From Candidatus Altimarinota bacterium (lineage in GTDB: Bacteria; Patescibacteriota; Gracilibacteria; UBA4473), in NCBI GenBank assembly GCA_020631075.1, contig JAHDHX010000008.1:1-55199 (forward strand): DNA of 55,199 nucleotides, given 5' to 3'. The translations under genes were made by a program, and so were the position numbers. The notes below the pieces were generated by a model, which worked only from the letters and a program-made list of their open reading frames with translations, made no database searches and was not told the DNA's origin. Positions 1 to 55,199 of the stretch are shown here, piece by piece (within the stretch, counting starts at the first letter, position 1; the number at the start of each line of letters is the position of its first letter).

Positions 1-348
<348 letters not shown>

Positions 349-447
349 TAGAACTTTCTTTGAATTCATCCTTTCTTGGTGAGCAAGTTCAAGAAACAAA
401 TCTTAGACAGGGTTGGTTTAAAACAGAAGATGAATAACAGAGATTTT

Positions 448-465
448 TTAGAACGAATGTTCTAA
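448..465 (+). other. Hairpin in the 23S-5S spacer
   Basis: TTAGAAC and GTTCTAA form a perfect 7-bp stem with a GAAT loop. It sits two bases before the extended 5S helix and probably serves rRNA processing. The rest of the spacer (about 349-466) is A+T-rich and holds no tRNA gene. Confidence 0.5.
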
Positions 466-472
466 GAAGCCT

Positions 473-594
473 CTGTGTTGATGACTGCAGCGGAGGGGGT
501 ACACCTGATCCCATCCCGAACTCAGAAGTTAAGTCCTCCAGCGCCGATGTTACTGCAAGATATTGTGGGAAAGTAGGTCGTCATCAACACAGAG
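473..594 (+). rRNA. rrf: 5S ribosomal RNA
   Basis: The typical 5S core (CCCATCCCGAACTCAGAAGT at about 511-530) is flanked by complementary ends. Helix I is unusually long: positions 467-485 pair perfectly with 580-598 for 19 bp, so the exact mature ends are uncertain. Six T residues follow at 597-602, so the closing stem can also serve as the rRNA operon terminator. Co-linear with 23S. Confidence 0.95.
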
Positions 595-619
595 GCTTTT
601 TTGTGTGTTAAAAATAGTG

Positions 620-625
620 TATAAT
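620..625 (+). promoter_or_regulatory. Promoter -10 box (TATAAT) for the 649 gene
   Basis: A perfect TATAAT lies 23 bases before the ATG at 649 and directly follows the 5S terminator. The region at the -35 distance is only T-rich, so the -35 element is poor. The predicted start of transcription is near 632. Confidence 0.45.
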
Positions 626-648
626 GAAGAAATTTGAAATATACACAC

Positions 649-1341
649 ATGGTTCACATTCAGTTCAACGGCGATGGGAAAGTTGGCAGTGGTTTGAGTC
701 TGCTGGCCCGCGCCGCCACCAAAGCCGTTACATCAGGCAACTTTTTTGGCTCGCTCCGTGAAATGGCAGAAGAAGCCGCCGCTCAGTACAGCCAAGCAAT
801 TGCTGACCAGTACGGAACTCAGAAAGAGTTAACCATCCGTGACTATAAAGTTACACATTTACCTGTATTCATCTTTCCACTGATTGGCTTCTCTCTTGTT
901 GCTTTTGGTCTCTGGAGCTATTTCACGAGAGGGCTATCCAACAATCTATTTTTGGTCATGTTTGGTTTTCTATTTGGAGGTCTTCCCCTGATTCAGGCCC
1001 TGCAATATCGCAAAGAAATGAGACGTATCATCCAGGCAGGCGATCAAACAGAGTTCACCGTCGAGAAGCAATTTTCACGTACCCAGACCACTGGTTCAGG
1101 CGACGACCGCCGCACAGAAACGCTCTATGTCCTCATCTGCACCTTCGCTGGTGAAAAGTACTTCAGTCATATCACCAAGTCCCTCAGTCGCTCCTTGACC
1201 GTCGGCCAAACCGTGCCCGCCTTCCGCGACCCGAAAGACGCCCACTCACTCGTCGTGGCTCCTCCCGCTGGCCATGCCGCCATCACTCCCACCGCTACCG
1301 AAACCCCGGCCAGCCTCCCCGAATCCTTTCAGGGTTCTTAA
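649..1341 (+). CDS. Two-helix membrane protein, DUF3592-like
   Basis: A 230-residue protein of unknown function. Two hydrophobic helices (about residues 67-87 and 95-113) are followed by a soluble domain. Its ending, with a GQTVPAFRDPKDA stretch, resembles the 'vG..v.v.yDP.dP' pattern of DUF3592 proteins, which are often associated with membrane or surface functions. The N-terminal region is helical and Ala-rich. An upstream in-frame TTG at 634 exists, but ATG 649 is preferred. It stands alone between the rRNA operon and a convergent tRNA gene. The family assignment rests on pattern recognition only. Confidence 0.75.
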   Translation: MVHIQFNGDGKVGSGLSLLARAATKAVTSGNFFGSLREMAEEAAAQYSQAIADQYGTQKELTIRDYKVTHLPVFIFPLIGFSLVAFGLWSYFTRGLSNNLFLVMFGFLFGGLPLIQALQYRKEMRRIIQAGDQTEFTVEKQFSRTQTTGSGDDRRTETLYVLICTFAGEKYFSHITKSLSRSLTVGQTVPAFRDPKDAHSLVVAPPAGHAAITPTATETPASLPESFQGS

Positions 1342-1777
1342 CGTAATCTTCATTTGTACCTGAATTCTCCCTGAAACTGTCCCAGCGTGGTTCGCTGTGC
1401 GAGTCCACCAATTCTACTCCCCACTTCACATAAAATTCCCCACCAAGTACAAAGCGAATGCGTCACCAGCGTGCCGTCTGACCAACGGGAGGACAAACCG
1501 TGGTGACAGCATTCAAGATGTCCAGAGCCTGTTTGCAGATGCAGACATCCAAGGTGATCGCGCTACCTGGCTCATCGCCTAGCGATCGCCGAGGAAAGAG
1601 CAGCGATCACGAAGTAAGCTGGGAGCGACAGCGACCCGCTACGGAGTGATCCAGCTGCGACAGCGAACCCCGGTTCGCTTAACCGTGGACTTTCCCCTCC
1701 GCTAAAAGTCCACCCACATTCGCCAGATTATTACATGAAAAACCAAAAAACCCCCAAGAGAAACAGGAGGGGATAGA
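1342..1777. other. Gene-free region with repeat and hairpins
   Basis: No convincing gene is seen between the convergent membrane-protein and tRNA-Phe genes. It holds one copy of a dispersed repeat (1535-1661), a perfect hairpin at 1663-1678 (GCGAACC-CC-GGTTCGC) and another at 1685-1713 (GTGGACTTT pairing with AAAGTCCAC). A 61-codon reading frame at 1397-1582 overlaps the repeat and looks accidental. Confidence 0.6.
1535..1661. repeat. Dispersed palindromic repeat, copy 1
   Basis: A 127-bp sequence closely matches 37697-37834. The shared core covers the first 77 or so bases and includes GGTGATCGCGCTACCTGGCT and GCCGAGGAAAGAGCAGCGAT. The arms GTGATCGC and GCGATCAC can pair. A variable middle is followed by a shared GTGATCCAGCTGCGA tail. 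Both copies lie between convergent transcription units, as expected of REP/BIME-like elements. Confidence 0.75.
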
Positions 1778-1852
1778 TGGTGCCGCGAGACAGAATCGAA
1801 CTATCGACACGAGGCTCTTCAGGCCCCTGCTCTACCACTGAGCTACCGCGGC
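1778..1852 (-). tRNA. tRNA-Phe (GAA)
   Basis: A complete cloverleaf reads on the minus strand. The acceptor stem is GCCGCGG/TCGCGGC with a G-T at the last pair. The anticodon stem GGGGC/GCCTC closes the loop CTGAAGA with anticodon GAA, and the T arm is GATAG/CTGTC. The discriminator A and the 3' CCA are encoded in the DNA. Confidence 0.96.
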
Positions 1853-1871
1853 ACACGGCAAGCGCCCAGCC

Positions 1872-1899
1872 ACACTAGCCATCCCCCCCACTGTGTCAA
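1872..1899 (-). promoter_or_regulatory. Promoter of tRNA-Phe
   Basis: On the minus strand, TTGACA (1899-1894) is followed by a 16-base G-rich spacer and TAGTGT (1877-1872), about 20 bases before the tRNA 5' end. The same layout, TTGACA with a G-rich spacer and TAGnnT, precedes rpsU and rmlB. Confidence 0.65.
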
Positions 1900-1981
1900 A
1901 TGCCCCCCCAGCAATCTCTTCTCACGCTACAGCAGGCGGAGTATTTCCCATTTTTGCAGAGCCCCCTCCCCCCATGTTTTT

Positions 1982-2488
1982 TCATTCCTCCGCAGGGTCA
2001 CGCAGGTCGTCATAGTCAGGCATAGGCAGCTGCCCAATGTGCTCCCGCACTTGCATGGCCAGCGCTTCATCAGACGTCAAAAACTCCACAAACCGCGCCA
2101 GTTTCAGCGAAGTCTCAAACGACAGCAAGTGCTCCATTTTACAGGCGTCCACTTCCGCCTGCCACAGGTCAACCCCCAGCAGGTCATGCAACAGCGTCGT
2201 CAGCAGCTGGTCATTGCGCTCCACGAAGTTTGTCAGCCGCTCACCCTTGGGCGTCAGTGACCAAAACTTGTTTTGATCATCCGTGATCAACCCCTTCTTT
2301 TTCAGCACCTTCAGGCTCGTCGAGCAGCTCCCCGCAGAGATCTGCAAATGCCGTGAAATATCCGTCAAACGCGCATACCCATGCTCACTTTTCAGCTCAT
2401 GGATCGTCATCAAGTAATGCGCCGCCGAGTGCGTCAGCGGGTTCTGGTCAAAAAACCGCCACGTGTCCGATTGGGTCGAGATACTCAT
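1982..2488 (-). CDS. DtxR/MntR-family metal-dependent repressor
   Basis: A 168-residue regulator. Residues 1-65 form a winged helix with the DtxR pattern LTHSAAHYLMTIHEL...LTDISRHLQISAGSCSTSLKVLKKKGLI. The central metal-binding and dimerisation segment shows the family signature ACKMEHLLS. No SH3-like third domain is present, as in short MntR-type proteins. Proteins of this family bind Fe(II) or Mn(II) and repress metal-uptake genes, but no such genes lie nearby. ATG 2488 is preferred over a TTG at 2506. It is divergent from the HTTM gene and could regulate it. Confidence 0.88.
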   Translation of the reverse strand: MSISTQSDTWRFFDQNPLTHSAAHYLMTIHELKSEHGYARLTDISRHLQISAGSCSTSLKVLKKKGLITDDQNKFWSLTPKGERLTNFVERNDQLLTTLLHDLLGVDLWQAEVDACKMEHLLSFETSLKLARFVEFLTSDEALAMQVREHIGQLPMPDYDDLRDPAEE

Positions 2489-2514
2489 CACTCGAAGTAT
2501 GCACAAGAGATCGA

Positions 2515-2543
2515 ATTAAAGATAGTAGAAAAATCTTGTTCAA
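2515..2543 (-). promoter_or_regulatory. Promoter of the DtxR-family gene
   Basis: On the minus strand, TTGAAC (2543-2538), a 17-base spacer and TTTAAT (2520-2515) predict a start near 2508, about 20 bases before the ATG. The divergent HTTM gene must use an overlapping region. Confidence 0.45.
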
Positions 2544-2589
2544 TGTGTATGCTCCCAGTCGAAAATTGTCTCCCCAGTTCCCACGTTAT

Positions 2590-4278
2590 ATGCCCCCTTT
2601 TTCAGCATCTACATCCACTTCTTCGTCGCCACTTCCGCGCCTCTTGGCCGCTCTGCAGCGCTTGTTTTCGCCCTCTTTCACCCTCGACATCCGTTCGTTG
2701 GGTATTTTCAGAGTCCTCTTCGGCCTGTTTCTCTTCTGCGACATCGCCATTAAGTGGTACTGGGGCTACGAATTCTTCACCGATTACGGCATCCTCCCCC
2801 GTGCCGCCATGGTCGAGCTCACAGGCTCCATCGAAAATTGGTCCCTACACGCCATCAACGGCTCCGCCCTCTGGATGCACCTCCTCTTCATCCTCCACCT
2901 GGGGCTGATCGCCGCGTTCACCGTCGGGTTTCACACGCGCTGGGTGGCGGTTGCCGTCTGGGTGCTGACCCTCAGTCTGCAGACCCGCAACCCGATGATC
3001 CTCTCCGCCGCCGAGCTCCTCGTGCGCCTCTGCCTTTTCTGGACACTCTTCCTCCCCATGGGCGACTGGCTCAGCCTCGACGCCAAACGTCGCACTGGCA
3101 CCGCCACTCCCAGCCAGGTCCCCCAGCGCAGCGTCACCTCGCTTGTCTCCGCGGCGTACATCCTGCAAGTCGGCCTCATTTACTGGACGACCCTCTTCCA
3201 CAAGCACCACCCCATGTGGTACGAAGAAAAACTCGCCGTCTACTACGCGCTCAGCCTCGACGAGTTCGCCCGCCCCATCGGCATCTGGTTTTGGCAGCTC
3301 GCCCGCGACTACCAGCCCTTCGGGTTTGACCTCATGCAACTGGCCAATGACGCCACCCTGCTCGTCGAGGGCCTCGCCCCCACCCTGTGGCTCATCCCCT
3401 TCTTCTCGGTCTTTTTTCGCACGGTGGGGGTGCTGGGCATCATGGGCCTGCATCTCGGCCTCGGGTCAATGATGGTTTTAGGTATCTTCCCCTTCATTGG
3501 GGCTATTTCCACCATCCCGATGATCCCAGGCTGGTGGTGGGACAAAGTCAAATCATGGCGCCTGCAACCCCCCACGGCTAAGCCCCCCAGCGCCTCCCAG
3601 CGCCCCAGTTTACTCACTTGGCTCCGTGCCGCCCCACTGCGTACCCTGCGCTACGTTTTCCTCTCTGTGTGCTGCATCAGCATCCTCTGGTGGAATGCCG
3701 TCGAGCTCGGCGCCACCAGCCCCTTCACCAGCAACGGCGAGGAATACATCCCCGAGTCAGTCAAAAGCTTCAACCGCCTGCTCTCACTCGACCAAAACTG
3801 GAATATGTTTAGCCCCCCCCCACGTGGCGACGGCTGGTACGTCATCGAAGGCACCCTCACCAGCGGCCGCAAGGTCGACGTCTGGCGCCACTATTGGGGC
3901 AACGGCGACCTCACCCTCGACTGGGACAAACCCACCAACATCCCCGAGACCTACCGCCACGACGCCAAATGGCACAAGTACATGGCCAACCTCCGTGACA
4001 ATACCTACGAAAAGCACCGGCTGCACTTTGGGCGCTTCCTCTGCCGCGAGTGGAATTCCGACTACAACGCCGCCGACCCCGAAGCCCTCCAACAGTTCGA
4101 CATCCACTTTTTCACCGAGCACAACCTCCCCAACTATCGCGTGAAGGAAGACATCACCAAAGACACCATTTGGTACCACCAGTGTTACAGTGAGGAAGAC
4201 CGCGAAAAAGCCGCCACCGCCGAACGCGAGCAGATGAAAGCCGCCAGCGCCGCCGCCCAGGCCGCCGCTGCTGAATAG
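2590..4278 (+). CDS. HTTM-domain membrane protein (gamma-carboxylase-like)
   Basis: A 562-residue membrane protein with about eight hydrophobic helices between residues 40 and 380, then a roughly 150-residue soluble C-terminal region ending in an Ala-rich helix. The segment around QTRNPMILSAAELLVRLCLF and LFLPMGDWLSLDA matches the HTTM domain shared with vitamin K-dependent gamma-glutamyl carboxylase. Bacterial members are mostly of unknown substrate. ATG 2590 is chosen because the frame further upstream runs into the divergent regulator gene. A run of nine C lies inside the gene at 3813-3821. Transcription probably continues into the nitroreductase gene 72 bases downstream. Confidence 0.85.
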   Translation: MPPFSASTSTSSSPLPRLLAALQRLFSPSFTLDIRSLGIFRVLFGLFLFCDIAIKWYWGYEFFTDYGILPRAAMVELTGSIENWSLHAINGSALWMHLLFILHLGLIAAFTVGFHTRWVAVAVWVLTLSLQTRNPMILSAAELLVRLCLFWTLFLPMGDWLSLDAKRRTGTATPSQVPQRSVTSLVSAAYILQVGLIYWTTLFHKHHPMWYEEKLAVYYALSLDEFARPIGIWFWQLARDYQPFGFDLMQLANDATLLVEGLAPTLWLIPFFSVFFRTVGVLGIMGLHLGLGSMMVLGIFPFIGAISTIPMIPGWWWDKVKSWRLQPPTAKPPSASQRPSLLTWLRAAPLRTLRYVFLSVCCISILWWNAVELGATSPFTSNGEEYIPESVKSFNRLLSLDQNWNMFSPPPRGDGWYVIEGTLTSGRKVDVWRHYWGNGDLTLDWDKPTNIPETYRHDAKWHKYMANLRDNTYEKHRLHFGRFLCREWNSDYNAADPEALQQFDIHFFTEHNLPNYRVKEDITKDTIWYHQCYSEEDREKAATAEREQMKAASAAAQAAAAE

Positions 4279-4350
4279 TCCCATTTGCCCCCCCCCACGT
4301 CGAGGAGTACCCTCCACCTGTTTTTAGTCTCACTCATTCCCCAGACGCAC

Positions 4351-5010
4351 ATGCCCCCCACCCCCCCATTTGTCACCCCCCAGCAACTGTCCGCCGCGCA
4401 CCAGTGGCGCTACGCCGTCAAAGCCTTCGACCCAGAAGCCAAACTGACCGACGACCAGCGCCATGCCCTCGCCCACACCTTGCAAGCCGCCCCCAGCAGC
4501 TACGGCCTGCAATCGTGGCACTTCGTGTTTGTCACCGACCCCGAGGTCAAAGCCGAGCTCCAGCCCCATTCATGGAACCAACCCCAGATCACCCAGTGCG
4601 ACACGCTTATCGTCCTCTGTCGCAAGACCCAGATCGACGAAACCTCCACCACCGAATACATGGAACGGATCAGTGAAGTCCGCGGCGACAGCCTTGAGTC
4701 GCTTGACGGCTTCGCAGGGATGATCAACACCAATGTCATGTCACAGTCCGCCACCGCCAAAGCCACCCACGCCGACCATCAGGTCTATCTGGCTATGGGG
4801 TTTGTGCTGCACGCCGCGGCCATGCTCGGGGTTGACTCTTGCCCGATGGAGGGCATCACTCCCGCAGAATATGACCGCATCCTCAACCTCACCGACCAAG
4901 GCTACGCCACCGTGCTGGCCCTGCCCGTCGGCATCCGCTCGGTTGACGACCCCTACCTGGCCAAAGCCAAAGTCCGCTTCCCGCTCGACGACGTGGTGCA
5001 GTTTGTCTAG
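4351..5010 (+). CDS. NAD(P)H-dependent nitroreductase family protein
   Basis: A 219-residue FMN-type flavoprotein of the NfsB/NfnB class. The N-terminal HQWRYAVKAFDPEAKLTD and AAPSSYGLQSWHFVFVTD are the usual FMN-contacting regions, and MGFVLHAAAMLGVDSCPMEG and ALPVGIRS match the C-terminal half of the family. Such enzymes reduce quinones, nitro compounds or flavins in the cytoplasm; the substrate cannot be read from the sequence. ATG 4351 fits the family start. A run of nine C lies between it and the upstream gene (4288-4296). A strong terminator follows. Confidence 0.9.
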   Translation: MPPTPPFVTPQQLSAAHQWRYAVKAFDPEAKLTDDQRHALAHTLQAAPSSYGLQSWHFVFVTDPEVKAELQPHSWNQPQITQCDTLIVLCRKTQIDETSTTEYMERISEVRGDSLESLDGFAGMINTNVMSQSATAKATHADHQVYLAMGFVLHAAAMLGVDSCPMEGITPAEYDRILNLTDQGYATVLALPVGIRSVDDPYLAKAKVRFPLDDVVQFV

Positions 5011-5039
5011 GGCTTTTGACTTATTTCAGCCTTCTCACC

Positions 5040-5069
5040 GCCCCCACGCAGCTGCGTGGGGGCTTTTTT
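5040..5069 (+). terminator. Rho-independent terminator after the nitroreductase gene
   Basis: GCCCCCACGCA (5040-5050) pairs perfectly with TGCGTGGGGGC (5053-5063), followed by six T at 5064-5069. Confidence 0.92.
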
Positions 5070-5071
5070 CG

Positions 5072-5080
5072 TGCTATAAT
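5072..5080 (+). promoter_or_regulatory. Extended -10 promoter of the CCA-adding enzyme gene
   Basis: TGCTATAAT is an extended -10 box. It starts three bases after the terminator T-run. The predicted start near 5087 is only about two bases before ATG 5089, so the mRNA is probably leaderless. Confidence 0.65.
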
Positions 5081-5088
5081 GTTTCCCC

Positions 5089-6453
5089 ATGCGCTCCACT
5101 GCTCGCCTCATCGTCCAGACCCTGCAAGACCACGGCCATCAGGCCTACTGGGTCGGCGGCTGCGTCCGTGACCTCTTGCTCCACACCGACCCCAAAGACT
5201 ACGACATCGTCACCAGCGCCACCCCAGACGAGGTCGCCACGCTCTTCACGCGGGCACACCACGTTGGCCAAGCCTTCGGCATCACTGTCATCGACACAGG
5301 CGGCCTCCATTTTGAGGTCGCTACCTTCCGCACCGAGTCAGGGTATGACGGCCGCCGCCCCAGTCACGTTGAGTTCGCCTCCCTCGAAGCCGACGCCCAG
5401 CGCCGCGATTTCACCATCAACGCCCTCTACTTCGACCCCCTCACCGACCAGCTCATTGACCCTCACGGCGGTCGGTCAGACCTCCGCCGTGGCCTTCTAC
5501 GCTTCATCGGCGACCCCACCACCCGCCTGCGTGAGGACCACCTTCGCCTGCTCCGTGCCGTTCGTTTCCGCCATCGGTTCGCGCTGACCTACGCCCCCGC
5601 CACCCGCCACGCCCTCCAGCAACACGCCAGTCTCGTCACTAACGTCTCGGCTGAGCGCACCTGGGCGGAGCTCACCGCCATCCTCACCCACCCCAGTCGT
5701 CGGGCCGCCCTGCTCGACCTCGACGCTTTGACCCTCCTCCCACGCCTCCTGCCAGAGCTCACCGCCACGCAGGGGGTCGCCCAGCCCACCGACCACCACG
5801 CCGAAGGCGACGTCTGGCAGCATACCCTCCTCGTGGCGCACGCCCTGCGCCCTGAGCCCACGCCCGCGCTGGTCTGGGGCACACTCCTCCACGACATCGG
5901 CAAGACCCCCACCGCCCACTTTGACGGCCAGCGTATCCGCTTCCCCGACCACCCCGCGGTCGGGGCCCAGCTCGCGCACCAGCTGCTCGACCGTTTCGTC
6001 GTCTCGCGCCAGCTTCGTCATGACATCACTTGGCTCATCCGCCACCACGACCTGTTTCACCAGTGGTCAGCCCTCAGCACCAGTCGCCAGTTACACTACC
6101 TCGACCATCCGCTGTTTGACACCCTCGTACAGGTGCATCGGGCGGACCTCCTCGGGTGCGTCCCGGGTGACCCCACCGCCCGAAACCTCGCCCTCGAACG
6201 CCTCCCCAGCTGGCAGCAGCTCTACTACGACCACCTCGCCGCAGGCCGCCTGCCGTCACAGCTCCCCCCGCTCCTGACTGGCGCGGACATCATCACCCAC
6301 ACAGGCTGGGCCCCTGGGCCACGGGTCGGCAAGGTGAAGGATCGCCTCTACTCCGCCCAGCTGGAGGGCCTCATCACCGACCGCCCCCAAGCCTTCGCGT
6401 GGCTCACGGCTCTCCTCGCAGAGGAGCACCAAAACAAGTCCACCAGCCAATAG
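5089..6453 (+). CDS. cca: CCA tRNA nucleotidyltransferase with HD domain
   Basis: A 454-residue enzyme that adds or repairs the 3'-terminal CCA of tRNA. The class II nucleotidyltransferase head shows VGGCVRDLLL (22-31), the metal-binding pair D37-x-D39 in KDYDI, and RRDFTINAL (105-113). An HD phosphohydrolase domain follows, with LLHDIGK (H268, D269) and the downstream IRHHD motif. An HD domain is typical of gamma-proteobacterial and some other CCA enzymes, and may remove 2',3'-cyclic ends. The three tRNA genes seen here already encode CCA, so repair rather than synthesis may be its main job. It converges on the HerA-like gene with a 9-bp gap. Confidence 0.93.
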   Translation: MRSTARLIVQTLQDHGHQAYWVGGCVRDLLLHTDPKDYDIVTSATPDEVATLFTRAHHVGQAFGITVIDTGGLHFEVATFRTESGYDGRRPSHVEFASLEADAQRRDFTINALYFDPLTDQLIDPHGGRSDLRRGLLRFIGDPTTRLREDHLRLLRAVRFRHRFALTYAPATRHALQQHASLVTNVSAERTWAELTAILTHPSRRAALLDLDALTLLPRLLPELTATQGVAQPTDHHAEGDVWQHTLLVAHALRPEPTPALVWGTLLHDIGKTPTAHFDGQRIRFPDHPAVGAQLAHQLLDRFVVSRQLRHDITWLIRHHDLFHQWSALSTSRQLHYLDHPLFDTLVQVHRADLLGCVPGDPTARNLALERLPSWQQLYYDHLAAGRLPSQLPPLLTGADIITHTGWAPGPRVGKVKDRLYSAQLEGLITDRPQAFAWLTALLAEEHQNKSTSQ

Positions 6454-6462
6454 GGCTTCCCC

Positions 6463-7935
6463 CTACTTTAGAAACGTCTTCATCAGCCCCCGCACCAGTT
6501 GCCGCCCCGCTGTTTTCAGCATCGCCTCCCCGATCGACTGTCGGTTCCCTTGCCCCTTAAACAGCGCCTGCATCAGCTGCTCTTTCCCGCTCGCAGGGGG
6601 GGCATTTTCTTCCGCAGCTGCCGTGGCGACTTCCGCGTCCCGCGACGCCTCGGCTTGGGCTTGCAGCATTTCATACGCCGACGCACGGTCGACCATCTCG
6701 TCATAGGTACCCTGCAACGGTGAGCTGGCCAAGATCTGCGCCCGTTCTTCAGGCGTCGCTGGCCCAATGCGTGACTCAGGCGGTCGCACCAGCACCCGTT
6801 GCACCACACTGGGGTCACCTTCGGGCTCAAGGCACGAGATCAACGCTTCCCCGACCTCCAGCTGCGGGATTACTTCTTCCGCGTCAAAGGCCGCATTCGC
6901 CCGAAAGCTCTCCGCCACCACCCGCAGCGTCTTTTGGTCTTTCGGCGTGAAGGCCCGCAGTGCGTGCTGCACCCGATTCCCCAGCTGCGACCGCACCGAC
7001 TCGGGCACATCCAGCGCGTTTTGCGTCACAAAGTAAATCCCCACCCCCTTTGACCGTATCAGCCGCACCAGCTGGTCGATTTTCTCCAGCAGCACTTTCG
7101 GCGCGTCATTAAAGAGCAAATGCGCCTCGTCAAAGAAAAACACACACCGTGGTTTTTCAGGGTCACCCACCTCGGGCAAAGTCTCGAAGAGCTCCGCGAT
7201 CAACCACAGCAGGAAGGTGCTGTAGGTCTTGGGGTTTTGCATCAGCGTCCGCGCGTCGAGCAGGCTCACCACCCCGCGCCCACCGAAGTCCGTCCGCATC
7301 AGGTCAGAGAGCTTCAACGCTGGCTCCCCAAAAAACTCATCTCCCCCCTGGTCACGCAGCAGCACTACTTGCCGTTGTATCACCCCCAGACTGGCCGTCG
7401 ACAGGCTCCCATACTCCGCTTTCAGCGTTTTGGCATTGTCCGTCACGAAGGCCACCAGCGACTGCAGATCCTTCAGGTCGAGCAGCAACAGACCTTGGTC
7501 GTCCGCGATCTGAAATATCATCTGCAATATCCCACTCTGCGTGTCCGACAGGTCCATGAGGCGTGAGAGCAGCAACGGCCCCATCTCACTCACGGTGGTG
7601 CGCACAGGGTGACCGTGCTTCCCTTCTATGTCCCACAGCAGCGTCGGGCACCCCCCAAACCGAAACTTTGGAATAGCCATCTTCTCCAGCCGCTCCGTCA
7701 CCTTTGGGTGCTCGGTCCCCGCTTGGCTGATCCCCGACAAGTCACCCTTCACGTCCGCGGCAAACACCGGCACCCCCGCCCGACTAAAGGCTTCCGCCAG
7801 CACTTGCAGCGTGACGGTTTTCCCCGTGCCGGTCGCCCCCGTCACCAGCCCATGGCGGTTGGCCATTGGCAGGTGCAGGTTGACGCTCTGGCCGTCGGCC
7901 GTCGCCCCGAGGATGAGTGAAGAAGGTGTAGTCAT
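6463..7935 (-). CDS. HerA-like ATPase (DUF853 family)
   Basis: A 490-residue cytoplasmic P-loop ATPase. Walker A is GATGTGKT (33-40) and Walker B is VFFFDEAH (265-272). The rest matches the bacterial HerA-like (DUF853) family, as in 'FAADVKGDLSGIS', 'RSKGVGIYFVTQN' and 'LGNRVQHALRAFTPKDQK'. Relatives are hexameric translocases related to FtsK/HerA with poorly known roles. The C-terminal 90 residues are Ala/Glu-rich, probably coiled, and end in a basic helix. ATG 7935 gives the usual family start; no Shine-Dalgarno is seen. Confidence 0.9.
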   Translation of the reverse strand: MTTPSSLILGATADGQSVNLHLPMANRHGLVTGATGTGKTVTLQVLAEAFSRAGVPVFAADVKGDLSGISQAGTEHPKVTERLEKMAIPKFRFGGCPTLLWDIEGKHGHPVRTTVSEMGPLLLSRLMDLSDTQSGILQMIFQIADDQGLLLLDLKDLQSLVAFVTDNAKTLKAEYGSLSTASLGVIQRQVVLLRDQGGDEFFGEPALKLSDLMRTDFGGRGVVSLLDARTLMQNPKTYSTFLLWLIAELFETLPEVGDPEKPRCVFFFDEAHLLFNDAPKVLLEKIDQLVRLIRSKGVGIYFVTQNALDVPESVRSQLGNRVQHALRAFTPKDQKTLRVVAESFRANAAFDAEEVIPQLEVGEALISCLEPEGDPSVVQRVLVRPPESRIGPATPEERAQILASSPLQGTYDEMVDRASAYEMLQAQAEASRDAEVATAAAEENAPPASGKEQLMQALFKGQGNRQSIGEAMLKTAGRQLVRGLMKTFLK

Positions 7936-7981
7936 AATGGTTTTTTCGTGAGAGGGCAGAGATAATTTCACCCCCACCATA

Positions 7982-8012
7982 ACAAAAAATTCCAGCAATT
8001 GCTGAAATTTTT
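7982..8012 (-). terminator. Weak possible terminator after cysN
   Basis: A perfect palindrome CAGCAATTGCTG (7993-8004) is flanked by A/T runs on both sides; on the minus strand it is followed by GAATTTTTTG. The stem is short, so termination is only possible. Confidence 0.3.
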
Positions 8013-8097
8013 TTTGCCCCTCTTTCCCTTATGTTTGCGCCATTTGTCTCATCTTTCCGCCTCCCACTTGGTCTTTCAATGATACAAAATTCACTCC

Positions 8098-9360
8098 CTA
8101 CACAATCATTCCCCCCGCCACGGTCACATGGGTCGCCTCATCGATGAGGATCACCGACCCCGTCACCCGATTTTTCTCATACGGATCATACACGATCGGC
8201 TTCATGGTTTTCACCACTATCCGCCCCAGATCATTCGTCGCAAAGGTTTTCTTTTCGGGGTCGGCTTCCAGTGTGTTGATGTCCAGCACCACCTCAATGT
8301 CTTTGATCACACAACGCGTCGCGTTGGACGTGTGCTGCAGCACATATTTCCGCCCAGGGTTCAGCGGCGTTTCGCTCAGCCAACAAAGCCGCAGTTTCAG
8401 CTCTTGGCCCACGGTCGGCGTGTCCCCCTGACGGACGATCATTTCCCCCCGCGGCAGGTCTATATCATCCGCCAGCCGCACACTGACAGACTGCGGCGCC
8501 ACGGCTGTCTCCAGCGTCCCTGTCATGGTCTCTATGCTTGTCACGGTGCTGGTTCGCCCCGCAGGCAATATTTCCACCGCGTCCCCCACCCGCAGTGTGC
8601 CCCCCGCTATCTGCCCAGTGTAGGCCCGATAGTCAGGGTGCTGCGCCGTGTCGACCCGTACCGTTCCCTGCACAGGGAAGCGCAACTGTTGGTGCCCTTG
8701 GTGGTGCGTCACTTCGAGGTTTTCGAGCAGCTGCATCAACGTCTGGCCGTCATACCACGGCGTATGGTCAGACGCGTGCACCACGTTGTCCCCCTCCAGC
8801 GCGCTAATGGGCACATACTGCAACCCACTCGACTGGTTCGGCAGCTTGGCCGCATATTCGCTAAATTCTTGTACCACCGCGTCATATTGTGCCTGGTCAA
8901 AGCCCACCAGATCCATCTTATTCACGCAGATGATGATGTGCTCTATCCCCAGCAGTGACGCAATGTACAGGTGCCGTTTGCTTTGTTCGACCATCCCGTG
9001 CCGCACATCACACAGCACCAGCGCCACGTCCGCCGTCGACGACCCAGTCACCATATTCCGCGTGTACTCCGCATGGCCGGGCGTGTCCGCAATGATAAAT
9101 TTACGATTCGGCGTCGCGAAGTATCGGTAAGCCACGTCGATGGTAATGCCCTGCTCGCGCTCCGCTTTCAGTCCGTCAGTCAGCAGCGACAAGTCTATCT
9201 GCTCTTTGCCTCGCTTGGTGCTGGCGGCTTCCACCGCGTTGATCTGATCTTCAAAAATCGACTTACTGTCATACAGCAACCGACCAATGAGGGTGCTCTT
9301 ACCATCATCGACCGAGCCAGCCGTGGTGAAACGCAGGAGGGAAGTAGGTTCGTGGTACAT
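8098..9360 (-). CDS. cysN: Sulfate adenylyltransferase subunit 1 (CysN)
   Basis: A 420-residue GTPase subunit of ATP sulfurylase. It couples GTP hydrolysis to formation of adenosine 5'-phosphosulfate (APS) by CysD. G motifs are GSVDDGKS (15-22), the DTPGHAEYTRNM G3 region and NKMDLV. EF-Tu-like domains 2 and 3 follow, with the CysN-typical GEMIV and YVLQH regions. There is no APS-kinase (CysC) domain at the C terminus, unlike NodQ-type fusions. It lies downstream of cysD with a 114-base gap holding a G-rich/C-rich tract. The ATG follows a C-rich leader, not a Shine-Dalgarno sequence. Confidence 0.96.
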   Translation of the reverse strand: MYHEPTSLLRFTTAGSVDDGKSTLIGRLLYDSKSIFEDQINAVEAASTKRGKEQIDLSLLTDGLKAEREQGITIDVAYRYFATPNRKFIIADTPGHAEYTRNMVTGSSTADVALVLCDVRHGMVEQSKRHLYIASLLGIEHIIICVNKMDLVGFDQAQYDAVVQEFSEYAAKLPNQSSGLQYVPISALEGDNVVHASDHTPWYDGQTLMQLLENLEVTHHQGHQQLRFPVQGTVRVDTAQHPDYRAYTGQIAGGTLRVGDAVEILPAGRTSTVTSIETMTGTLETAVAPQSVSVRLADDIDLPRGEMIVRQGDTPTVGQELKLRLCWLSETPLNPGRKYVLQHTSNATRCVIKDIEVVLDINTLEADPEKKTFATNDLGRIVVKTMKPIVYDPYEKNRVTGSVILIDEATHVTVAGGMIV

Positions 9361-9474
9361 AGGGGGGAGGGGAGTGTCTGAATCTTAAAATTTTTTTGTA
9401 GGGGGGGGAGGCGGGGGGGAGGAAGGAGGGTTGAGGCAGGGGCATTGAGCCCCTAAACTCAGGAGTGATTTTTC
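9361..9474. other. G-run tract between cysD and cysN
   Basis: The plus strand carries G-runs at 9362-9372 and 9401-9430 (runs of 8, 7 and several shorter), enough for a G-quadruplex. On the sense (minus) strand this becomes a C/T-rich leader directly before the cysN ATG. A 5-bp GGGGC/GCCCC hairpin is at 9439-9453. Confidence 0.45.
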
Positions 9475-10386
9475 TTAAAAATATCCTTCACGCTTACGGT
9501 CTTCGAGCGACGTCTCTGACCGACGGTCATCCGCGCGGGCTCCGCGCTCAGTCGTGCGGGTGGTGGCCACCTCATCGATGATCTTCTCCAGCGTGTCTGC
9601 GTCCGACGCCACCGCCCCCGTGCAGGTCATGTCACCGATAGTACGAAACCGTACCTGCATCACCTGCGGTGTTTCGTCCGCCACAGGGGGCAAGTGCTCA
9701 GAGTTTGACAAGATTATCCCATTGCGCACCACACATTCGCGGTCATGCGCGAAGTACAACGACGGGATCGCAATCTCTTCTTTATAAATGTACTGCCAGA
9801 TATCCATTTCCGTCCAGTTGCTCAGCGGGAAGGCCCGAAAATGCTCCCCCACATTTCGCCGACCGTTATACATCCGCCACAGCTCAGGCCGCTGGTGGCG
9901 CGGGTGCCACTGTCCAAATTCATCCCGATGCGAAAAGAAACGTTCTTTCGCGCGGGCTTTTTCTTCGTCACGGCGGGCTCCCCCCAGCGCACAGTCAAAC
10001 CCATGCGCTTCCAGCGCTTCCAGCAGGCTCACCGTCTGCAGGCGGATCCGACTAGCGTCCTTTCCCGTTTCTTCCACAGCCGTCCCTTTATCGATAGACG
10101 CCTGCACCGAACCAACAATCAGCTTCAGCCCAAACTCTTCCACGAGGTTGTCACGGAAGGCCAACGTCTCAGGGAAGTTATGCCCCGTGTCGATGTGCAA
10201 CAACGGAAAGGGCACTGGCGCAGGCCAAAACGCCTTACGGCACAGGTGCAACATCGTGATCGAATCTTTTCCCCCCGAAAACATGATCACTGGCTTTTCA
10301 AATTGCGCCGCTACTTCGCGGATCATATGAATAGATTCCGCTTCTATCAGCTGCAAATGGGTCAAGCTCGGTGTATTTTTCGTCAT
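9475..10386 (-). CDS. cysD: Sulfate adenylyltransferase subunit 2 (CysD)
   Basis: A 303-residue catalytic subunit of ATP sulfurylase, which forms APS from ATP and sulfate. The PP-loop SGGKDS is at residues 37-42. Typical CysD blocks follow: HIDTGHNFPETLAFRD, GGARRDEEKARAKERFFS, FPLSNWTEMDIWQYI and YFAHDRECV. The length is normal for the family. It leads a cysD-cysN unit transcribed to the left. The divergently transcribed sulfotransferase gene begins 271 bases away, which suggests that the activated sulfate serves sulfation. A TAATAT at 10401-10406 (minus strand) may be its -10 box. Confidence 0.96.
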   Translation of the reverse strand: MTKNTPSLTHLQLIEAESIHMIREVAAQFEKPVIMFSGGKDSITMLHLCRKAFWPAPVPFPLLHIDTGHNFPETLAFRDNLVEEFGLKLIVGSVQASIDKGTAVEETGKDASRIRLQTVSLLEALEAHGFDCALGGARRDEEKARAKERFFSHRDEFGQWHPRHQRPELWRMYNGRRNVGEHFRAFPLSNWTEMDIWQYIYKEEIAIPSLYFAHDRECVVRNGIILSNSEHLPPVADETPQVMQVRFRTIGDMTCTGAVASDADTLEKIIDEVATTRTTERGARADDRRSETSLEDRKREGYF

Positions 10387-10657
10387 GGGCGAGTGCTTCT
10401 ATATTATTTTGAGAATATGTCTGAGAAATGGTCTGAGCCAGCAGTGATAGAGGGAATCGTCAGCCGTTGTGCACAGTTTGTTTCGGCTGGGCTGTGGCTT
10501 GGTTTTGCCCCTCACTCACGCGTGATCGTAAGGCCCCACCGCCCCCTGTCAAACCCGCTCTTTATCCTTCTATCCCCTTGTCAAAGCCATTTGTGCCCCC
10601 TACCTTGTTTTCTGAAACGGTTTTTTTCGCCTTTTTGCTCCTTCATTCCGCATTTTC

Positions 10658-11554
10658 ATGCTTCCCACGTCCCCCTTTTTCATCATCGGCAACCCACGCT
10701 CTGGCACGACCCTCCTCCGCCTGATGTGCCACGCCCACCCCGACACCATCGTCCCGCAAGAGTGCGCTTTTGCCGCGTGGTTTGCCAAAGACTACGGTGA
10801 TTGGTCGACGGCCAGCTACCAAAACGGCCAAGCCGAAGCCTTCTTTGAAGCGATGCAGTCAGCCTACAAATGGGAGCTCTGGCAAATGCCGCCCAAGACC
10901 CTGCATGAGGCGATCTTTAGCGTGCAGCACGCGTCATACCCCGCCGTGGTCGACGCCATCTACCACGCCTACGCCGCTATGCACGGCCGCACCATCACCC
11001 GCTGGGGTGACAAGAATAACTACTACCTTTCCCAGATCCCCACTCTGCAGCGTCTTTTCCCGGGGGCCCAGTTTGTGCACATCATCCGTGACGGCCGCTC
11101 TGTCGGGTGTGACTACCGCGGGGTCATGGCCAGCCAGATCGACAGTATGTACGCTCCGAAGCTGCCCACCACCATCGAAGGCATCGCCACCGAGTGGGGC
11201 CAAAATATCAAAACCGTCGAAGCCGCTTTCGCTGACCTCCCCGCCGCCCAGTGTCACACCATCCGCTACGAAGACATCGTCCTGCGGCCCGAAGCCACCC
11301 TGCGCACACTGTGTGAGTTTTTACACCTCCCCTGGTCTGACCAAATGCTCCGCTACTGGGCCATCGACGCCGACTCAGGCAAAGAGCCCGCCGAATTTAA
11401 GCAATGGAAGGCCATGAACGACAAGCCTCTCCAGCCCAGCGAAACTCGCCGCCACCTGGCAGAGCTCACCCCCGCCGAGATCACCGAATTCGAAACCCAC
11501 TGCGGCGACATTCTCACCCGCTACGACTATCCACTGGGGGGTGCCGTCAGCTGA
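10658..11554 (+). CDS. Sulfotransferase family protein
   Basis: A 298-residue PAPS-dependent sulfotransferase. The 5'-phosphosulfate loop is IGNPRSGTTLL (10-20) and the 3'-phosphate site is HIIRDGRSV (141-149). A GDKNN motif (117-121) typical of bacterial members lies between them. It has no signal peptide or membrane helix, so it should act in the cytoplasm, probably on a glycan or lipid precursor. The ATG follows a pyrimidine-rich leader. It is divergent from cysDN and faces a family 2 glycosyltransferase gene. The acceptor cannot be read from the sequence. Confidence 0.9.
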   Translation: MLPTSPFFIIGNPRSGTTLLRLMCHAHPDTIVPQECAFAAWFAKDYGDWSTASYQNGQAEAFFEAMQSAYKWELWQMPPKTLHEAIFSVQHASYPAVVDAIYHAYAAMHGRTITRWGDKNNYYLSQIPTLQRLFPGAQFVHIIRDGRSVGCDYRGVMASQIDSMYAPKLPTTIEGIATEWGQNIKTVEAAFADLPAAQCHTIRYEDIVLRPEATLRTLCEFLHLPWSDQMLRYWAIDADSGKEPAEFKQWKAMNDKPLQPSETRRHLAELTPAEITEFETHCGDILTRYDYPLGGAVS

Positions 11555-11583
11555 GCCAGCCTTGGTTCTCTTGTAATTTACTC

Positions 11584-11623
11584 AAAAAATCCCCTTCCCT
11601 TTAGACCAGAGAAGGGCGGGATT
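11584..11623. terminator. Probable terminator between convergent units
   Basis: AAATCCC-CTTC on the left can pair with GAAG and GGGATTT on the right. On the minus strand the stem is followed by six T, so it should stop the glycosyltransferase unit; on the plus strand the T-run is short. Confidence 0.45.
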
Positions 11624-11676
11624 TGTAGTGAAGCATTTACAGTGAAACAGACGTTCAGTTTCTCCCTCTTTCAAGT

Positions 11677-12660
11677 CTATTCGACTGACTCCGCAATGAT
11701 GTAATCAGGACGGTGTTTGACTGCGTCCAGCGCCCGCCAGACATACTCCCCCACTATCCCCACACAGCTGATTAGCATTCCACCCAGCACCAGCAGCAAG
11801 GTGATCACCGTCGACACCCCCGACACCCCCGCCCCCAGCGCCAGCGCCAGCAGTGCCCCCAGTCCATACAGCGCCCCCAGCCCCGCAATGACCCCCCCAC
11901 CAAAGGTCATCGCCCGCACAGGCGCAAACGAAAACCCCAGCGCCACGTCGATCGCCAGCTTCAGCTTTTTCTTAAAAGTCCAGCGCGAGATGTTGGCCGA
12001 CTGCCGCGCCATGCGCTTATACGGGATAGACTTAATCGGGAACCCACTCCAAAACAGCTGCGCTTGCAGGAAGCTATTGCGCTCTGGTCGCCGAAAGAGG
12101 ATGTCGCGCACCCGCGCACTAAACATAAAAAAATCAAACCCCCCCTTGGGCATATCGGGGAAGCTCAACGCACGGATCATCCCGTAGTACATTCGGCTGG
12201 TGATTTTGCGGTAGGCTGACTCATCGCGCGCGGTGCGTTCCGCTATCACGATGTGATAATCTTCTTCTTTCCCCGCCGTCAGCATCTGCATGATGAGCTC
12301 AGGCGGGTCCTGCAGGTCAGCATTAATGCTGAAAATAAATTCCCCCCGTGCCAGCCGAAACCCCGCCATCCGACTCCAGTAATGCCCGAAATTCCGACTA
12401 AATCGAAATATCCGCACGAAGTCAGGGTGCGCCTGCTGAATCTCTTGCAGCTCCGCCCAGCTACCGTCACGGCTCCCATCATCGACAAACACGATTTCCC
12501 CCTGCCAGCCGTGTTCGTTTTCGATCGCCGACTCTTTCACCGCCCTAAATGTCCGCCACAGTTCCCCTTCATTATAATACACTGGTATGACCACCGTGAA
12601 GTCACGCGTGGGGGTGGGCAAGTCAGTCGTGAGCGCAGGGTCAGTGACGGTGTCACACAT
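11677..12660 (-). CDS. Family 2 glycosyltransferase (ArnC/DPM1-like)
   Basis: A 327-residue membrane-anchored glycosyltransferase. The GT-A fold shows VVIPVYYNEG, VFVDDGSRDGS and the acidic NADLQDPPEL metal-binding region. Two C-terminal hydrophobic helices (about 240-265 and 275-300) match the polyprenyl-phosphate sugar transferases ArnC, GtrB and DPM1. It would move a sugar from a nucleotide donor to undecaprenyl phosphate at the inner face of the membrane. The start at ATG 12660 places the GT motif normally; a longer frame up to 12741 has no family support. It is the last gene of the rmlB-rmlA unit. Confidence 0.9.
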   Translation of the reverse strand: MCDTVTDPALTTDLPTPTRDFTVVIPVYYNEGELWRTFRAVKESAIENEHGWQGEIVFVDDGSRDGSWAELQEIQQAHPDFVRIFRFSRNFGHYWSRMAGFRLARGEFIFSINADLQDPPELIMQMLTAGKEEDYHIVIAERTARDESAYRKITSRMYYGMIRALSFPDMPKGGFDFFMFSARVRDILFRRPERNSFLQAQLFWSGFPIKSIPYKRMARQSANISRWTFKKKLKLAIDVALGFSFAPVRAMTFGGGVIAGLGALYGLGALLALALGAGVSGVSTVITLLLVLGGMLISCVGIVGEYVWRALDAVKHRPDYIIAESVE

Positions 12661-12768
12661 GGGCGAGAGGGTTTTAGCAAACAGTGGCAGTGGCTGCCGC
12701 AGGGGGCGAAAACGAGGGGGGAAATCAGGGAAGCAACGCAATTTTTAATACACGATCCGTGTCACGCC

Positions 12769-13851
12769 TTATTGTCCGTTTCCGAAGGTAACAATCGAGT
12801 TATCACCGATGAAAAGCGACAGTGGCTCTGTCTGCGCATACGTCACCACCGCACGGTGGCCGACCAGCGCGTCGTGTATCCGTAAATTAGGCTGATCTAT
12901 CAGCACGTGCGTCAGCAGGATACTATTTTCAATGTGCACATCTTTCAGCACACAGTCATCCCCGATGCATACCCCATCTCCAAACGTACAATTCTCGATC
13001 AAGCAGTGCTTCCCGATCACCACGTTTCCGTTTATCTTACAGTTTCTGATCACGGTTTCTCGGTCAACGGCGATGTTCCCCGTACCGTGACAATTGATCA
13101 GTTCGCTTTTCCGTGGCCACAGCTGTCGGTGGCTCAGGGCCAGTCGGTTGGCTTCCAGCAGGTCTTGGGGCTTGCCGGTGTCTTTCCACCAGCCCGTGAT
13201 TTCCTGCGTCGTCACTCGGTACCCTTTGTCGACCATCCACTGGTGCACTGGCGGCGGGAAGTACTCAGGCTTGCCTCGCTTTTGCGGGTCAGTGGGCTTC
13301 ATCACCGCCACCGCGTCATAGATCGACGGCTTATAGAAATAAATCCCCGTCACGGCCAGATCACTCACAAATTTTTGCGGCTTTTCCACTGTTTTGAGCA
13401 AGTGACCATCCTCGTCCGTGATCGCCACCCCAAACCGCTCAGGGTCGGGCACCTTGGTGCACAGTAGGTGCGCATCAGCGTCATTTTTATGAAAAGTCTC
13501 GATGTAGTTTTTCATCCCGCCACAGACAACGTTGTCACCCGCGTGCATCACAAAGCAATCATCCTGCAAGTGTTCTTTGGCCAGCACTAAGGGGTACATG
13601 ATCCCATTTGGCTCGTCTTGCTCCACGAAGTGAAACTCGACGGGAAATCCTTTCCCGCGGATCACCTGCTTCATGTGCTCATCACCTTTGTTGGTGTTGA
13701 TCACCATACTCGTCACCCCGCCGTCGATCAGGTCACTGATCACCCGAAAGATCATCGGCTGGTTATCGATCGGGAGCAGATGTTTGTTTGTCGTGTGGGT
13801 CAGCGGGCGCAAGCGTGTGCCCATCCCACCGACCAAGACCAATGCTTTCAT
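12769..13851 (-). CDS. Sugar-1-phosphate nucleotidylyltransferase, RmlA-like long form
   Basis: A 360-residue enzyme. The N-terminal pyrophosphorylase signature is LVGGMGTRLRP (6-16), with later VEKPQKF and GWWKDTGKPQDLLEAN motifs typical of glucose-1-phosphate thymidylyltransferases. The C-terminal 120 residues form a left-handed beta-helix of hexapeptides (e.g. NGNVVIGKHCLIENCTFGD), as in the long RmlA class. It probably makes dTDP-glucose for the adjacent dehydratase. The gene lies 103 bases after rmlB and 108 bases before the glycosyltransferase. Confidence 0.9.
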   Translation of the reverse strand: MKALVLVGGMGTRLRPLTHTTNKHLLPIDNQPMIFRVISDLIDGGVTSMVINTNKGDEHMKQVIRGKGFPVEFHFVEQDEPNGIMYPLVLAKEHLQDDCFVMHAGDNVVCGGMKNYIETFHKNDADAHLLCTKVPDPERFGVAITDEDGHLLKTVEKPQKFVSDLAVTGIYFYKPSIYDAVAVMKPTDPQKRGKPEYFPPPVHQWMVDKGYRVTTQEITGWWKDTGKPQDLLEANRLALSHRQLWPRKSELINCHGTGNIAVDRETVIRNCKINGNVVIGKHCLIENCTFGDGVCIGDDCVLKDVHIENSILLTHVLIDQPNLRIHDALVGHRAVVTYAQTEPLSLFIGDNSIVTFGNGQ

Positions 13852-13954
13852 AGATTTTCTGTGCTAATGTACTTCCCCCGTTCTTAATCATTGATCGTCT
13901 AATTGTGTTATTCGTCACAAAAATAAATCAATTCGCCTCTCAGCTGTCGCGTGT

Positions 13955-14977
13955 TTAGGCAGGATTTTGCAAATATTTCTCGGCGATCACGTGCGCCTGG
14001 GCCGAGATTGGCTCCCACCACGCTCGATTCGCTTGGTACCACTGCACTGTTTCTTCCAGCCCCTCATGGAAAGACTTCTGCGCTTTCCACCCCAGCTCAT
14101 TTTTGATCTTGTCCGCCGTCATGGCGTACCGTCGGTCGTGGCCTGCGCGGTCCGCCGTGTGCACCAGCAGTGATTTCGGCTTCCCAAGGATGTCACAAAT
14201 CATATGCGCCACGTCTTTGACGCACACCTGTGGTGCCCCCCCGATGCAATACGCCTCCCCCGCCGTGCCCCCCTCCACTATCAGCTCTATCGCTCGACAG
14301 TGGTCGATCACATACAGCCATTCACGCACATACAACCCATCACCATAGATAGGCACTGGCTGGTCTTCACTCAGGCGAGTCACCAGTAGGGGAACAAGCT
14401 TTTCTGGGAATTGAAACGGCCCGTAATTATTGCTGCACCAACTGAGTGTGACGTGCAAGCCAAAAGTCTGCGCATACGCTCGCGCGATGTGGTCAGACGC
14501 CGCCTTTGAGGCCGCATACGGCGACCGCGGGCTGTACTGGTACCCTTCATGGAAGATATGCTCCGTCTCCAAAGTCAGCGCCCCAAACACCTCATCAGTC
14601 GAGATATGATGAAATTTTACTTCAGGGTGCTTGCGCACAGCCTCCAGCAGCGTTTGCGTACCCACCACGTTTGACTCCACAAACAACGGTGGATTGTCGA
14701 TGCTGCGGTCCACGTGTGACTCCGCCGCGAAGTGCACCACATGGTCCACCCGCGCGACCAACTCTTGCACCAGCCCCGCGTCACAGATATTTCCATGCAC
14801 AAACTCATACCGCTCACCATAGTGCGCCGCGTGCTGCTGCACCGTGGCGGGGTTGGCTGACTCCGTCAGCGCGTCGAGTACGATCACACGGTCGTCCGTG
14901 TGTCCCGCCAGCCAATACTCCACAAAGTTCGCCCCGATGAACCCCCCCGCTCCAGTAATGAGTAATGTCTTGCTCAT
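13955..14977 (-). CDS. rmlB: dTDP-glucose 4,6-dehydratase
   Basis: A 340-residue extended short-chain dehydrogenase. The NAD-binding loop is TGAGGFIG (8-15). The active site has STDEVFG (126-132; T127, D128, E129) and the YxxxK pair Y154-K158 in YAASK. Family blocks AAESHVDRSI and FQFPEKLVPL are intact. It converts dTDP-glucose to dTDP-4-keto-6-deoxyglucose. An RmlA-type partner follows, and an aminotransferase gene precedes it on the same strand. Its own promoter lies upstream. The sequence would also fit close relatives acting on other nucleotide sugars. Confidence 0.93.
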   Translation of the reverse strand: MSKTLLITGAGGFIGANFVEYWLAGHTDDRVIVLDALTESANPATVQQHAAHYGERYEFVHGNICDAGLVQELVARVDHVVHFAAESHVDRSIDNPPLFVESNVVGTQTLLEAVRKHPEVKFHHISTDEVFGALTLETEHIFHEGYQYSPRSPYAASKAASDHIARAYAQTFGLHVTLSWCSNNYGPFQFPEKLVPLLVTRLSEDQPVPIYGDGLYVREWLYVIDHCRAIELIVEGGTAGEAYCIGGAPQVCVKDVAHMICDILGKPKSLLVHTADRAGHDRRYAMTADKIKNELGWKAQKSFHEGLEETVQWYQANRAWWEPISAQAHVIAEKYLQNPA

Positions 14978-15012
14978 GTTTTATTTTAATTTTTCCAAAA
15001 AAAACCACCCAA

Positions 15013-15040
15013 ACGCTACCCCCAGCCCGCCCACTGTCAA
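15013..15040 (-). promoter_or_regulatory. Promoter of rmlB
   Basis: On the minus strand, TTGACA (15040-15035), a 16-base G-rich spacer and TAGCGT (15018-15013). The layout matches those before tRNA-Phe and rpsU. Confidence 0.55.
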
Positions 15041-15109
15041 ATGAGCCCCCCTTTTGTCAGCCGTGACAGTGGGGGAGTTCGTCACCTTTTACAAGAACCA
15101 ATCCGCCCC

Positions 15110-16216
15110 CTAACCCAGCAACGTCAATGTTTCCGTAATGATAGCGCTCACTTCAGTCTCTGTCAGGTCAGGGTACAGTGGGAAAGACAGCACCGTGCGT
15201 GAAAGTCGCTCCGACACGGGGCATTGCACAGCGACGTCCGCAGGCAGGTACGGCAATTCATTGAGCGACGGGTAAAAGTACCGCCGCGTCCCGATCCCCA
15301 GCGCATTCAGCCCCCCCTGCACTCGTTTCACCGTCGCCTCATCGGGCAAAAAGATCGGATAATACGCGTAATTGTATTCTGTTTCGGGCAACAGTACTGG
15401 CCGTTGCACCAGCGGGTGCTGGCCAATGGTTTGCTCATATTGGTCATATACTCGTTTCCGCCCCGCAATGATTTCAGGCAGATGGCGCAGGTTGCACAGT
15501 CCCATCGCAGCGTGAAATTCAGAATTCTTGCCGTTGATCCCTAAACAGTAGTGATTTTCATCCCCGACATGGCCAAAGGAACGCGTCAGGGCGATCTGTC
15601 GCGCCGTCTCGGCATCATGGCAGATCAGGGCCCCACCCTCACAGGTGTGAAACACCTTCGTCGCGTGGAAGCTCAGCGTCGACAGGTCACCCCACTCCAG
15701 CAGGCTCTTGCCTTCGTGCTTCACCCCGAAGGCGTGCGCCGCGTCATAGATCACTTTCAGGTTGTGCTTTTTGGCGATCGCTTCGATCGCGTGCACATCA
15801 TTGGGGATCCCATACACGTGCGTCGCCATGATCGCCTGCGTCTGCGGCGTGATTGCCGCCTCGATCAGGCTGGGGTCTATCCCACAGGTGCTTCCTTCTA
15901 TATCGACAAACACTGGCCGACAGTTTTCCCACAGCAGGCTGGAGGTTGTTGCCACATAGCTATAAGGTGTCGTAATTACCTCCCCCGTCACCCCCAGCAC
16001 CCGCAGGGCAATCTGCAACACCACCGTTCCGTTGGTGTGGAAGAGCACATGGTCAAGCCCAAACAGTTCCCCCAACTTCGCTTCGAGCGCTTGGGCTTTG
16101 GGGCCTTGGTTGGTCACCCAGCGGTTGTCCCAGATGCTCGCTACTTCGGCCGCATACTCCGCATGGGGTGGGAGGTACGGCTTCACCACGTTTATTTGGT
16201 ACGGCTTTTGGCTCAT
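15110..16216 (-). CDS. DegT/DnrJ/EryC1/StrS aminotransferase (VioA-like)
   Basis: A 368-residue PLP-dependent sugar aminotransferase. The PLP lysine is K187 in SFHATKVFHTCEGG, with the partner aspartate D158 in IYDAAHAFG. The N-terminal NRWVTNQGP...FHTNGTVVLQIAL most resembles VioA-type enzymes, which convert dTDP-4-keto-6-deoxyglucose to dTDP-4-amino-4,6-dideoxyglucose. That substrate is the product of the neighbouring rmlB. The exact sugar is inferred. It has its own promoter and lies 132 bases upstream of rmlB. Confidence 0.92.
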   Translation of the reverse strand: MSQKPYQINVVKPYLPPHAEYAAEVASIWDNRWVTNQGPKAQALEAKLGELFGLDHVLFHTNGTVVLQIALRVLGVTGEVITTPYSYVATTSSLLWENCRPVFVDIEGSTCGIDPSLIEAAITPQTQAIMATHVYGIPNDVHAIEAIAKKHNLKVIYDAAHAFGVKHEGKSLLEWGDLSTLSFHATKVFHTCEGGALICHDAETARQIALTRSFGHVGDENHYCLGINGKNSEFHAAMGLCNLRHLPEIIAGRKRVYDQYEQTIGQHPLVQRPVLLPETEYNYAYYPIFLPDEATVKRVQGGLNALGIGTRRYFYPSLNELPYLPADVAVQCPVSERLSRTVLSFPLYPDLTETEVSAIITETLTLLG

Positions 16217-16252
16217 GTTCTTAGGCGTTAATAGTAAGCAAATTCAGCTCCC

Positions 16253-16281
16253 ACCCTAAAGTTCCACCTGCCCGCTGTCTA
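16253..16281 (-). promoter_or_regulatory. Possible promoter of the aminotransferase gene
   Basis: On the minus strand, TAGACA (16281-16276), a 17-base spacer and TAGGGT (16258-16253) predict a start about 30 bases before the ATG. Confidence 0.35.
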
Positions 16282-16472
16282 GTGCCCTGCAAATGACAGC
16301 GGCGCAATGAGGTATAAGTGCCTGAAAGAGCGCCCTCCGTTTATGCCTGTTGACGCCCCCATGGCTCAGTCACTACAGTGCGCCTCGGTACATCGATATT
16401 GTTTTGAGGGGGACTCACTCTGACCCCGTCCTTATATATACATCAATCGCGCAACCCTAAATCACACCACCC

Positions 16473-17429
16473 ATGAGTAATCGCTCTCTTGTTACTTCAC
16501 TAAAAAAATTCTGGCGTTCGCCGTGGGGGCGCACCAGCCAAACCATCTTGAGCCTGGCCGTGCTTTTCTTTTTTGCCCGCATGGTCGACTGGTCGGCCGT
16601 CTGGTCAGACGTCCAGTTGCTCACCTGGCCCTGGGTGTGCTTGATCGGTGCCTTGGCCCTCCTCCGCAATCTCTGGCTCGGCCTTCGATTTCAGTTGCTC
16701 GTCTCGCCCTTTGCACGCCTGCCGTTGGGCCAGCTCGTCGAGCAATACTTCATCGCTGGCATGTTTAATATGCTCCTGCCGTCCGCCTTCGGCGGCGAAG
16801 GTGTGCGTGGGGTGCTGGTGGCTCGGGCTGGGGTGCCCGCCTCCGAAACCGTCTTCCTTATCCTCCTTGAGCGCCTGCTCGGACTGGCTTCGCTCCTATG
16901 CCTGTCTGCGGTCAGTGCCTTGTGGTTTCCGCCCGCAGCGCAGTGGCTCGGGTGGTGGCTCTGGGCGGTGGTGGTCGCGGGGGTGGTGGGGCTTTGGGGT
17001 GTTTTCTTTACGCGCATCCCCGTGCCGACTTTTGGTTTTCAGATTTTACAACGCGTGACAGACATCATCACCCAGCTGCGCGCCCATCGCTGGCAGATGC
17101 TCGGGGTCTTTGGCTTGTCTTTAGTCTTACAGATCAACTCCGTCAGCATTAGTATTATCATCGGCACCGCCTTGGGGTTGCCAGTGCCGTTGGCCGCCTA
17201 CTTTGCCCTCGTGCCACTGGTCTGGGTCGCGATGATGGTGCCAGGCGCCCCAGGGGGCGTCGGCCTGCGTGAAGGCGCTTTCACCCTGCTTTTCACAACG
17301 CTCCCGCTATTGGCCATCCCCGCGGAGTCCTCGATGGCCCTTTCCCTTTTGACATACGCCTCCCTTCTTTTTAATGCCCTCGTCGGTGGAGCAGTCTTTC
17401 TGTGGGCGGCCAATCGCAAACACTCTTGA
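16473..17429 (+). CDS. UPF0104 / flippase-like membrane protein (AglD, MprF-type fold)
   Basis: A 318-residue integral membrane protein with about eight hydrophobic helices. It matches the lysylphosphatidylglycerol synthase transmembrane family: the conserved NMLLPSAFGGEGVRGVLVARAG block (helix 3 region) and VPGAPGGVGLREGAFTLLF are typical. Related proteins (MprF N-terminal domain, AglD) are thought to flip or handle lipid-linked substrates. With the sugar genes on its left, a role in surface-glycan export is plausible but inferred. The stop TGA overlaps the -35 box of the next gene. Confidence 0.88.
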   Translation: MSNRSLVTSLKKFWRSPWGRTSQTILSLAVLFFFARMVDWSAVWSDVQLLTWPWVCLIGALALLRNLWLGLRFQLLVSPFARLPLGQLVEQYFIAGMFNMLLPSAFGGEGVRGVLVARAGVPASETVFLILLERLLGLASLLCLSAVSALWFPPAAQWLGWWLWAVVVAGVVGLWGVFFTRIPVPTFGFQILQRVTDIITQLRAHRWQMLGVFGLSLVLQINSVSISIIIGTALGLPVPLAAYFALVPLVWVAMMVPGAPGGVGLREGAFTLLFTTLPLLAIPAESSMALSLLTYASLLFNALVGGAVFLWAANRKHS

Positions 17430-17453
17430 CATTCTCTATTTGGTCGATATAAA
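17426..17453 (+). promoter_or_regulatory. Strong promoter of the SLH-sortase gene
   Basis: TTGACA (17426-17431), a 16-base spacer and TATAAA (17448-17453). It lies on the stop codon of the upstream gene and predicts a leader of about 117 bases. Confidence 0.8.
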
Positions 17454-17479
17454 ATACAACGGAATTGAAAGTCCTGCGA

Positions 17480-17510
17480 GTCTAAAAGATTGTAACTTTT
17501 TCACTCGACT
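17480..17510 (+). promoter_or_regulatory. Stem-loop in the SLH-sortase mRNA leader
   Basis: In the leader, GAGT-CTAAAAG can pair with CTTTTT-CACTC around an ATTGTAA loop. This is the only long, foldable leader in the window. It may stabilise the message of an abundant surface protein. Confidence 0.35.
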
Positions 17511-17576
17511 CTACGATTCCTCCCGTGTATGACTCAATCTGTCCTCAGATAACTTTTACCTCTTTACCTTGAGCAC

Positions 17577-19031
17577 ATGTCATCTAATTCTACTCCCGCG
17601 AAAGCTCAGCGATCAATGACGCTGTGGCATCTCGCACTTTTCTCGCTCGGTGCGGCACTCTTCGTGCCTATCGCGCTTAACCTTAACGCGCAAGTCACTG
17701 GTACCTACACCAATAGTTCTATCAACTTGACTGTGACCAACTCTGGCACTTCCACGAGTACTATCAACGGTACCTCTGTTACTTCTACTTCAGGCTCCAG
17801 CACCTCAGGTGGTGGCGGAGGAGGAGGTGGAGGTGGTGGTTCATACTACTCCTCTGGTTCATTCCGCCCGACAGCCACTGGCACCACGACCAGCACCACG
17901 GCTGCTAGTCAGAGCACTATCACCACAGGGTCAATGACCACTGGCGTGGTCGCAACTACTGGCTCGACCACTGGGTACGTCGCTCAACCTCAAAATTGCG
18001 GCCAAGTCCAACTGACTATCAACCCAGACAACTTGGACTACACCGACGTGTGGCCCAAAACAGGCTTTGTCCCTGGGCAATTGCGTGACGCCTACGGCGC
18101 CAACTCCATCTTCCCAGACACCAGCGCTGACCACCCATACTACCAGTCAGCTGTTGACCTTTTCTTAATGGGAGTGGTTGATGGATACAACAATGACGGT
18201 ACCATGGCGCTCAACGACTCAGTCAACCGCGCCCAAGTCGCTAAAATGATTTCTATCGCTACCGAATCTCTCATCGAGACAGGTTGTGGCTCTGAGTTCC
18301 CAGACGTACCACAAACCGCTTGGTTCAATGACTTCGTTCGTCACCTCGCCATGACTGGCACTGTGAGTGGTTTCCCCACTGGTGAATATGGCCCAGCTCA
18401 AAGCGTCAACTACGGTCAAATGTTGAAAATTGTTGCTCGAAGCTTCAACTTCTACACCGCTGCTGACGTTCAAGGTGGTGCATGGCAAACGCCTTACTAC
18501 GAGACACTCCGCCAACACAACATCATCCCCGCCGAGCTCCGTGACTCAACTGACTTCGGCCTCGTGCTGACTCGTGGCCAAGTAATGGATTTCATCGCTC
18601 GAGCCGTCCGAACCAAGTACATGATGGGTGACGTTTACCCAGCTGCAGTTGACGTAGCTATCCCAGAAGCTGGTATTTACACCACCGCTACTCCATCACT
18701 CCCGAGTGACGCGAGTGTCTGGCTCTCTGACCTCACCCACGCTGGTTCTGCCTACTACTACGACCCAGTTGACCGCACCCACGTTGTTTGGGCGCACTCT
18801 TCTGTCTGGGGCTTCGACCCAGGTCCAGGTGCAGTCTTCCAACCCCTCTTGACCACTGGTGGTGTCGGCACCACTATCGAAGTCATGGGGCAACAGTTTG
18901 AAGTTTACGACCGCATGGAGATCAGCGAGAACCAAATCGGTGACATCCGTGACGCTGGTGCTGACTTGATCCTCTTCACCTGCCGCACAGACATCACAGA
19001 ACGTGTCGTCCTCAAAGCCCGCCGTAAGTAA
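17577..19031 (+). CDS. Secreted SLH-repeat protein with C-terminal sortase domain
   Basis: A 484-residue protein. An N-terminal signal or anchor helix (15-38) is followed by a Ser/Thr/Gly-rich linker (about 40-135) with an 11-Gly run. Three SLH-like repeats follow (about 178-232, 240-290 and 300-345), each with the F-D-x...Y...A...G...G pattern. The last 125 residues look like a sortase: a VAIPEAGIYTT first strand (360-370), catalytic His407 in VVWAHSS, a PGPGAVFQPL region, Cys469 in ILFTC (family TLxTC) and Arg476 in TERVVLKA. Sortases join LPxTG-type proteins to amines. SLH repeats bind wall polymers, so this enzyme should sit in the S-layer. Third-position C is less dominant than in neighbours, as expected of a highly expressed gene. 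The sortase call rests on motifs only. Confidence 0.85.
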   Translation: MSSNSTPAKAQRSMTLWHLALFSLGAALFVPIALNLNAQVTGTYTNSSINLTVTNSGTSTSTINGTSVTSTSGSSTSGGGGGGGGGGGSYYSSGSFRPTATGTTTSTTAASQSTITTGSMTTGVVATTGSTTGYVAQPQNCGQVQLTINPDNLDYTDVWPKTGFVPGQLRDAYGANSIFPDTSADHPYYQSAVDLFLMGVVDGYNNDGTMALNDSVNRAQVAKMISIATESLIETGCGSEFPDVPQTAWFNDFVRHLAMTGTVSGFPTGEYGPAQSVNYGQMLKIVARSFNFYTAADVQGGAWQTPYYETLRQHNIIPAELRDSTDFGLVLTRGQVMDFIARAVRTKYMMGDVYPAAVDVAIPEAGIYTTATPSLPSDASVWLSDLTHAGSAYYYDPVDRTHVVWAHSSVWGFDPGPGAVFQPLLTTGGVGTTIEVMGQQFEVYDRMEISENQIGDIRDAGADLILFTCRTDITERVVLKARRK

Positions 19032-19066
19032 TTTCTAGAGATAAAATCTTCAGAGGTAAAAGAAAG

Positions 19067-19094
19067 CCGAGAGCATATTGCTCTCGGTTTTTTT
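19067..19094 (+). terminator. Terminator after the SLH-sortase gene
   Basis: CCGAGAGC (19067-19074) pairs with GCTCTCGG (19080-19087), followed by seven T. Confidence 0.93.
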
Positions 19095-19195
19095 GCAGGT
19101 GAATTTTTGACCTGCATTACGCTTCTATTGCAGCTTGCCTGTGAGGTTGTAAAGGCCATTGGCTCAGATTTATGCCCACTACTGAAGGGTTTGGT

Positions 19196-19224
19196 TTGAC
19201 AGTCTTTGCACACCGCTCTACTTT
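19196..19224 (+). promoter_or_regulatory. Promoter of rpmG
   Basis: TTGACA (19196-19201), a 17-base spacer and TACTTT (19219-19224) predict a start about 25 bases before ATG 19255. Confidence 0.55.
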
Positions 19225-19254
19225 CTGCCTGATTTTTTCTAGACCATTTTTCTT

Positions 19255-19464
19255 ATGGCCCGAGCAACCAAAAAACGCGCCTTCTTCGCCCTCTACTGCA
19301 CCGAGTGCATGGAGCAATTCGGCAAACGAGTTGAGAACTACAAGATTCTCCTCAACACCACCAACACCAACCCGAAGGAATTCACCATCCGCAAGTACTG
19401 CCCACGCTTAAACAAGCACACCCTGCACAAAGCCCGACAAATTTCACGAGCCCAAAACAAGTAA
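19255..19464 (+). CDS. rpmG: 50S ribosomal protein L33
   Basis: A 69-residue ribosomal protein bL33. It has the zinc-type CTEC pair (C15, C18), then NYKILLNTTNTNPKEFTIRKYCP and the invariant KHTLHKA end. Only three cysteines are present (C49 is the third), as in some Bacillus forms. The N terminus and tail are slightly longer than the usual 50-55 residues. It is a single gene with its own promoter. Confidence 0.93.
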   Translation: MARATKKRAFFALYCTECMEQFGKRVENYKILLNTTNTNPKEFTIRKYCPRLNKHTLHKARQISRAQNK

Positions 19465-19524
19465 ATCTCGCTTTGTAGATTTCACCGCTTCTGCGGCCCT
19501 TCCCCTCGCTCCTCATCATTGACT

Positions 19525-20793
19525 ATGCTACTATGCCACTTGATGAGGAGTTTTTTACAATCCATTACCGCCCGTGCCCAGCAGCTGCGTCATTCGCTTG
19601 ACCGTCAGCCGTCAGGGGGTGACCGCGCAAAGGTTCCCGACCCCGTAGCATCTCCCCCCTCTCTGCGCAGCCCCTCGGCGGAGTCCCCTCTGCGCCTCCG
19701 CTTCGAAGTCTCCACCAGTCAGATCTTGCACTGGTTGCTAGTCTGCGCGCTCTTTTATGTCGGTGTACAAGCCTTTGTGCTCATCCAGTCCACCGTCATC
19801 ATCACCACGATCGCCTTCTTTTTTGCCATCGCGCTCAGCCCCGCCGTCGACTGGCTTGAGCACTACCGCCTCCCTCGGCCACTGGCCATCCTGCTTCTCT
19901 ACTGCGCGTTCTTTTCGGTCATGGGGCTCATCTTCGCTATGGTAATCCCCATTTTGGCGGCGGAGCTCTACGCCATTTCGGTCGACCTGCGAGCACTGTT
20001 TGCCCAGTCTGGCTCTTCGCTTGACTTCTTGCAGCCTGTTCTCAACACCCTCGGTTTTGAGGTCACCGAGCTCCAGTCCTTGCTCACCGACCAGTTGGCA
20101 AATTTCTCCCAAGCGCTCGGCTCGGTGGCGGGCTCTACCCTCGCCATAGTCTCCGCCCTGTTTTCAGGCATCTTTAATTTTATCTACTGCCTCGCTCTGC
20201 TCTTTTTCATCTTGCTGGAGAAAGAATCCATCGCCGATTTCCTCATCAGCGTCCTCCCACTTGAGCGTCAGGGCTACTTCCTGCAAAAGTTCTCCGAAGT
20301 CCAGTCACAGATCAACGAATGGTTCAAAGGCCAGCTCATTCTGATGCTTTCGGTCGGCCTCTTTACTTTCGTGGGCATGAAGCTCCTCGAAATTTTCTTC
20401 GGCATGAAGTACGCCGCCACGATTGGCCTGGTCGCAGGGGTGATGGAGCTCTTCCCCTACATCGGTGTGATGATCACCGGCTTGCTCTCCACCCTCGTCG
20501 CGCTCAATATCTCTTGGCTCCTCACCGTGCTCGTCATTGGCTGGACAGGCCTCACCCAGTTCCTCGAAGGCAACCTGCTCGTTCCCCGCGTGATGAGCTC
20601 CGCCGTCAGCCTCTCGTCCGTTGTGGTCATCTTGGCGCTTCCCATCGGGGGCACTATCGGCCAGGCGATCGGTGGCCTACCACTCGCTATTTTAGGCATG
20701 ATCTTTGCCATCCCCGTGGCGGCAACGGTGGCCCTGTTTGTGAAGGAATACGTTCGAGACCTCCACCAGCACGACCCAGCACCTGGGCAATGA
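19525..20793 (+). CDS. AI-2E family transporter (PerM-like)
   Basis: A 422-residue integral membrane protein with about eight helices. After a basic, Pro/Ser-rich N-terminal 65 residues comes the family pattern: two helices near residues 70-115, a paired helix, a soluble stretch with LEKESIADFLISVLPLERQ, and a C-terminal block with GMKYAATIGLVAGVMELFPYIG and GWTGLTQFLEGNLLVPRVM. Substrates of most members are unknown. The start is uncertain: ATG 19525 is used, but ATG 19543 lies just after a possible -10 (TACTAT 19529-19534). Confidence 0.88.
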   Translation: MLLCHLMRSFLQSITARAQQLRHSLDRQPSGGDRAKVPDPVASPPSLRSPSAESPLRLRFEVSTSQILHWLLVCALFYVGVQAFVLIQSTVIITTIAFFFAIALSPAVDWLEHYRLPRPLAILLLYCAFFSVMGLIFAMVIPILAAELYAISVDLRALFAQSGSSLDFLQPVLNTLGFEVTELQSLLTDQLANFSQALGSVAGSTLAIVSALFSGIFNFIYCLALLFFILLEKESIADFLISVLPLERQGYFLQKFSEVQSQINEWFKGQLILMLSVGLFTFVGMKLLEIFFGMKYAATIGLVAGVMELFPYIGVMITGLLSTLVALNISWLLTVLVIGWTGLTQFLEGNLLVPRVMSSAVSLSSVVVILALPIGGTIGQAIGGLPLAILGMIFAIPVAATVALFVKEYVRDLHQHDPAPGQ

Positions 20794-20795
20794 AA

Positions 20796-21632
20796 CTAAG
20801 AAGCCCGCACGCGGGCAAAAAATATTTCTTCCCCCGCGTCACAGAAAGGCGTGACAGCCCACTCGCCGTATATGTGCTTGATTAGCGGCCACTGCTGTGG
20901 GAGGAACTCCAGCCACATCTCCCCCCAGCGCCACTGTCCACTGCGGAGCTGCTCAGCCAGACGCCGCAGGTGCCCGAGTCCATCCTCACCTGAAAATATT
21001 GCTTCTGCGGGCTCACGCGCCACGGTGGGGCTCTGGGGGAGGGTCGTCGGTACGTAAGGCAAATTTGCTATGATCACGTCCCAGTCAGGGTCACGGGGCA
21101 CCGCGGTCAGCAGGTCACTCCGCCGCCAGTCGACGTTTAGCTTTCGCCCGCGTGCGTTGTGCGCTGCCACGCGCAGGGCCGCCGCTGACCAGTCCACCCC
21201 CATCACGGTTGCGTGTGGCCACTGCTCAGCCGCCCACAGGGCCAGCACCCCGCTGCCTGTCCCTATGTCCAGCACCCGCTGGGGTGTGCGTCCAGCCCAT
21301 TGCTCCGCGATGTGTTCCACCAGCATTTCGGTTTCATCCCGCGGACACAGCACCGCTGGGGTCAGGGTTATTCGCCGCCCCCGCCATGCGGCCCACCCAC
21401 GCACATACCCCATTGGCCATCCCCATTGGCGCAGCGTCATGGCCGCTGCGTGTCGCACCACCGTGCCCCACGGCAGCACGGTGTCACCCTGCGTCAGCAG
21501 CGCGCTTCGTTCCCACCCCAGTTGCTCAGTCAGCAGCACCTCGGCGTCTATCTGCAACCCTACCCCCCAGCGTTTTTTTCCAACTTTCAGCACTTGTGTA
21601 ATGCTCCCCACCCCCTGTGTGCGCCATTGCAT
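20796..21632 (-). CDS. prmC: Peptide chain release factor N5-glutamine methyltransferase
   Basis: A 278-residue SAM-dependent methyltransferase that modifies the GGQ glutamine of release factors. The N-terminal helical domain (e.g. QIDAEVLLTEQLGWERSALL) matches PrmC. Motif I is VLDIGTGSGVLALWAA and the catalytic motif is NLPY in VIIANLPYVPT. ATG 21632 is chosen because the PrmC domain begins directly there, and because longer starts would include a hairpin that appears to terminate rpsU. A GCCCGC/GCGGGC hairpin overlaps the stop. Typical bacteria pair prmC with prfA; here it follows rpsU. Confidence 0.9.
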   Translation of the reverse strand: MQWRTQGVGSITQVLKVGKKRWGVGLQIDAEVLLTEQLGWERSALLTQGDTVLPWGTVVRHAAAMTLRQWGWPMGYVRGWAAWRGRRITLTPAVLCPRDETEMLVEHIAEQWAGRTPQRVLDIGTGSGVLALWAAEQWPHATVMGVDWSAAALRVAAHNARGRKLNVDWRRSDLLTAVPRDPDWDVIIANLPYVPTTLPQSPTVAREPAEAIFSGEDGLGHLRRLAEQLRSGQWRWGEMWLEFLPQQWPLIKHIYGEWAVTPFCDAGEEIFFARVRAS

Positions 21633-21662
21633 CCAGATGGCCCCCCCCACTAAGCACGACAA

Positions 21663-21689
21663 AACCCTCTGCACCCACCACAGAGGGTT
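21663..21689 (-). terminator. Terminator-like hairpin between rpsU and prmC
   Basis: On the minus strand, AACCCTCTG pairs perfectly with CAGAGGGTT across a 9-base loop, followed by TTGT. The poor T-run suggests partial termination, letting some transcription reach prmC. Confidence 0.55.
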
Positions 21690-21720
21690 ATCTATCAGTT
21701 TTTGCAGTGTAAACCACACT

Positions 21721-21927
21721 CTAGAGGAACGATCGTCGCTTATTGTTCGCTCGGTGGGCTTCGCGCACCACGGCGGCCGCGCGCATATCACCTTTACGGG
21801 CCTTTGGCTTGAAGTATCGCACACGGCGAAACTTCTGCATCAGCTTGAGAGATTTAATGTGTCCGTTGAACCGCTTCAGGAGCTTTTCACCAGATTCGCC
21901 GTCACGTCGGGTAGTTTTTACAGTCAT
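21721..21927 (-). CDS. rpsU: 30S ribosomal protein S21
   Basis: A 68-residue bS21. It has the family pattern GESGEKLLKRFNGHIKS then a very basic tail (FRRVRYFKPKARKGDMR...). bS21 lies near the anti-Shine-Dalgarno region of 16S rRNA. ATG 21927 begins about two bases after the predicted transcription start, so the message may be leaderless. prmC follows after a hairpin. Confidence 0.92.
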   Translation of the reverse strand: MTVKTTRRDGESGEKLLKRFNGHIKSLKLMQKFRRVRYFKPKARKGDMRAAAVVREAHRANNKRRSFL

Positions 21928-21935
21928 CGTCGGTC

Positions 21936-21963
21936 AAGCTACCCCGACCGCCCCCCCTGTCAA
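21936..21963 (-). promoter_or_regulatory. Promoter of rpsU
   Basis: On the minus strand, TTGACA (21963-21958), a 16-base G-rich spacer and TAGCTT (21941-21936). The predicted start is near 21929. Confidence 0.55.
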
Positions 21964-22155
21964 GCCATGATCAAGCTGTTTTTTGCGTTATTGGCGTGAC
22001 GAAGATTGTGGCGTACTGCCTTTCGCACTGCCTTGTCGCCTTGGTCACCGTCATTGCATCCTCGCTCTGTACAGTTTTTACCCCGTCGCTACACTCTCAC
22101 TGACCACATTCCGTCCGCAGATTCATTCATTTTGCGGCTCAGCCCCCTGCCTCCT

Positions 22156-23382
22156 ATGCACTTCCACCTCACCCAGCCTGCCCCCACCACCGCCCAGTCC
22201 GCCACCCTGCTGGCCCAGTTTGACGCCCGCGCTCAGGGCTTCGCCACCATCATCACTGACACCCCCCTCCATGACGACATCACTGCCTACGCCCAGTCTG
22301 TCGCGGGCCAGTTTGACCACATCGTCGTGCTGGGCATCGGCGGCAGTGCCCTCGGCACCCAGACCCTCCGCGACACCCTGGCTCCCACGCCCCAGTCAGG
22401 CCAGCCCACGCTTCACATCATCGACAATGTCGACCCCGACCTCATCCGCCAAGTGTCTGCTCAGCTCGACCTCGCTCGCACCTTATTTATTACTATCTCC
22501 AAGAGCGGCACCACCCCCGAAACCATGGCCTTGATGCGCTACTTTGAGGCGCAGCTCACCGCCCAGTCGCTGCCCCTCTCGCAGCACGTGGTGTATGTCA
22601 CCGACCCCGAGAAGGGCTTCCTCCGCCAGCGGGCCCTCACCGAAGGTATTCGTACCTTCCCCATACCGCCGAATGTTGGCGGCCGTTTCAGCGTGTTGAC
22701 CGCCGTGGGGCTCCTGCCCGCGACCTTGATCGGCATCGACCTCGCGCCCTTGCTGGCAGGGGCTCGCGCCATGGCTGAGTCTTTCCGTCACCCTGACCCC
22801 GAGCATAATTTCCCCCTCCAGCTCGCCACGTGGCTCCACGCGCACGCCGCCGCGGGGCGCACCAGCGTCGTGCTCATGCCCTACGTCCAGCGTTTACGCA
22901 CCTTTGGTGAGTGGCACGCCCAGCTGCTGGCGGAGTCGACTGGTAAAGTCAACGCCAGCGGGCAAGCCGTCGGGCTCACTCCGCTCAGTGCGCTGGGCGC
23001 GACCGACCAGCACAGTCAGCTCCAGCTCTACGCTCAGGGCCCAGACGACAAAGTCTACGTCTTCTTTTCCCGCACCGACACGGGGCCAGCCTTGCCCATC
23101 CCGCCCATGGCCCAAGCCCCCCAGTCGGACATCCTCCAAGGGGTTGATTTCGGCCACCTCCTTAATGTCGAAATGCGCGCCACCCTCCAGACCCTTTCAG
23201 AGATCGGCCGCCCCACCCTCCATTTAGAGTTTGAGCAGATCACCGCCTTTGAGCTCGGTCAGCTCTTCCTCCTCTTTGAGGGGGCCGTGGCCTTCCTCGG
23301 CGAGCTGATGGAGATTAACGCCTTCGACCAGCCAGGGGTCGAGCGCAGCAAGGTACTCACCCGCCAGTTTCTCTCCGCGTGA
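22156..23382 (+). CDS. pgi: Glucose-6-phosphate isomerase
   Basis: A 408-residue sugar isomerase of glycolysis. Active-site blocks are VVLGIGGSALGTQTLRD, ITISKSGTTPETMALMRYF, GGRFSVLTAVGLLPA and the C-terminal GVERSK with the catalytic lysine region. At 408 residues it is shorter than E. coli Pgi (549), like other compact bacterial forms. ATG 22156 is chosen because the upstream frame has no family similarity; the leader is C/T-rich. Its stop overlaps the GTG start of pbpC by four bases, so the two are probably translated together. Confidence 0.95.
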   Translation: MHFHLTQPAPTTAQSATLLAQFDARAQGFATIITDTPLHDDITAYAQSVAGQFDHIVVLGIGGSALGTQTLRDTLAPTPQSGQPTLHIIDNVDPDLIRQVSAQLDLARTLFITISKSGTTPETMALMRYFEAQLTAQSLPLSQHVVYVTDPEKGFLRQRALTEGIRTFPIPPNVGGRFSVLTAVGLLPATLIGIDLAPLLAGARAMAESFRHPDPEHNFPLQLATWLHAHAAAGRTSVVLMPYVQRLRTFGEWHAQLLAESTGKVNASGQAVGLTPLSALGATDQHSQLQLYAQGPDDKVYVFFSRTDTGPALPIPPMAQAPQSDILQGVDFGHLLNVEMRATLQTLSEIGRPTLHLEFEQITAFELGQLFLLFEGAVAFLGELMEINAFDQPGVERSKVLTRQFLSA

Positions 23383-25568
23383 CGCTCCCCACGCTGGCTC
23401 GGTTGCGGTCTTTCTGTCAGCGACGGCGTGGCTGGCGGCTCTGGCTGGGCCTGCTGTTGCTCCTTGGGGTGTGTTTTTGGGGCTGGGTGTTTTCGGGCCC
23501 CACTGCGCAGGGTGACGCCGCTTCTCCGCAGTGGTCTTTTTATGACCGCCACGGTCAGCTGCTCTGGGCTGACCGCCCCTATCATCAGCCCGCTACCCCC
23601 CTCCCGCCTGAGTTCTTGCCCCGCCTCATCACCCTTGAGGACCAAGATTTCTCCACCCACCACGGTGTTGATTGGTCAGCCTTGGGGCGGGCCTTGCTCG
23701 CTCGCACTCGGGGGGAGTCCGCCCAGGGTGGCTCCACCCTTACCATGCAGCTCGTGAAGCTCCAGCACCTGCAAAGCCACCCGCGTGACACCCGCTATAA
23801 GTTCCGCCAGATCGCCCTGGCCCTCTGGCACGACGCCACCCACAGCAAGAACGACATCTTCCACCACTACCTCACCCACGCCTACTTTGGTCAGGGCGCC
23901 CGCGGCCTCTATGAAGCCAGCCACCGCTACTTTTCCAAGCCCCCGCACCAGCTCACCGTGGCCGAGCAAGCCGTACTGTTTGGTGTCTTGCCCTACCCCG
24001 AAGCGTGGAACCCCATCACTGACCCCCAGCAAGCCCATGCCCGTCAACGCTGGGTGTTGGCCCAGTGGGCCGCGGCTGACCTCATCACTCCCGCCGAAGC
24101 CGAGCACCACGCCCAGACGCTCCCTCCTCTTCGTCCAGCGTCTCCCCACCCCGTGCTGGCCCCACACTTCGTGCAGTGGGTGCGACAGCAGGTCACCACC
24201 CAGCACCCGGACTTGCCCGACGGTGCGATCATCCACACCACGCTCGACGCCCAGTGGTACACCACCGCCACCAGCATCGCCCGTACTGAGCTCGCCGCCT
24301 TGTCTGAGGCTGACATACAAGAGGCCGCCATCATCGTCATCGATAATGACACCAGCGCCGTCCGCGTGATGGTCGGCGGCCTCCATTTTTTTAACCCTGA
24401 CTTTGCGGGTCACGTAAATCTCACCCTCCAGCCCCGCCAGACAGGCTCCACCCTCAAACCCTTTCTCTACGGCCTCGCGCTGGACTCTGGCCTGCACCCG
24501 GCCTTCCCGCTGGACGACTCACACACGGGGTTTACCACCCCCGAGGGCACCTACCGCCCCGCCAACTTCGACCATGAGGTCACCTACGGTCAGGTGCGCC
24601 TCCGCGAGGCCTTGGCTAACTCTTATAATGTCTCCGCCGTCAGCCTCCTGCAGCGTGTCGGAGTCGAGTCTTTCCTCCGCACCCTGCGCCAGTTTGGCTT
24701 CACCCCACCCGCAGGCCGACAGACGGGCCTCACGGCCGTGCTCGGCACCGTCGAAGCCTCCCTCCTCACTCTCACCCACGCCTACAGCACTTTGGCCCAG
24801 CGCCAGCACCAGCCGCTCCAGTCATTCACCCACATCACCGACGCCCAGGGTACGACCCTTTGGCAGGCGCCATCATCCACCTCCACCAACCTTGCTCCCA
24901 GCTCGCCTTTCAGTGCCCCCACCCACGAATGGCTCGACTTCGCCCTCAGTGACCAGCTCATCCGTTGGCGTGTCTTTGGTCAGGGCAATGTCCTCGAGCT
25001 CCCATTCACCGCCACCGCCAAGACAGGCACCAGCCAGCAATACCGTGACAACTACACTCTCGGCTCCACCCCCGCCCACACCGTGGGCGTGTGGGTCGGC
25101 CACGCGGACGGCACCCCGCTCTACACCACTTCGGGCATCGCGGGGGCAGGGCCCATCTGGCACCACCTGCTGCGCCACATCCAGCGTGACCTCCCCGACC
25201 GAGCTTTCCCCACCACTGGCACGCGGGTGCCCGTCACACTGTGTCGTCGGGCCTACGACACGCCTGACACCTGCACCGAAACCATGACCGAGCACCTCAC
25301 CGCGGCCGAGATCACTCAGCTCCCGCAAGCCGACCGCCCCCCCTTGCGCGTCACTTACCCCAGCGCGGGCGACCACTTTCACCCCCAGACAGAGCTCCTC
25401 CTGCAGTCGTCCTATGGCCGTGGGGCCGCGGTGCAGTTTTGGCTCGACGGCCAGCCGACCTCGCCCTATGTGGGCGCCCTCACCCCGGGGCCACACACCG
25501 TCGTGGCGGAGTTCGCTCAGCAACGCTCCGCCCCCCTGACCTTTTTTGTCGACGCCCCACTTCCCTGA
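23379..25568 (+). CDS. pbpC: Penicillin-binding protein 1C
   Basis: A 729-residue bifunctional peptidoglycan synthase. A basic N terminus and one membrane helix (about 21-40) are followed by a GT51 transglycosylase domain with catalytic Glu88 in TLEDQDFSTHHGVDW and the GGSTLTMQLVK block. The transpeptidase domain shows S357-T-L-K360, SYN (415-417) and KTGTSQ. The C terminus (about 640-729) is the extra beta domain found in PbpC proteins. It starts with GTG at 23379, sharing GTGA with the pgi stop. In many bacteria pbpC neighbours an alpha-2-macroglobulin gene, as here. Confidence 0.95.
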   Translation: MTLPTLARLRSFCQRRRGWRLWLGLLLLLGVCFWGWVFSGPTAQGDAASPQWSFYDRHGQLLWADRPYHQPATPLPPEFLPRLITLEDQDFSTHHGVDWSALGRALLARTRGESAQGGSTLTMQLVKLQHLQSHPRDTRYKFRQIALALWHDATHSKNDIFHHYLTHAYFGQGARGLYEASHRYFSKPPHQLTVAEQAVLFGVLPYPEAWNPITDPQQAHARQRWVLAQWAAADLITPAEAEHHAQTLPPLRPASPHPVLAPHFVQWVRQQVTTQHPDLPDGAIIHTTLDAQWYTTATSIARTELAALSEADIQEAAIIVIDNDTSAVRVMVGGLHFFNPDFAGHVNLTLQPRQTGSTLKPFLYGLALDSGLHPAFPLDDSHTGFTTPEGTYRPANFDHEVTYGQVRLREALANSYNVSAVSLLQRVGVESFLRTLRQFGFTPPAGRQTGLTAVLGTVEASLLTLTHAYSTLAQRQHQPLQSFTHITDAQGTTLWQAPSSTSTNLAPSSPFSAPTHEWLDFALSDQLIRWRVFGQGNVLELPFTATAKTGTSQQYRDNYTLGSTPAHTVGVWVGHADGTPLYTTSGIAGAGPIWHHLLRHIQRDLPDRAFPTTGTRVPVTLCRRAYDTPDTCTETMTEHLTAAEITQLPQADRPPLRVTYPSAGDHFHPQTELLLQSSYGRGAAVQFWLDGQPTSPYVGALTPGPHTVVAEFAQQRSAPLTFFVDAPLP

Positions 25569-25614
25569 TCCACCATTTTTTTGTAAATTAACCCCGAAAT
25601 TTCCCCCCATTCTC

Positions 25615-28600
25615 ATGCTTCGCTCTCTCGCCGTTTTGTTGCTCGGTCTTTTTTTATCTGGGTGCGACCTCCTCACTCCGTCAGCGGAGTCAGAGCCAAC
25701 CACAGCGTCCACGACCACGGCCGCTACCACGACTGAAATTTCCGACAACACTCCTGATAGCGAAGCAACCACTACAACAACTACCACTGACGTCCCCGAC
25801 GGCACAGGCGGCAAAGCCCCCACCGACCCGAATGTCGCTGCCCAGTCAATCGCCGACATCGAAGCCACTCTCGCCACGATGGACCGCTCCACCGCCGAGC
25901 TCGTCATGACTGTGCCCGAACCAGGGGCCGCCCAGCTCACAGGGCCCCAGTCACTGACCTTTTTGTGGGACACCCCCATATTCCCCCTCGCCGCCCCCGA
26001 AGCCCTGCAGCAGTGGCTCACCCAGCACGCCACTCTCACCCCTGCGGTCGACGGCGCGTGGCAGGTCATCGGCACACAGGGCATCTTGTTTGAGCCATAC
26101 ACCGACCTCCCTCGCTCCACCTCTTTCACGCTCACCCTCGACAGCACCGTCACCGGCACCCAGCCCCTCACGCATGAGTTCACCACCCAGCAACTCCAGT
26201 TTACCAGCGTCAGGGGCCAGCACCTTTTCGGCCGCAAACCCATCACCCTTCACTTCAACCAGCCCGTCAACATTGACGATTTTTCGCTCATCACCGTCAC
26301 CCCCGCGCTTGACTTCACAGCTGAGTACGGCGTGACCGAGCGCACCCTCCCCGACGGCACCGCCACCGAAACCGAAAACCAAAGCCAGCTCGTACTCACC
26401 CCACAGGCCGACTGGCCGCTCGACACCCAGTTTAAGTTCACCATGCCTTCGGAGTTCCGCGCGTTGGAAGGCCCCCTGCCCGCCCGCCCCAGCACCAAGT
26501 CTATCCACACCGTCAAACCGTTCAGTTTGCAGTGTTCTAGCCAAAATCGCGACGAATTCTCTGTTTTCCAGTCCACAGGCATCTCCTTCACCACCCCCGT
26601 CGACCGCCAGACACTCTTCGACCACCTCGTCGTCACCCCTGAGCCCCCCGCCGAGCAATGGGCAGCCTTCCTCCAGACCCTCGACCAAACCCACACCAGC
26701 GACACACTCACCAGTCTGTCTTTCCCTCCCTACGACCTCTACGGCACGCCTTTCGCCACGGGGGTGGCGCATACCTTCGGGGTTGACCCCGCCCTGACAG
26801 ACACCTTCGGCCAACCGTTCAAGGGCCTCACCCACTGCCGTGACTACTTTTTCACCTACCCTGACCACTTTTCGTCTATCTACTGGCCGCAGCAGGGGCA
26901 GGTCGTCACTCGATCCAGCGTCCCTCCGTTTGGCTTTCGCTACTCAGGCGACATTGTTTCCGCTCGGCTGATCGCCCAGCACTACGCCCCCAGCGCCGCC
27001 ACCGCCACCGTCCACACCGCGGACCTGGCCGTCACCCCCGACACCACGCGTGAGTTCGTCCTCTCGCTTGACCTCCCCACCCTTCTCCCCGACCTCTTCA
27101 TCGGTGACCAGTGGGCCGACGCAGGCACCTATCACTTCATGGTCGAAGCCCAATACCCCCCCCAGTCGGACAATCGCCCTCACCCGCGCTTCATCCGCCA
27201 CCAGACCCACTTCCACGTCACCGACTTCGCCCTCACCCAGCAGCATCAGGCCGACGCCGAGCACCTCATCACCCTCAGCCCCATCGGCGCCCAGCCCCTC
27301 CCCGAGGGCGACATTCGTTATTTCAGCTGGAAAAACGACCGCAACAACACCCAATACACCGACGAAGGCGCATTGATCATCAACCCCCGCACGCGACAGT
27401 CCGACCAGCAAGGCACCGCCGACACGTTTCCGACTTTCACGCTGGAGTCAAGCAACCCCCTGCAAGCCCTCTGGGCCCAGGTCGGCAACCAGTTTGGGGT
27501 CGTTTCAGCCGCCTTCAACCACTCTCTCCGCACCCAAAACTCCGACCTCAAAGTCAACCCCAACCACTACCGTCAGACCATGGCAGGCGCGTCAGTCACC
27601 GACCGCCCACTCTATCGCCCGGGCGACACCGTCCACCTCAAATCCATCCTCCGCGAATACCAATTCTTCGACTCCCTCCCCCCCTACCGCCCTGTGACCG
27701 ACACAGGCCATCGGGCCAGTGTTTCCGTGCGTGACCCATTTCACGAGGTCATCTTTGAGGCCAGCGACCTCCCCGTCGCCGAAGGCAGCTTTGACCTCAG
27801 TTTCGACCTCCCCCCACAGGCTGATTTGGGATCCTACCGCTTACAGATTAGTGCCACCAACGGCGAAACCACCAACGGACACTCCATCACCTTCCATGTC
27901 ACCGAGTACCGCAAACCGAAATTCCTCATCGAAGCCGATTTCAGCACCGACCACGCCATCGAGGGCGACGACCTCACCGCTACCATCCGTGCAGAATACC
28001 TGTTTGGTGGCCCGCTGAAGGGTAAAGACGGCCACTACACGCTGTCCGTCTTCGGTCGTGAAAACTGCCGCTACTGGTGGGGGTGCCGCCAGCGTGACAT
28101 CCCATTGCAACAGGCCGCCTTTCAGCTCGACGACCAGGGCCAGTTCACCTTCACCACCCCGCTGGAGCTCCCCGATGAAGAAGACCTTCAGTTTGAGCTT
28201 CTCCACCTCGACGTCATCGTGAAGGAAGCCGCCGATGAGCAATCAAGCCAGCGAGTGTCCATTCCCCTCGCCGTGGCTGACCGCACGCTGACCCTCCGCA
28301 CCGACCGCCACTTTTTTGAGCCCCCCCAAACCATCACAGGGCAAGGAACGGTCACCGACTTGACCGAATCCCCCCTCGCGCAAGAACCCGTCACCGTCAC
28401 CCTCTCTCGTGAGCAATGGGTACGCAACGACCGCAAAAACGGCCGCGGCGACTACCAAGGCGAATGGCGCCGTGACTATGTCACCACCGACGAGACCACC
28501 GTCACCACCGACAAAAACGGCGACTACGTCTACGACTTCCCCCTCCCTGAGGACGGCGGCACCTACCGCCTGCAGGCCACCGTCACCGACGATGCTGACC

Positions 28601-31578
28601 GCCCCCTGTCCGCGACCACGTTCACGTGGGTGCAGCAGGAGGTACCAGAACGGCAACGCCTCCACACCGCCACGCCCAACTCTTTACTTGAGCTCTTCAC
28701 CTCCGCGCCCGAATTCACCGTGGGGGAAACAGCCCAAGTATTCTTCCCCGCTACCAGCTGGCAGCCAGAGCGCGCCTGGGCCGTGCTCGAGCGCGGCGAC
28801 GTCCGCTCCACCAACCTCCTCCCCACCCCTGAGGGCACCGTGATAGAGCTCCCGATCGAAGCGTGGATGGTCCCCAATGTCTACGTCAGTGTCCTGCTCG
28901 AAGGCACCGACGCCGACGGCACCCCACAGATCCGCTGGGGCAGTGTGTCGGTCAACGTCACCGACCCCGCGCGTGAGCTAGAAATAGATCTCGACGTCCC
29001 CACTGGCTTTCAGGCCCCGGGCGACACCGTCGACGTCCCCATCACCACCACTATCGAGGGCCAACCCGTCCCCGCCGAAGTCACCGTCGCCGTGGTGGAC
29101 CTGTCTCTGCTCGCCTTGAAGTCCCGAGCCGACTTCGACCTCCGCCAGCACTTCTTTCAGCGGCTCCCGCTGGGGGTGGTCACTACCCACACCTTGGCTA
29201 ATTTTCTTTCCCAGCAACAGATCGACGAAAAAGCCGCCCAGATCAATGATCTGAGTCAGAAATTTAGTCCCCAGAGTCCAGTCTCAGGCTACAACGAAAA
29301 GTCATTTGATGGGGTCTCCCTCCTTACGGCGGAAACGGCTATGCGCACTGGCGGCGGTGGCGGTGGGGGTGGCGGCACCAGCACCAGCAAAGTGTCAGAG
29401 TTCGCCCCGCGGGGTGACTTCCGCGACACGGCTCTGTTTGTCGCTCGGGTCCAGACCGACGACCAGGGCCAGGCAACCGTGCCCTTGCAGCTCCCCGACA
29501 ACCTCACCCAGTGGGACGTCTGGGCCTTCGCCCACACCCCCGACAGCGCCTTCGGAGAGGCCAAAGCCCAAATCGACGTCACCAAACCTCTCCTGATCGA
29601 GCCCATCCTCCCCAATATCTTCCGCGAGGGCGACACCGCCCAGATCGGCGTGCTCGTCAGCCGCCAGCTCCCCAGTCCTCGCCCCGCCGACACCCCCGCG
29701 ACCGAACCCGTCACCGTCACGCTCCAGCTCCCCGACGGTCTCACTCCCTTGGGGCCGCTCAGCCAGACGGTTGACGTCACCGACACCGCGCGTGTCTTCT
29801 TCACCGTTGAGTCTGGCCACGGCCTGTCCCTCGAGCCCGAAACCCCCATCGAGCTCCCCATCACCTTCACCGTCAAGGGCGAAGACTCAGGCCACACCGA
29901 CGCCCTGCAAGTCACCCGTCGGTGGCACCCGCCACACGTGGCCACCACGGCAGCCTTCCTCGACCACATTGACACCACCCCACTCCAGTTCCCCATCCAG
30001 TCTGACGTCCGCGCCCTACGGTCTGACCTCGAGCTCACCACCTACCGCTCCGTGCTCCACTCACTCACGGGGCTGACCGACCGCACGCACCAGACAGACT
30101 ACGGCTGCACCGAGCAAATGTTCTCCGCTCTCTCCAGCGACCTCATAGAATACGACCTCTTTCAGGCCGCAGGCGCCGAAACCGCCGAGCCCGACTGGCC
30201 CGCCTACACCAAATTCCTCGAAATTCTCCCCCAGCGCATTCATCGCTCGGGCGGTGTCCAGTTTTGGCCAGGGTCACGGTCAGCCCCCAGCCCATGGGTC
30301 AGCGCCCGCTTGCACGAGGCCGCCCCCCTCTGGGCCCAGCACGGCCACCCGATCCCACAGACCATCGTCGACGGCGCTATGCGATACGCGTGGGACCAAG
30401 TCAAAAACTGTACCCCCGACAACACGCAGTGCTGGGACGGCCTCACCCAATACGTCCTCAGCCAAGCCATCCTCGCTGACCCACTGACGACAGACGCCCA
30501 AGGCCGCTTCGACGCGATGAGCAAGATGACCCGCAGCACCGAGTCAAAAGTGTGGTTCTTGCTCGCCTTGCAGCGAGCCCAAGCCAAAGGCTACACCCCA
30601 TCACCCGCCCTGCAGTCCACCGCGCAGGAGCTCACCGACACCCTCCAGCGCAATCTCAAAGTCCGTGAACGCGCCGTCACGTGGGAAGAAACCGCTCCCT
30701 ACTACTACTCCCAGCCAACCCGCCTTTCCAGCCTCATGCTTATGCTCATGCTCGAGCGTGACACCTTCACTGACTTCTTGCCGCAAGTCGCCACGGGGCT
30801 CATCGGCGCCGACCGCACCAGCTTGTCTGGCTCCACGGCCTTCCGCACCCTGTGGGCACTGCGTGACTACGTTAAAGCGTTTGAGACCCCCACCCAAACC
30901 GTCGACTACCAGCTGAAAGTCGGTGACCAAACCCTCAGTGGCCCGCTGCCCGACGCCCACACCGTCGTGACGCACCAGCAGTCACTCCCTCCTCAGACGG
31001 TCACCCCTTTCACCGCCAGCCCCAGCCCCGACGGCGGCAAATACTACGTCGAAGGTACCCTGCGTGAGGTCTTCCACGCCGACGACATCAACCCCGTTCA
31101 AAAAGGCTTCTGGATCGAGCGCGAGTTTTTCGCCCTCGACGACGAAAACTTCCAGAACCCTCTGACCGAGTTCACCGTCGGCCAGTCCTACAAAGTCCGC
31201 CTGCGGGTCATCACCCACCAGTCACACCGTCAGGTAATGATCGAAGACGCCGTGCCCTCTGGGTTCGAGCTCGTAAATTTCAACCTCGACAACGCTGACC
31301 AGACACTGGCCCAGCACGCCACCCACACGGGTGAGGGGCGTGCCCACTGCCGTGGCTGGTGTGCGCCGCTGTTTGCCCACCACGAGCTCTGGTTTGACCG
31401 CGCCCGCTTCTTCACCGACTGGCTCCGCCCTGGCACGCACGAGGTCGTCTACATCGCGCAGGCCCGCATCACGGGTGAGTTTGACGTCCCCCCCGCCCAA
31501 GTCCTTGAGATGTACAACCCCGAAGTCTTCGCCCACGGCGCAGGCGACCGCATCACCATCACCCTCCCGACTGAGTAA
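25615..31578 (+). CDS. Bacterial alpha-2-macroglobulin lipoprotein
   Basis: A 1987-residue lipoprotein. The signal peptide ends in the lipobox LFLSGC (acylated Cys near residue 19), then a Thr-rich linker. The macroglobulin (MG) domains follow, including the marker TDRPLYRPGDTVHLKSILRE. A nine-Gly run in MRTGGGGGGGGGTSTSK may mark the flexible bait region. LPDNLTQWDVWAFA matches the conserved post-bait motif. The thioester is intact: C1498-T-E-Q1501 in DYGCTEQMF. An alpha-helical thioester domain and receptor-like domain finish it. Such proteins trap attacking proteases and pair with PBP1C. ATG 25615 gives the signal peptide; the frame extends upstream into pbpC without support. Confidence 0.95.
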   Translation: MLRSLAVLLLGLFLSGCDLLTPSAESEPTTASTTTAATTTEISDNTPDSEATTTTTTTDVPDGTGGKAPTDPNVAAQSIADIEATLATMDRSTAELVMTVPEPGAAQLTGPQSLTFLWDTPIFPLAAPEALQQWLTQHATLTPAVDGAWQVIGTQGILFEPYTDLPRSTSFTLTLDSTVTGTQPLTHEFTTQQLQFTSVRGQHLFGRKPITLHFNQPVNIDDFSLITVTPALDFTAEYGVTERTLPDGTATETENQSQLVLTPQADWPLDTQFKFTMPSEFRALEGPLPARPSTKSIHTVKPFSLQCSSQNRDEFSVFQSTGISFTTPVDRQTLFDHLVVTPEPPAEQWAAFLQTLDQTHTSDTLTSLSFPPYDLYGTPFATGVAHTFGVDPALTDTFGQPFKGLTHCRDYFFTYPDHFSSIYWPQQGQVVTRSSVPPFGFRYSGDIVSARLIAQHYAPSAATATVHTADLAVTPDTTREFVLSLDLPTLLPDLFIGDQWADAGTYHFMVEAQYPPQSDNRPHPRFIRHQTHFHVTDFALTQQHQADAEHLITLSPIGAQPLPEGDIRYFSWKNDRNNTQYTDEGALIINPRTRQSDQQGTADTFPTFTLESSNPLQALWAQVGNQFGVVSAAFNHSLRTQNSDLKVNPNHYRQTMAGASVTDRPLYRPGDTVHLKSILREYQFFDSLPPYRPVTDTGHRASVSVRDPFHEVIFEASDLPVAEGSFDLSFDLPPQADLGSYRLQISATNGETTNGHSITFHVTEYRKPKFLIEADFSTDHAIEGDDLTATIRAEYLFGGPLKGKDGHYTLSVFGRENCRYWWGCRQRDIPLQQAAFQLDDQGQFTFTTPLELPDEEDLQFELLHLDVIVKEAADEQSSQRVSIPLAVADRTLTLRTDRHFFEPPQTITGQGTVTDLTESPLAQEPVTVTLSREQWVRNDRKNGRGDYQGEWRRDYVTTDETTVTTDKNGDYVYDFPLPEDGGTYRLQATVTDDADRPLSATTFTWVQQEVPERQRLHTATPNSLLELFTSAPEFTVGETAQVFFPATSWQPERAWAVLERGDVRSTNLLPTPEGTVIELPIEAWMVPNVYVSVLLEGTDADGTPQIRWGSVSVNVTDPARELEIDLDVPTGFQAPGDTVDVPITTTIEGQPVPAEVTVAVVDLSLLALKSRADFDLRQHFFQRLPLGVVTTHTLANFLSQQQIDEKAAQINDLSQKFSPQSPVSGYNEKSFDGVSLLTAETAMRTGGGGGGGGGTSTSKVSEFAPRGDFRDTALFVARVQTDDQGQATVPLQLPDNLTQWDVWAFAHTPDSAFGEAKAQIDVTKPLLIEPILPNIFREGDTAQIGVLVSRQLPSPRPADTPATEPVTVTLQLPDGLTPLGPLSQTVDVTDTARVFFTVESGHGLSLEPETPIELPITFTVKGEDSGHTDALQVTRRWHPPHVATTAAFLDHIDTTPLQFPIQSDVRALRSDLELTTYRSVLHSLTGLTDRTHQTDYGCTEQMFSALSSDLIEYDLFQAAGAETAEPDWPAYTKFLEILPQRIHRSGGVQFWPGSRSAPSPWVSARLHEAAPLWAQHGHPIPQTIVDGAMRYAWDQVKNCTPDNTQCWDGLTQYVLSQAILADPLTTDAQGRFDAMSKMTRSTESKVWFLLALQRAQAKGYTPSPALQSTAQELTDTLQRNLKVRERAVTWEETAPYYYSQPTRLSSLMLMLMLERDTFTDFLPQVATGLIGADRTSLSGSTAFRTLWALRDYVKAFETPTQTVDYQLKVGDQTLSGPLPDAHTVVTHQQSLPPQTVTPFTASPSPDGGKYYVEGTLREVFHADDINPVQKGFWIEREFFALDDENFQNPLTEFTVGQSYKVRLRVITHQSHRQVMIEDAVPSGFELVNFNLDNADQTLAQHATHTGEGRAHCRGWCAPLFAHHELWFDRARFFTDWLRPGTHEVVYIAQARITGEFDVPPAQVLEMYNPEVFAHGAGDRITITLPTE

Positions 31579-32390
31579 TGCCCACCCCCCGCTACGGCCT
31601 CGCGCTCAGTGGTGGCGCCACCAAGGGCATGGCCACCCTTGCCATCCTTGAGCAACTCCTGCAGAGCTCCGCCCCGCCCATCGGGGCGGTGGCGGGCACC
31701 AGCGTCGGGGCGATCGTCGGGGCCTACTTCGCCCTTCATGGTGAGGTTACTACCCTGCGGGAGCGCGTTCTCGGCATTTCCCTGCGCGACTGGCTCCGCC
31801 TCGCAGATGTCACTCTCCGCCCCACACGGTCAATGGTCGCGGCCAAGGGCTACGCCACCCTCCTGCGTGACATCTTCGGCGACGCCACTTTTGCCGACAC
31901 GTCTATCCCGTTGGCCATCACCACGACCAATCTCCACCGCGGCCAATCCCAAACCCTCACCACTGGCTCCCTTGTCGACGCGCTTTTGGCTTCCACCGCC
32001 TTCCCGGGGGTGCTGCCCCCTGTCCAGCGTGACGGCGACCTCTTTGTCGACGGTGGCGTCCTGCAAAACCTCCCCATCCCCGCCGTGGAGTCTCTCGGGG
32101 CCGAGCGCATCATCGCCATCAATCTCGAAGGTGCCCGCGAGCGCAGCACCGACACCTTCGGTAATGTGTTGAGCGTCGTGGGCCGCGTGATCGAGCTCAT
32201 GATCGACAACGCCTTCCACCGTCTCTACGCCGAGTCCGACCAGCTGTTTGTGTTCGACGCCCAGTTCCCCCCCACCATGACTTCCCTCTGGAATGTCCGC
32301 GACCTCCCACAAAAATATGACCGCGGGCTCGCCACGTGGCACGACCGCGCCACCGACTTCCAGCAATGGTGCACCCGCCCCACCGCTTGA
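31578..32390 (+). CDS. Patatin-like phospholipase
   Basis: A 270-residue RssA/patatin-type acyl hydrolase. The oxyanion region is SGGATKG (11-17), the nucleophile is Ser42 in GTSVG, and the catalytic Asp158 lies in VDGGV. The length fits the bacterial RssA/YchK group. It lacks a signal peptide, so it should act on the inner membrane face. Its ATG overlaps the TAA of the macroglobulin gene by one base, making it the last gene of the pgi-pbpC-macroglobulin unit. A role in lipid turnover coupled to envelope stress is plausible but not shown. Confidence 0.92.
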   Translation: MPTPRYGLALSGGATKGMATLAILEQLLQSSAPPIGAVAGTSVGAIVGAYFALHGEVTTLRERVLGISLRDWLRLADVTLRPTRSMVAAKGYATLLRDIFGDATFADTSIPLAITTTNLHRGQSQTLTTGSLVDALLASTAFPGVLPPVQRDGDLFVDGGVLQNLPIPAVESLGAERIIAINLEGARERSTDTFGNVLSVVGRVIELMIDNAFHRLYAESDQLFVFDAQFPPTMTSLWNVRDLPQKYDRGLATWHDRATDFQQWCTRPTA

Positions 32391-32460
32391 TTTCCGATCT
32401 CTGCGCGTCTACGCTCATGGCCACCGCCATACCGCGTCCTCTTTGTCGATATTTGTTTTA

Positions 32461-32837
32461 GGAGACACTGATAAATTTCGGCAATCATAAAAAGAGAGAT
32501 TTGGGGAAGATTTTTTAGGGAGTGTTCACAAAATGGTTTGAGAAGAAAAAAGAGAGATTTTTGAGCGAAAAATGAGCGCGTGTTTGCCGCCTTGATGGAT
32601 CAAGGCAAAAATACGCAACCATTTTGCAGCCAAAAAGATCCTTTTTTCACTCAAATCTTACTGAATACTTCAAGACCAATCTACTTTTCCAATTTGTGAA
32701 CACTCCCTACAACAGGTTCTCACGGGGTCTCTCGACCCCGTGACGGTTCTGGAGTGAAAAAGCACCCCAAAGATCCTTTTTTGATGGCGACCAATTCGCA
32801 AATGTTTTACCGTTCCTTTGAATTTATCAGTGTTTCC
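32461..32837. repeat. Older MITE-like element split by a younger copy
   Basis: The ends GGAGACACTGATAAATT (32461-32477) and AATTTATCAGTGTTTCC (32821-32837) are inverted with one mismatch. TTA borders both sides (left ...TTTTA, right TTATG), a possible 3-bp duplication. Without the inserted 192-bp element the length is 185 bp. AAAGAGAGATTT and AAAGATCCTTTTTT sit at nearly the same offsets as in the younger element, so the two appear related. A central perfect hairpin is at 32721-32742. Confidence 0.65.
32517..32708. mobile_element. MITE, copy 1 (192 bp)
   Basis: Terminal inverted repeats AGGGAGTGTTCACAAA and TTTGTGAACACTCCCT are perfect 16-mers. There is no transposase gene. The interior carries a hairpin GCCTTGAT-GG-ATCAAGGC. 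The first 150 or so bases are identical to copy 2 at 40536-40728; differences cluster near the right end. TA borders both outer ends if the repeat is read as starting with GGGAG, which could be a TA target duplication. It lies inside an older element, upstream of the sufD-like gene. Confidence 0.88.
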
Positions 32838-32839
32838 TT

Positions 32840-33364
32840 ATGCAGCTCACGTCCCCCACTGGCACCCGCACCCTGACCCTCGGCCCCGACGAGTCACTCG
32901 ACATCACCCTGCGTGACGACCAGCCAGGTTCTCGCCAGTTCACGTTGGAGGTCATACACCAGTCACCACGCTCACGCTGCACCGTGCGTGGCGTGGCGCA
33001 GGCCTTCGGGCGCGACCAGAAAGTCTGGCAGATCACCCAGCGTCTCTGTGGCCCGCACCAGTCAGCCGACATCACCCTCCACGGCACGGCGGAGGACCAC
33101 GCCACCCTGCAATTTGACGGCGTCGGCGAGCTCGCCCGCAGCTCCACACAGGGCACAGTCAATATCGAGGAACGCATCATGCTTTTCGACTCCGCCCGTG
33201 GCCGCAGCCTGCCCGTCCTCACCGTCATGACCGACGACGTCGCCGCCGCCAGCCACGCGGCTTCCATCGCCCCCGTTTCGCCTGACATCCTGCTCTATTG
33301 TGCTAGTCGTGGCTTGTCACCCACCACCGCCAAGCACATGGTCAAAGCAGGCTTTCTGCGCTAG
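32840..33364 (+). CDS. sufD: Short SufD-like Fe-S assembly protein
   Basis: A 174-residue protein matching only the C-terminal part of SufB/SufD proteins. The beta-helix core is represented by GVAQAFGRDQKVWQITQRLC and TVNIEERIMLFDSARGRSLPVLTVMTDDVAAASHAASIAPVSP, and the end LLYCASRGLSPTTAKHMVKAGFL is the family's helical tail. Full SufD is about 400 residues, so the N-terminal half is absent. The frame is open and starts cleanly, so this looks like a compact gene rather than a fragment. It would pair with SufB in the SufBCD scaffold, but lies 5 kb from sufCB and next to a MITE. Confidence 0.82.
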   Translation: MQLTSPTGTRTLTLGPDESLDITLRDDQPGSRQFTLEVIHQSPRSRCTVRGVAQAFGRDQKVWQITQRLCGPHQSADITLHGTAEDHATLQFDGVGELARSSTQGTVNIEERIMLFDSARGRSLPVLTVMTDDVAAASHAASIAPVSPDILLYCASRGLSPTTAKHMVKAGFLR

Positions 33365-33405
33365 TGCCTCTCACGTCTTCATTCAGCCCCTCTTTTTTTG
33401 TAGGT

Positions 33406-35232
33406 TCACGCGGCCTCGTCAGCCGTTTTTTCCTTTTCTGTGGTGGCGGCCTGCGCCTCCCGCATCTGGTCGCGCAGCACATACACCCCCACCAGTGCTA
33501 TCTGTCGGTAATTATACTTCTCTTTCAGCACCTCATACACCGCCCGCATCGGTAGCAGCTTGGTCGGGTCTTTGGCCGCCTCGGCTGACAGCGGGCACAG
33601 CGCATACCCCATAATGATCTCCCCATACGTCTTTGGGTCAGGCCGCAGGTAGTCAATCGCTAAACTCGGGTCACTTTCCACCAGGTGACGCAAGTGTTTC
33701 AGGATTGTTCCCTCCGTCACCCCTCGCGCCTTCATCATCTCCAGCAGTGACTTCTCCTCTTCCACCAGTCGCTTCGTCAGCATATAGGTACTCACCGTGT
33801 CACTTTTCGGCCCGCTTTTTGGGCGACCACTTTTAGATTTTTTGGTGGGCACTTCCGCCTGCAGCTTCGCTTCATATTGCGCGATCAGCTTCGGGTCTAG
33901 CGTCCCCCCCATCCGCTTGACCCGCTTTTCCCACGCGGTGTCGTGCTGCGCCTCGGTGCGGGCTTGGCTGTCGGCTGCCGCCTCCGCCGCCAGTTCTTGA
34001 AACCGCACATCGGCCTTGCGCACCAGTGGGTCCACCTGCAGGGCCGTGCCGTTGCACCCCAGCAGCCGCAACCCCGCCCAATCCTTCACCCGCGACAGTG
34101 CCACATACCCCTGCCCCAGCTCAAACGTCCGCGACAAGTCCATTTCCGCCGCTTCCAGTGTCATCCCTTGGCTCTTATGCACCGTGATCGCCCACGCCAG
34201 CCGCAACGGCAGCTGGATGTAACTCGCCACTGGCTGCCCCGCCGTGTCGATGATCCGCCACTCCTCGGGCTTCACCACGATGTCACAGTCATCTCGCGTC
34301 GTCACCACAGGGTGCCCCGCCTCGGTCAGGCTCGTCACCGTGCCCAGCGTACCGTTGTGGTACCCTTTCTCGGGGTTATTTTTCACAAACATCACCTCCG
34401 CCCCCACCGCCAGCTGCAGCTCCGCAGGCGCCATGATCGACCGCGTCAGCGCCGTCACCAGACTTTTGCTTCCGTGGGCCTTCGCGCGGTATGTCAGCGG
34501 CCGCGTCGTCAGCCCCGCCAGCGCCGCCGCATTGATCCGATCCACATCCGCATTGTGGGTGTACAGCCGCGTTGGTGGGTGTTCGGGCGTGTTTTCCGCC
34601 GTACGGTCTATGCACTCCTGCAGCTGGTCTATGCGACTGTCAGACAGCTCCCCTGACCGCATCTCGTTGAGAAAATCCCCCAGATCATCCGCACTCTGGC
34701 GGTGCTGCGAAGTCAGATAACATATCTGCAGCTGCGCCGCCACCCACACGGGCGCCATGAAGCAAAATCGCTCCGCTCGTGGCAGTGGTTCACGGCTGAC
34801 AGGCGGCAGCTGGAAAAAATCCCCACACAGCACCACCTGCAACCCACCAAAGGGCCGACGGTCGAGCCGCACATACTGCAGCACTAGGTCGAGGTTTGCC
34901 AGCATCTTTTTCGACAGCATCGATATTTCATCCACCACTAGCACTTGGGCCTTTTCCACTCGCTCTCGCACTGGCTTTTTACGCGCTATCCGTTCCATGT
35001 CTCCCGTCGTGAAACTGTCTTTAATCCCCATCCCCGCCCACGAGTGGATAGTCTGCCCCCCGAGGTGCGTCGCTGCTATCCCCGTCGAAGCCGTGATCGC
35101 CACTGGCACCCCGTGGCGCCGCAGCTGTCGGATGTACTGGTTGAGCACATACGTCTTCCCGGCGCCCGCCGCCCCAGTCAAGAAGACATTCTTCCCCGAC
35201 TGTAATATCCGCAACGCTGTCGATTGTTCCAT
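33406..35232 (-). CDS. PIF1-type DNA helicase with C-terminal helix-turn-helix
   Basis: A 608-residue SF1B helicase. Walker A is GAAGAGKT (20-27), Walker B VLVVDEISML, followed by VVLCGDFFQLPPV, the arginine-finger region and the late ITVHKSQGMTL motif. After a Lys-rich linker (about 470-485), the C terminus has an HTH_40-like winged helix (KARGVTEGTILKHLRHL) also seen on RecQ-type helicases. PIF1-family enzymes unwind DNA 5' to 3' and resolve G-quadruplexes. It is one of few genes here with a Shine-Dalgarno-like GAGG upstream. It lies 45 bases after the gene for the 135-residue protein. Confidence 0.9.
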   Translation of the reverse strand: MEQSTALRILQSGKNVFLTGAAGAGKTYVLNQYIRQLRRHGVPVAITASTGIAATHLGGQTIHSWAGMGIKDSFTTGDMERIARKKPVRERVEKAQVLVVDEISMLSKKMLANLDLVLQYVRLDRRPFGGLQVVLCGDFFQLPPVSREPLPRAERFCFMAPVWVAAQLQICYLTSQHRQSADDLGDFLNEMRSGELSDSRIDQLQECIDRTAENTPEHPPTRLYTHNADVDRINAAALAGLTTRPLTYRAKAHGSKSLVTALTRSIMAPAELQLAVGAEVMFVKNNPEKGYHNGTLGTVTSLTEAGHPVVTTRDDCDIVVKPEEWRIIDTAGQPVASYIQLPLRLAWAITVHKSQGMTLEAAEMDLSRTFELGQGYVALSRVKDWAGLRLLGCNGTALQVDPLVRKADVRFQELAAEAAADSQARTEAQHDTAWEKRVKRMGGTLDPKLIAQYEAKLQAEVPTKKSKSGRPKSGPKSDTVSTYMLTKRLVEEEKSLLEMMKARGVTEGTILKHLRHLVESDPSLAIDYLRPDPKTYGEIIMGYALCPLSAEAAKDPTKLLPMRAVYEVLKEKYNYRQIALVGVYVLRDQMREAQAATTEKEKTADEAA

Positions 35233-35277
35233 GTCAGCCTCATGCTACGGGCACAGGGCAGGGGAGTCGAGCCAACT

Positions 35278-35685
35278 CTAATGAGTTGCCCCTTTCTCTC
35301 TTTTCCACAGTGTTGCTATTTGCTCGTCAGTCACCGCCACCGACACGTTTGATTGCCCACCATTGCCTATCCGCCGCAACGCTGACGCGATCAGCTCACA
35401 TTGCTCATGCGCATACCACCGCAGCATCTGCCGCACAGATGTGTCTTGCCCGACGGGAATTTTTTCCAGCTGCTGGGTGATGTGCCCCGACAGCCGCTCG
35501 GCCACCTCCGCAATCATCTGCCATTCAGACCCCACCAACGTCAGGTTATCCGTGTTTTGCCCCAGCACCTCAGTGGCGATTTTCAGTTGCTCTTGGGCAT
35601 ATTCGTAAGCGTCATCGATAGATCTCTCCATGATTTTTGAAGGGTTAAAAAATTTTGGGTACTCTCCCAAGGTAATTGATTCCAT
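35278..35685 (-). CDS. Hypothetical protein
   Basis: A 135-residue protein not recognised. It is soluble, mostly helical and acidic in its first half, with no signal peptide, zinc ligands or P-loop. It probably forms a transcription unit with the PIF1-type helicase 45 bases downstream. A promoter-like TTGCAG (35729-35724), 18-base spacer and TATATT (35705-35700) on the minus strand predicts a leader of about 8 bases. Confidence 0.72.
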   Translation of the reverse strand: MESITLGEYPKFFNPSKIMERSIDDAYEYAQEQLKIATEVLGQNTDNLTLVGSEWQMIAEVAERLSGHITQQLEKIPVGQDTSVRQMLRWYAHEQCELIASALRRIGNGGQSNVSVAVTDEQIATLWKREKGATH

Positions 35686-35699
35686 GTATTTTGCAAAAA

Positions 35700-35729
35700 A
35701 ATATAGATAAAACAGTAATTTACCTGCAA
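35700..35729 (-). promoter_or_regulatory. Promoter of the 135-residue protein gene
   Basis: TTGCAG (35729-35724) and TATATT (35705-35700) with 18 bases between, in an unusually A+T-rich stretch. Confidence 0.4.
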
Positions 35730-35730
35730 T

Positions 35731-35746
35731 TGTTTGATTTCAAACA
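35731..35746. promoter_or_regulatory. Operator-like palindrome between divergent genes
   Basis: TGTTTGATTTCAAACA is a perfect 7-bp inverted repeat around TT. It directly borders the -35 box of the leftward promoter and lies about 60 bases before the ABC-F gene. It could be a repressor site or a small hairpin. Confidence 0.35.
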
Positions 35747-35803
35747 CTCGTTTAACTTGTTTCATCCTTCTCGACTCCCCGCCCGAAATCTCTACCCTCT
35801 GTG

Positions 35804-37642
35804 ATGATGATCCGCGCCCACGGCCTCTGGAAATCGTTTGGTTCGCAGGTACTCCTGCGTGACGTCTCCTTTGCCGTCAACGCCCACGAAAAGGTCGGCC
35901 TCATTGGCCGCAACGGCCACGGCAAATCTACCTTACTGAAGATGATCCAAGGCCTCACCTGGCCCGACAGAGGCGAGGTGCACATCCGCGACGGTCAGCT
36001 CCTCGAAGCAGTCGACCAGCACATCACCTTCCAGTGTGAAACAGTCCGCGCCGAAGCCTGCCTTGGCCTCCGCGAAATGGATCTCGGTCAAGATTGGCTC
36101 GCGGCCAAGATCCTCTACGGTCTGGGCTTCACCGAAGCCGACCAGCACCTCCACCCGCGCAGTTTTTCAGGTGGTTTTCAGGTACGCATAAACCTCGCCC
36201 GAGCCCTCCTGTCGAAGCCTGACATCATGCTCCTCGACGAACCCACCAACTTCCTCGACATCACGTCCCTGCGTTGGCTCGAAGGCTTCTTGCAGCAATG
36301 GAAAGGCACCTTCATGCTCGTCACCCACGACCGCACCTTCATGGAAGCCGTCGTCACCCATACTATGGCCATCCACAGGGCCCAGATCACCAAAGTCCCA
36401 GGCGGCCCACAAAAGCTCAAATCCCACCTCGAGGTCAGCGAAACCATCCACGAAAAAACCCGCCTCAACCAAGAAAAAAAAGACCAAAAAACCAAAGAAT
36501 TCATCAAAAACTTTCGTGCAGGGGCTCGCTCCGCAGGGTTAGTCCAGAGTCGGATCAAGATGCTCGCAAAAAAATCCAAACTCCCCAAGCTCCCCCCCAT
36601 CCGCCCCATCAGGTTCCAGTTTCTGTCAGACGACTTCCCCGCCGACTCCGTCATCCGTGCCTCCTCGCTCCGCTTCGCGTACGAACCCACCTCCCCCGAG
36701 CTCCTCCATGGGTTTGACCTCACCATCAAACCCCACGACCGCATCGCCATCGTCGGGCCCAACGGTCGGGGTAAGTCCACCCTCTTGCAGCTCCTCACGG
36801 GCCAGCTGCAGCCCGACAGCGGCACCGTCAAGACCAACAAAGACGCCCAGGTCGGTTATTTCCGCCAGATGCACCACGCCCTGGAAGGCGCCGAGCGCAC
36901 CGTGTTTGAAGCTCTCCGCGCCGCCAGCGCCACCCACACCGACCAAGACATCCACAAGCTCTGTGGCCACCTTATGTTTGAGGGCGACAAACGCTACAAA
37001 CCCCTCAAAGTCCTCTCAGGGGGTGAGCGCTCACGGCTGGCCCTCGGTCGGTTAATGCTCCGCCCCTATCACCTCCTCGCCCTTGACGAACCCACCAACC
37101 ACCTCGACATGGAGTCCTGCGACGCGCTGGGCACCGCCCTGCAAGACTACGACGGCGCCGTCATCTGTGTCACGCATGACGAAGCTCTCCTCCGCAGCTT
37201 CGCCCAGAGCCTCATAGTCTTTGACGACGGCCACATCACCCATTTCCGTGGCACCTACGACCACTTCCTCAAAACCAAAGGCTGGACCGACCCCGAAAGT
37301 GGCCAGCTCACCCCCGCTACACCCACACCGACCACCACCCCCAAAGTCGACTACGCGCAAGCCAAAGCCCGTAAGCGACACCTCCGCCCGCATGAACGCG
37401 CCATCACCACCCAAGAAAAAATCGTCGAAAAACTCGAAGCCGAAGAGGCAGACCTCAATGAGCAGATCGCCGAAGCCCAGCGTAAAGGCCAAGTCCTCAA
37501 GATCGGCGACTTATCTATCGCCATCGCCGACAAAGCCCGCCAGATAGAGTCAGCCTTCGCCGAACTCGAAAACCTCCACGCCCAGCTGGAGTCCGCCACC
37601 CAGCAATTTGCAGCCCAGTGGGCAGAAAGTGAAAACGACTAA
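35804..37642 (+). CDS. ABC-F family ATPase
   Basis: A 612-residue soluble protein with two ABC domains and no membrane helices. Walker A motifs are GRNGHGKST and GPNGRGKST. Signature motifs are FSGGFQVRINLARALL and LSGGERSRLALGRLML, and Walker B regions are IMLLDEPTNFLD and LLALDEPTNHLD. The linker between domains (about 200-270) is Lys-rich. The C-terminal 110 residues are charged and coiled, like Uup. Such proteins act on the ribosome or, for Uup, on DNA; the subgroup closest to YheS/Uup is likely. GTG 35801, ATG 35804 and ATG 35807 are alternative starts. Confidence 0.93.
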   Translation: MMIRAHGLWKSFGSQVLLRDVSFAVNAHEKVGLIGRNGHGKSTLLKMIQGLTWPDRGEVHIRDGQLLEAVDQHITFQCETVRAEACLGLREMDLGQDWLAAKILYGLGFTEADQHLHPRSFSGGFQVRINLARALLSKPDIMLLDEPTNFLDITSLRWLEGFLQQWKGTFMLVTHDRTFMEAVVTHTMAIHRAQITKVPGGPQKLKSHLEVSETIHEKTRLNQEKKDQKTKEFIKNFRAGARSAGLVQSRIKMLAKKSKLPKLPPIRPIRFQFLSDDFPADSVIRASSLRFAYEPTSPELLHGFDLTIKPHDRIAIVGPNGRGKSTLLQLLTGQLQPDSGTVKTNKDAQVGYFRQMHHALEGAERTVFEALRAASATHTDQDIHKLCGHLMFEGDKRYKPLKVLSGGERSRLALGRLMLRPYHLLALDEPTNHLDMESCDALGTALQDYDGAVICVTHDEALLRSFAQSLIVFDDGHITHFRGTYDHFLKTKGWTDPESGQLTPATPTPTTTPKVDYAQAKARKRHLRPHERAITTQEKIVEKLEAEEADLNEQIAEAQRKGQVLKIGDLSIAIADKARQIESAFAELENLHAQLESATQQFAAQWAESEND

Positions 37643-37696
37643 AAATGCAAACAAAAGCACCGCAGCGACAGCATACAAGATATTTGCGTGTCTGCT

Positions 37697-37834
37697 GCAG
37701 ATGCAGGCCTCCGAGGTGATCGCGCTACCTGGCTCATAGTGCAGCGATCGCCGAGGAAAGAGCAGCGATCACGGAGCAGCGCGCACTTTGGGCGATGAGC
37801 CCAAAGCAGCCGCAGCGTAGTGATCCAGCTGCGA
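37697..37834. repeat. Dispersed palindromic repeat, copy 2
   Basis: This 138-bp copy matches 1535-1661 over its first 77 or so bases and over the final GTGATCCAGCTGCGA; the middle differs and contains its own TTTGGGCGATGAGCCCAAAG hairpin. It lies between the convergent ABC-F and membrane-protein genes, ending two bases before the latter's stop codon. Confidence 0.75.
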
Positions 37835-37836
37835 GA

Positions 37837-38238
37837 TTAGCCCCCCTCCTCAATATACTCCTCCAGCCACGCGTGCACATGGGGGTGCCGTTTCAGGTAC
37901 ACCCGCTGCACCCACCAGCGACGGATGATCGGCAACGTCAGGGTAGAGATCACATACCCCAGCACAGGCACCAGCGCCCCCACGAGTGGCCGCTGCGCCC
38001 CGATCGTCTGGAGGAACACCGCCGCCACAATGTACGTCTTAGTCACCAGCACTCCCAGCCGGCAATAACTCGTCTCCCACGCTTTATACGACTCCAGTTT
38101 CAGTTCCCGCGCCCGCAGCGTGTCTATTTCCGCTTGCAGCAGCGCGTCCCCTTTTTTGTAGGGTGGCACAATGCCCTCCGCCGCCGCCGTCGGGCGCGCA
38201 GGTGTTTCAGACGGGGCAGCAGCAGACGTTTCAGGCAT
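37837..38238 (-). CDS. Small two-helix membrane protein
   Basis: A 133-residue protein not recognised. A Pro/Ala-rich N terminus and an amphipathic segment (about 30-50) precede two hydrophobic helices (about 62-80 and 85-104), then a basic and finally acidic tail. It lies downstream of sufB on the same strand with a 96-base gap, but no functional link is visible. Confidence 0.68.
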   Translation of the reverse strand: MPETSAAAPSETPARPTAAAEGIVPPYKKGDALLQAEIDTLRARELKLESYKAWETSYCRLGVLVTKTYIVAAVFLQTIGAQRPLVGALVPVLGYVISTLTLPIIRRWWVQRVYLKRHPHVHAWLEEYIEEGG

Positions 38239-38334
38239 ACGCGTCGGGTCACAGTGGGGGGGAAGATTACTCCAGCAGCCAGTGGCGGCTGCAGGGCAGG
38301 GGAGTCAAGCTCACCCGCGAGTCTTCATTCTAGT

Positions 38335-39744
38335 TTACCCGATCGATCCCTCCATTTCCAGTTCTATCAGTCGGTTCAGCTCCGACGCATACTCCAGCGG
38401 GAGCGTTTTTACCACCTCATCCAGAAACCCATTCACGATCACCCCCTTCGCGACCTCAGGGTCCAGCCCCCGACTGGCACAGTACAGCAGCGTCTCCTCA
38501 CTGATCTTCCCCGCCGAAGCCTCATGCGTGATCGACGCCGTGTCATTCCCACAGCGGATGTATGGTATGGTGTCACTCACTGACTCTCCGTCCAGCATCA
38601 GCGCGTCACACTCGACATTCACCACCGCGTCAGTCGCCCGCGCCCCCACGTCTATTAGCCCCCGATACGTCGACACCCCCCCTCCTTTTGACAGAGATTT
38701 CGACACCACCGTGGCACGGGTGCGCTCCCCCTGCAAGATCACCTTCGCCCCCGTGTCTTGGTTTTGCCCCGCATTGGCAAAAGCCACCCCCAAGTGATCC
38801 GCCCGCGCTTCTGCCCCCACCAGCACACTGCAAGGGTACAGCATCGTTGTCCCAGACCCCAGATTCCCCCCAATCCACTCCATCCGTCCTCGCGCCTGCA
38901 CGACTGACCGCTTGGTGTTGAGGTTAAAGGTATCCGCCGACCAGTTTTCGACCGAAGAATACCGACAGCTCGCCCCCGCGCCCACCTGCACCTCTACACA
39001 CCCCGCATGGAGCGACGCTGACCCATATTTCGGCGCCGAGCACCCCTCTATGTAGTGCGCCTGCGCACCCTCTTCCACCACGATCAGCGTATGCTCAAAC
39101 TGCCCCTGATTGATGGCATTCATGCGGAAGTACGCTTGCAGCGGTTGCGTCACCCGCACCCCAGACGGCACATAGAGGAATGTCCCCCCCGAAAACACCG
39201 CGTAGTGCAACGCCGCAAATTTATGGTCATTGATCGGCACCACTCGCGTGAAGTGCTTTTTCACCAGCTCAGGGTGGGTGCGCACCGCCTCATCAAAATC
39301 CAAAAATATCACGCCCTGCTCCTCCCATTCCGCTTTGAGGGAATGATACACCGTCTCAGACTCATACTGCGCCCCCACCCCCGCCAGCAGCGCTCGCTCC
39401 GCTTGGGGGATCTGCAACCGCTCAAAGGTTTTCTTAATCGTCGGGTCGACGTCGGCCCATGTCTTGGCATTGGGGGTGTTAGTGGCGGTGGCGAAGTACC
39501 GTATCTGCCCAAAATCCAACCCCGACAAGTCAGGGCCCCAGCTGGGCATTTCCAGCGTGTGAAATTGCGCCAAAGCCTTGAGCCGCACCGCCAGCACCCA
39601 GTCAGGTTCACCTTTATCGGCTGAGATCTTCCGCACCAGTGCTTCGTCTATCCCCTTGGCAAACTCGTCGGCATACGCACTGGCGTCTGGCGTGTCGAGG
39701 TCACGCCGTGTGATCTGCGTAAAGTCAACTAGAGCGTCCGTCAT
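38335..39744 (-). CDS. sufB: Fe-S cluster assembly scaffold SufB
   Basis: A 469-residue core scaffold of the SUF system for iron-sulfur cluster assembly. Family blocks include VYHSLKAEWEEQGVIFLDFD, HYAVFSGGTFLYVPSGV, HYIEGCSAPKYGSASLHAGCVEV and the C-terminal SVSDTIPYIRCGND...HEASAGKISEETLLYCASRGL. The length is typical of SufB and the sulfur-handling region is intact. Its ATG overlaps the sufC stop by four bases, so the two are translationally coupled. SufD is not in this unit. Confidence 0.96.
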   Translation of the reverse strand: MTDALVDFTQITRRDLDTPDASAYADEFAKGIDEALVRKISADKGEPDWVLAVRLKALAQFHTLEMPSWGPDLSGLDFGQIRYFATATNTPNAKTWADVDPTIKKTFERLQIPQAERALLAGVGAQYESETVYHSLKAEWEEQGVIFLDFDEAVRTHPELVKKHFTRVVPINDHKFAALHYAVFSGGTFLYVPSGVRVTQPLQAYFRMNAINQGQFEHTLIVVEEGAQAHYIEGCSAPKYGSASLHAGCVEVQVGAGASCRYSSVENWSADTFNLNTKRSVVQARGRMEWIGGNLGSGTTMLYPCSVLVGAEARADHLGVAFANAGQNQDTGAKVILQGERTRATVVSKSLSKGGGVSTYRGLIDVGARATDAVVNVECDALMLDGESVSDTIPYIRCGNDTASITHEASAGKISEETLLYCASRGLDPEVAKGVIVNGFLDEVVKTLPLEYASELNRLIELEMEGSIG

Positions 39745-40517
39745 GCCTCCGTGCGGACAGTGCCTATCCCCCGTCGTTCCAGCGCCCCCTTTCGCTGGGC
39801 AAACCCTTCCTGCTTCACCCGTTGCAGCAGCGTTGCGTCGCCACTCTCGACCAGCTGCCCGTCAGCCATCACGTGCACATGGGTCGGCGCCAAATGATCC
39901 AGCAACCGCTCACCGTGTGAGACAATCACCAACCCTCGCCCCCCCCCAGCCATATATTGCCGCAGCGCGTCCGCCATCGCGTGTATCCCGTCAATGTCCA
40001 CCCCACTGTCCACCTCGTCCAAAAACGCCAGCTTTGGCTCCAGCGCCAGCATCGACGCCAGCTCCAGCTTCCGCCGCTCCCCACCACTGGCCCCTTTGTG
40101 GATTTCCCGATTTACAAATTCTTCCCCTAGGTGCACCGTGCGCAGGTGCGCCCCCAGTTGCTTCTTAAACCGAAAGTGCGACACTCGCTCTTCACTGGCT
40201 GCCTGCGCCCCCGCATGGAGTAAGTCCACCGCCGACACACCGTCTATCGCGGGGGGCGACTGAAAGCTCAAGAAAAACCCCGCCTGCGCTCGCTCATGGG
40301 GCTCTAGTGCCAGCAGATCAGCATCCCCCAGCGTGACCGTCCCTTGGGTCACCGTGTGTTGCTCGTCCCCCAGCAGCACTCGCCCCAGGGTCGACTTCCC
40401 TGACCCATTGGCCCCCACTATCACGTGCACCTCCCCCGCCAGTACCCGCAGGTTCACCCCGCGCAAGATCGGCGTTTCCCCCAGTCGTGAATGCAAGTCT
40501 TCTATCTGTAACATCAC
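39741..40517 (-). CDS. sufC: Fe-S assembly ATPase SufC
   Basis: A 258-residue ABC ATPase that drives SufBCD. Walker A is GANGSGKST, the signature is SGGERRKLELASML, and Walker B is LAFLDEVDSGVDIDG, the SufC-specific form. It leads the sufCB unit. Only 18 bases separate its start from the left end of MITE copy 2, so the promoter must lie in or across that element. The outward-facing end of the MITE offers TTGTGA, 16 bases before TACATT. An alternative ATG is one codon downstream. Confidence 0.96.
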   Translation of the reverse strand: MMLQIEDLHSRLGETPILRGVNLRVLAGEVHVIVGANGSGKSTLGRVLLGDEQHTVTQGTVTLGDADLLALEPHERAQAGFFLSFQSPPAIDGVSAVDLLHAGAQAASEERVSHFRFKKQLGAHLRTVHLGEEFVNREIHKGASGGERRKLELASMLALEPKLAFLDEVDSGVDIDGIHAMADALRQYMAGGGRGLVIVSHGERLLDHLAPTHVHVMADGQLVESGDATLLQRVKQEGFAQRKGALERRGIGTVRTEA

Positions 40518-40535
40518 CGTTCAATGTATTCACCA

Positions 40536-40728
40536 AGGGAGTGTTCACAAAATGGTTTGAGAAGAAAAAAGAGAGATTTTTGAGCGAAAAATGAGCGCGT
40601 GTTTGCCGCCTTGATGGATCAAGGCAAAAATACGCAACCATTTTGCAGCCAAAAAGATCCTTTTTTCACTCAAATCTGATTGCATACTTCAAGATCAATT
40701 TTCTTTTTCCAATTTGTGAACATTCCCT
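40536..40728. mobile_element. MITE, copy 2 (193 bp)
   Basis: Left end AGGGAGTGTTCACAAA and right end TTTGTGAACATTCCCT are inverted with one mismatch. About 150 bases are identical to copy 1, in the same orientation. No transposase and no clear target duplication. It lies directly upstream of sufC and fills most of the 301-base gap to typA. Confidence 0.88.
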
Positions 40729-40818
40729 AGGCCCGCAAGACAAATCCCCCCGCCCCAAACTTTATCTGCTTAGTTTTGCCATTTTTTGCATCGTCCGCCA
40801 TCCACCCAGCGACTCCCG

Positions 40819-42630
40819 CTACTTATTCCGCTTCCGCTCCACCTCCGTCAAAAACTTCTTCCGCAGCCGCACCGACTCGGGTGTCACTTCTATGTACTCA
40901 TCATCTTTAATGTACTCCAGCGCCCGTTCCAGCGTCACCTCTTGCGGCGGGGTTAGGTTGATCGCGTCATCCGCCCCAGACGACCGCACATTGGTCAGCT
41001 GCTTGCCTTTGATCGGGTTGACCGTCAGGTCAGTCCCTTGGTTGTGCTCCCCGATGATCATCCCCTCATACACCTCCGTCGCAGGGTGGATGAAAAGCGG
41101 CCCCCGCTCTTGCAGCTTCCAGAGTGAGTACCCCGTCGCCGTCCCAGTTTCACCGCTGATCAGCGACCCCACCGTCCGTTTTTCGATCGCCCCGCAGTGG
41201 GGCGCTGTCCGCGCAAATGAACTATACAGCGTCCCTTCCCCCTTGGTCAGGATGATAAACTGCGAGCGAATCCCCAGCAGGCCCCGAGCCGGCACATCAA
41301 ACTCCAGCGTCGTAATCCCCCGCTCAGACACCATGTTGGTCATTTGCCCTTTGCGGAATGACAACAGCTCGATCACCTTCCCGTTGATTTCATCTGGCAC
41401 ATTCGCCACCACCGCTTCGATGGGCTCATGCGTTTGACCATCCACTTCCGTCAGCACCACTTCGGGCTGCGACACCTGCAGCTCAAACCCCTCCCGACGC
41501 ATAGTTTCTATTAGCACCGCAAGGTGCATTTCACCCCGTCCCATCACTTTGATCACATCCCCGGACCCTGTCTCAAAGTCAATCTGCAACCCCACGTTGG
41601 TTTCCAGCTCTTTTTCCAGCCGATCGCGTATCTGCCGACTCGTGACATATTTCCCTTCCCGCCCCGCAAAGGGCGAGTCATTGACCAAGACATTGATAGA
41701 GAGCGACGGTGGCGAAACTTCAATGGCAGGTAAGGGCTGCGCGTCGGGCGAGCTGGCGATGGTTTCCCCCACAAATATATCCGCAATCCCCGCCACCGCC
41801 ACGATGTCCCCCGCTGACACGGTTTCGACGGGCACGCGTTTCATCCCCGCGAAGGTAAACAACTTCGCTATCTTCCCTGGGCGGGCTTCGCCCGTGGGGG
41901 TCAGCACAGTGACGGCTTGGTTCACTTTCAGCGTCCCTTCTGTCACCCGCCCGATGGCTATCCGCCCCAGATAGTCATCATACCCGAGGGTCGCAGGCTG
42001 CATACGGAATTCCGCCGCCACGTCACGCGGCGCTGGCGGGACGTGCTCCAGCAAGAAGTCCAACAACGGCGTAATGTCCGTGTGCTCGTCGGTCAGCTCT
42101 CGCACCGCGATCCCATCACGGGCAATGGCATACATATACGGGAAGTCCAGCTGCTCGTCGTCCGCCCCCAGTTGCACAAACAGGTCAAACAACTGGTCTA
42201 TCACCCAGTCAGGGCGGGACGCAGGCTTATCGATCTTATTCACCAGCACCAGCACCTTTTTCCCCTGCTGCAGCGACTTCTGCAGCACAAATTTCGTCTG
42301 CGGCATGGGCCCTTCGTACGCATCGACCACCAGCACCGTGGCGTCGACAGTCTGCAGCACCCGCTCCACTTCTGACCCGAAGTCCGCATGGCCGGGTGTG
42401 TCCACGATGTTGATTTTCGTCCCTTGGTACTCTATCGCAGCATTCTTGGCATAAATCGTGATCCCCCGTTCCTTCTCTTGATCATTGGAGTCCATCACCC
42501 GCTCCGCCACTTGTTCGTGCGCGGCGAAGGCTCCCCCCGCTTTGAGCAGCTGGTCCACGAGGGTAGTTTTGCCGTGGTCAACGTGCGCAATGATGGCAAT
42601 ATTTCGGATTTCAGTATCAGTCGTGGTCAT
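40819..42630 (-). CDS. typA: Translational GTPase TypA/BipA
   Basis: A 603-residue ribosome-associated GTPase. G1 is [11 protein letters not shown]3 DTPGHADF, G4 NKIDKP. Domain 5 and the BipA-specific C terminus ([44 protein letters not shown]) are complete. TypA helps assemble the large ribosomal subunit under stress or low temperature. It appears to be transcribed alone from its own promoter. The leader is rich in C/T directly before the ATG. Confidence 0.96.
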
Positions 42631-42680
42631 AGAGAAGTGAAGAGAAGTTGGTAGAGGAGGTCACAAAGGGTGTCACCGTT

Positions 42681-42709
42681 GTGATAGGGCGAATGAGCGC
42701 AGGGGTCAA
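42681..42709 (-). promoter_or_regulatory. Promoter of typA
   Basis: On the minus strand, TTGACC (42709-42704), a 17-base spacer and TATCAC (42686-42681). The leader would be about 44 bases. Confidence 0.5.
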
Positions 42710-42832
42710 TTATGCCTTCAGGAAAGTCTGCTCATGCGCCGCACCCAAACGAGTATCCCCCCCACAGACACACAGATTGTCTTCGCTCCCCCTTCGTGGT
42801 AAAAAGTAAGCGACCCTTTTTCACTCACAATC

Positions 42833-43957
42833 ATGAAAAAATTATCACTGTTCCTCGGGTGCCTGCTGGTGGCGGGCGCGCTGCACTTCCCCCAGACCAT
42901 AGCCCTCTCTTGCATGGCTCCCTTGCCGTCGGCCCCACCCGTCAGCGAAAGGGTAAACGACTACGGCGTTATCTTCATCGGGCGTGTCGACAGTCTGACA
43001 GACTCTCACGTCAACGACTTAAACGCAACCGACATACAGCCCTTTGGCGTCGGGGATAGCTGGAGTGAGTACGCCGTCACCGTCACCCAAGGCTACAAAG
43101 GCATCACCACTGGCGACACCACCACCGTTCGCACTGAAGGCACCGCTTGGAGCATCTGGGCAGCGGGCAGCACGCAGTACCCCCGCTACACCATCGGCGA
43201 CCAGTACCTCTGGTACGCCAACTGGTCCACCGACGGCACCATGGTCGTCACCCCCATGAACCCCGACTGCAGCCAGCTCAACCTCATAACCCATCAGTCA
43301 CAATACGCTTCAGACAAAGCCGCCCTCGACGCAATCTATGGCACCACAACCCCCATGGGTGACACCACTCCCAAAGCCATAATGGTACGAGCCCAGCCAG
43401 GGCACAGTGACAGCTTCACCGTGTTGTCGCTCATACGCAACACCACCCAGCAACCACTGGCAGTCAGTGCACGCCTCATCAGCCAGACCGACGCCACGGT
43501 GGACGCCTGCGGTGGGGTGCTCGCTCCCGACAAGCCATTCTTTCGGTGCAGCCTGTCAGGGGTTCGTCGTGGCGTTGGCCAGCTTGTCGAAGTCCGCACA
43601 GACCCCGACAGCACCCTCGCTGAAACCAATGAAACCAACAACCGAATCGTCCGAAGGGTTGACGATGTACTATGGAAACCACGTCCGCACACCCCAGACG
43701 TGCTTCCCACTGGCATCAAGTCCCTCCCCCGCCCCAACCCCACCATAGTACGACCAGTGCTCACCACCCCACCACGTCTGGTGCAACCCCGCACCGTCAC
43801 CCCGCAGAAGAAAATACAACCAGTGCGCAAAACCCTCCGACCAATGCTCAAAACACCCAGCTTCAAAAATTCCGCCCCCACTCGGACACTTTCCACCACC
43901 AGTCGCTCCCCACTCCGAAAGCTGAAGTACCCCATGGTGCGACAGAAGAGTGGGTAA
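42833..43957 (+). CDS. Secreted NTR-like (TIMP-fold) protein with CARDB-type domain
   Basis: A 374-residue exported protein. A signal peptide (MKKLSLFLGCLLVAGALH...) is cleaved near residue 25. The mature end begins SCMAPLPS, and VIFIGRVDSL, VTVTQGYKGITTGDTTTVRT and YTIGDQYLWYANW match the netrin/TIMP-like beta-barrel that begins with a Cys near the mature N terminus. A second domain (about 180-285) ends DPDSTLAETNETNNRIVR, the CARDB adhesion-domain signature. The last 95 residues are Pro/Arg/Thr-rich and strongly basic, perhaps binding wall polymers. The function is unknown. Confidence 0.78.
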   Translation: MKKLSLFLGCLLVAGALHFPQTIALSCMAPLPSAPPVSERVNDYGVIFIGRVDSLTDSHVNDLNATDIQPFGVGDSWSEYAVTVTQGYKGITTGDTTTVRTEGTAWSIWAAGSTQYPRYTIGDQYLWYANWSTDGTMVVTPMNPDCSQLNLITHQSQYASDKAALDAIYGTTTPMGDTTPKAIMVRAQPGHSDSFTVLSLIRNTTQQPLAVSARLISQTDATVDACGGVLAPDKPFFRCSLSGVRRGVGQLVEVRTDPDSTLAETNETNNRIVRRVDDVLWKPRPHTPDVLPTGIKSLPRPNPTIVRPVLTTPPRLVQPRTVTPQKKIQPVRKTLRPMLKTPSFKNSAPTRTLSTTSRSPLRKLKYPMVRQKSG

Positions 43958-44002
43958 TTTAAATTCGGACATTCTAATGGGGGGGAGTTTCTATACACAC
44001 TA

Positions 44003-44938
44003 ATGCAAGGCAATATTTTAAATTGGAAACATTATCCCACATGGGTGATATACACCCCTTTGGGGATAATCATTTTCATTTTGCTTTTAATAAAATTCAA
44101 GGGATTTTCATTTATGAGACGAATAAATCCTGCAATGCCTAGAAGTGGTATTACGTACACGTATAAATACAAAATTTTACAAAGCATATCCCCGATTTAC
44201 AGGCCTAAAATGATGCTCATACAAGGCGGGAGAAAATACAAAGATTTCAATGCCCTACTCTCTTCCAATGCCCTTTCCTGTCCATTAATCATAAAACCAG
44301 ATAATGGATATTGTGGAAAAGACGTCATTAAGGTGAAAAATTCAGAAGAGTTAGCCGTGTATGTCTCCAAAAATAATGGCGATTACATAATTCAGGAGTT
44401 CATAGCTGACCACAGAGAATTCGGGGTTTTTTGTATTAAGGATCAACATGACGATGTTCGAATAATTTCATTGGTAGAGAAATCGCCCCTTACTTTGCTC
44501 GGGAATGGATATTTAAGTGTTCACCATTTGAGTCAGCAGCACCGCAGGCCCCACCTCGCACAGCAACTTGTCGCGGCTCTACCGACAGAAAAGCAAGAAT
44601 ATGTTCCAAGGAAAAACGAAAAATTCACACTCTCACATCTTGGGAACCATTCCCAAGGCGCCGAGATTTTTGACCGAAGACACGAAATCACCCCAAAGCT
44701 TGAAAATGTTTTCAAAGACATATTATCCACCGTGAGTGGCTTTCACTACGGCAGATTTGATGTCATGGCCAAGTGTCTTGAGGACCTTGAAGAAGGGAAG
44801 TTGTATGTCTTAGAGCTCAATGGAGCAGGCTCCGAGCTCCTGCATATCTATGACGACAATTACCCGTCACTCCTCAGTGCCTACAAAGAATACATCACCA
44901 ATGCTCTTCGCATTTCAAACATCATTAACTCGAAATGA
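44003..44938 (+). CDS. Membrane-anchored ATP-grasp family protein
   Basis: A 311-residue protein with one N-terminal helix (about 14-31) and an ATP-grasp fold. The ATP-binding lysine lies in LIIKPDNGYCGKDVIKV, DYIIQEFI is the hinge, and FDVMAK...YVLELNGAGSE holds the metal-binding Glu and Asn. Such enzymes make amide or peptide bonds (e.g. D-Ala-D-Ala ligase) or act on surface-polymer precursors. The gene is clearly more A+T-rich than its neighbours, suggesting transfer. A TATACA at 43992-43997 places transcription start close to the ATG. The substrate is unknown. Confidence 0.82.
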   Translation: MQGNILNWKHYPTWVIYTPLGIIIFILLLIKFKGFSFMRRINPAMPRSGITYTYKYKILQSISPIYRPKMMLIQGGRKYKDFNALLSSNALSCPLIIKPDNGYCGKDVIKVKNSEELAVYVSKNNGDYIIQEFIADHREFGVFCIKDQHDDVRIISLVEKSPLTLLGNGYLSVHHLSQQHRRPHLAQQLVAALPTEKQEYVPRKNEKFTLSHLGNHSQGAEIFDRRHEITPKLENVFKDILSTVSGFHYGRFDVMAKCLEDLEEGKLYVLELNGAGSELLHIYDDNYPSLLSAYKEYITNALRISNIINSK

Positions 44939-44946
44939 TTTAGGCT

Positions 44947-46176
44947 CTATGACCGCTTCGTCAGCACTTTTTCCGTGGCCAGCTGCCGCTTAATGAACCA
45001 GTGCTGCGCTATCCCAAACAGCGTCGACGTCACCCAATATATCCCCACCCCCGCTGGCAAAGTCGCCGTGAAAAAACCAATCATCAACGGCATCACATAC
45101 ACCATCATCCCTTGCATTTGTTGCATTTGGGCCGCCATATCGTTGTTGTCCGCTTTCGCAGGCTGCGCTGGGCGCGGCGGCATCATCAGTTTCATCGCCA
45201 CAAACTGCGCCCCCGCCACAATGATCGGCAAAGGGAAAAAGTTTGTCGCCGTCAGGTCCAGCCCAAGGAACGCTGGTGAAACAGCCGACAAGTCAACCGC
45301 CGTCTGGAAAGGGTACAATAAAAATCTTAAATGCGGCGCCAGCCCGTCCTGCACTATGTAGTATATGCCGAGCAAAAACGGCATCTGCAGCAGGAGCGGC
45401 AGGCAAGACGACATCGGGTTCACCCCATGCTCGGAGTAGAGCTGCATAGTGGCCAGCGCCAGCGCTTGCTTGTTGTCACCATGCTTTTTTTTGAGCTTCT
45501 CGATCTGCGGCTGGAGCGCCTGCAACCGTGATTGTGAAGCCAACGCTCGCTGGTTCGGCCAAAAGAGCAACAGTCGGACCAGCAACGTCAGCGCAATGAT
45601 CGCCAGCCCCAGCGAAGCCTCAGGTAAATTAACCGATAACCAGGTCAGAGCGTTAAAGAGTGGTCGTGACACGATCGTACGGAAAGCCGACCGAAACCAC
45701 CCCGCCGACTCCACAGTAAATTGCCGCGAGTCAATGGTAGTCCCATCATCGAGGCTTAAACTCAGTTGGTACTCCCCCGTCATGGGGAAGAGTGTCAGGT
45801 TAGACAACGGAAATGAGATCGGCGCCGACTCACCCGCTGCCAGGGTCACGGGCGCTGGCAGCTGGGCGCATTGCTCGGCGGACAGCGGCGAGGTCGTCGC
45901 CGTCGTGCCCAGTCGTTGCACCGTGAAGGTCGACGGCTCACACCGCGGCGTGAAAGTAATCTCTCCCTCCGTCGCGTTGCTCAGCTCCGCCGTGATGATG
46001 TGCCCCTGTGTGTAAGATTCCTCCGCCGTCAGGCTCACCGTCCCGTCCAGCACTGGGGCAGCCGGCGGGGCAAAAAAGCCCAACAGCACATAGTAAAGCC
46101 CCAAGAATAACACAAACCAGAGCAACGTCTGACGAAAACGTTGGGAAGCCGTGAGCGGAGCAGGGGACTCAGACAT
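44947..46176 (-). CDS. yidC: Membrane protein insertase YidC
   Basis: A 409-residue YidC/Oxa1-family insertase. The first membrane helix (about 11-30) is followed by a periplasmic/extracellular beta domain of about 145 residues, then the conserved five-helix core. The core has LLVRLLLFWPNQRALASQSR, the coiled KKKHGDNKQALALATMQLYSEHGVNPMSSCLPLLLQMPFLLG hairpin, and PAGVGIYWVTSTLFGIAQHWFIKRQ. The ATG at 46176 is chosen; the frame upstream has no similarity. Unlike the usual rpmH-rnpA-yidC cluster, it stands apart. Confidence 0.94.
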   Translation of the reverse strand: MSESPAPLTASQRFRQTLLWFVLFLGLYYVLLGFFAPPAAPVLDGTVSLTAEESYTQGHIITAELSNATEGEITFTPRCEPSTFTVQRLGTTATTSPLSAEQCAQLPAPVTLAAGESAPISFPLSNLTLFPMTGEYQLSLSLDDGTTIDSRQFTVESAGWFRSAFRTIVSRPLFNALTWLSVNLPEASLGLAIIALTLLVRLLLFWPNQRALASQSRLQALQPQIEKLKKKHGDNKQALALATMQLYSEHGVNPMSSCLPLLLQMPFLLGIYYIVQDGLAPHLRFLLYPFQTAVDLSAVSPAFLGLDLTATNFFPLPIIVAGAQFVAMKLMMPPRPAQPAKADNNDMAAQMQQMQGMMVYVMPLMIGFFTATLPAGVGIYWVTSTLFGIAQHWFIKRQLATEKVLTKRS

Positions 46177-46412
46177 GAGGGTGCACGAAGGACAATCAAA
46201 AAAAGGAGTAGGCACGATAAACAAGCCGATAGTAGGGCCAGTGACCGAGAGAGCAACCCTGAAAAAGACATGATCCGCAAGGCAAGACAAAGGCAAATGT
46301 GGAAAACTATTTGACAGATATGGACAAAATTGCAACTATTTAGAATGATTAAAAACTGCAAAGTTTTTATGCGTTCCACATCATTTTGTTAACTCCTCAC
46401 CTCCCTTGCAAA

Positions 46413-47579
46413 ATGCCTTTACCCATCGGACCAGAAGCCGCCATCGCCCAAGAAGTGCAAAATCAAAAGCTTACCGCAGAGGAAGTAGCCAAGATAGAAG
46501 CAGGCCAACTACGTGACATTGAGGCAGGAAAAACCGTCACCGTCGAAAAAGTTATGGACACTATCGCTGAGGAGAACGGTGGGGTGATGATTACAGCGAG
46601 TGAGGGCTCAGATGACGGTGAAGACAACGAAGTTCCTCAAAATGTTATAAATTTCATGGATGGGATTAATTTTCCGGTTGTTTATGAAACTGTTCGAGTT
46701 GATCGTGTTGGTGATACGAATCAATTCGTTATATCGTGCACAGAGACTGGAGTTCCATTAAGTAACGGCGAAATAGAGCTTATTAATGAGGAGATAGACC
46801 CAGAAAGTATAGGAGTTGCAACCATAATGAGTCAAAGTACTTATAATCTCGGAATTACTAATGGCATAGACGCAGATGGTATCCGACAATTTGCAGAAAG
46901 AGGTTTAGAGGATTTAGATCAAGAGTTGAACTTTGCGATTGGGTGTGACATGACTGACCTCGCGACCAAAATTAATATTAAAATAGACAAGATATTCCTA
47001 CCAGATGAGTTAGTAGAGAATGACGAAGAAATGTTTAATAAGGTGAGAATAATGATGGCAATAGGTGCACTCACTGGTGTAGACGGAGTCAACTACACAG
47101 CAGGCGGAGTCTCTGATCATGTAGTGATTAATCAAAAATTTGCAGAAGTTGCTGAAGAGTTGAATAAAGATGATTTCTTTTTGGTCCGAACGCGTATAGT
47201 AAGTGAATCCAATCTACCAGAAAATAGTGTCGATATGGTCGAGTCTCTTGTGAATTTCCTCAGTCAATTTGGACTCACTTTGGACAATAGTTGTGAAGAA
47301 ATAAATAGCGTTATAAGTGATTATATTACTACGGCAGTATCCGTGCCAAACGGAATATCAGACCTAAAACTCACCGCATACCCAAACCCAATATCTGCAG
47401 GTGAAGTATTAAATATTGAAGGGATTGGTGTGGGCGAGCAAGTAAAAATGTATAATTTAGCTGGAAAAGAGGTACCTGTGATTAAGACAGGGACTGGGAT
47501 TGTGATTGATCAGCTTCCTTCCGGGATATATCTCTTACAAACTGAAAGAAAGAAAATTCTTAAGGTAGTAGTACAGTAA
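46413..47579 (+). CDS. Acidic protein with type IX secretion-like C-terminal domain
   Basis: A 388-residue protein of unknown function. The C-terminal 75 residues (AYPNPISAGEVLNIEG, VKMYNLAGKEV, TGIVIDQLPSGIYLLQTE, KILKVVVQ) follow the Por/T9SS type A sorting-domain pattern of Bacteroidetes. No signal peptide is seen, although T9SS clients need one. The N-terminal 50 residues end GQLRDIEAGKTVTVEKVMDTI, which resembles ParD-type antitoxin tails. The middle is acidic. The gene is markedly A+T-rich with codon use unlike its neighbours, so it may have been acquired. Upstream is a TAGAAT (46341-46346) possible -10. Confidence 0.75.
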   Translation: MPLPIGPEAAIAQEVQNQKLTAEEVAKIEAGQLRDIEAGKTVTVEKVMDTIAEENGGVMITASEGSDDGEDNEVPQNVINFMDGINFPVVYETVRVDRVGDTNQFVISCTETGVPLSNGEIELINEEIDPESIGVATIMSQSTYNLGITNGIDADGIRQFAERGLEDLDQELNFAIGCDMTDLATKINIKIDKIFLPDELVENDEEMFNKVRIMMAIGALTGVDGVNYTAGGVSDHVVINQKFAEVAEELNKDDFFLVRTRIVSESNLPENSVDMVESLVNFLSQFGLTLDNSCEEINSVISDYITTAVSVPNGISDLKLTAYPNPISAGEVLNIEGIGVGEQVKMYNLAGKEVPVIKTGTGIVIDQLPSGIYLLQTERKKILKVVVQ

Positions 47580-47597
47580 GGAATCTTATTGTTTGAT

Positions 47598-47629
47598 AAA
47601 AAAGCACTCTCAGCTGAGGGTGCTTTTTT
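47598..47629. terminator. Bidirectional terminator
   Basis: A near-perfect hairpin around CTCAGCTGAG, with GCAC/GTGC arms, is flanked by A-runs on the left and T-runs on the right, so it serves both convergent genes. Confidence 0.9.
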
Positions 47630-47635
47630 ACGACA

Positions 47636-49924
47636 CTACATTTTTTTCCAATGAGAGCTTGTTTCGCCCGCGCCAGGTGGATTACATCCAAAAAATCCAA
47701 TATTGGTTATGAACATCATTTGTCCATTTTCGCTACTATCACATGTACAAGCGCCAGGTGACATATCAGCACAGGGTGCTGCGGTGTCTTTTAAATTTAA
47801 TACGTTTGATTTAACCGCAGAAGCTGTTAAATCACCCTCAACAGTCAATTCATCCGTCCGTAGTGTCGAGCTCGTCGTATTGAAATCAATTAGGTCCTGA
47901 GATGAATTCATCTTAACAATGAATGCTCCATCATTAGCACGGATGATTGCTTCGTCAGAGAAATAACTATTACCTATATTAACACGATAGTCTGAGTCTC
48001 CAGTAACTCCCTGACCAATAACAACTTGATTGTTTTCCGTAATATCTGCCCCCTGCCCGATCAATACACTATTTTCATAGTCTAGCTGCGTGTTTCTACC
48101 AATAAGAACCGAATTTCCAATTTGAGCGCTTCCATCTCCAACAGAAGAAAACCCGCCAATTATGATATTTTCTCCAAAATATCCGTTTGGATCTGTGCTA
48201 TATGACATTTGGCCAGAATTGTGAACTAAGGCAATTAACGCCCCGTTCCCCGTCACAGCACTTGGGTTGCAGCTCACTTGCCCGTCACTGTCGGTTATCA
48301 ACCCATTCACACAATCCACCAACCCACTATCCGCACAATAAAACCTCCCCGCACTATCGACCTCCACAAATGAACAATTATGAAGGTCCGTGTCCGTCAC
48401 GTTATAACTATCAGCCGTCACATCTTGCCCAATAATGTCCCCAGCCACGTCTAGCGCCGCTTGCGGCTCCTCAACACCGATCCCCACAAACGGTCTATTG
48501 CCTTTCAGGATCAACGCAGGGTAGTCGATCGTTATCATTCCGACTTCGATTGGCGTTTCAGTTGTCTGCCAATAATACTCCGGCATCAGGAAGTCCTCTT
48601 GCAGTATCCCCGTAAAGTCAGCCCCCGCATTCACCGTCACCGAGTCAAACGTCGGGTCGGGGTCGGCCCCGCCCGCCAGCGAAGACAAATTACTGTAACA
48701 AGTATTTGTCTCATCACAGATCGGCCCGACAAACTGCGTCCCCGTCGGCGTGATGTTCACCGTATTGGAAATACTCGGGTCAACGCTATCTGTCGCCGTA
48801 TAGCTTGCCATGTCACCACCCCCCGCCCACAGCCCCCCCGTGCTGGCGGCGGCCAGCTCTGCCACCGTTTTACAGATACTACCATCGTCGTTACACAGCT
48901 CTCCGTCAAAGGTGGTGTCACCACTGATGACCACTCCGCCATTCGGCTGGATGTCAAGCGAGCTGCTCAGGCCAGTCGCTTGATCTTCTGACCACATATA
49001 AACCCCCAGATCACTCACATCGATCAGGCTTTCCACGTTGTTATACGAAGTTTCAATCAACGTCCGCGAGTCAGGATTAACTATTTCAGAGATATTCTCA
49101 CAGTTCCCCCCACTCGCGTCACAGTCCAGGAAGTCCCCCCCCAAGGTCTGCACGTACCCCGTCACAGCCAAATTTTGGTCATAGACAGTCCCCCCCGCCC
49201 CATCATCGGTGAAAGCCCCAGGCGCAGGCGTCCCACCCCCCGTCCCAGCGATCAAGTCCGCCACACTGATGCAACTATCAGGGTCAGTCGAAGTATCACA
49301 AATCTGAAATGTCCCGTCAGAAAAGTGTAAATCCCCCCCGAGGATAGTATCCCCCGCAATCGCCAGCGTATAATTATTCGTGGTGTTAAGCGTGTCCGAC
49401 CCATTCCCGATGTTCACCGTCGCGCTGGTGGAAGTCAGCCCAATGTTAACCACAGTTTCCGTGGTACCCGTATTATAATTATCAATATTAAAAATAGTTT
49501 CCGCCGTGGTGCTGATCACCTCGGTTATTTCACTCAGCAGCGTCAGAATGATATTCCCCCCAGCATCACTTCCCGCCACCGTGGTGCCATCCGCTGGGTC
49601 ACTAGTGATGGGCAGCGTCCCATCTTTGGGGATGATCGACCCCAGACATACCACTGGCGTATCGTCATTACCATCATGGTCGAGGCACACATCATCTTCC
49701 GTGAGGATGTTGCCATCCACGTCACGCCCCACCCCGATCAATCGGTTATAAATTTCATTATAGTCTCCCGCCGAAATCCCATGCAACGCAGGGTCAAACC
49801 CCACCGAACCATCATAGACCTGTTTGGGGTCTGGCCCAGTCAAAGGCCCCAGCTGCGCCAGCGCCAGTCCCGAGACACCCACCGTCAGAGCCAAACCAAA
49901 AGCCAAAGCAGAAGCACGAACCAT
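47636..49924 (-). CDS. Secreted YadA-head-like fibrous protein
   Basis: A 762-residue exported protein. A signal peptide (MVRASALAFGLALTVGVSGLALA, 1-23) precedes a long, Asp/Gly/Thr-rich body. Residues 599-650 carry YadA-like head repeats (QIGNSVLIG, NSVLIGQGADI, QVVIGQG, VNIGNS), which build trimeric beta-rolls. Five cysteine-pair motifs (C-x7 to x12-C) precede 'adl' or 'sel' helices near 209-218, 268-275, 344-351, 403-409 and 517-530. No membrane anchor or LPxTG is seen; the C terminus has five cysteines (718-747). The protein resembles phage tail-fibre or adhesin stalks. Its 3' part is A+T-richer than the 5' part. Confidence 0.78.
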   Translation of the reverse strand: MVRASALAFGLALTVGVSGLALAQLGPLTGPDPKQVYDGSVGFDPALHGISAGDYNEIYNRLIGVGRDVDGNILTEDDVCLDHDGNDDTPVVCLGSIIPKDGTLPITSDPADGTTVAGSDAGGNIILTLLSEITEVISTTAETIFNIDNYNTGTTETVVNIGLTSTSATVNIGNGSDTLNTTNNYTLAIAGDTILGGDLHFSDGTFQICDTSTDPDSCISVADLIAGTGGGTPAPGAFTDDGAGGTVYDQNLAVTGYVQTLGGDFLDCDASGGNCENISEIVNPDSRTLIETSYNNVESLIDVSDLGVYMWSEDQATGLSSSLDIQPNGGVVISGDTTFDGELCNDDGSICKTVAELAAASTGGLWAGGGDMASYTATDSVDPSISNTVNITPTGTQFVGPICDETNTCYSNLSSLAGGADPDPTFDSVTVNAGADFTGILQEDFLMPEYYWQTTETPIEVGMITIDYPALILKGNRPFVGIGVEEPQAALDVAGDIIGQDVTADSYNVTDTDLHNCSFVEVDSAGRFYCADSGLVDCVNGLITDSDGQVSCNPSAVTGNGALIALVHNSGQMSYSTDPNGYFGENIIIGGFSSVGDGSAQIGNSVLIGRNTQLDYENSVLIGQGADITENNQVVIGQGVTGDSDYRVNIGNSYFSDEAIIRANDGAFIVKMNSSQDLIDFNTTSSTLRTDELTVEGDLTASAVKSNVLNLKDTAAPCADMSPGACTCDSSENGQMMFITNIGFFGCNPPGAGETSSHWKKM

Positions 49925-49948
49925 GATATATTTGCTATAAATCCCATC

Positions 49949-49957
49949 ATTATAGCA
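49949..49957 (-). promoter_or_regulatory. Extended -10 promoter of the YadA-head-like gene
   Basis: TGCTATAAT on the minus strand (49957-49949), identical to that of the CCA-adding enzyme gene. The leader would be about 18 bases. Confidence 0.6.
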
Positions 49958-50040
49958 CAAACCCCGCCCCCCGTGCGAGCAACTTCCCCACTTCACGACG
50001 CCCCCTCCTCACCACTGTAGCTTTTCAGCCACCGCCATCC

Positions 50041-52605
50041 CTATGTTTTTTTCTTTTTTGGGGCAGCTGGCGCAGCCTTGTCTGACGGCTTGTTGGGCTT
50101 TTTTCGCGGGGCGGCTGACGCAGGGGGCTTACTCGGCGATGTTTTCTCTTTTTTCTCCGTCTTGTCGCTTTTGGCTTGGCGTTTTTGGGCTTCACTGCGC
50201 GACCAGCGTAAGATTTTCCCCTCCACCACCTCCCGCGGCTGGGCATACCGCTGCCGCGAATAATTCTTCACCTTCTGCGCTCGACGGTCCGCCTCCGTTG
50301 GGGTGGTGTGGGTGTCTGGCGGTGGCAGGGTGTCCCCGCTGAATACAGGACTCGTCAGCCCTTTCACCATGATGCGGTTATAGACCTTATATTTCGGCAA
50401 CGACGCGATCGCGATCGGCGTAATGCGGTCAGGGTCAAACTGCTCCGACAGCACCTGCGCATCGTCTATCCCCACTTGGAAGCTAATAAGTGACCCCACA
50501 TTCCCAAACACCGCCGAAGCCACCTCATCCGACATCTGCGCCAGGTACTGGTTGGCCATAGTCAGCGACAGTCGGTACTTCCGCGCCTCTGAGAGGATCG
50601 TCGCAAACGAGTCCGTCGCAAAGTTCTGAAACTCATCGACGTATAGAAAGAAATCTCGGCGGTCGGCTTCGGCCGTGTCCGCCCGTGACATCGCGTCCAG
50701 CTGAAATTTTGTAATCAGCAACGACCCCAGCATCGTCGCATTGTCTTCCCCTACTTTCCCCTTCGACAGGTTTACTATCACGATTTTCCCCGTGTCCATC
50801 GCAAACCGCAGGTCTAGCGTAGATTTCGGCTGCCCGACAATGTTCCGAATCATCGGCGTGGCCAAAAACTGCCCCACCTTGTTTTGGATCGGCCCGATCG
50901 CCTCCGCTCGTTTCGCTGGCGACAGCGCATCAAACTCCGTCGCCCAAAACGCCTTCACCATCGGGTCCTGCACATGGTGAAGGATTTTTTGCCGATAGAC
51001 GTTATCCACCAGCATCCGCGTTATGCCCAGCATCGTTGTGTCAGGTGCCTCCACCAGTGCGAGGATCGTATTACGCAAAAAGTGCTCCAGCCGTGGCCCC
51101 CACGAGTCAATATTCAGCTTCTTTATCACCCCGATCAGCCCTGAAGCGATTAACGAACGCTGGTCAGCGTTCTTCCCTTCCAGCATATTAAACGCAATCG
51201 GGAAGTCTCGGTCAGACGGCTCAAAGATCATAATGTCATTAGTGCGCGACTTCGGCACGAACCGCAGCACCGCTTCCGCAAGGTCACCGTGTGGGTCTAT
51301 CACCCCCACGCCCCGCCCTTGTCGGATGTCCGAAAAAATCATATTTTCCAGCAAGGTTGACTTCCCCATCCCCGTTTTTCCGATCACATAGGTATGCCGC
51401 CGCCGATCATCAGGCAAGATCCCATATTTATTTTTCACATGGCGGAAATTGGTCTGCCCCACGAGGGTAATGTCCGCGTGCTGCGGACCAGGCAAGTCTA
51501 GTGGCGGCTCCAAAGTGCGTGACTCCACCCACTGCATCCCTGGGGTCTGGACAGTCTCCGTCGGCAGGTGCACCAGCGTGGCCAGCTCCTCCTGCGACAG
51601 GGCACAGGTCGCAGCATGGCGCCGCCCCCGCAGCGCGCGAAACAGCGGGTCAGACTGGCTCCGCGCCAGTTCCGTCAACGTGAAACGATTACACCCAGGT
51701 TGGGCAAACTGCTGAAACGTCCCCACGATCTCACGGATTTTCGCCTCCGCGTGCAGTGGGTCAGGGTCAGAGTGGAAGTACGCCGCCCGAATAGACACCG
51801 CAAAATGCAACCGCGTCAGCTTGTCATACGCCGCCGAATACACCGTCTCGCGGTCATGTCGCCCCGAGGTCTGCGCTTGACGGTCCAGATCATCACTTTC
51901 ATCTGCCCCAGCCGAGTGGCTGATACTCGGGCTCGGGCCATACCCCCCCAGGGCGTTATACACCCACCGCACAGGCGCCCGCGTCGCTCGGTGCCCCGAC
52001 AGTGGGTCCAGCACCGCCGCATTGTACCGACTCCGCCACGCATCCCACGTCCACAGGCCACTCCCCGACAACCGCTTCAGGGCCGCATTCGCTATTTCGT
52101 TCCACTTCGGCGGGATCGGCGAGATCACAAACTGAATCAACGCGTTGTCTGACTGGTCATACAGCTGCGTCAGCGCCGCAGTGATGGGCCCCAACGGGTC
52201 TTCAAACCGCTGCGTCGCCCGATCCTCAAACTGCGGATACCGCTTTATCGGGTACACATACGGCTCAGACGGCTGCAACGCCGCCACCAGTATTTGTTTT
52301 TGATGCACCAACCGCTTCACAAAAAATTCCCCCGCACGGGTTATCTGCACCTCAGGGTACTGCGAATAGCACTGCGACTGCACGAGAGTCTGCAAGTGGG
52401 CCGGCACCACGATGAAAAGCCGAATCCGCCCCTCCGACCGCAACAGCTCTATGCTGATCGTCTCACGCTCCGTCCCCGTGATCCGCTTCGTCAGCAACCC
52501 GTGCAAGCTGGCCAATATTTGCTCAAACGCCAGTGGGCCTCGGTCAGACAACCGCGGCACAGCAAGCTCAAGCAAGACCAAACGAGGGGAAGGCATATGG
52601 GGCAT
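50041..52605 (-). CDS. T4SS-like conjugative-type ATPase (TraD/HerA domain)
   Basis: An 854-residue P-loop ATPase of the VirD4/TraG-HerA class. A long N-terminal region (1-390) of unknown fold is followed by Walker A GKTGMGKST (409-417), VIDPHGDLAEAV, Walker B region DFFLYVDEFQNF and the SEARKYRLSLTMANQYL motif. The C-terminal 80 residues are Lys/Ala/Pro-rich and basic. No membrane helices are seen, unlike VirD4. Proteins like this are common in CPR genomes, where they are linked to DNA uptake or pili, but no partner genes lie here. ATG 52605 lies about three bases after the predicted start; ATG 52596 is an alternative. Confidence 0.88.
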   Translation of the reverse strand: MPHMPSPRLVLLELAVPRLSDRGPLAFEQILASLHGLLTKRITGTERETISIELLRSEGRIRLFIVVPAHLQTLVQSQCYSQYPEVQITRAGEFFVKRLVHQKQILVAALQPSEPYVYPIKRYPQFEDRATQRFEDPLGPITAALTQLYDQSDNALIQFVISPIPPKWNEIANAALKRLSGSGLWTWDAWRSRYNAAVLDPLSGHRATRAPVRWVYNALGGYGPSPSISHSAGADESDDLDRQAQTSGRHDRETVYSAAYDKLTRLHFAVSIRAAYFHSDPDPLHAEAKIREIVGTFQQFAQPGCNRFTLTELARSQSDPLFRALRGRRHAATCALSQEELATLVHLPTETVQTPGMQWVESRTLEPPLDLPGPQHADITLVGQTNFRHVKNKYGILPDDRRRHTYVIGKTGMGKSTLLENMIFSDIRQGRGVGVIDPHGDLAEAVLRFVPKSRTNDIMIFEPSDRDFPIAFNMLEGKNADQRSLIASGLIGVIKKLNIDSWGPRLEHFLRNTILALVEAPDTTMLGITRMLVDNVYRQKILHHVQDPMVKAFWATEFDALSPAKRAEAIGPIQNKVGQFLATPMIRNIVGQPKSTLDLRFAMDTGKIVIVNLSKGKVGEDNATMLGSLLITKFQLDAMSRADTAEADRRDFFLYVDEFQNFATDSFATILSEARKYRLSLTMANQYLAQMSDEVASAVFGNVGSLISFQVGIDDAQVLSEQFDPDRITPIAIASLPKYKVYNRIMVKGLTSPVFSGDTLPPPDTHTTPTEADRRAQKVKNYSRQRYAQPREVVEGKILRWSRSEAQKRQAKSDKTEKKEKTSPSKPPASAAPRKKPNKPSDKAAPAAPKKKKT

Positions 52606-52614
52606 ATCCTATCT

Positions 52615-52644
52615 ATTGTACCCAACAATTCACTCTATATGCAA
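52615..52644 (-). promoter_or_regulatory. Promoter of the T4SS-like ATPase gene
   Basis: On the minus strand, TTGCAT (52644-52639), an 18-base spacer and TACAAT (52620-52615). It abuts the divergent tRNA-Leu -35 box, and the message would be leaderless. Confidence 0.5.
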
Positions 52645-52672
52645 TTGACAATCAAGACGATGGTCATATGAT
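52645..52672 (+). promoter_or_regulatory. Promoter of tRNA-Leu and tRNA-fMet
   Basis: TTGACA (52645-52650), a 16-base spacer and TATGAT (52667-52672) lie about 34 bases before tRNA-Leu. Confidence 0.75.
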
Positions 52673-52705
52673 CGGCCAGCTCTCAGCATTTTTGACCGAA
52701 GCAAA

Positions 52706-52795
52706 GCACAAGTGGCGAAATTGGTAGACGCGCAAGCTTGAGGGGCTTGTGGGAAATTTACTCCCGTGGAGGTTCAAGTCCTCTCTTGTGCACCA
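52706..52795 (+). tRNA. tRNA-Leu (GAG)
   Basis: A class II tRNA with a long variable arm. The acceptor is GCACAAG/CTTGTGC, the anticodon stem CAAGC/GCTTG closes TTGAGGG (anticodon GAG), and the T arm holds GTTCAAGTC. The 3' ACCA is encoded. Confidence 0.97.
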
Positions 52796-52856
52796 TCACT
52801 CCCAAAGGAGTGAAAAAGTTCTCGGAAATAAACGAAGAATGCCAAACGAGTACGAA

Positions 52857-52931
<75 letters not shown>

Positions 52932-52942
52932 ACTCAGAAATC

Positions 52943-52970
52943 AAAAAACACCCTTTTGCGGGGTGTTTTT
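52943..52970. terminator. Bidirectional terminator after tRNA-fMet
   Basis: AAAAAACACCC pairs with GGGTGTTTTT around TTTTGCG; it ends the tRNA unit and the convergent surface-protein gene. Confidence 0.92.
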
Positions 52971-52998
52971 CTTTTACATACCGAGGATTCCACTTTTG

Positions 52999-55199
52999 TT
53001 ACTCGCCCCCACCAGTAAGCGGCAATATATCCAACGCTTCGAGGTTATTGCTTTTTCGCTCAGGCAGCACTGGGTATGGCCGTATTTTGTTTTGTGGTGC
53101 TTGTGGATTTTTTGGTGCCCCATCGTCGTCTTTGGCGACAGGTGCAGCATTTTTGAAGGTTTCCACTTCTTCTGGTTTAGCTTCGGGTACGGTTGGTGGT
53201 TCATATGACTCTGGTTGGCTGGGGACAGTCAGCGGGGTGTATGCCCCACTGGTTTGATTGCCCGTGGTGGTGCCAGTGGTACTTCCACTCCCGCCAGTGG
53301 TGCTGCCATACCCATTGGTTGACGACCCCCGGCCAGTGCTACTGCTATACCCAGACGTACGGCTGCCAGTGGTACGGCTGCCGCCACTGGTGCCAGACGA
53401 CCCACCACTTCCCCCCGAACTACTCGTGCCACTGGTCGTGGTGCTCGTGTCTGTGCTACTGGTCGGATTGGGCTTTCGGTTATATCCAAAGTCAGCCGTA
53501 AAGTTTGTTTGTGCCGCTTCAGTGAGTGTTACGTTATATCCAGCATGATCTTGGCTGTTGTTATTCACTCCAGGATTACTCCCGAGTGATTCTGTGAAAC
53601 TAAATAATATCGGCTGCCCTCCACTAATGCGAACAACATAAGTGATTGGATTTCCAGTGTCATCAAGGATCGGAAGATCAGAAAATTGATACTCTCCGTT
53701 CACATCTGTAATGGCATACCCCACTGCCGTGCCACTAGCTTCATACAGTTCAACCGCCACACCTGGAAATGGTATGTCACCAGCACCAAAATTCCCATCT
53801 TCATCAGCATCAACAAACACTTGGTTCCCAATGATGCCTAAATTTTCACCAAAATTATTGTTTTGAGAATGATCTAGCGCATTGAGAACCACATCGGTGA
53901 TGCGGTTTGCATCAACAAAACTACCAGACTGCACACTGCCCTCACCGTGTTGCGGAGCAGGCACCACATCTGTACTGGTGTCTGAACCCGTCGAAGCGTA
54001 CGCTGGTGGTTGAATTTCTAGCACACTGTACACACCAGGCAGCAACGCATCAAAACGGTAGAATCCGTTAGTATCGGTAAGTTCGACTGGGCTGGTGATG
54101 AACGCTGGGTCAGTGTTGGTGACACTAAATTGAGTAGTAAACCAAGCATATTCTGCTGGGTAGAGCGTGGCATCTGGGCCATAATAATTTCCGAACTGGT
54201 CCATCCCAACCAGGATCATTTCAACATTAGGAATGCCTATTTCACCGGTGTCAATCAGCACATCTTGGTTTTTGTCATACCACACGTTTCCGCTCAGCTG
54301 TGCTAAGTTGTCTGGCGTATTATAAGTCGGAGTAGAGGTAGGATCACAAGTGCTAGGATCGCCGTCAGTGTCGGGCACTGCACAGGTGAGGGTGTCGCCG
54401 AACTTGGCTTGGTTTTCGATCGTGAACCCATTGGTGGTGTCGATGGGGTCAGCCACTTGGGCGTCAAAGATGATCACCGTTTGCCCAGGCGTGCTGGTGG
54501 TGTCGTTATAAGGTGGCACAGTCACACTAAACCCAGTGGTGACATCCAACGATGTATTTGCCACGCCGTCTATCAAAACACTGTTTGGCACAAAGCTCAG
54601 ATTTGGGTCACTCAGTGTGTCGAGGAAAGTATCGGACGCACTAGAGCCCCCGTCATTATAGATGGTGATAGTGAAGGTGAGAATTTCACCCAGATAAGCA
54701 AAACCGTCTGGATCAGCCTCAGTGACCGCTTTAGTGGCACGGAGTTGTGCTTCAGTGGGGAAGACCGTGGGGGTACATTCCTCAGGCAAATTCGCCGGGT
54801 CACAGGTGTCTTCGCCATCTACAGTGGCTTGGTTGCTCACACTCACGACACCAGCAGGGAGAGGGTCAGCGACGGTGACAGTGAAGGAGATGGTGGTTTG
54901 GCCAGCAAGAGCAGTAACACTGTCATAGGGGGGCACATCGACCGTGAACCCAGTCGTGATGTCTAAAGTACTGTCTGCCGTACCATCGACGGTGACAGAG
55001 CCAGAGTCGAAGGAGAGGTTTGGGTCAGCCAAGAGGTCTTGCACCAAGGTGTTAGAGGCAACAGAGCCACCATCGTTGTAAATCTCAATGGTGTAGGTAA
55101 GGGTTTCACCGGCATTGACTTCACCATCTTCGACAGATTCAGCCGTGACCGCTTTAGTGGCACGGAGTTGTGCTTCAGTGGGGAAGACCGTGGGGGTAC
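52999..55199 (-). CDS. Large repetitive surface protein with terminal LPLTG (5' end outside window)
   Basis: The last 733 or so residues of a secreted adhesin-like protein; the reading frame stays open to the window edge. From the edge inward come two DUF11/isopeptide-type repeats of about 141 residues (each with YNDGG, DPNLSF and VPPY). Two SdrD B-like domains follow, starting LSGNVWYDKNQD and IGNQVFVDADEDGNF, each with a Ca-binding DxDxDG-like loop and a YxFxxL turn. Then come an 80-residue Ser/Gly/Thr linker and a Pro/Glu/Lys-rich stretch. The protein ends DILPLTGGGE. LPLTG fits the sortase LPxTG motif, but the usual membrane helix and basic tail are absent, and no frame after the stop supplies them. 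Confidence 0.88.
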   Translation of the reverse strand, partial: TPTVFPTEAQLRATKAVTAESVEDGEVNAGETLTYTIEIYNDGGSVASNTLVQDLLADPNLSFDSGSVTVDGTADSTLDITTGFTVDVPPYDSVTALAGQTTISFTVTVADPLPAGVVSVSNQATVDGEDTCDPANLPEECTPTVFPTEAQLRATKAVTEADPDGFAYLGEILTFTITIYNDGGSSASDTFLDTLSDPNLSFVPNSVLIDGVANTSLDVTTGFSVTVPPYNDTTSTPGQTVIIFDAQVADPIDTTNGFTIENQAKFGDTLTCAVPDTDGDPSTCDPTSTPTYNTPDNLAQLSGNVWYDKNQDVLIDTGEIGIPNVEMILVGMDQFGNYYGPDATLYPAEYAWFTTQFSVTNTDPAFITSPVELTDTNGFYRFDALLPGVYSVLEIQPPAYASTGSDTSTDVVPAPQHGEGSVQSGSFVDANRITDVVLNALDHSQNNNFGENLGIIGNQVFVDADEDGNFGAGDIPFPGVAVELYEASGTAVGYAITDVNGEYQFSDLPILDDTGNPITYVVRISGGQPILFSFTESLGSNPGVNNNSQDHAGYNVTLTEAAQTNFTADFGYNRKPNPTSSTDTSTTTSGTSSSGGSGGSSGTSGGSRTTGSRTSGYSSSTGRGSSTNGYGSTTGGSGSTTGTTTGNQTSGAYTPLTVPSQPESYEPPTVPEAKPEEVETFKNAAPVAKDDDGAPKNPQAPQNKIRPYPVLPERKSNNLEALDILPLTGGGE
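54722..54776 (-). repeat. Intragenic repeat, inner copy
   Basis: These 55 bases are identical to 55145-55199. They encode the same segment (TVFPTEAQLRATKAVT) at the boundary of adjacent 141-residue units. Confidence 0.9.
55145..55199 (-). repeat. Intragenic repeat, outer copy
   Basis: Identical to 54722-54776, 423 bases away. The repeat runs into the window edge, so more units probably follow. Confidence 0.9.

Follow-up and report, generated by a model that had tools for sequence, protein, structure and literature searches.

We consider it about evenly balanced whether this genome of the Gracilibacteria class encodes a two-part outer-layer system, made up of surface-protein/sortase polyproteins that would cut themselves and of anchorless proteins ending in LPxTGGG that would be their substrates in trans. 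The layout of the first part, in which a sortase site, SLH domains and a sortase follow one another in a single chain, is well supported by the sequences compared here. The genome comprises 1.46 Mb in 50 contigs, and the window, i.e. the whole stretch of 55,199 nucleotides that was analysed, corresponds to C10:1-55199; it holds one protein of each kind.

Surface proteins that carry an SLH-sortase cassette

The SLH-sortase that a first-pass annotation had noticed in the window is indeed present, and its His/Cys/Arg triad is intact. The gene has the following features:

17577-19031, plus strand: secreted protein of 484 amino acids, consisting of a Ser/Thr/Gly stalk, WPKTG, SLH and sortase (ORF, Pfam, alignments)
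18051-18065, plus strand: WPKTG, predicted to be cut in cis, where the stalk meets the SLH-sortase cassette
18297-18422, plus strand: best-scoring SLH domain of the cassette (Pfam SLH)
18636-19028, plus strand: divergent sortase domain of the cassette (alignments A1, A3 and A5; profile match; PDB)
18795-18797, 18981-18983 and 19002-19004, plus strand: catalytic His, Cys and Arg, respectively (alignments A1, A3 and A5)

The one hydrophobic segment of this protein is its signal-peptide-like N-terminus, which is followed by the low-complexity stalk. Its SLH-sortase clade has six members in the genome. Five are surface proteins, 484 to 4811 amino acids long, that are built in the order ectodomain, hydrophobic-P-x-T-G, SLH and sortase. 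The sixth (on contig C40) is a stand-alone SLH-sortase behind a signal peptide and starts at the predicted cut position of the others. One SLH domain scores above the Pfam cut-off in the window protein and two do so in each of the C8-798 and C40 paralogues, out of 35 SLH domain matches in the genome. The 4811-residue secreted protein (L153, C7:107213-121645) has SdrD_B domains, LPRTG, a degenerate SLH region and an intact sortase triad.

By homology, the cassette domain is a true member of the sortase superfamily (PF04203, peptidase family C60). Profile-profile comparison with the canonical sortases of the class gave 98.8% and an E of 1.4e-16 (hhalign), the best match among PDB sortases was 4d70 (E 1e-8), and 11 of the 13 members of the cassette clade had a Pfam sortase match (best 2e-13), while the sortase domain of the window protein had none when taken alone. 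The catalytic triad of the module is H253, C315 and R322 (alignments A1 and A3); His and Arg are invariant in all 13 domains and Cys is present in 12. None of the NCBIfam models for the named classes A-F scored above cut-off for any cassette tested. In the tree, all cassette sortases group as a single clade (support 100/99) apart from the canonical membrane-type sortases and also separate from another set, the stand-alone SLH-sortases that are widespread in two families of the class. An AlphaFold model of the module from two sequences was poor (pLDDT 48) and was set aside.

A hydrophobic-P-x-T-G motif stands directly before the SLH region in all cassette surface proteins but one, namely IPFTG, WPKTG, IPQTG, IPSTG and LPRTG in this genome and WPRTG (G325), WPRTG (G324), IPKTG (G298), YPLTG (G007) and LPRTG (G004) elsewhere. 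In these five proteins here and five elsewhere it lies 292-394 residues from the C-terminal end, about 330 in most, and it is the sole such motif in nine of the ten within the portion of each protein at hand, in chains of up to 4811 amino acids. Shuffling yields such a motif in at most 0.85% of cases per 20-residue window. The exception, a homologue in genome G033 (L165, G033:C17), reads FPQLG at this position, having lost the motif Thr, and has Ser in place of the catalytic Cys (LILFTSAEDPSERW); in this single genome, substrate site and enzyme have apparently been lost jointly. The stand-alone C40 enzyme starts with VTVPDWLRSKYDA after its signal peptide, and the 1709-residue C7 protein continues with GATPDWLRERYQA after its motif, such that signal cleavage in the former gives the N-terminus that a cut between T and G would yield in the latter.

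The cassette fusion is sparse, being found in 7 of 353 genomes of the class, and a 380-genome sample of the phylum held no relative outside the class at E <= 1e-18. Related-locus searches returned no conserved stretch with alignment A3 and, with alignment A4, one true relative on a contig of an uncultured Ca. Gracilibacteria. Stand-alone SLH-sortases of about 400 amino acids (L229-L249, families f5 and f9) are widespread in the class; they have a signal-peptide-like N-terminus, SLH repeats and a sortase, with no further transmembrane helix seen, and no adjoining substrates were seen in the neighbourhoods examined.

Two other loci of the window are of note. At 46386-47579 (plus strand), a protein of 397 amino acids has a C-terminal domain like the sorting domain of the Por secretion system (T9SS), at a score just below the Pfam cut-off; such a domain is, to our knowledge, unexpected in this lineage. 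At 23379-31578 (plus strand), a penicillin-binding protein (transglycosylase/transpeptidase) is directly followed by an alpha-2-macroglobulin of 2010 amino acids, a pairing of the usual pbpC-A2M type.

Anchorless proteins with a terminal LPxTG

The window ends within the gene of a second surface protein, encoded on the minus strand, whose features and surroundings are as follows:

52999-55197, minus strand: C-terminal 732 amino acids of a DUF11/SdrD_B surface protein (ORF, Pfam, signal peptide on contig)
53482-53832, minus strand: SdrD_B domain (Pfam), found elsewhere in the genome only in a protein on contig C17 and in the 4811-residue cassette protein
53011-53025, minus strand: LPLTG sortase motif (translation, DNA pattern match)
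53002-53010, minus strand: tail GGE, then stop, without a membrane anchor (ORF, hydropathy, three-frame check)
52857-52931, plus strand: tRNA-Met behind the stop (ARAGORN)
52706-52795, plus strand: tRNA-Leu behind the stop (ARAGORN)

Pfam assigns SdrD_B (3.1e-19) and DUF11 (6.1e-9) to this protein, which also contains a Ser/Thr/Gly linker. The gene is cut by the window edge and continues on the contig beyond an assembly gap (a stretch of N within its repeats), where a Sec signal peptide, MILRKNLFSVIAGVFISLANVASA, was recognised by eye; given this signal peptide, the protein is most likely secreted. It ends in ALDILPLTGGGE, the terminal residues of the translated ORF being RKSNNLEALDILPLTGGGE, with the stop codon at 52999-53001 (minus strand). 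Like canonical LPXTG proteins it thus has a signal peptide and an LPxTG near the C-terminus, three residues before the stop, whereas the basic tail is replaced by GGE and the hydrophobic helix is missing both from the protein and from the frames behind the stop. The claim of the first-pass annotation that no anchor follows LPLTGGGE therefore holds, as no stretch of 19 residues among the last 80 is hydrophobic (highest Kyte-Doolittle mean -0.06). Nor is an anchor hidden by a frameshift: the DNA behind the stop encodes none in any of its three frames; the tRNA-Met and tRNA-Leu genes, the former ending 67 bases from the stop, leave little room for one.

Genome-wide, LPxTG DNA patterns are not enriched (72 matches against 108 in the reversed control) and the motif by itself hence means little. 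Among the 72, plausible secreted proteins with a C-terminal LPxTG are three, namely a canonical LPVTG protein, the window protein and a diverged SdrD_B paralogue of 2933 amino acids on contig C17, which ends in ILPETGGGWSVHDNACVLIED, likewise without an anchor. When the last 150 residues of each anchorless protein were shuffled, LPxTG fell within a stretch of 20 residues in 0.15% (window protein) and 0.07% (C17 paralogue) of cases; it is the position of LPxTG, rather than its presence, that is above chance in these proteins. LPxTG occurs in all three proteins with a Pfam SdrD_B match, terminally in the two anchorless ones and followed by the cassette in the 4811-residue protein.

A scan of the C-termini of the genome by DNA patterns for [FLIMV]PxTG, which covered about three quarters of sites, returned one further short tail, VPDTGYVPLSAE, which we judged to be due to chance, the protein being an RND-type efflux adaptor lipoprotein (L270, G000:C8:185600-188010) that adjoins an RND transporter gene. 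The test proposed in the first-pass annotation, a search for more short LPxTG tails and for their co-occurrence with SLH-sortase fusions across relatives, had a mixed outcome: this genome has two such surface proteins, and none turned up when 27 further genomes from the class were scanned for the LPxTGG form, with about three quarters of sites covered. Among these 27 were genomes with the fusion or with stand-alone SLH-sortases. The only C-terminal LPxTGG in that scan, in G004, belongs to a protein with a canonical membrane anchor and was ruled out as an anchorless substrate.

Five secreted proteins encoded in this genome share a short linker motif, [ST]FKN[AS]AP or SFKGAAP (window 53141-53157, minus strand, and 43862-43878, plus strand; C17:188-204; C8:127559-127575; C8:190005-190021), which sometimes lies 20-45 residues upstream of xPxTG.

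The first-pass annotation had further paired the SLH-sortase with the anchorless protein. The enzyme is there; it is, however, not simply a partner, as SLH-sortases are, in this genome, mostly the C-terminal cassettes of surface proteins with their own xPxTG site, so that on this comparison of sequences sortase and site are primarily related as parts of a single chain. In our best reading, the anchorless protein belongs to the cassette protein set without having the cassette itself.

Proposed mechanism and its alternatives

The architecture, the position and conservation of the motif, the intact triad, the homology with sortases and the paralogy were established directly, and from them we infer cleavage, its position, the preference for cis over trans and the existence of trans substrates. 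A single chain would be made, consisting of a secreted ectodomain or stalk, hydrophobic-P-x-T-G, one or more SLH domains and a sortase without a membrane anchor of its own. The sortase would attack the bond between T and G, either in its own chain (probably in cis) or in a neighbour's, the ectodomain would be held as a thioester and then transferred to a wall or S-layer amine, and the SLH-sortase piece would stay behind as a free enzyme, held by its SLH domains. Both anchorless proteins, the one that ends in LPLTGGGE and the C17 paralogue, could then be trans substrates of freed cassettes or of the stand-alone C40 SLH-sortase, and SLH-sortases, not the usual membrane sortase, would cut them; with the enzyme outside the membrane, as proposed, such substrates would need no membrane helix. 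In vitro, sortase ligates LPETGG tags that have no membrane helix (PMC2063460), and a chain engineered as sortase-LPETG-target undergoes self-cleavage (PMC2901362). The evidence for the trans part comes from two paralogous proteins of this one genome, which may represent one evolutionary event. The complete picture of a natural cis-sortase system, with xPxTG polyproteins that cut themselves between T and G and freed SLH-sortases that serve anchorless LPxTGGG proteins with no membrane-held intermediate, is one we put forward tentatively, at somewhat less than an even chance.

The most serious alternative, although we regard it as unlikely, is that the LPxTGGG tails are functionless relics of cassette proteins that lost their SLH-sortase, the proteins being simply released. 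The third SdrD_B paralogue retains its cassette, the residues after TG differ between the window protein and the C17 paralogue and are unrelated downstream of the motif, as truncation would give, and no comparable tails were seen in the 27-genome LPxTGG scan, all of which fits such a loss. A relic would, however, be expected to decay, whereas LPxTGGG is intact in both proteins although the surrounding linkers have diverged.

It seems improbable that the anchorless proteins are instead cut by the ordinary membrane sortase while crossing the membrane. The genome does have one canonical membrane-type sortase (C5:83935), which might accept any LPxTG, and near it lies a substrate whose sorting signal is complete, LPVTGEP...TM...RR, including the helix and an Arg tail. 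That enzyme, however, has in this fully anchored protein a dedicated neighbour, a substrate without an anchor is not retained at the membrane during cell-wall sorting, and the cassette motifs would be left unexplained. Slightly less probable still is that the junction motif serves to free the ectodomain into the surroundings by hydrolysis, with no joining to the wall. Sortases slowly hydrolyse their thioester, and the uncut protein is already anchored by SLH, both of which would agree with such a release; against it stand the stand-alone SLH-sortases, which have no ectodomain to free and suggest a transfer role on other proteins. Finally, it is very improbable that the LPLTGGGE motif arose by chance, as a pentapeptide of a tail rich in Pro, Gly and Thr, in view of the shuffling frequencies and of the motif's presence in both cassette-less SdrD_B proteins and, as LPRTG, in the third, even if LPxTG lacks enrichment in the genome and the RND-adaptor lipoprotein has an evident chance tail.

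Relation to known systems and biological meaning

Sortases, SLH proteins and LPxTG proteins are each already known. The proposed cis-sortase system shares with LPXTG sorting by class A-F sortases of Gram-positive bacteria a secreted protein, an LPxTG near the C-terminus and a His-Cys-Arg cysteine transpeptidase; it differs in that the anchorless substrate has neither hydrophobic anchor nor basic tail, that the sortase would be held by SLH domains in place of a membrane helix, and that enzyme and site are often one chain. SLH-domain surface proteins are similarly secreted and non-covalently held by SLH repeats, but here the SLH region stands between a sortase site on its N-terminal side and a catalytic sortase domain on its C-terminal side. 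Autoprocessing cysteine protease domains of large secreted proteins, one of which has been employed as a self-cleaving tag (PMC2780291), also release parts of their chain through a cysteine protease of their own, albeit with an unrelated fold, by hydrolysis rather than transpeptidation and with a different trigger. Self-cleaving sortase fusions made by engineering (BISOP, PMC2901362; sortase-tag expressed protein ligation) likewise have sortase and site in one chain, such that the enzyme cuts its own fusion, and need no membrane; those are artificial, whereas the present layout is natural and has an SLH domain between site and enzyme. Papers on CPR bacteria mention sortases in general terms only (PMC6744442, PMC4736985, PMC6851277), and in the literature searched, mostly outside subscription journals, we found no description of SLH-sortase fusions or of natural proteins that combine site and sortase.

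Canonical sortase anchoring requires both a membrane-held enzyme and a membrane-held substrate. If the mechanism proposed here is true, a sortase that is held at the S-layer and shares a single chain with its own site would make neither membrane-held partner necessary, and the system would represent a natural counterpart of the engineered self-cleaving sortase fusions. It would also suggest a route by which small, host-associated bacteria of the candidate phyla display adhesins of up to 4811 residues.
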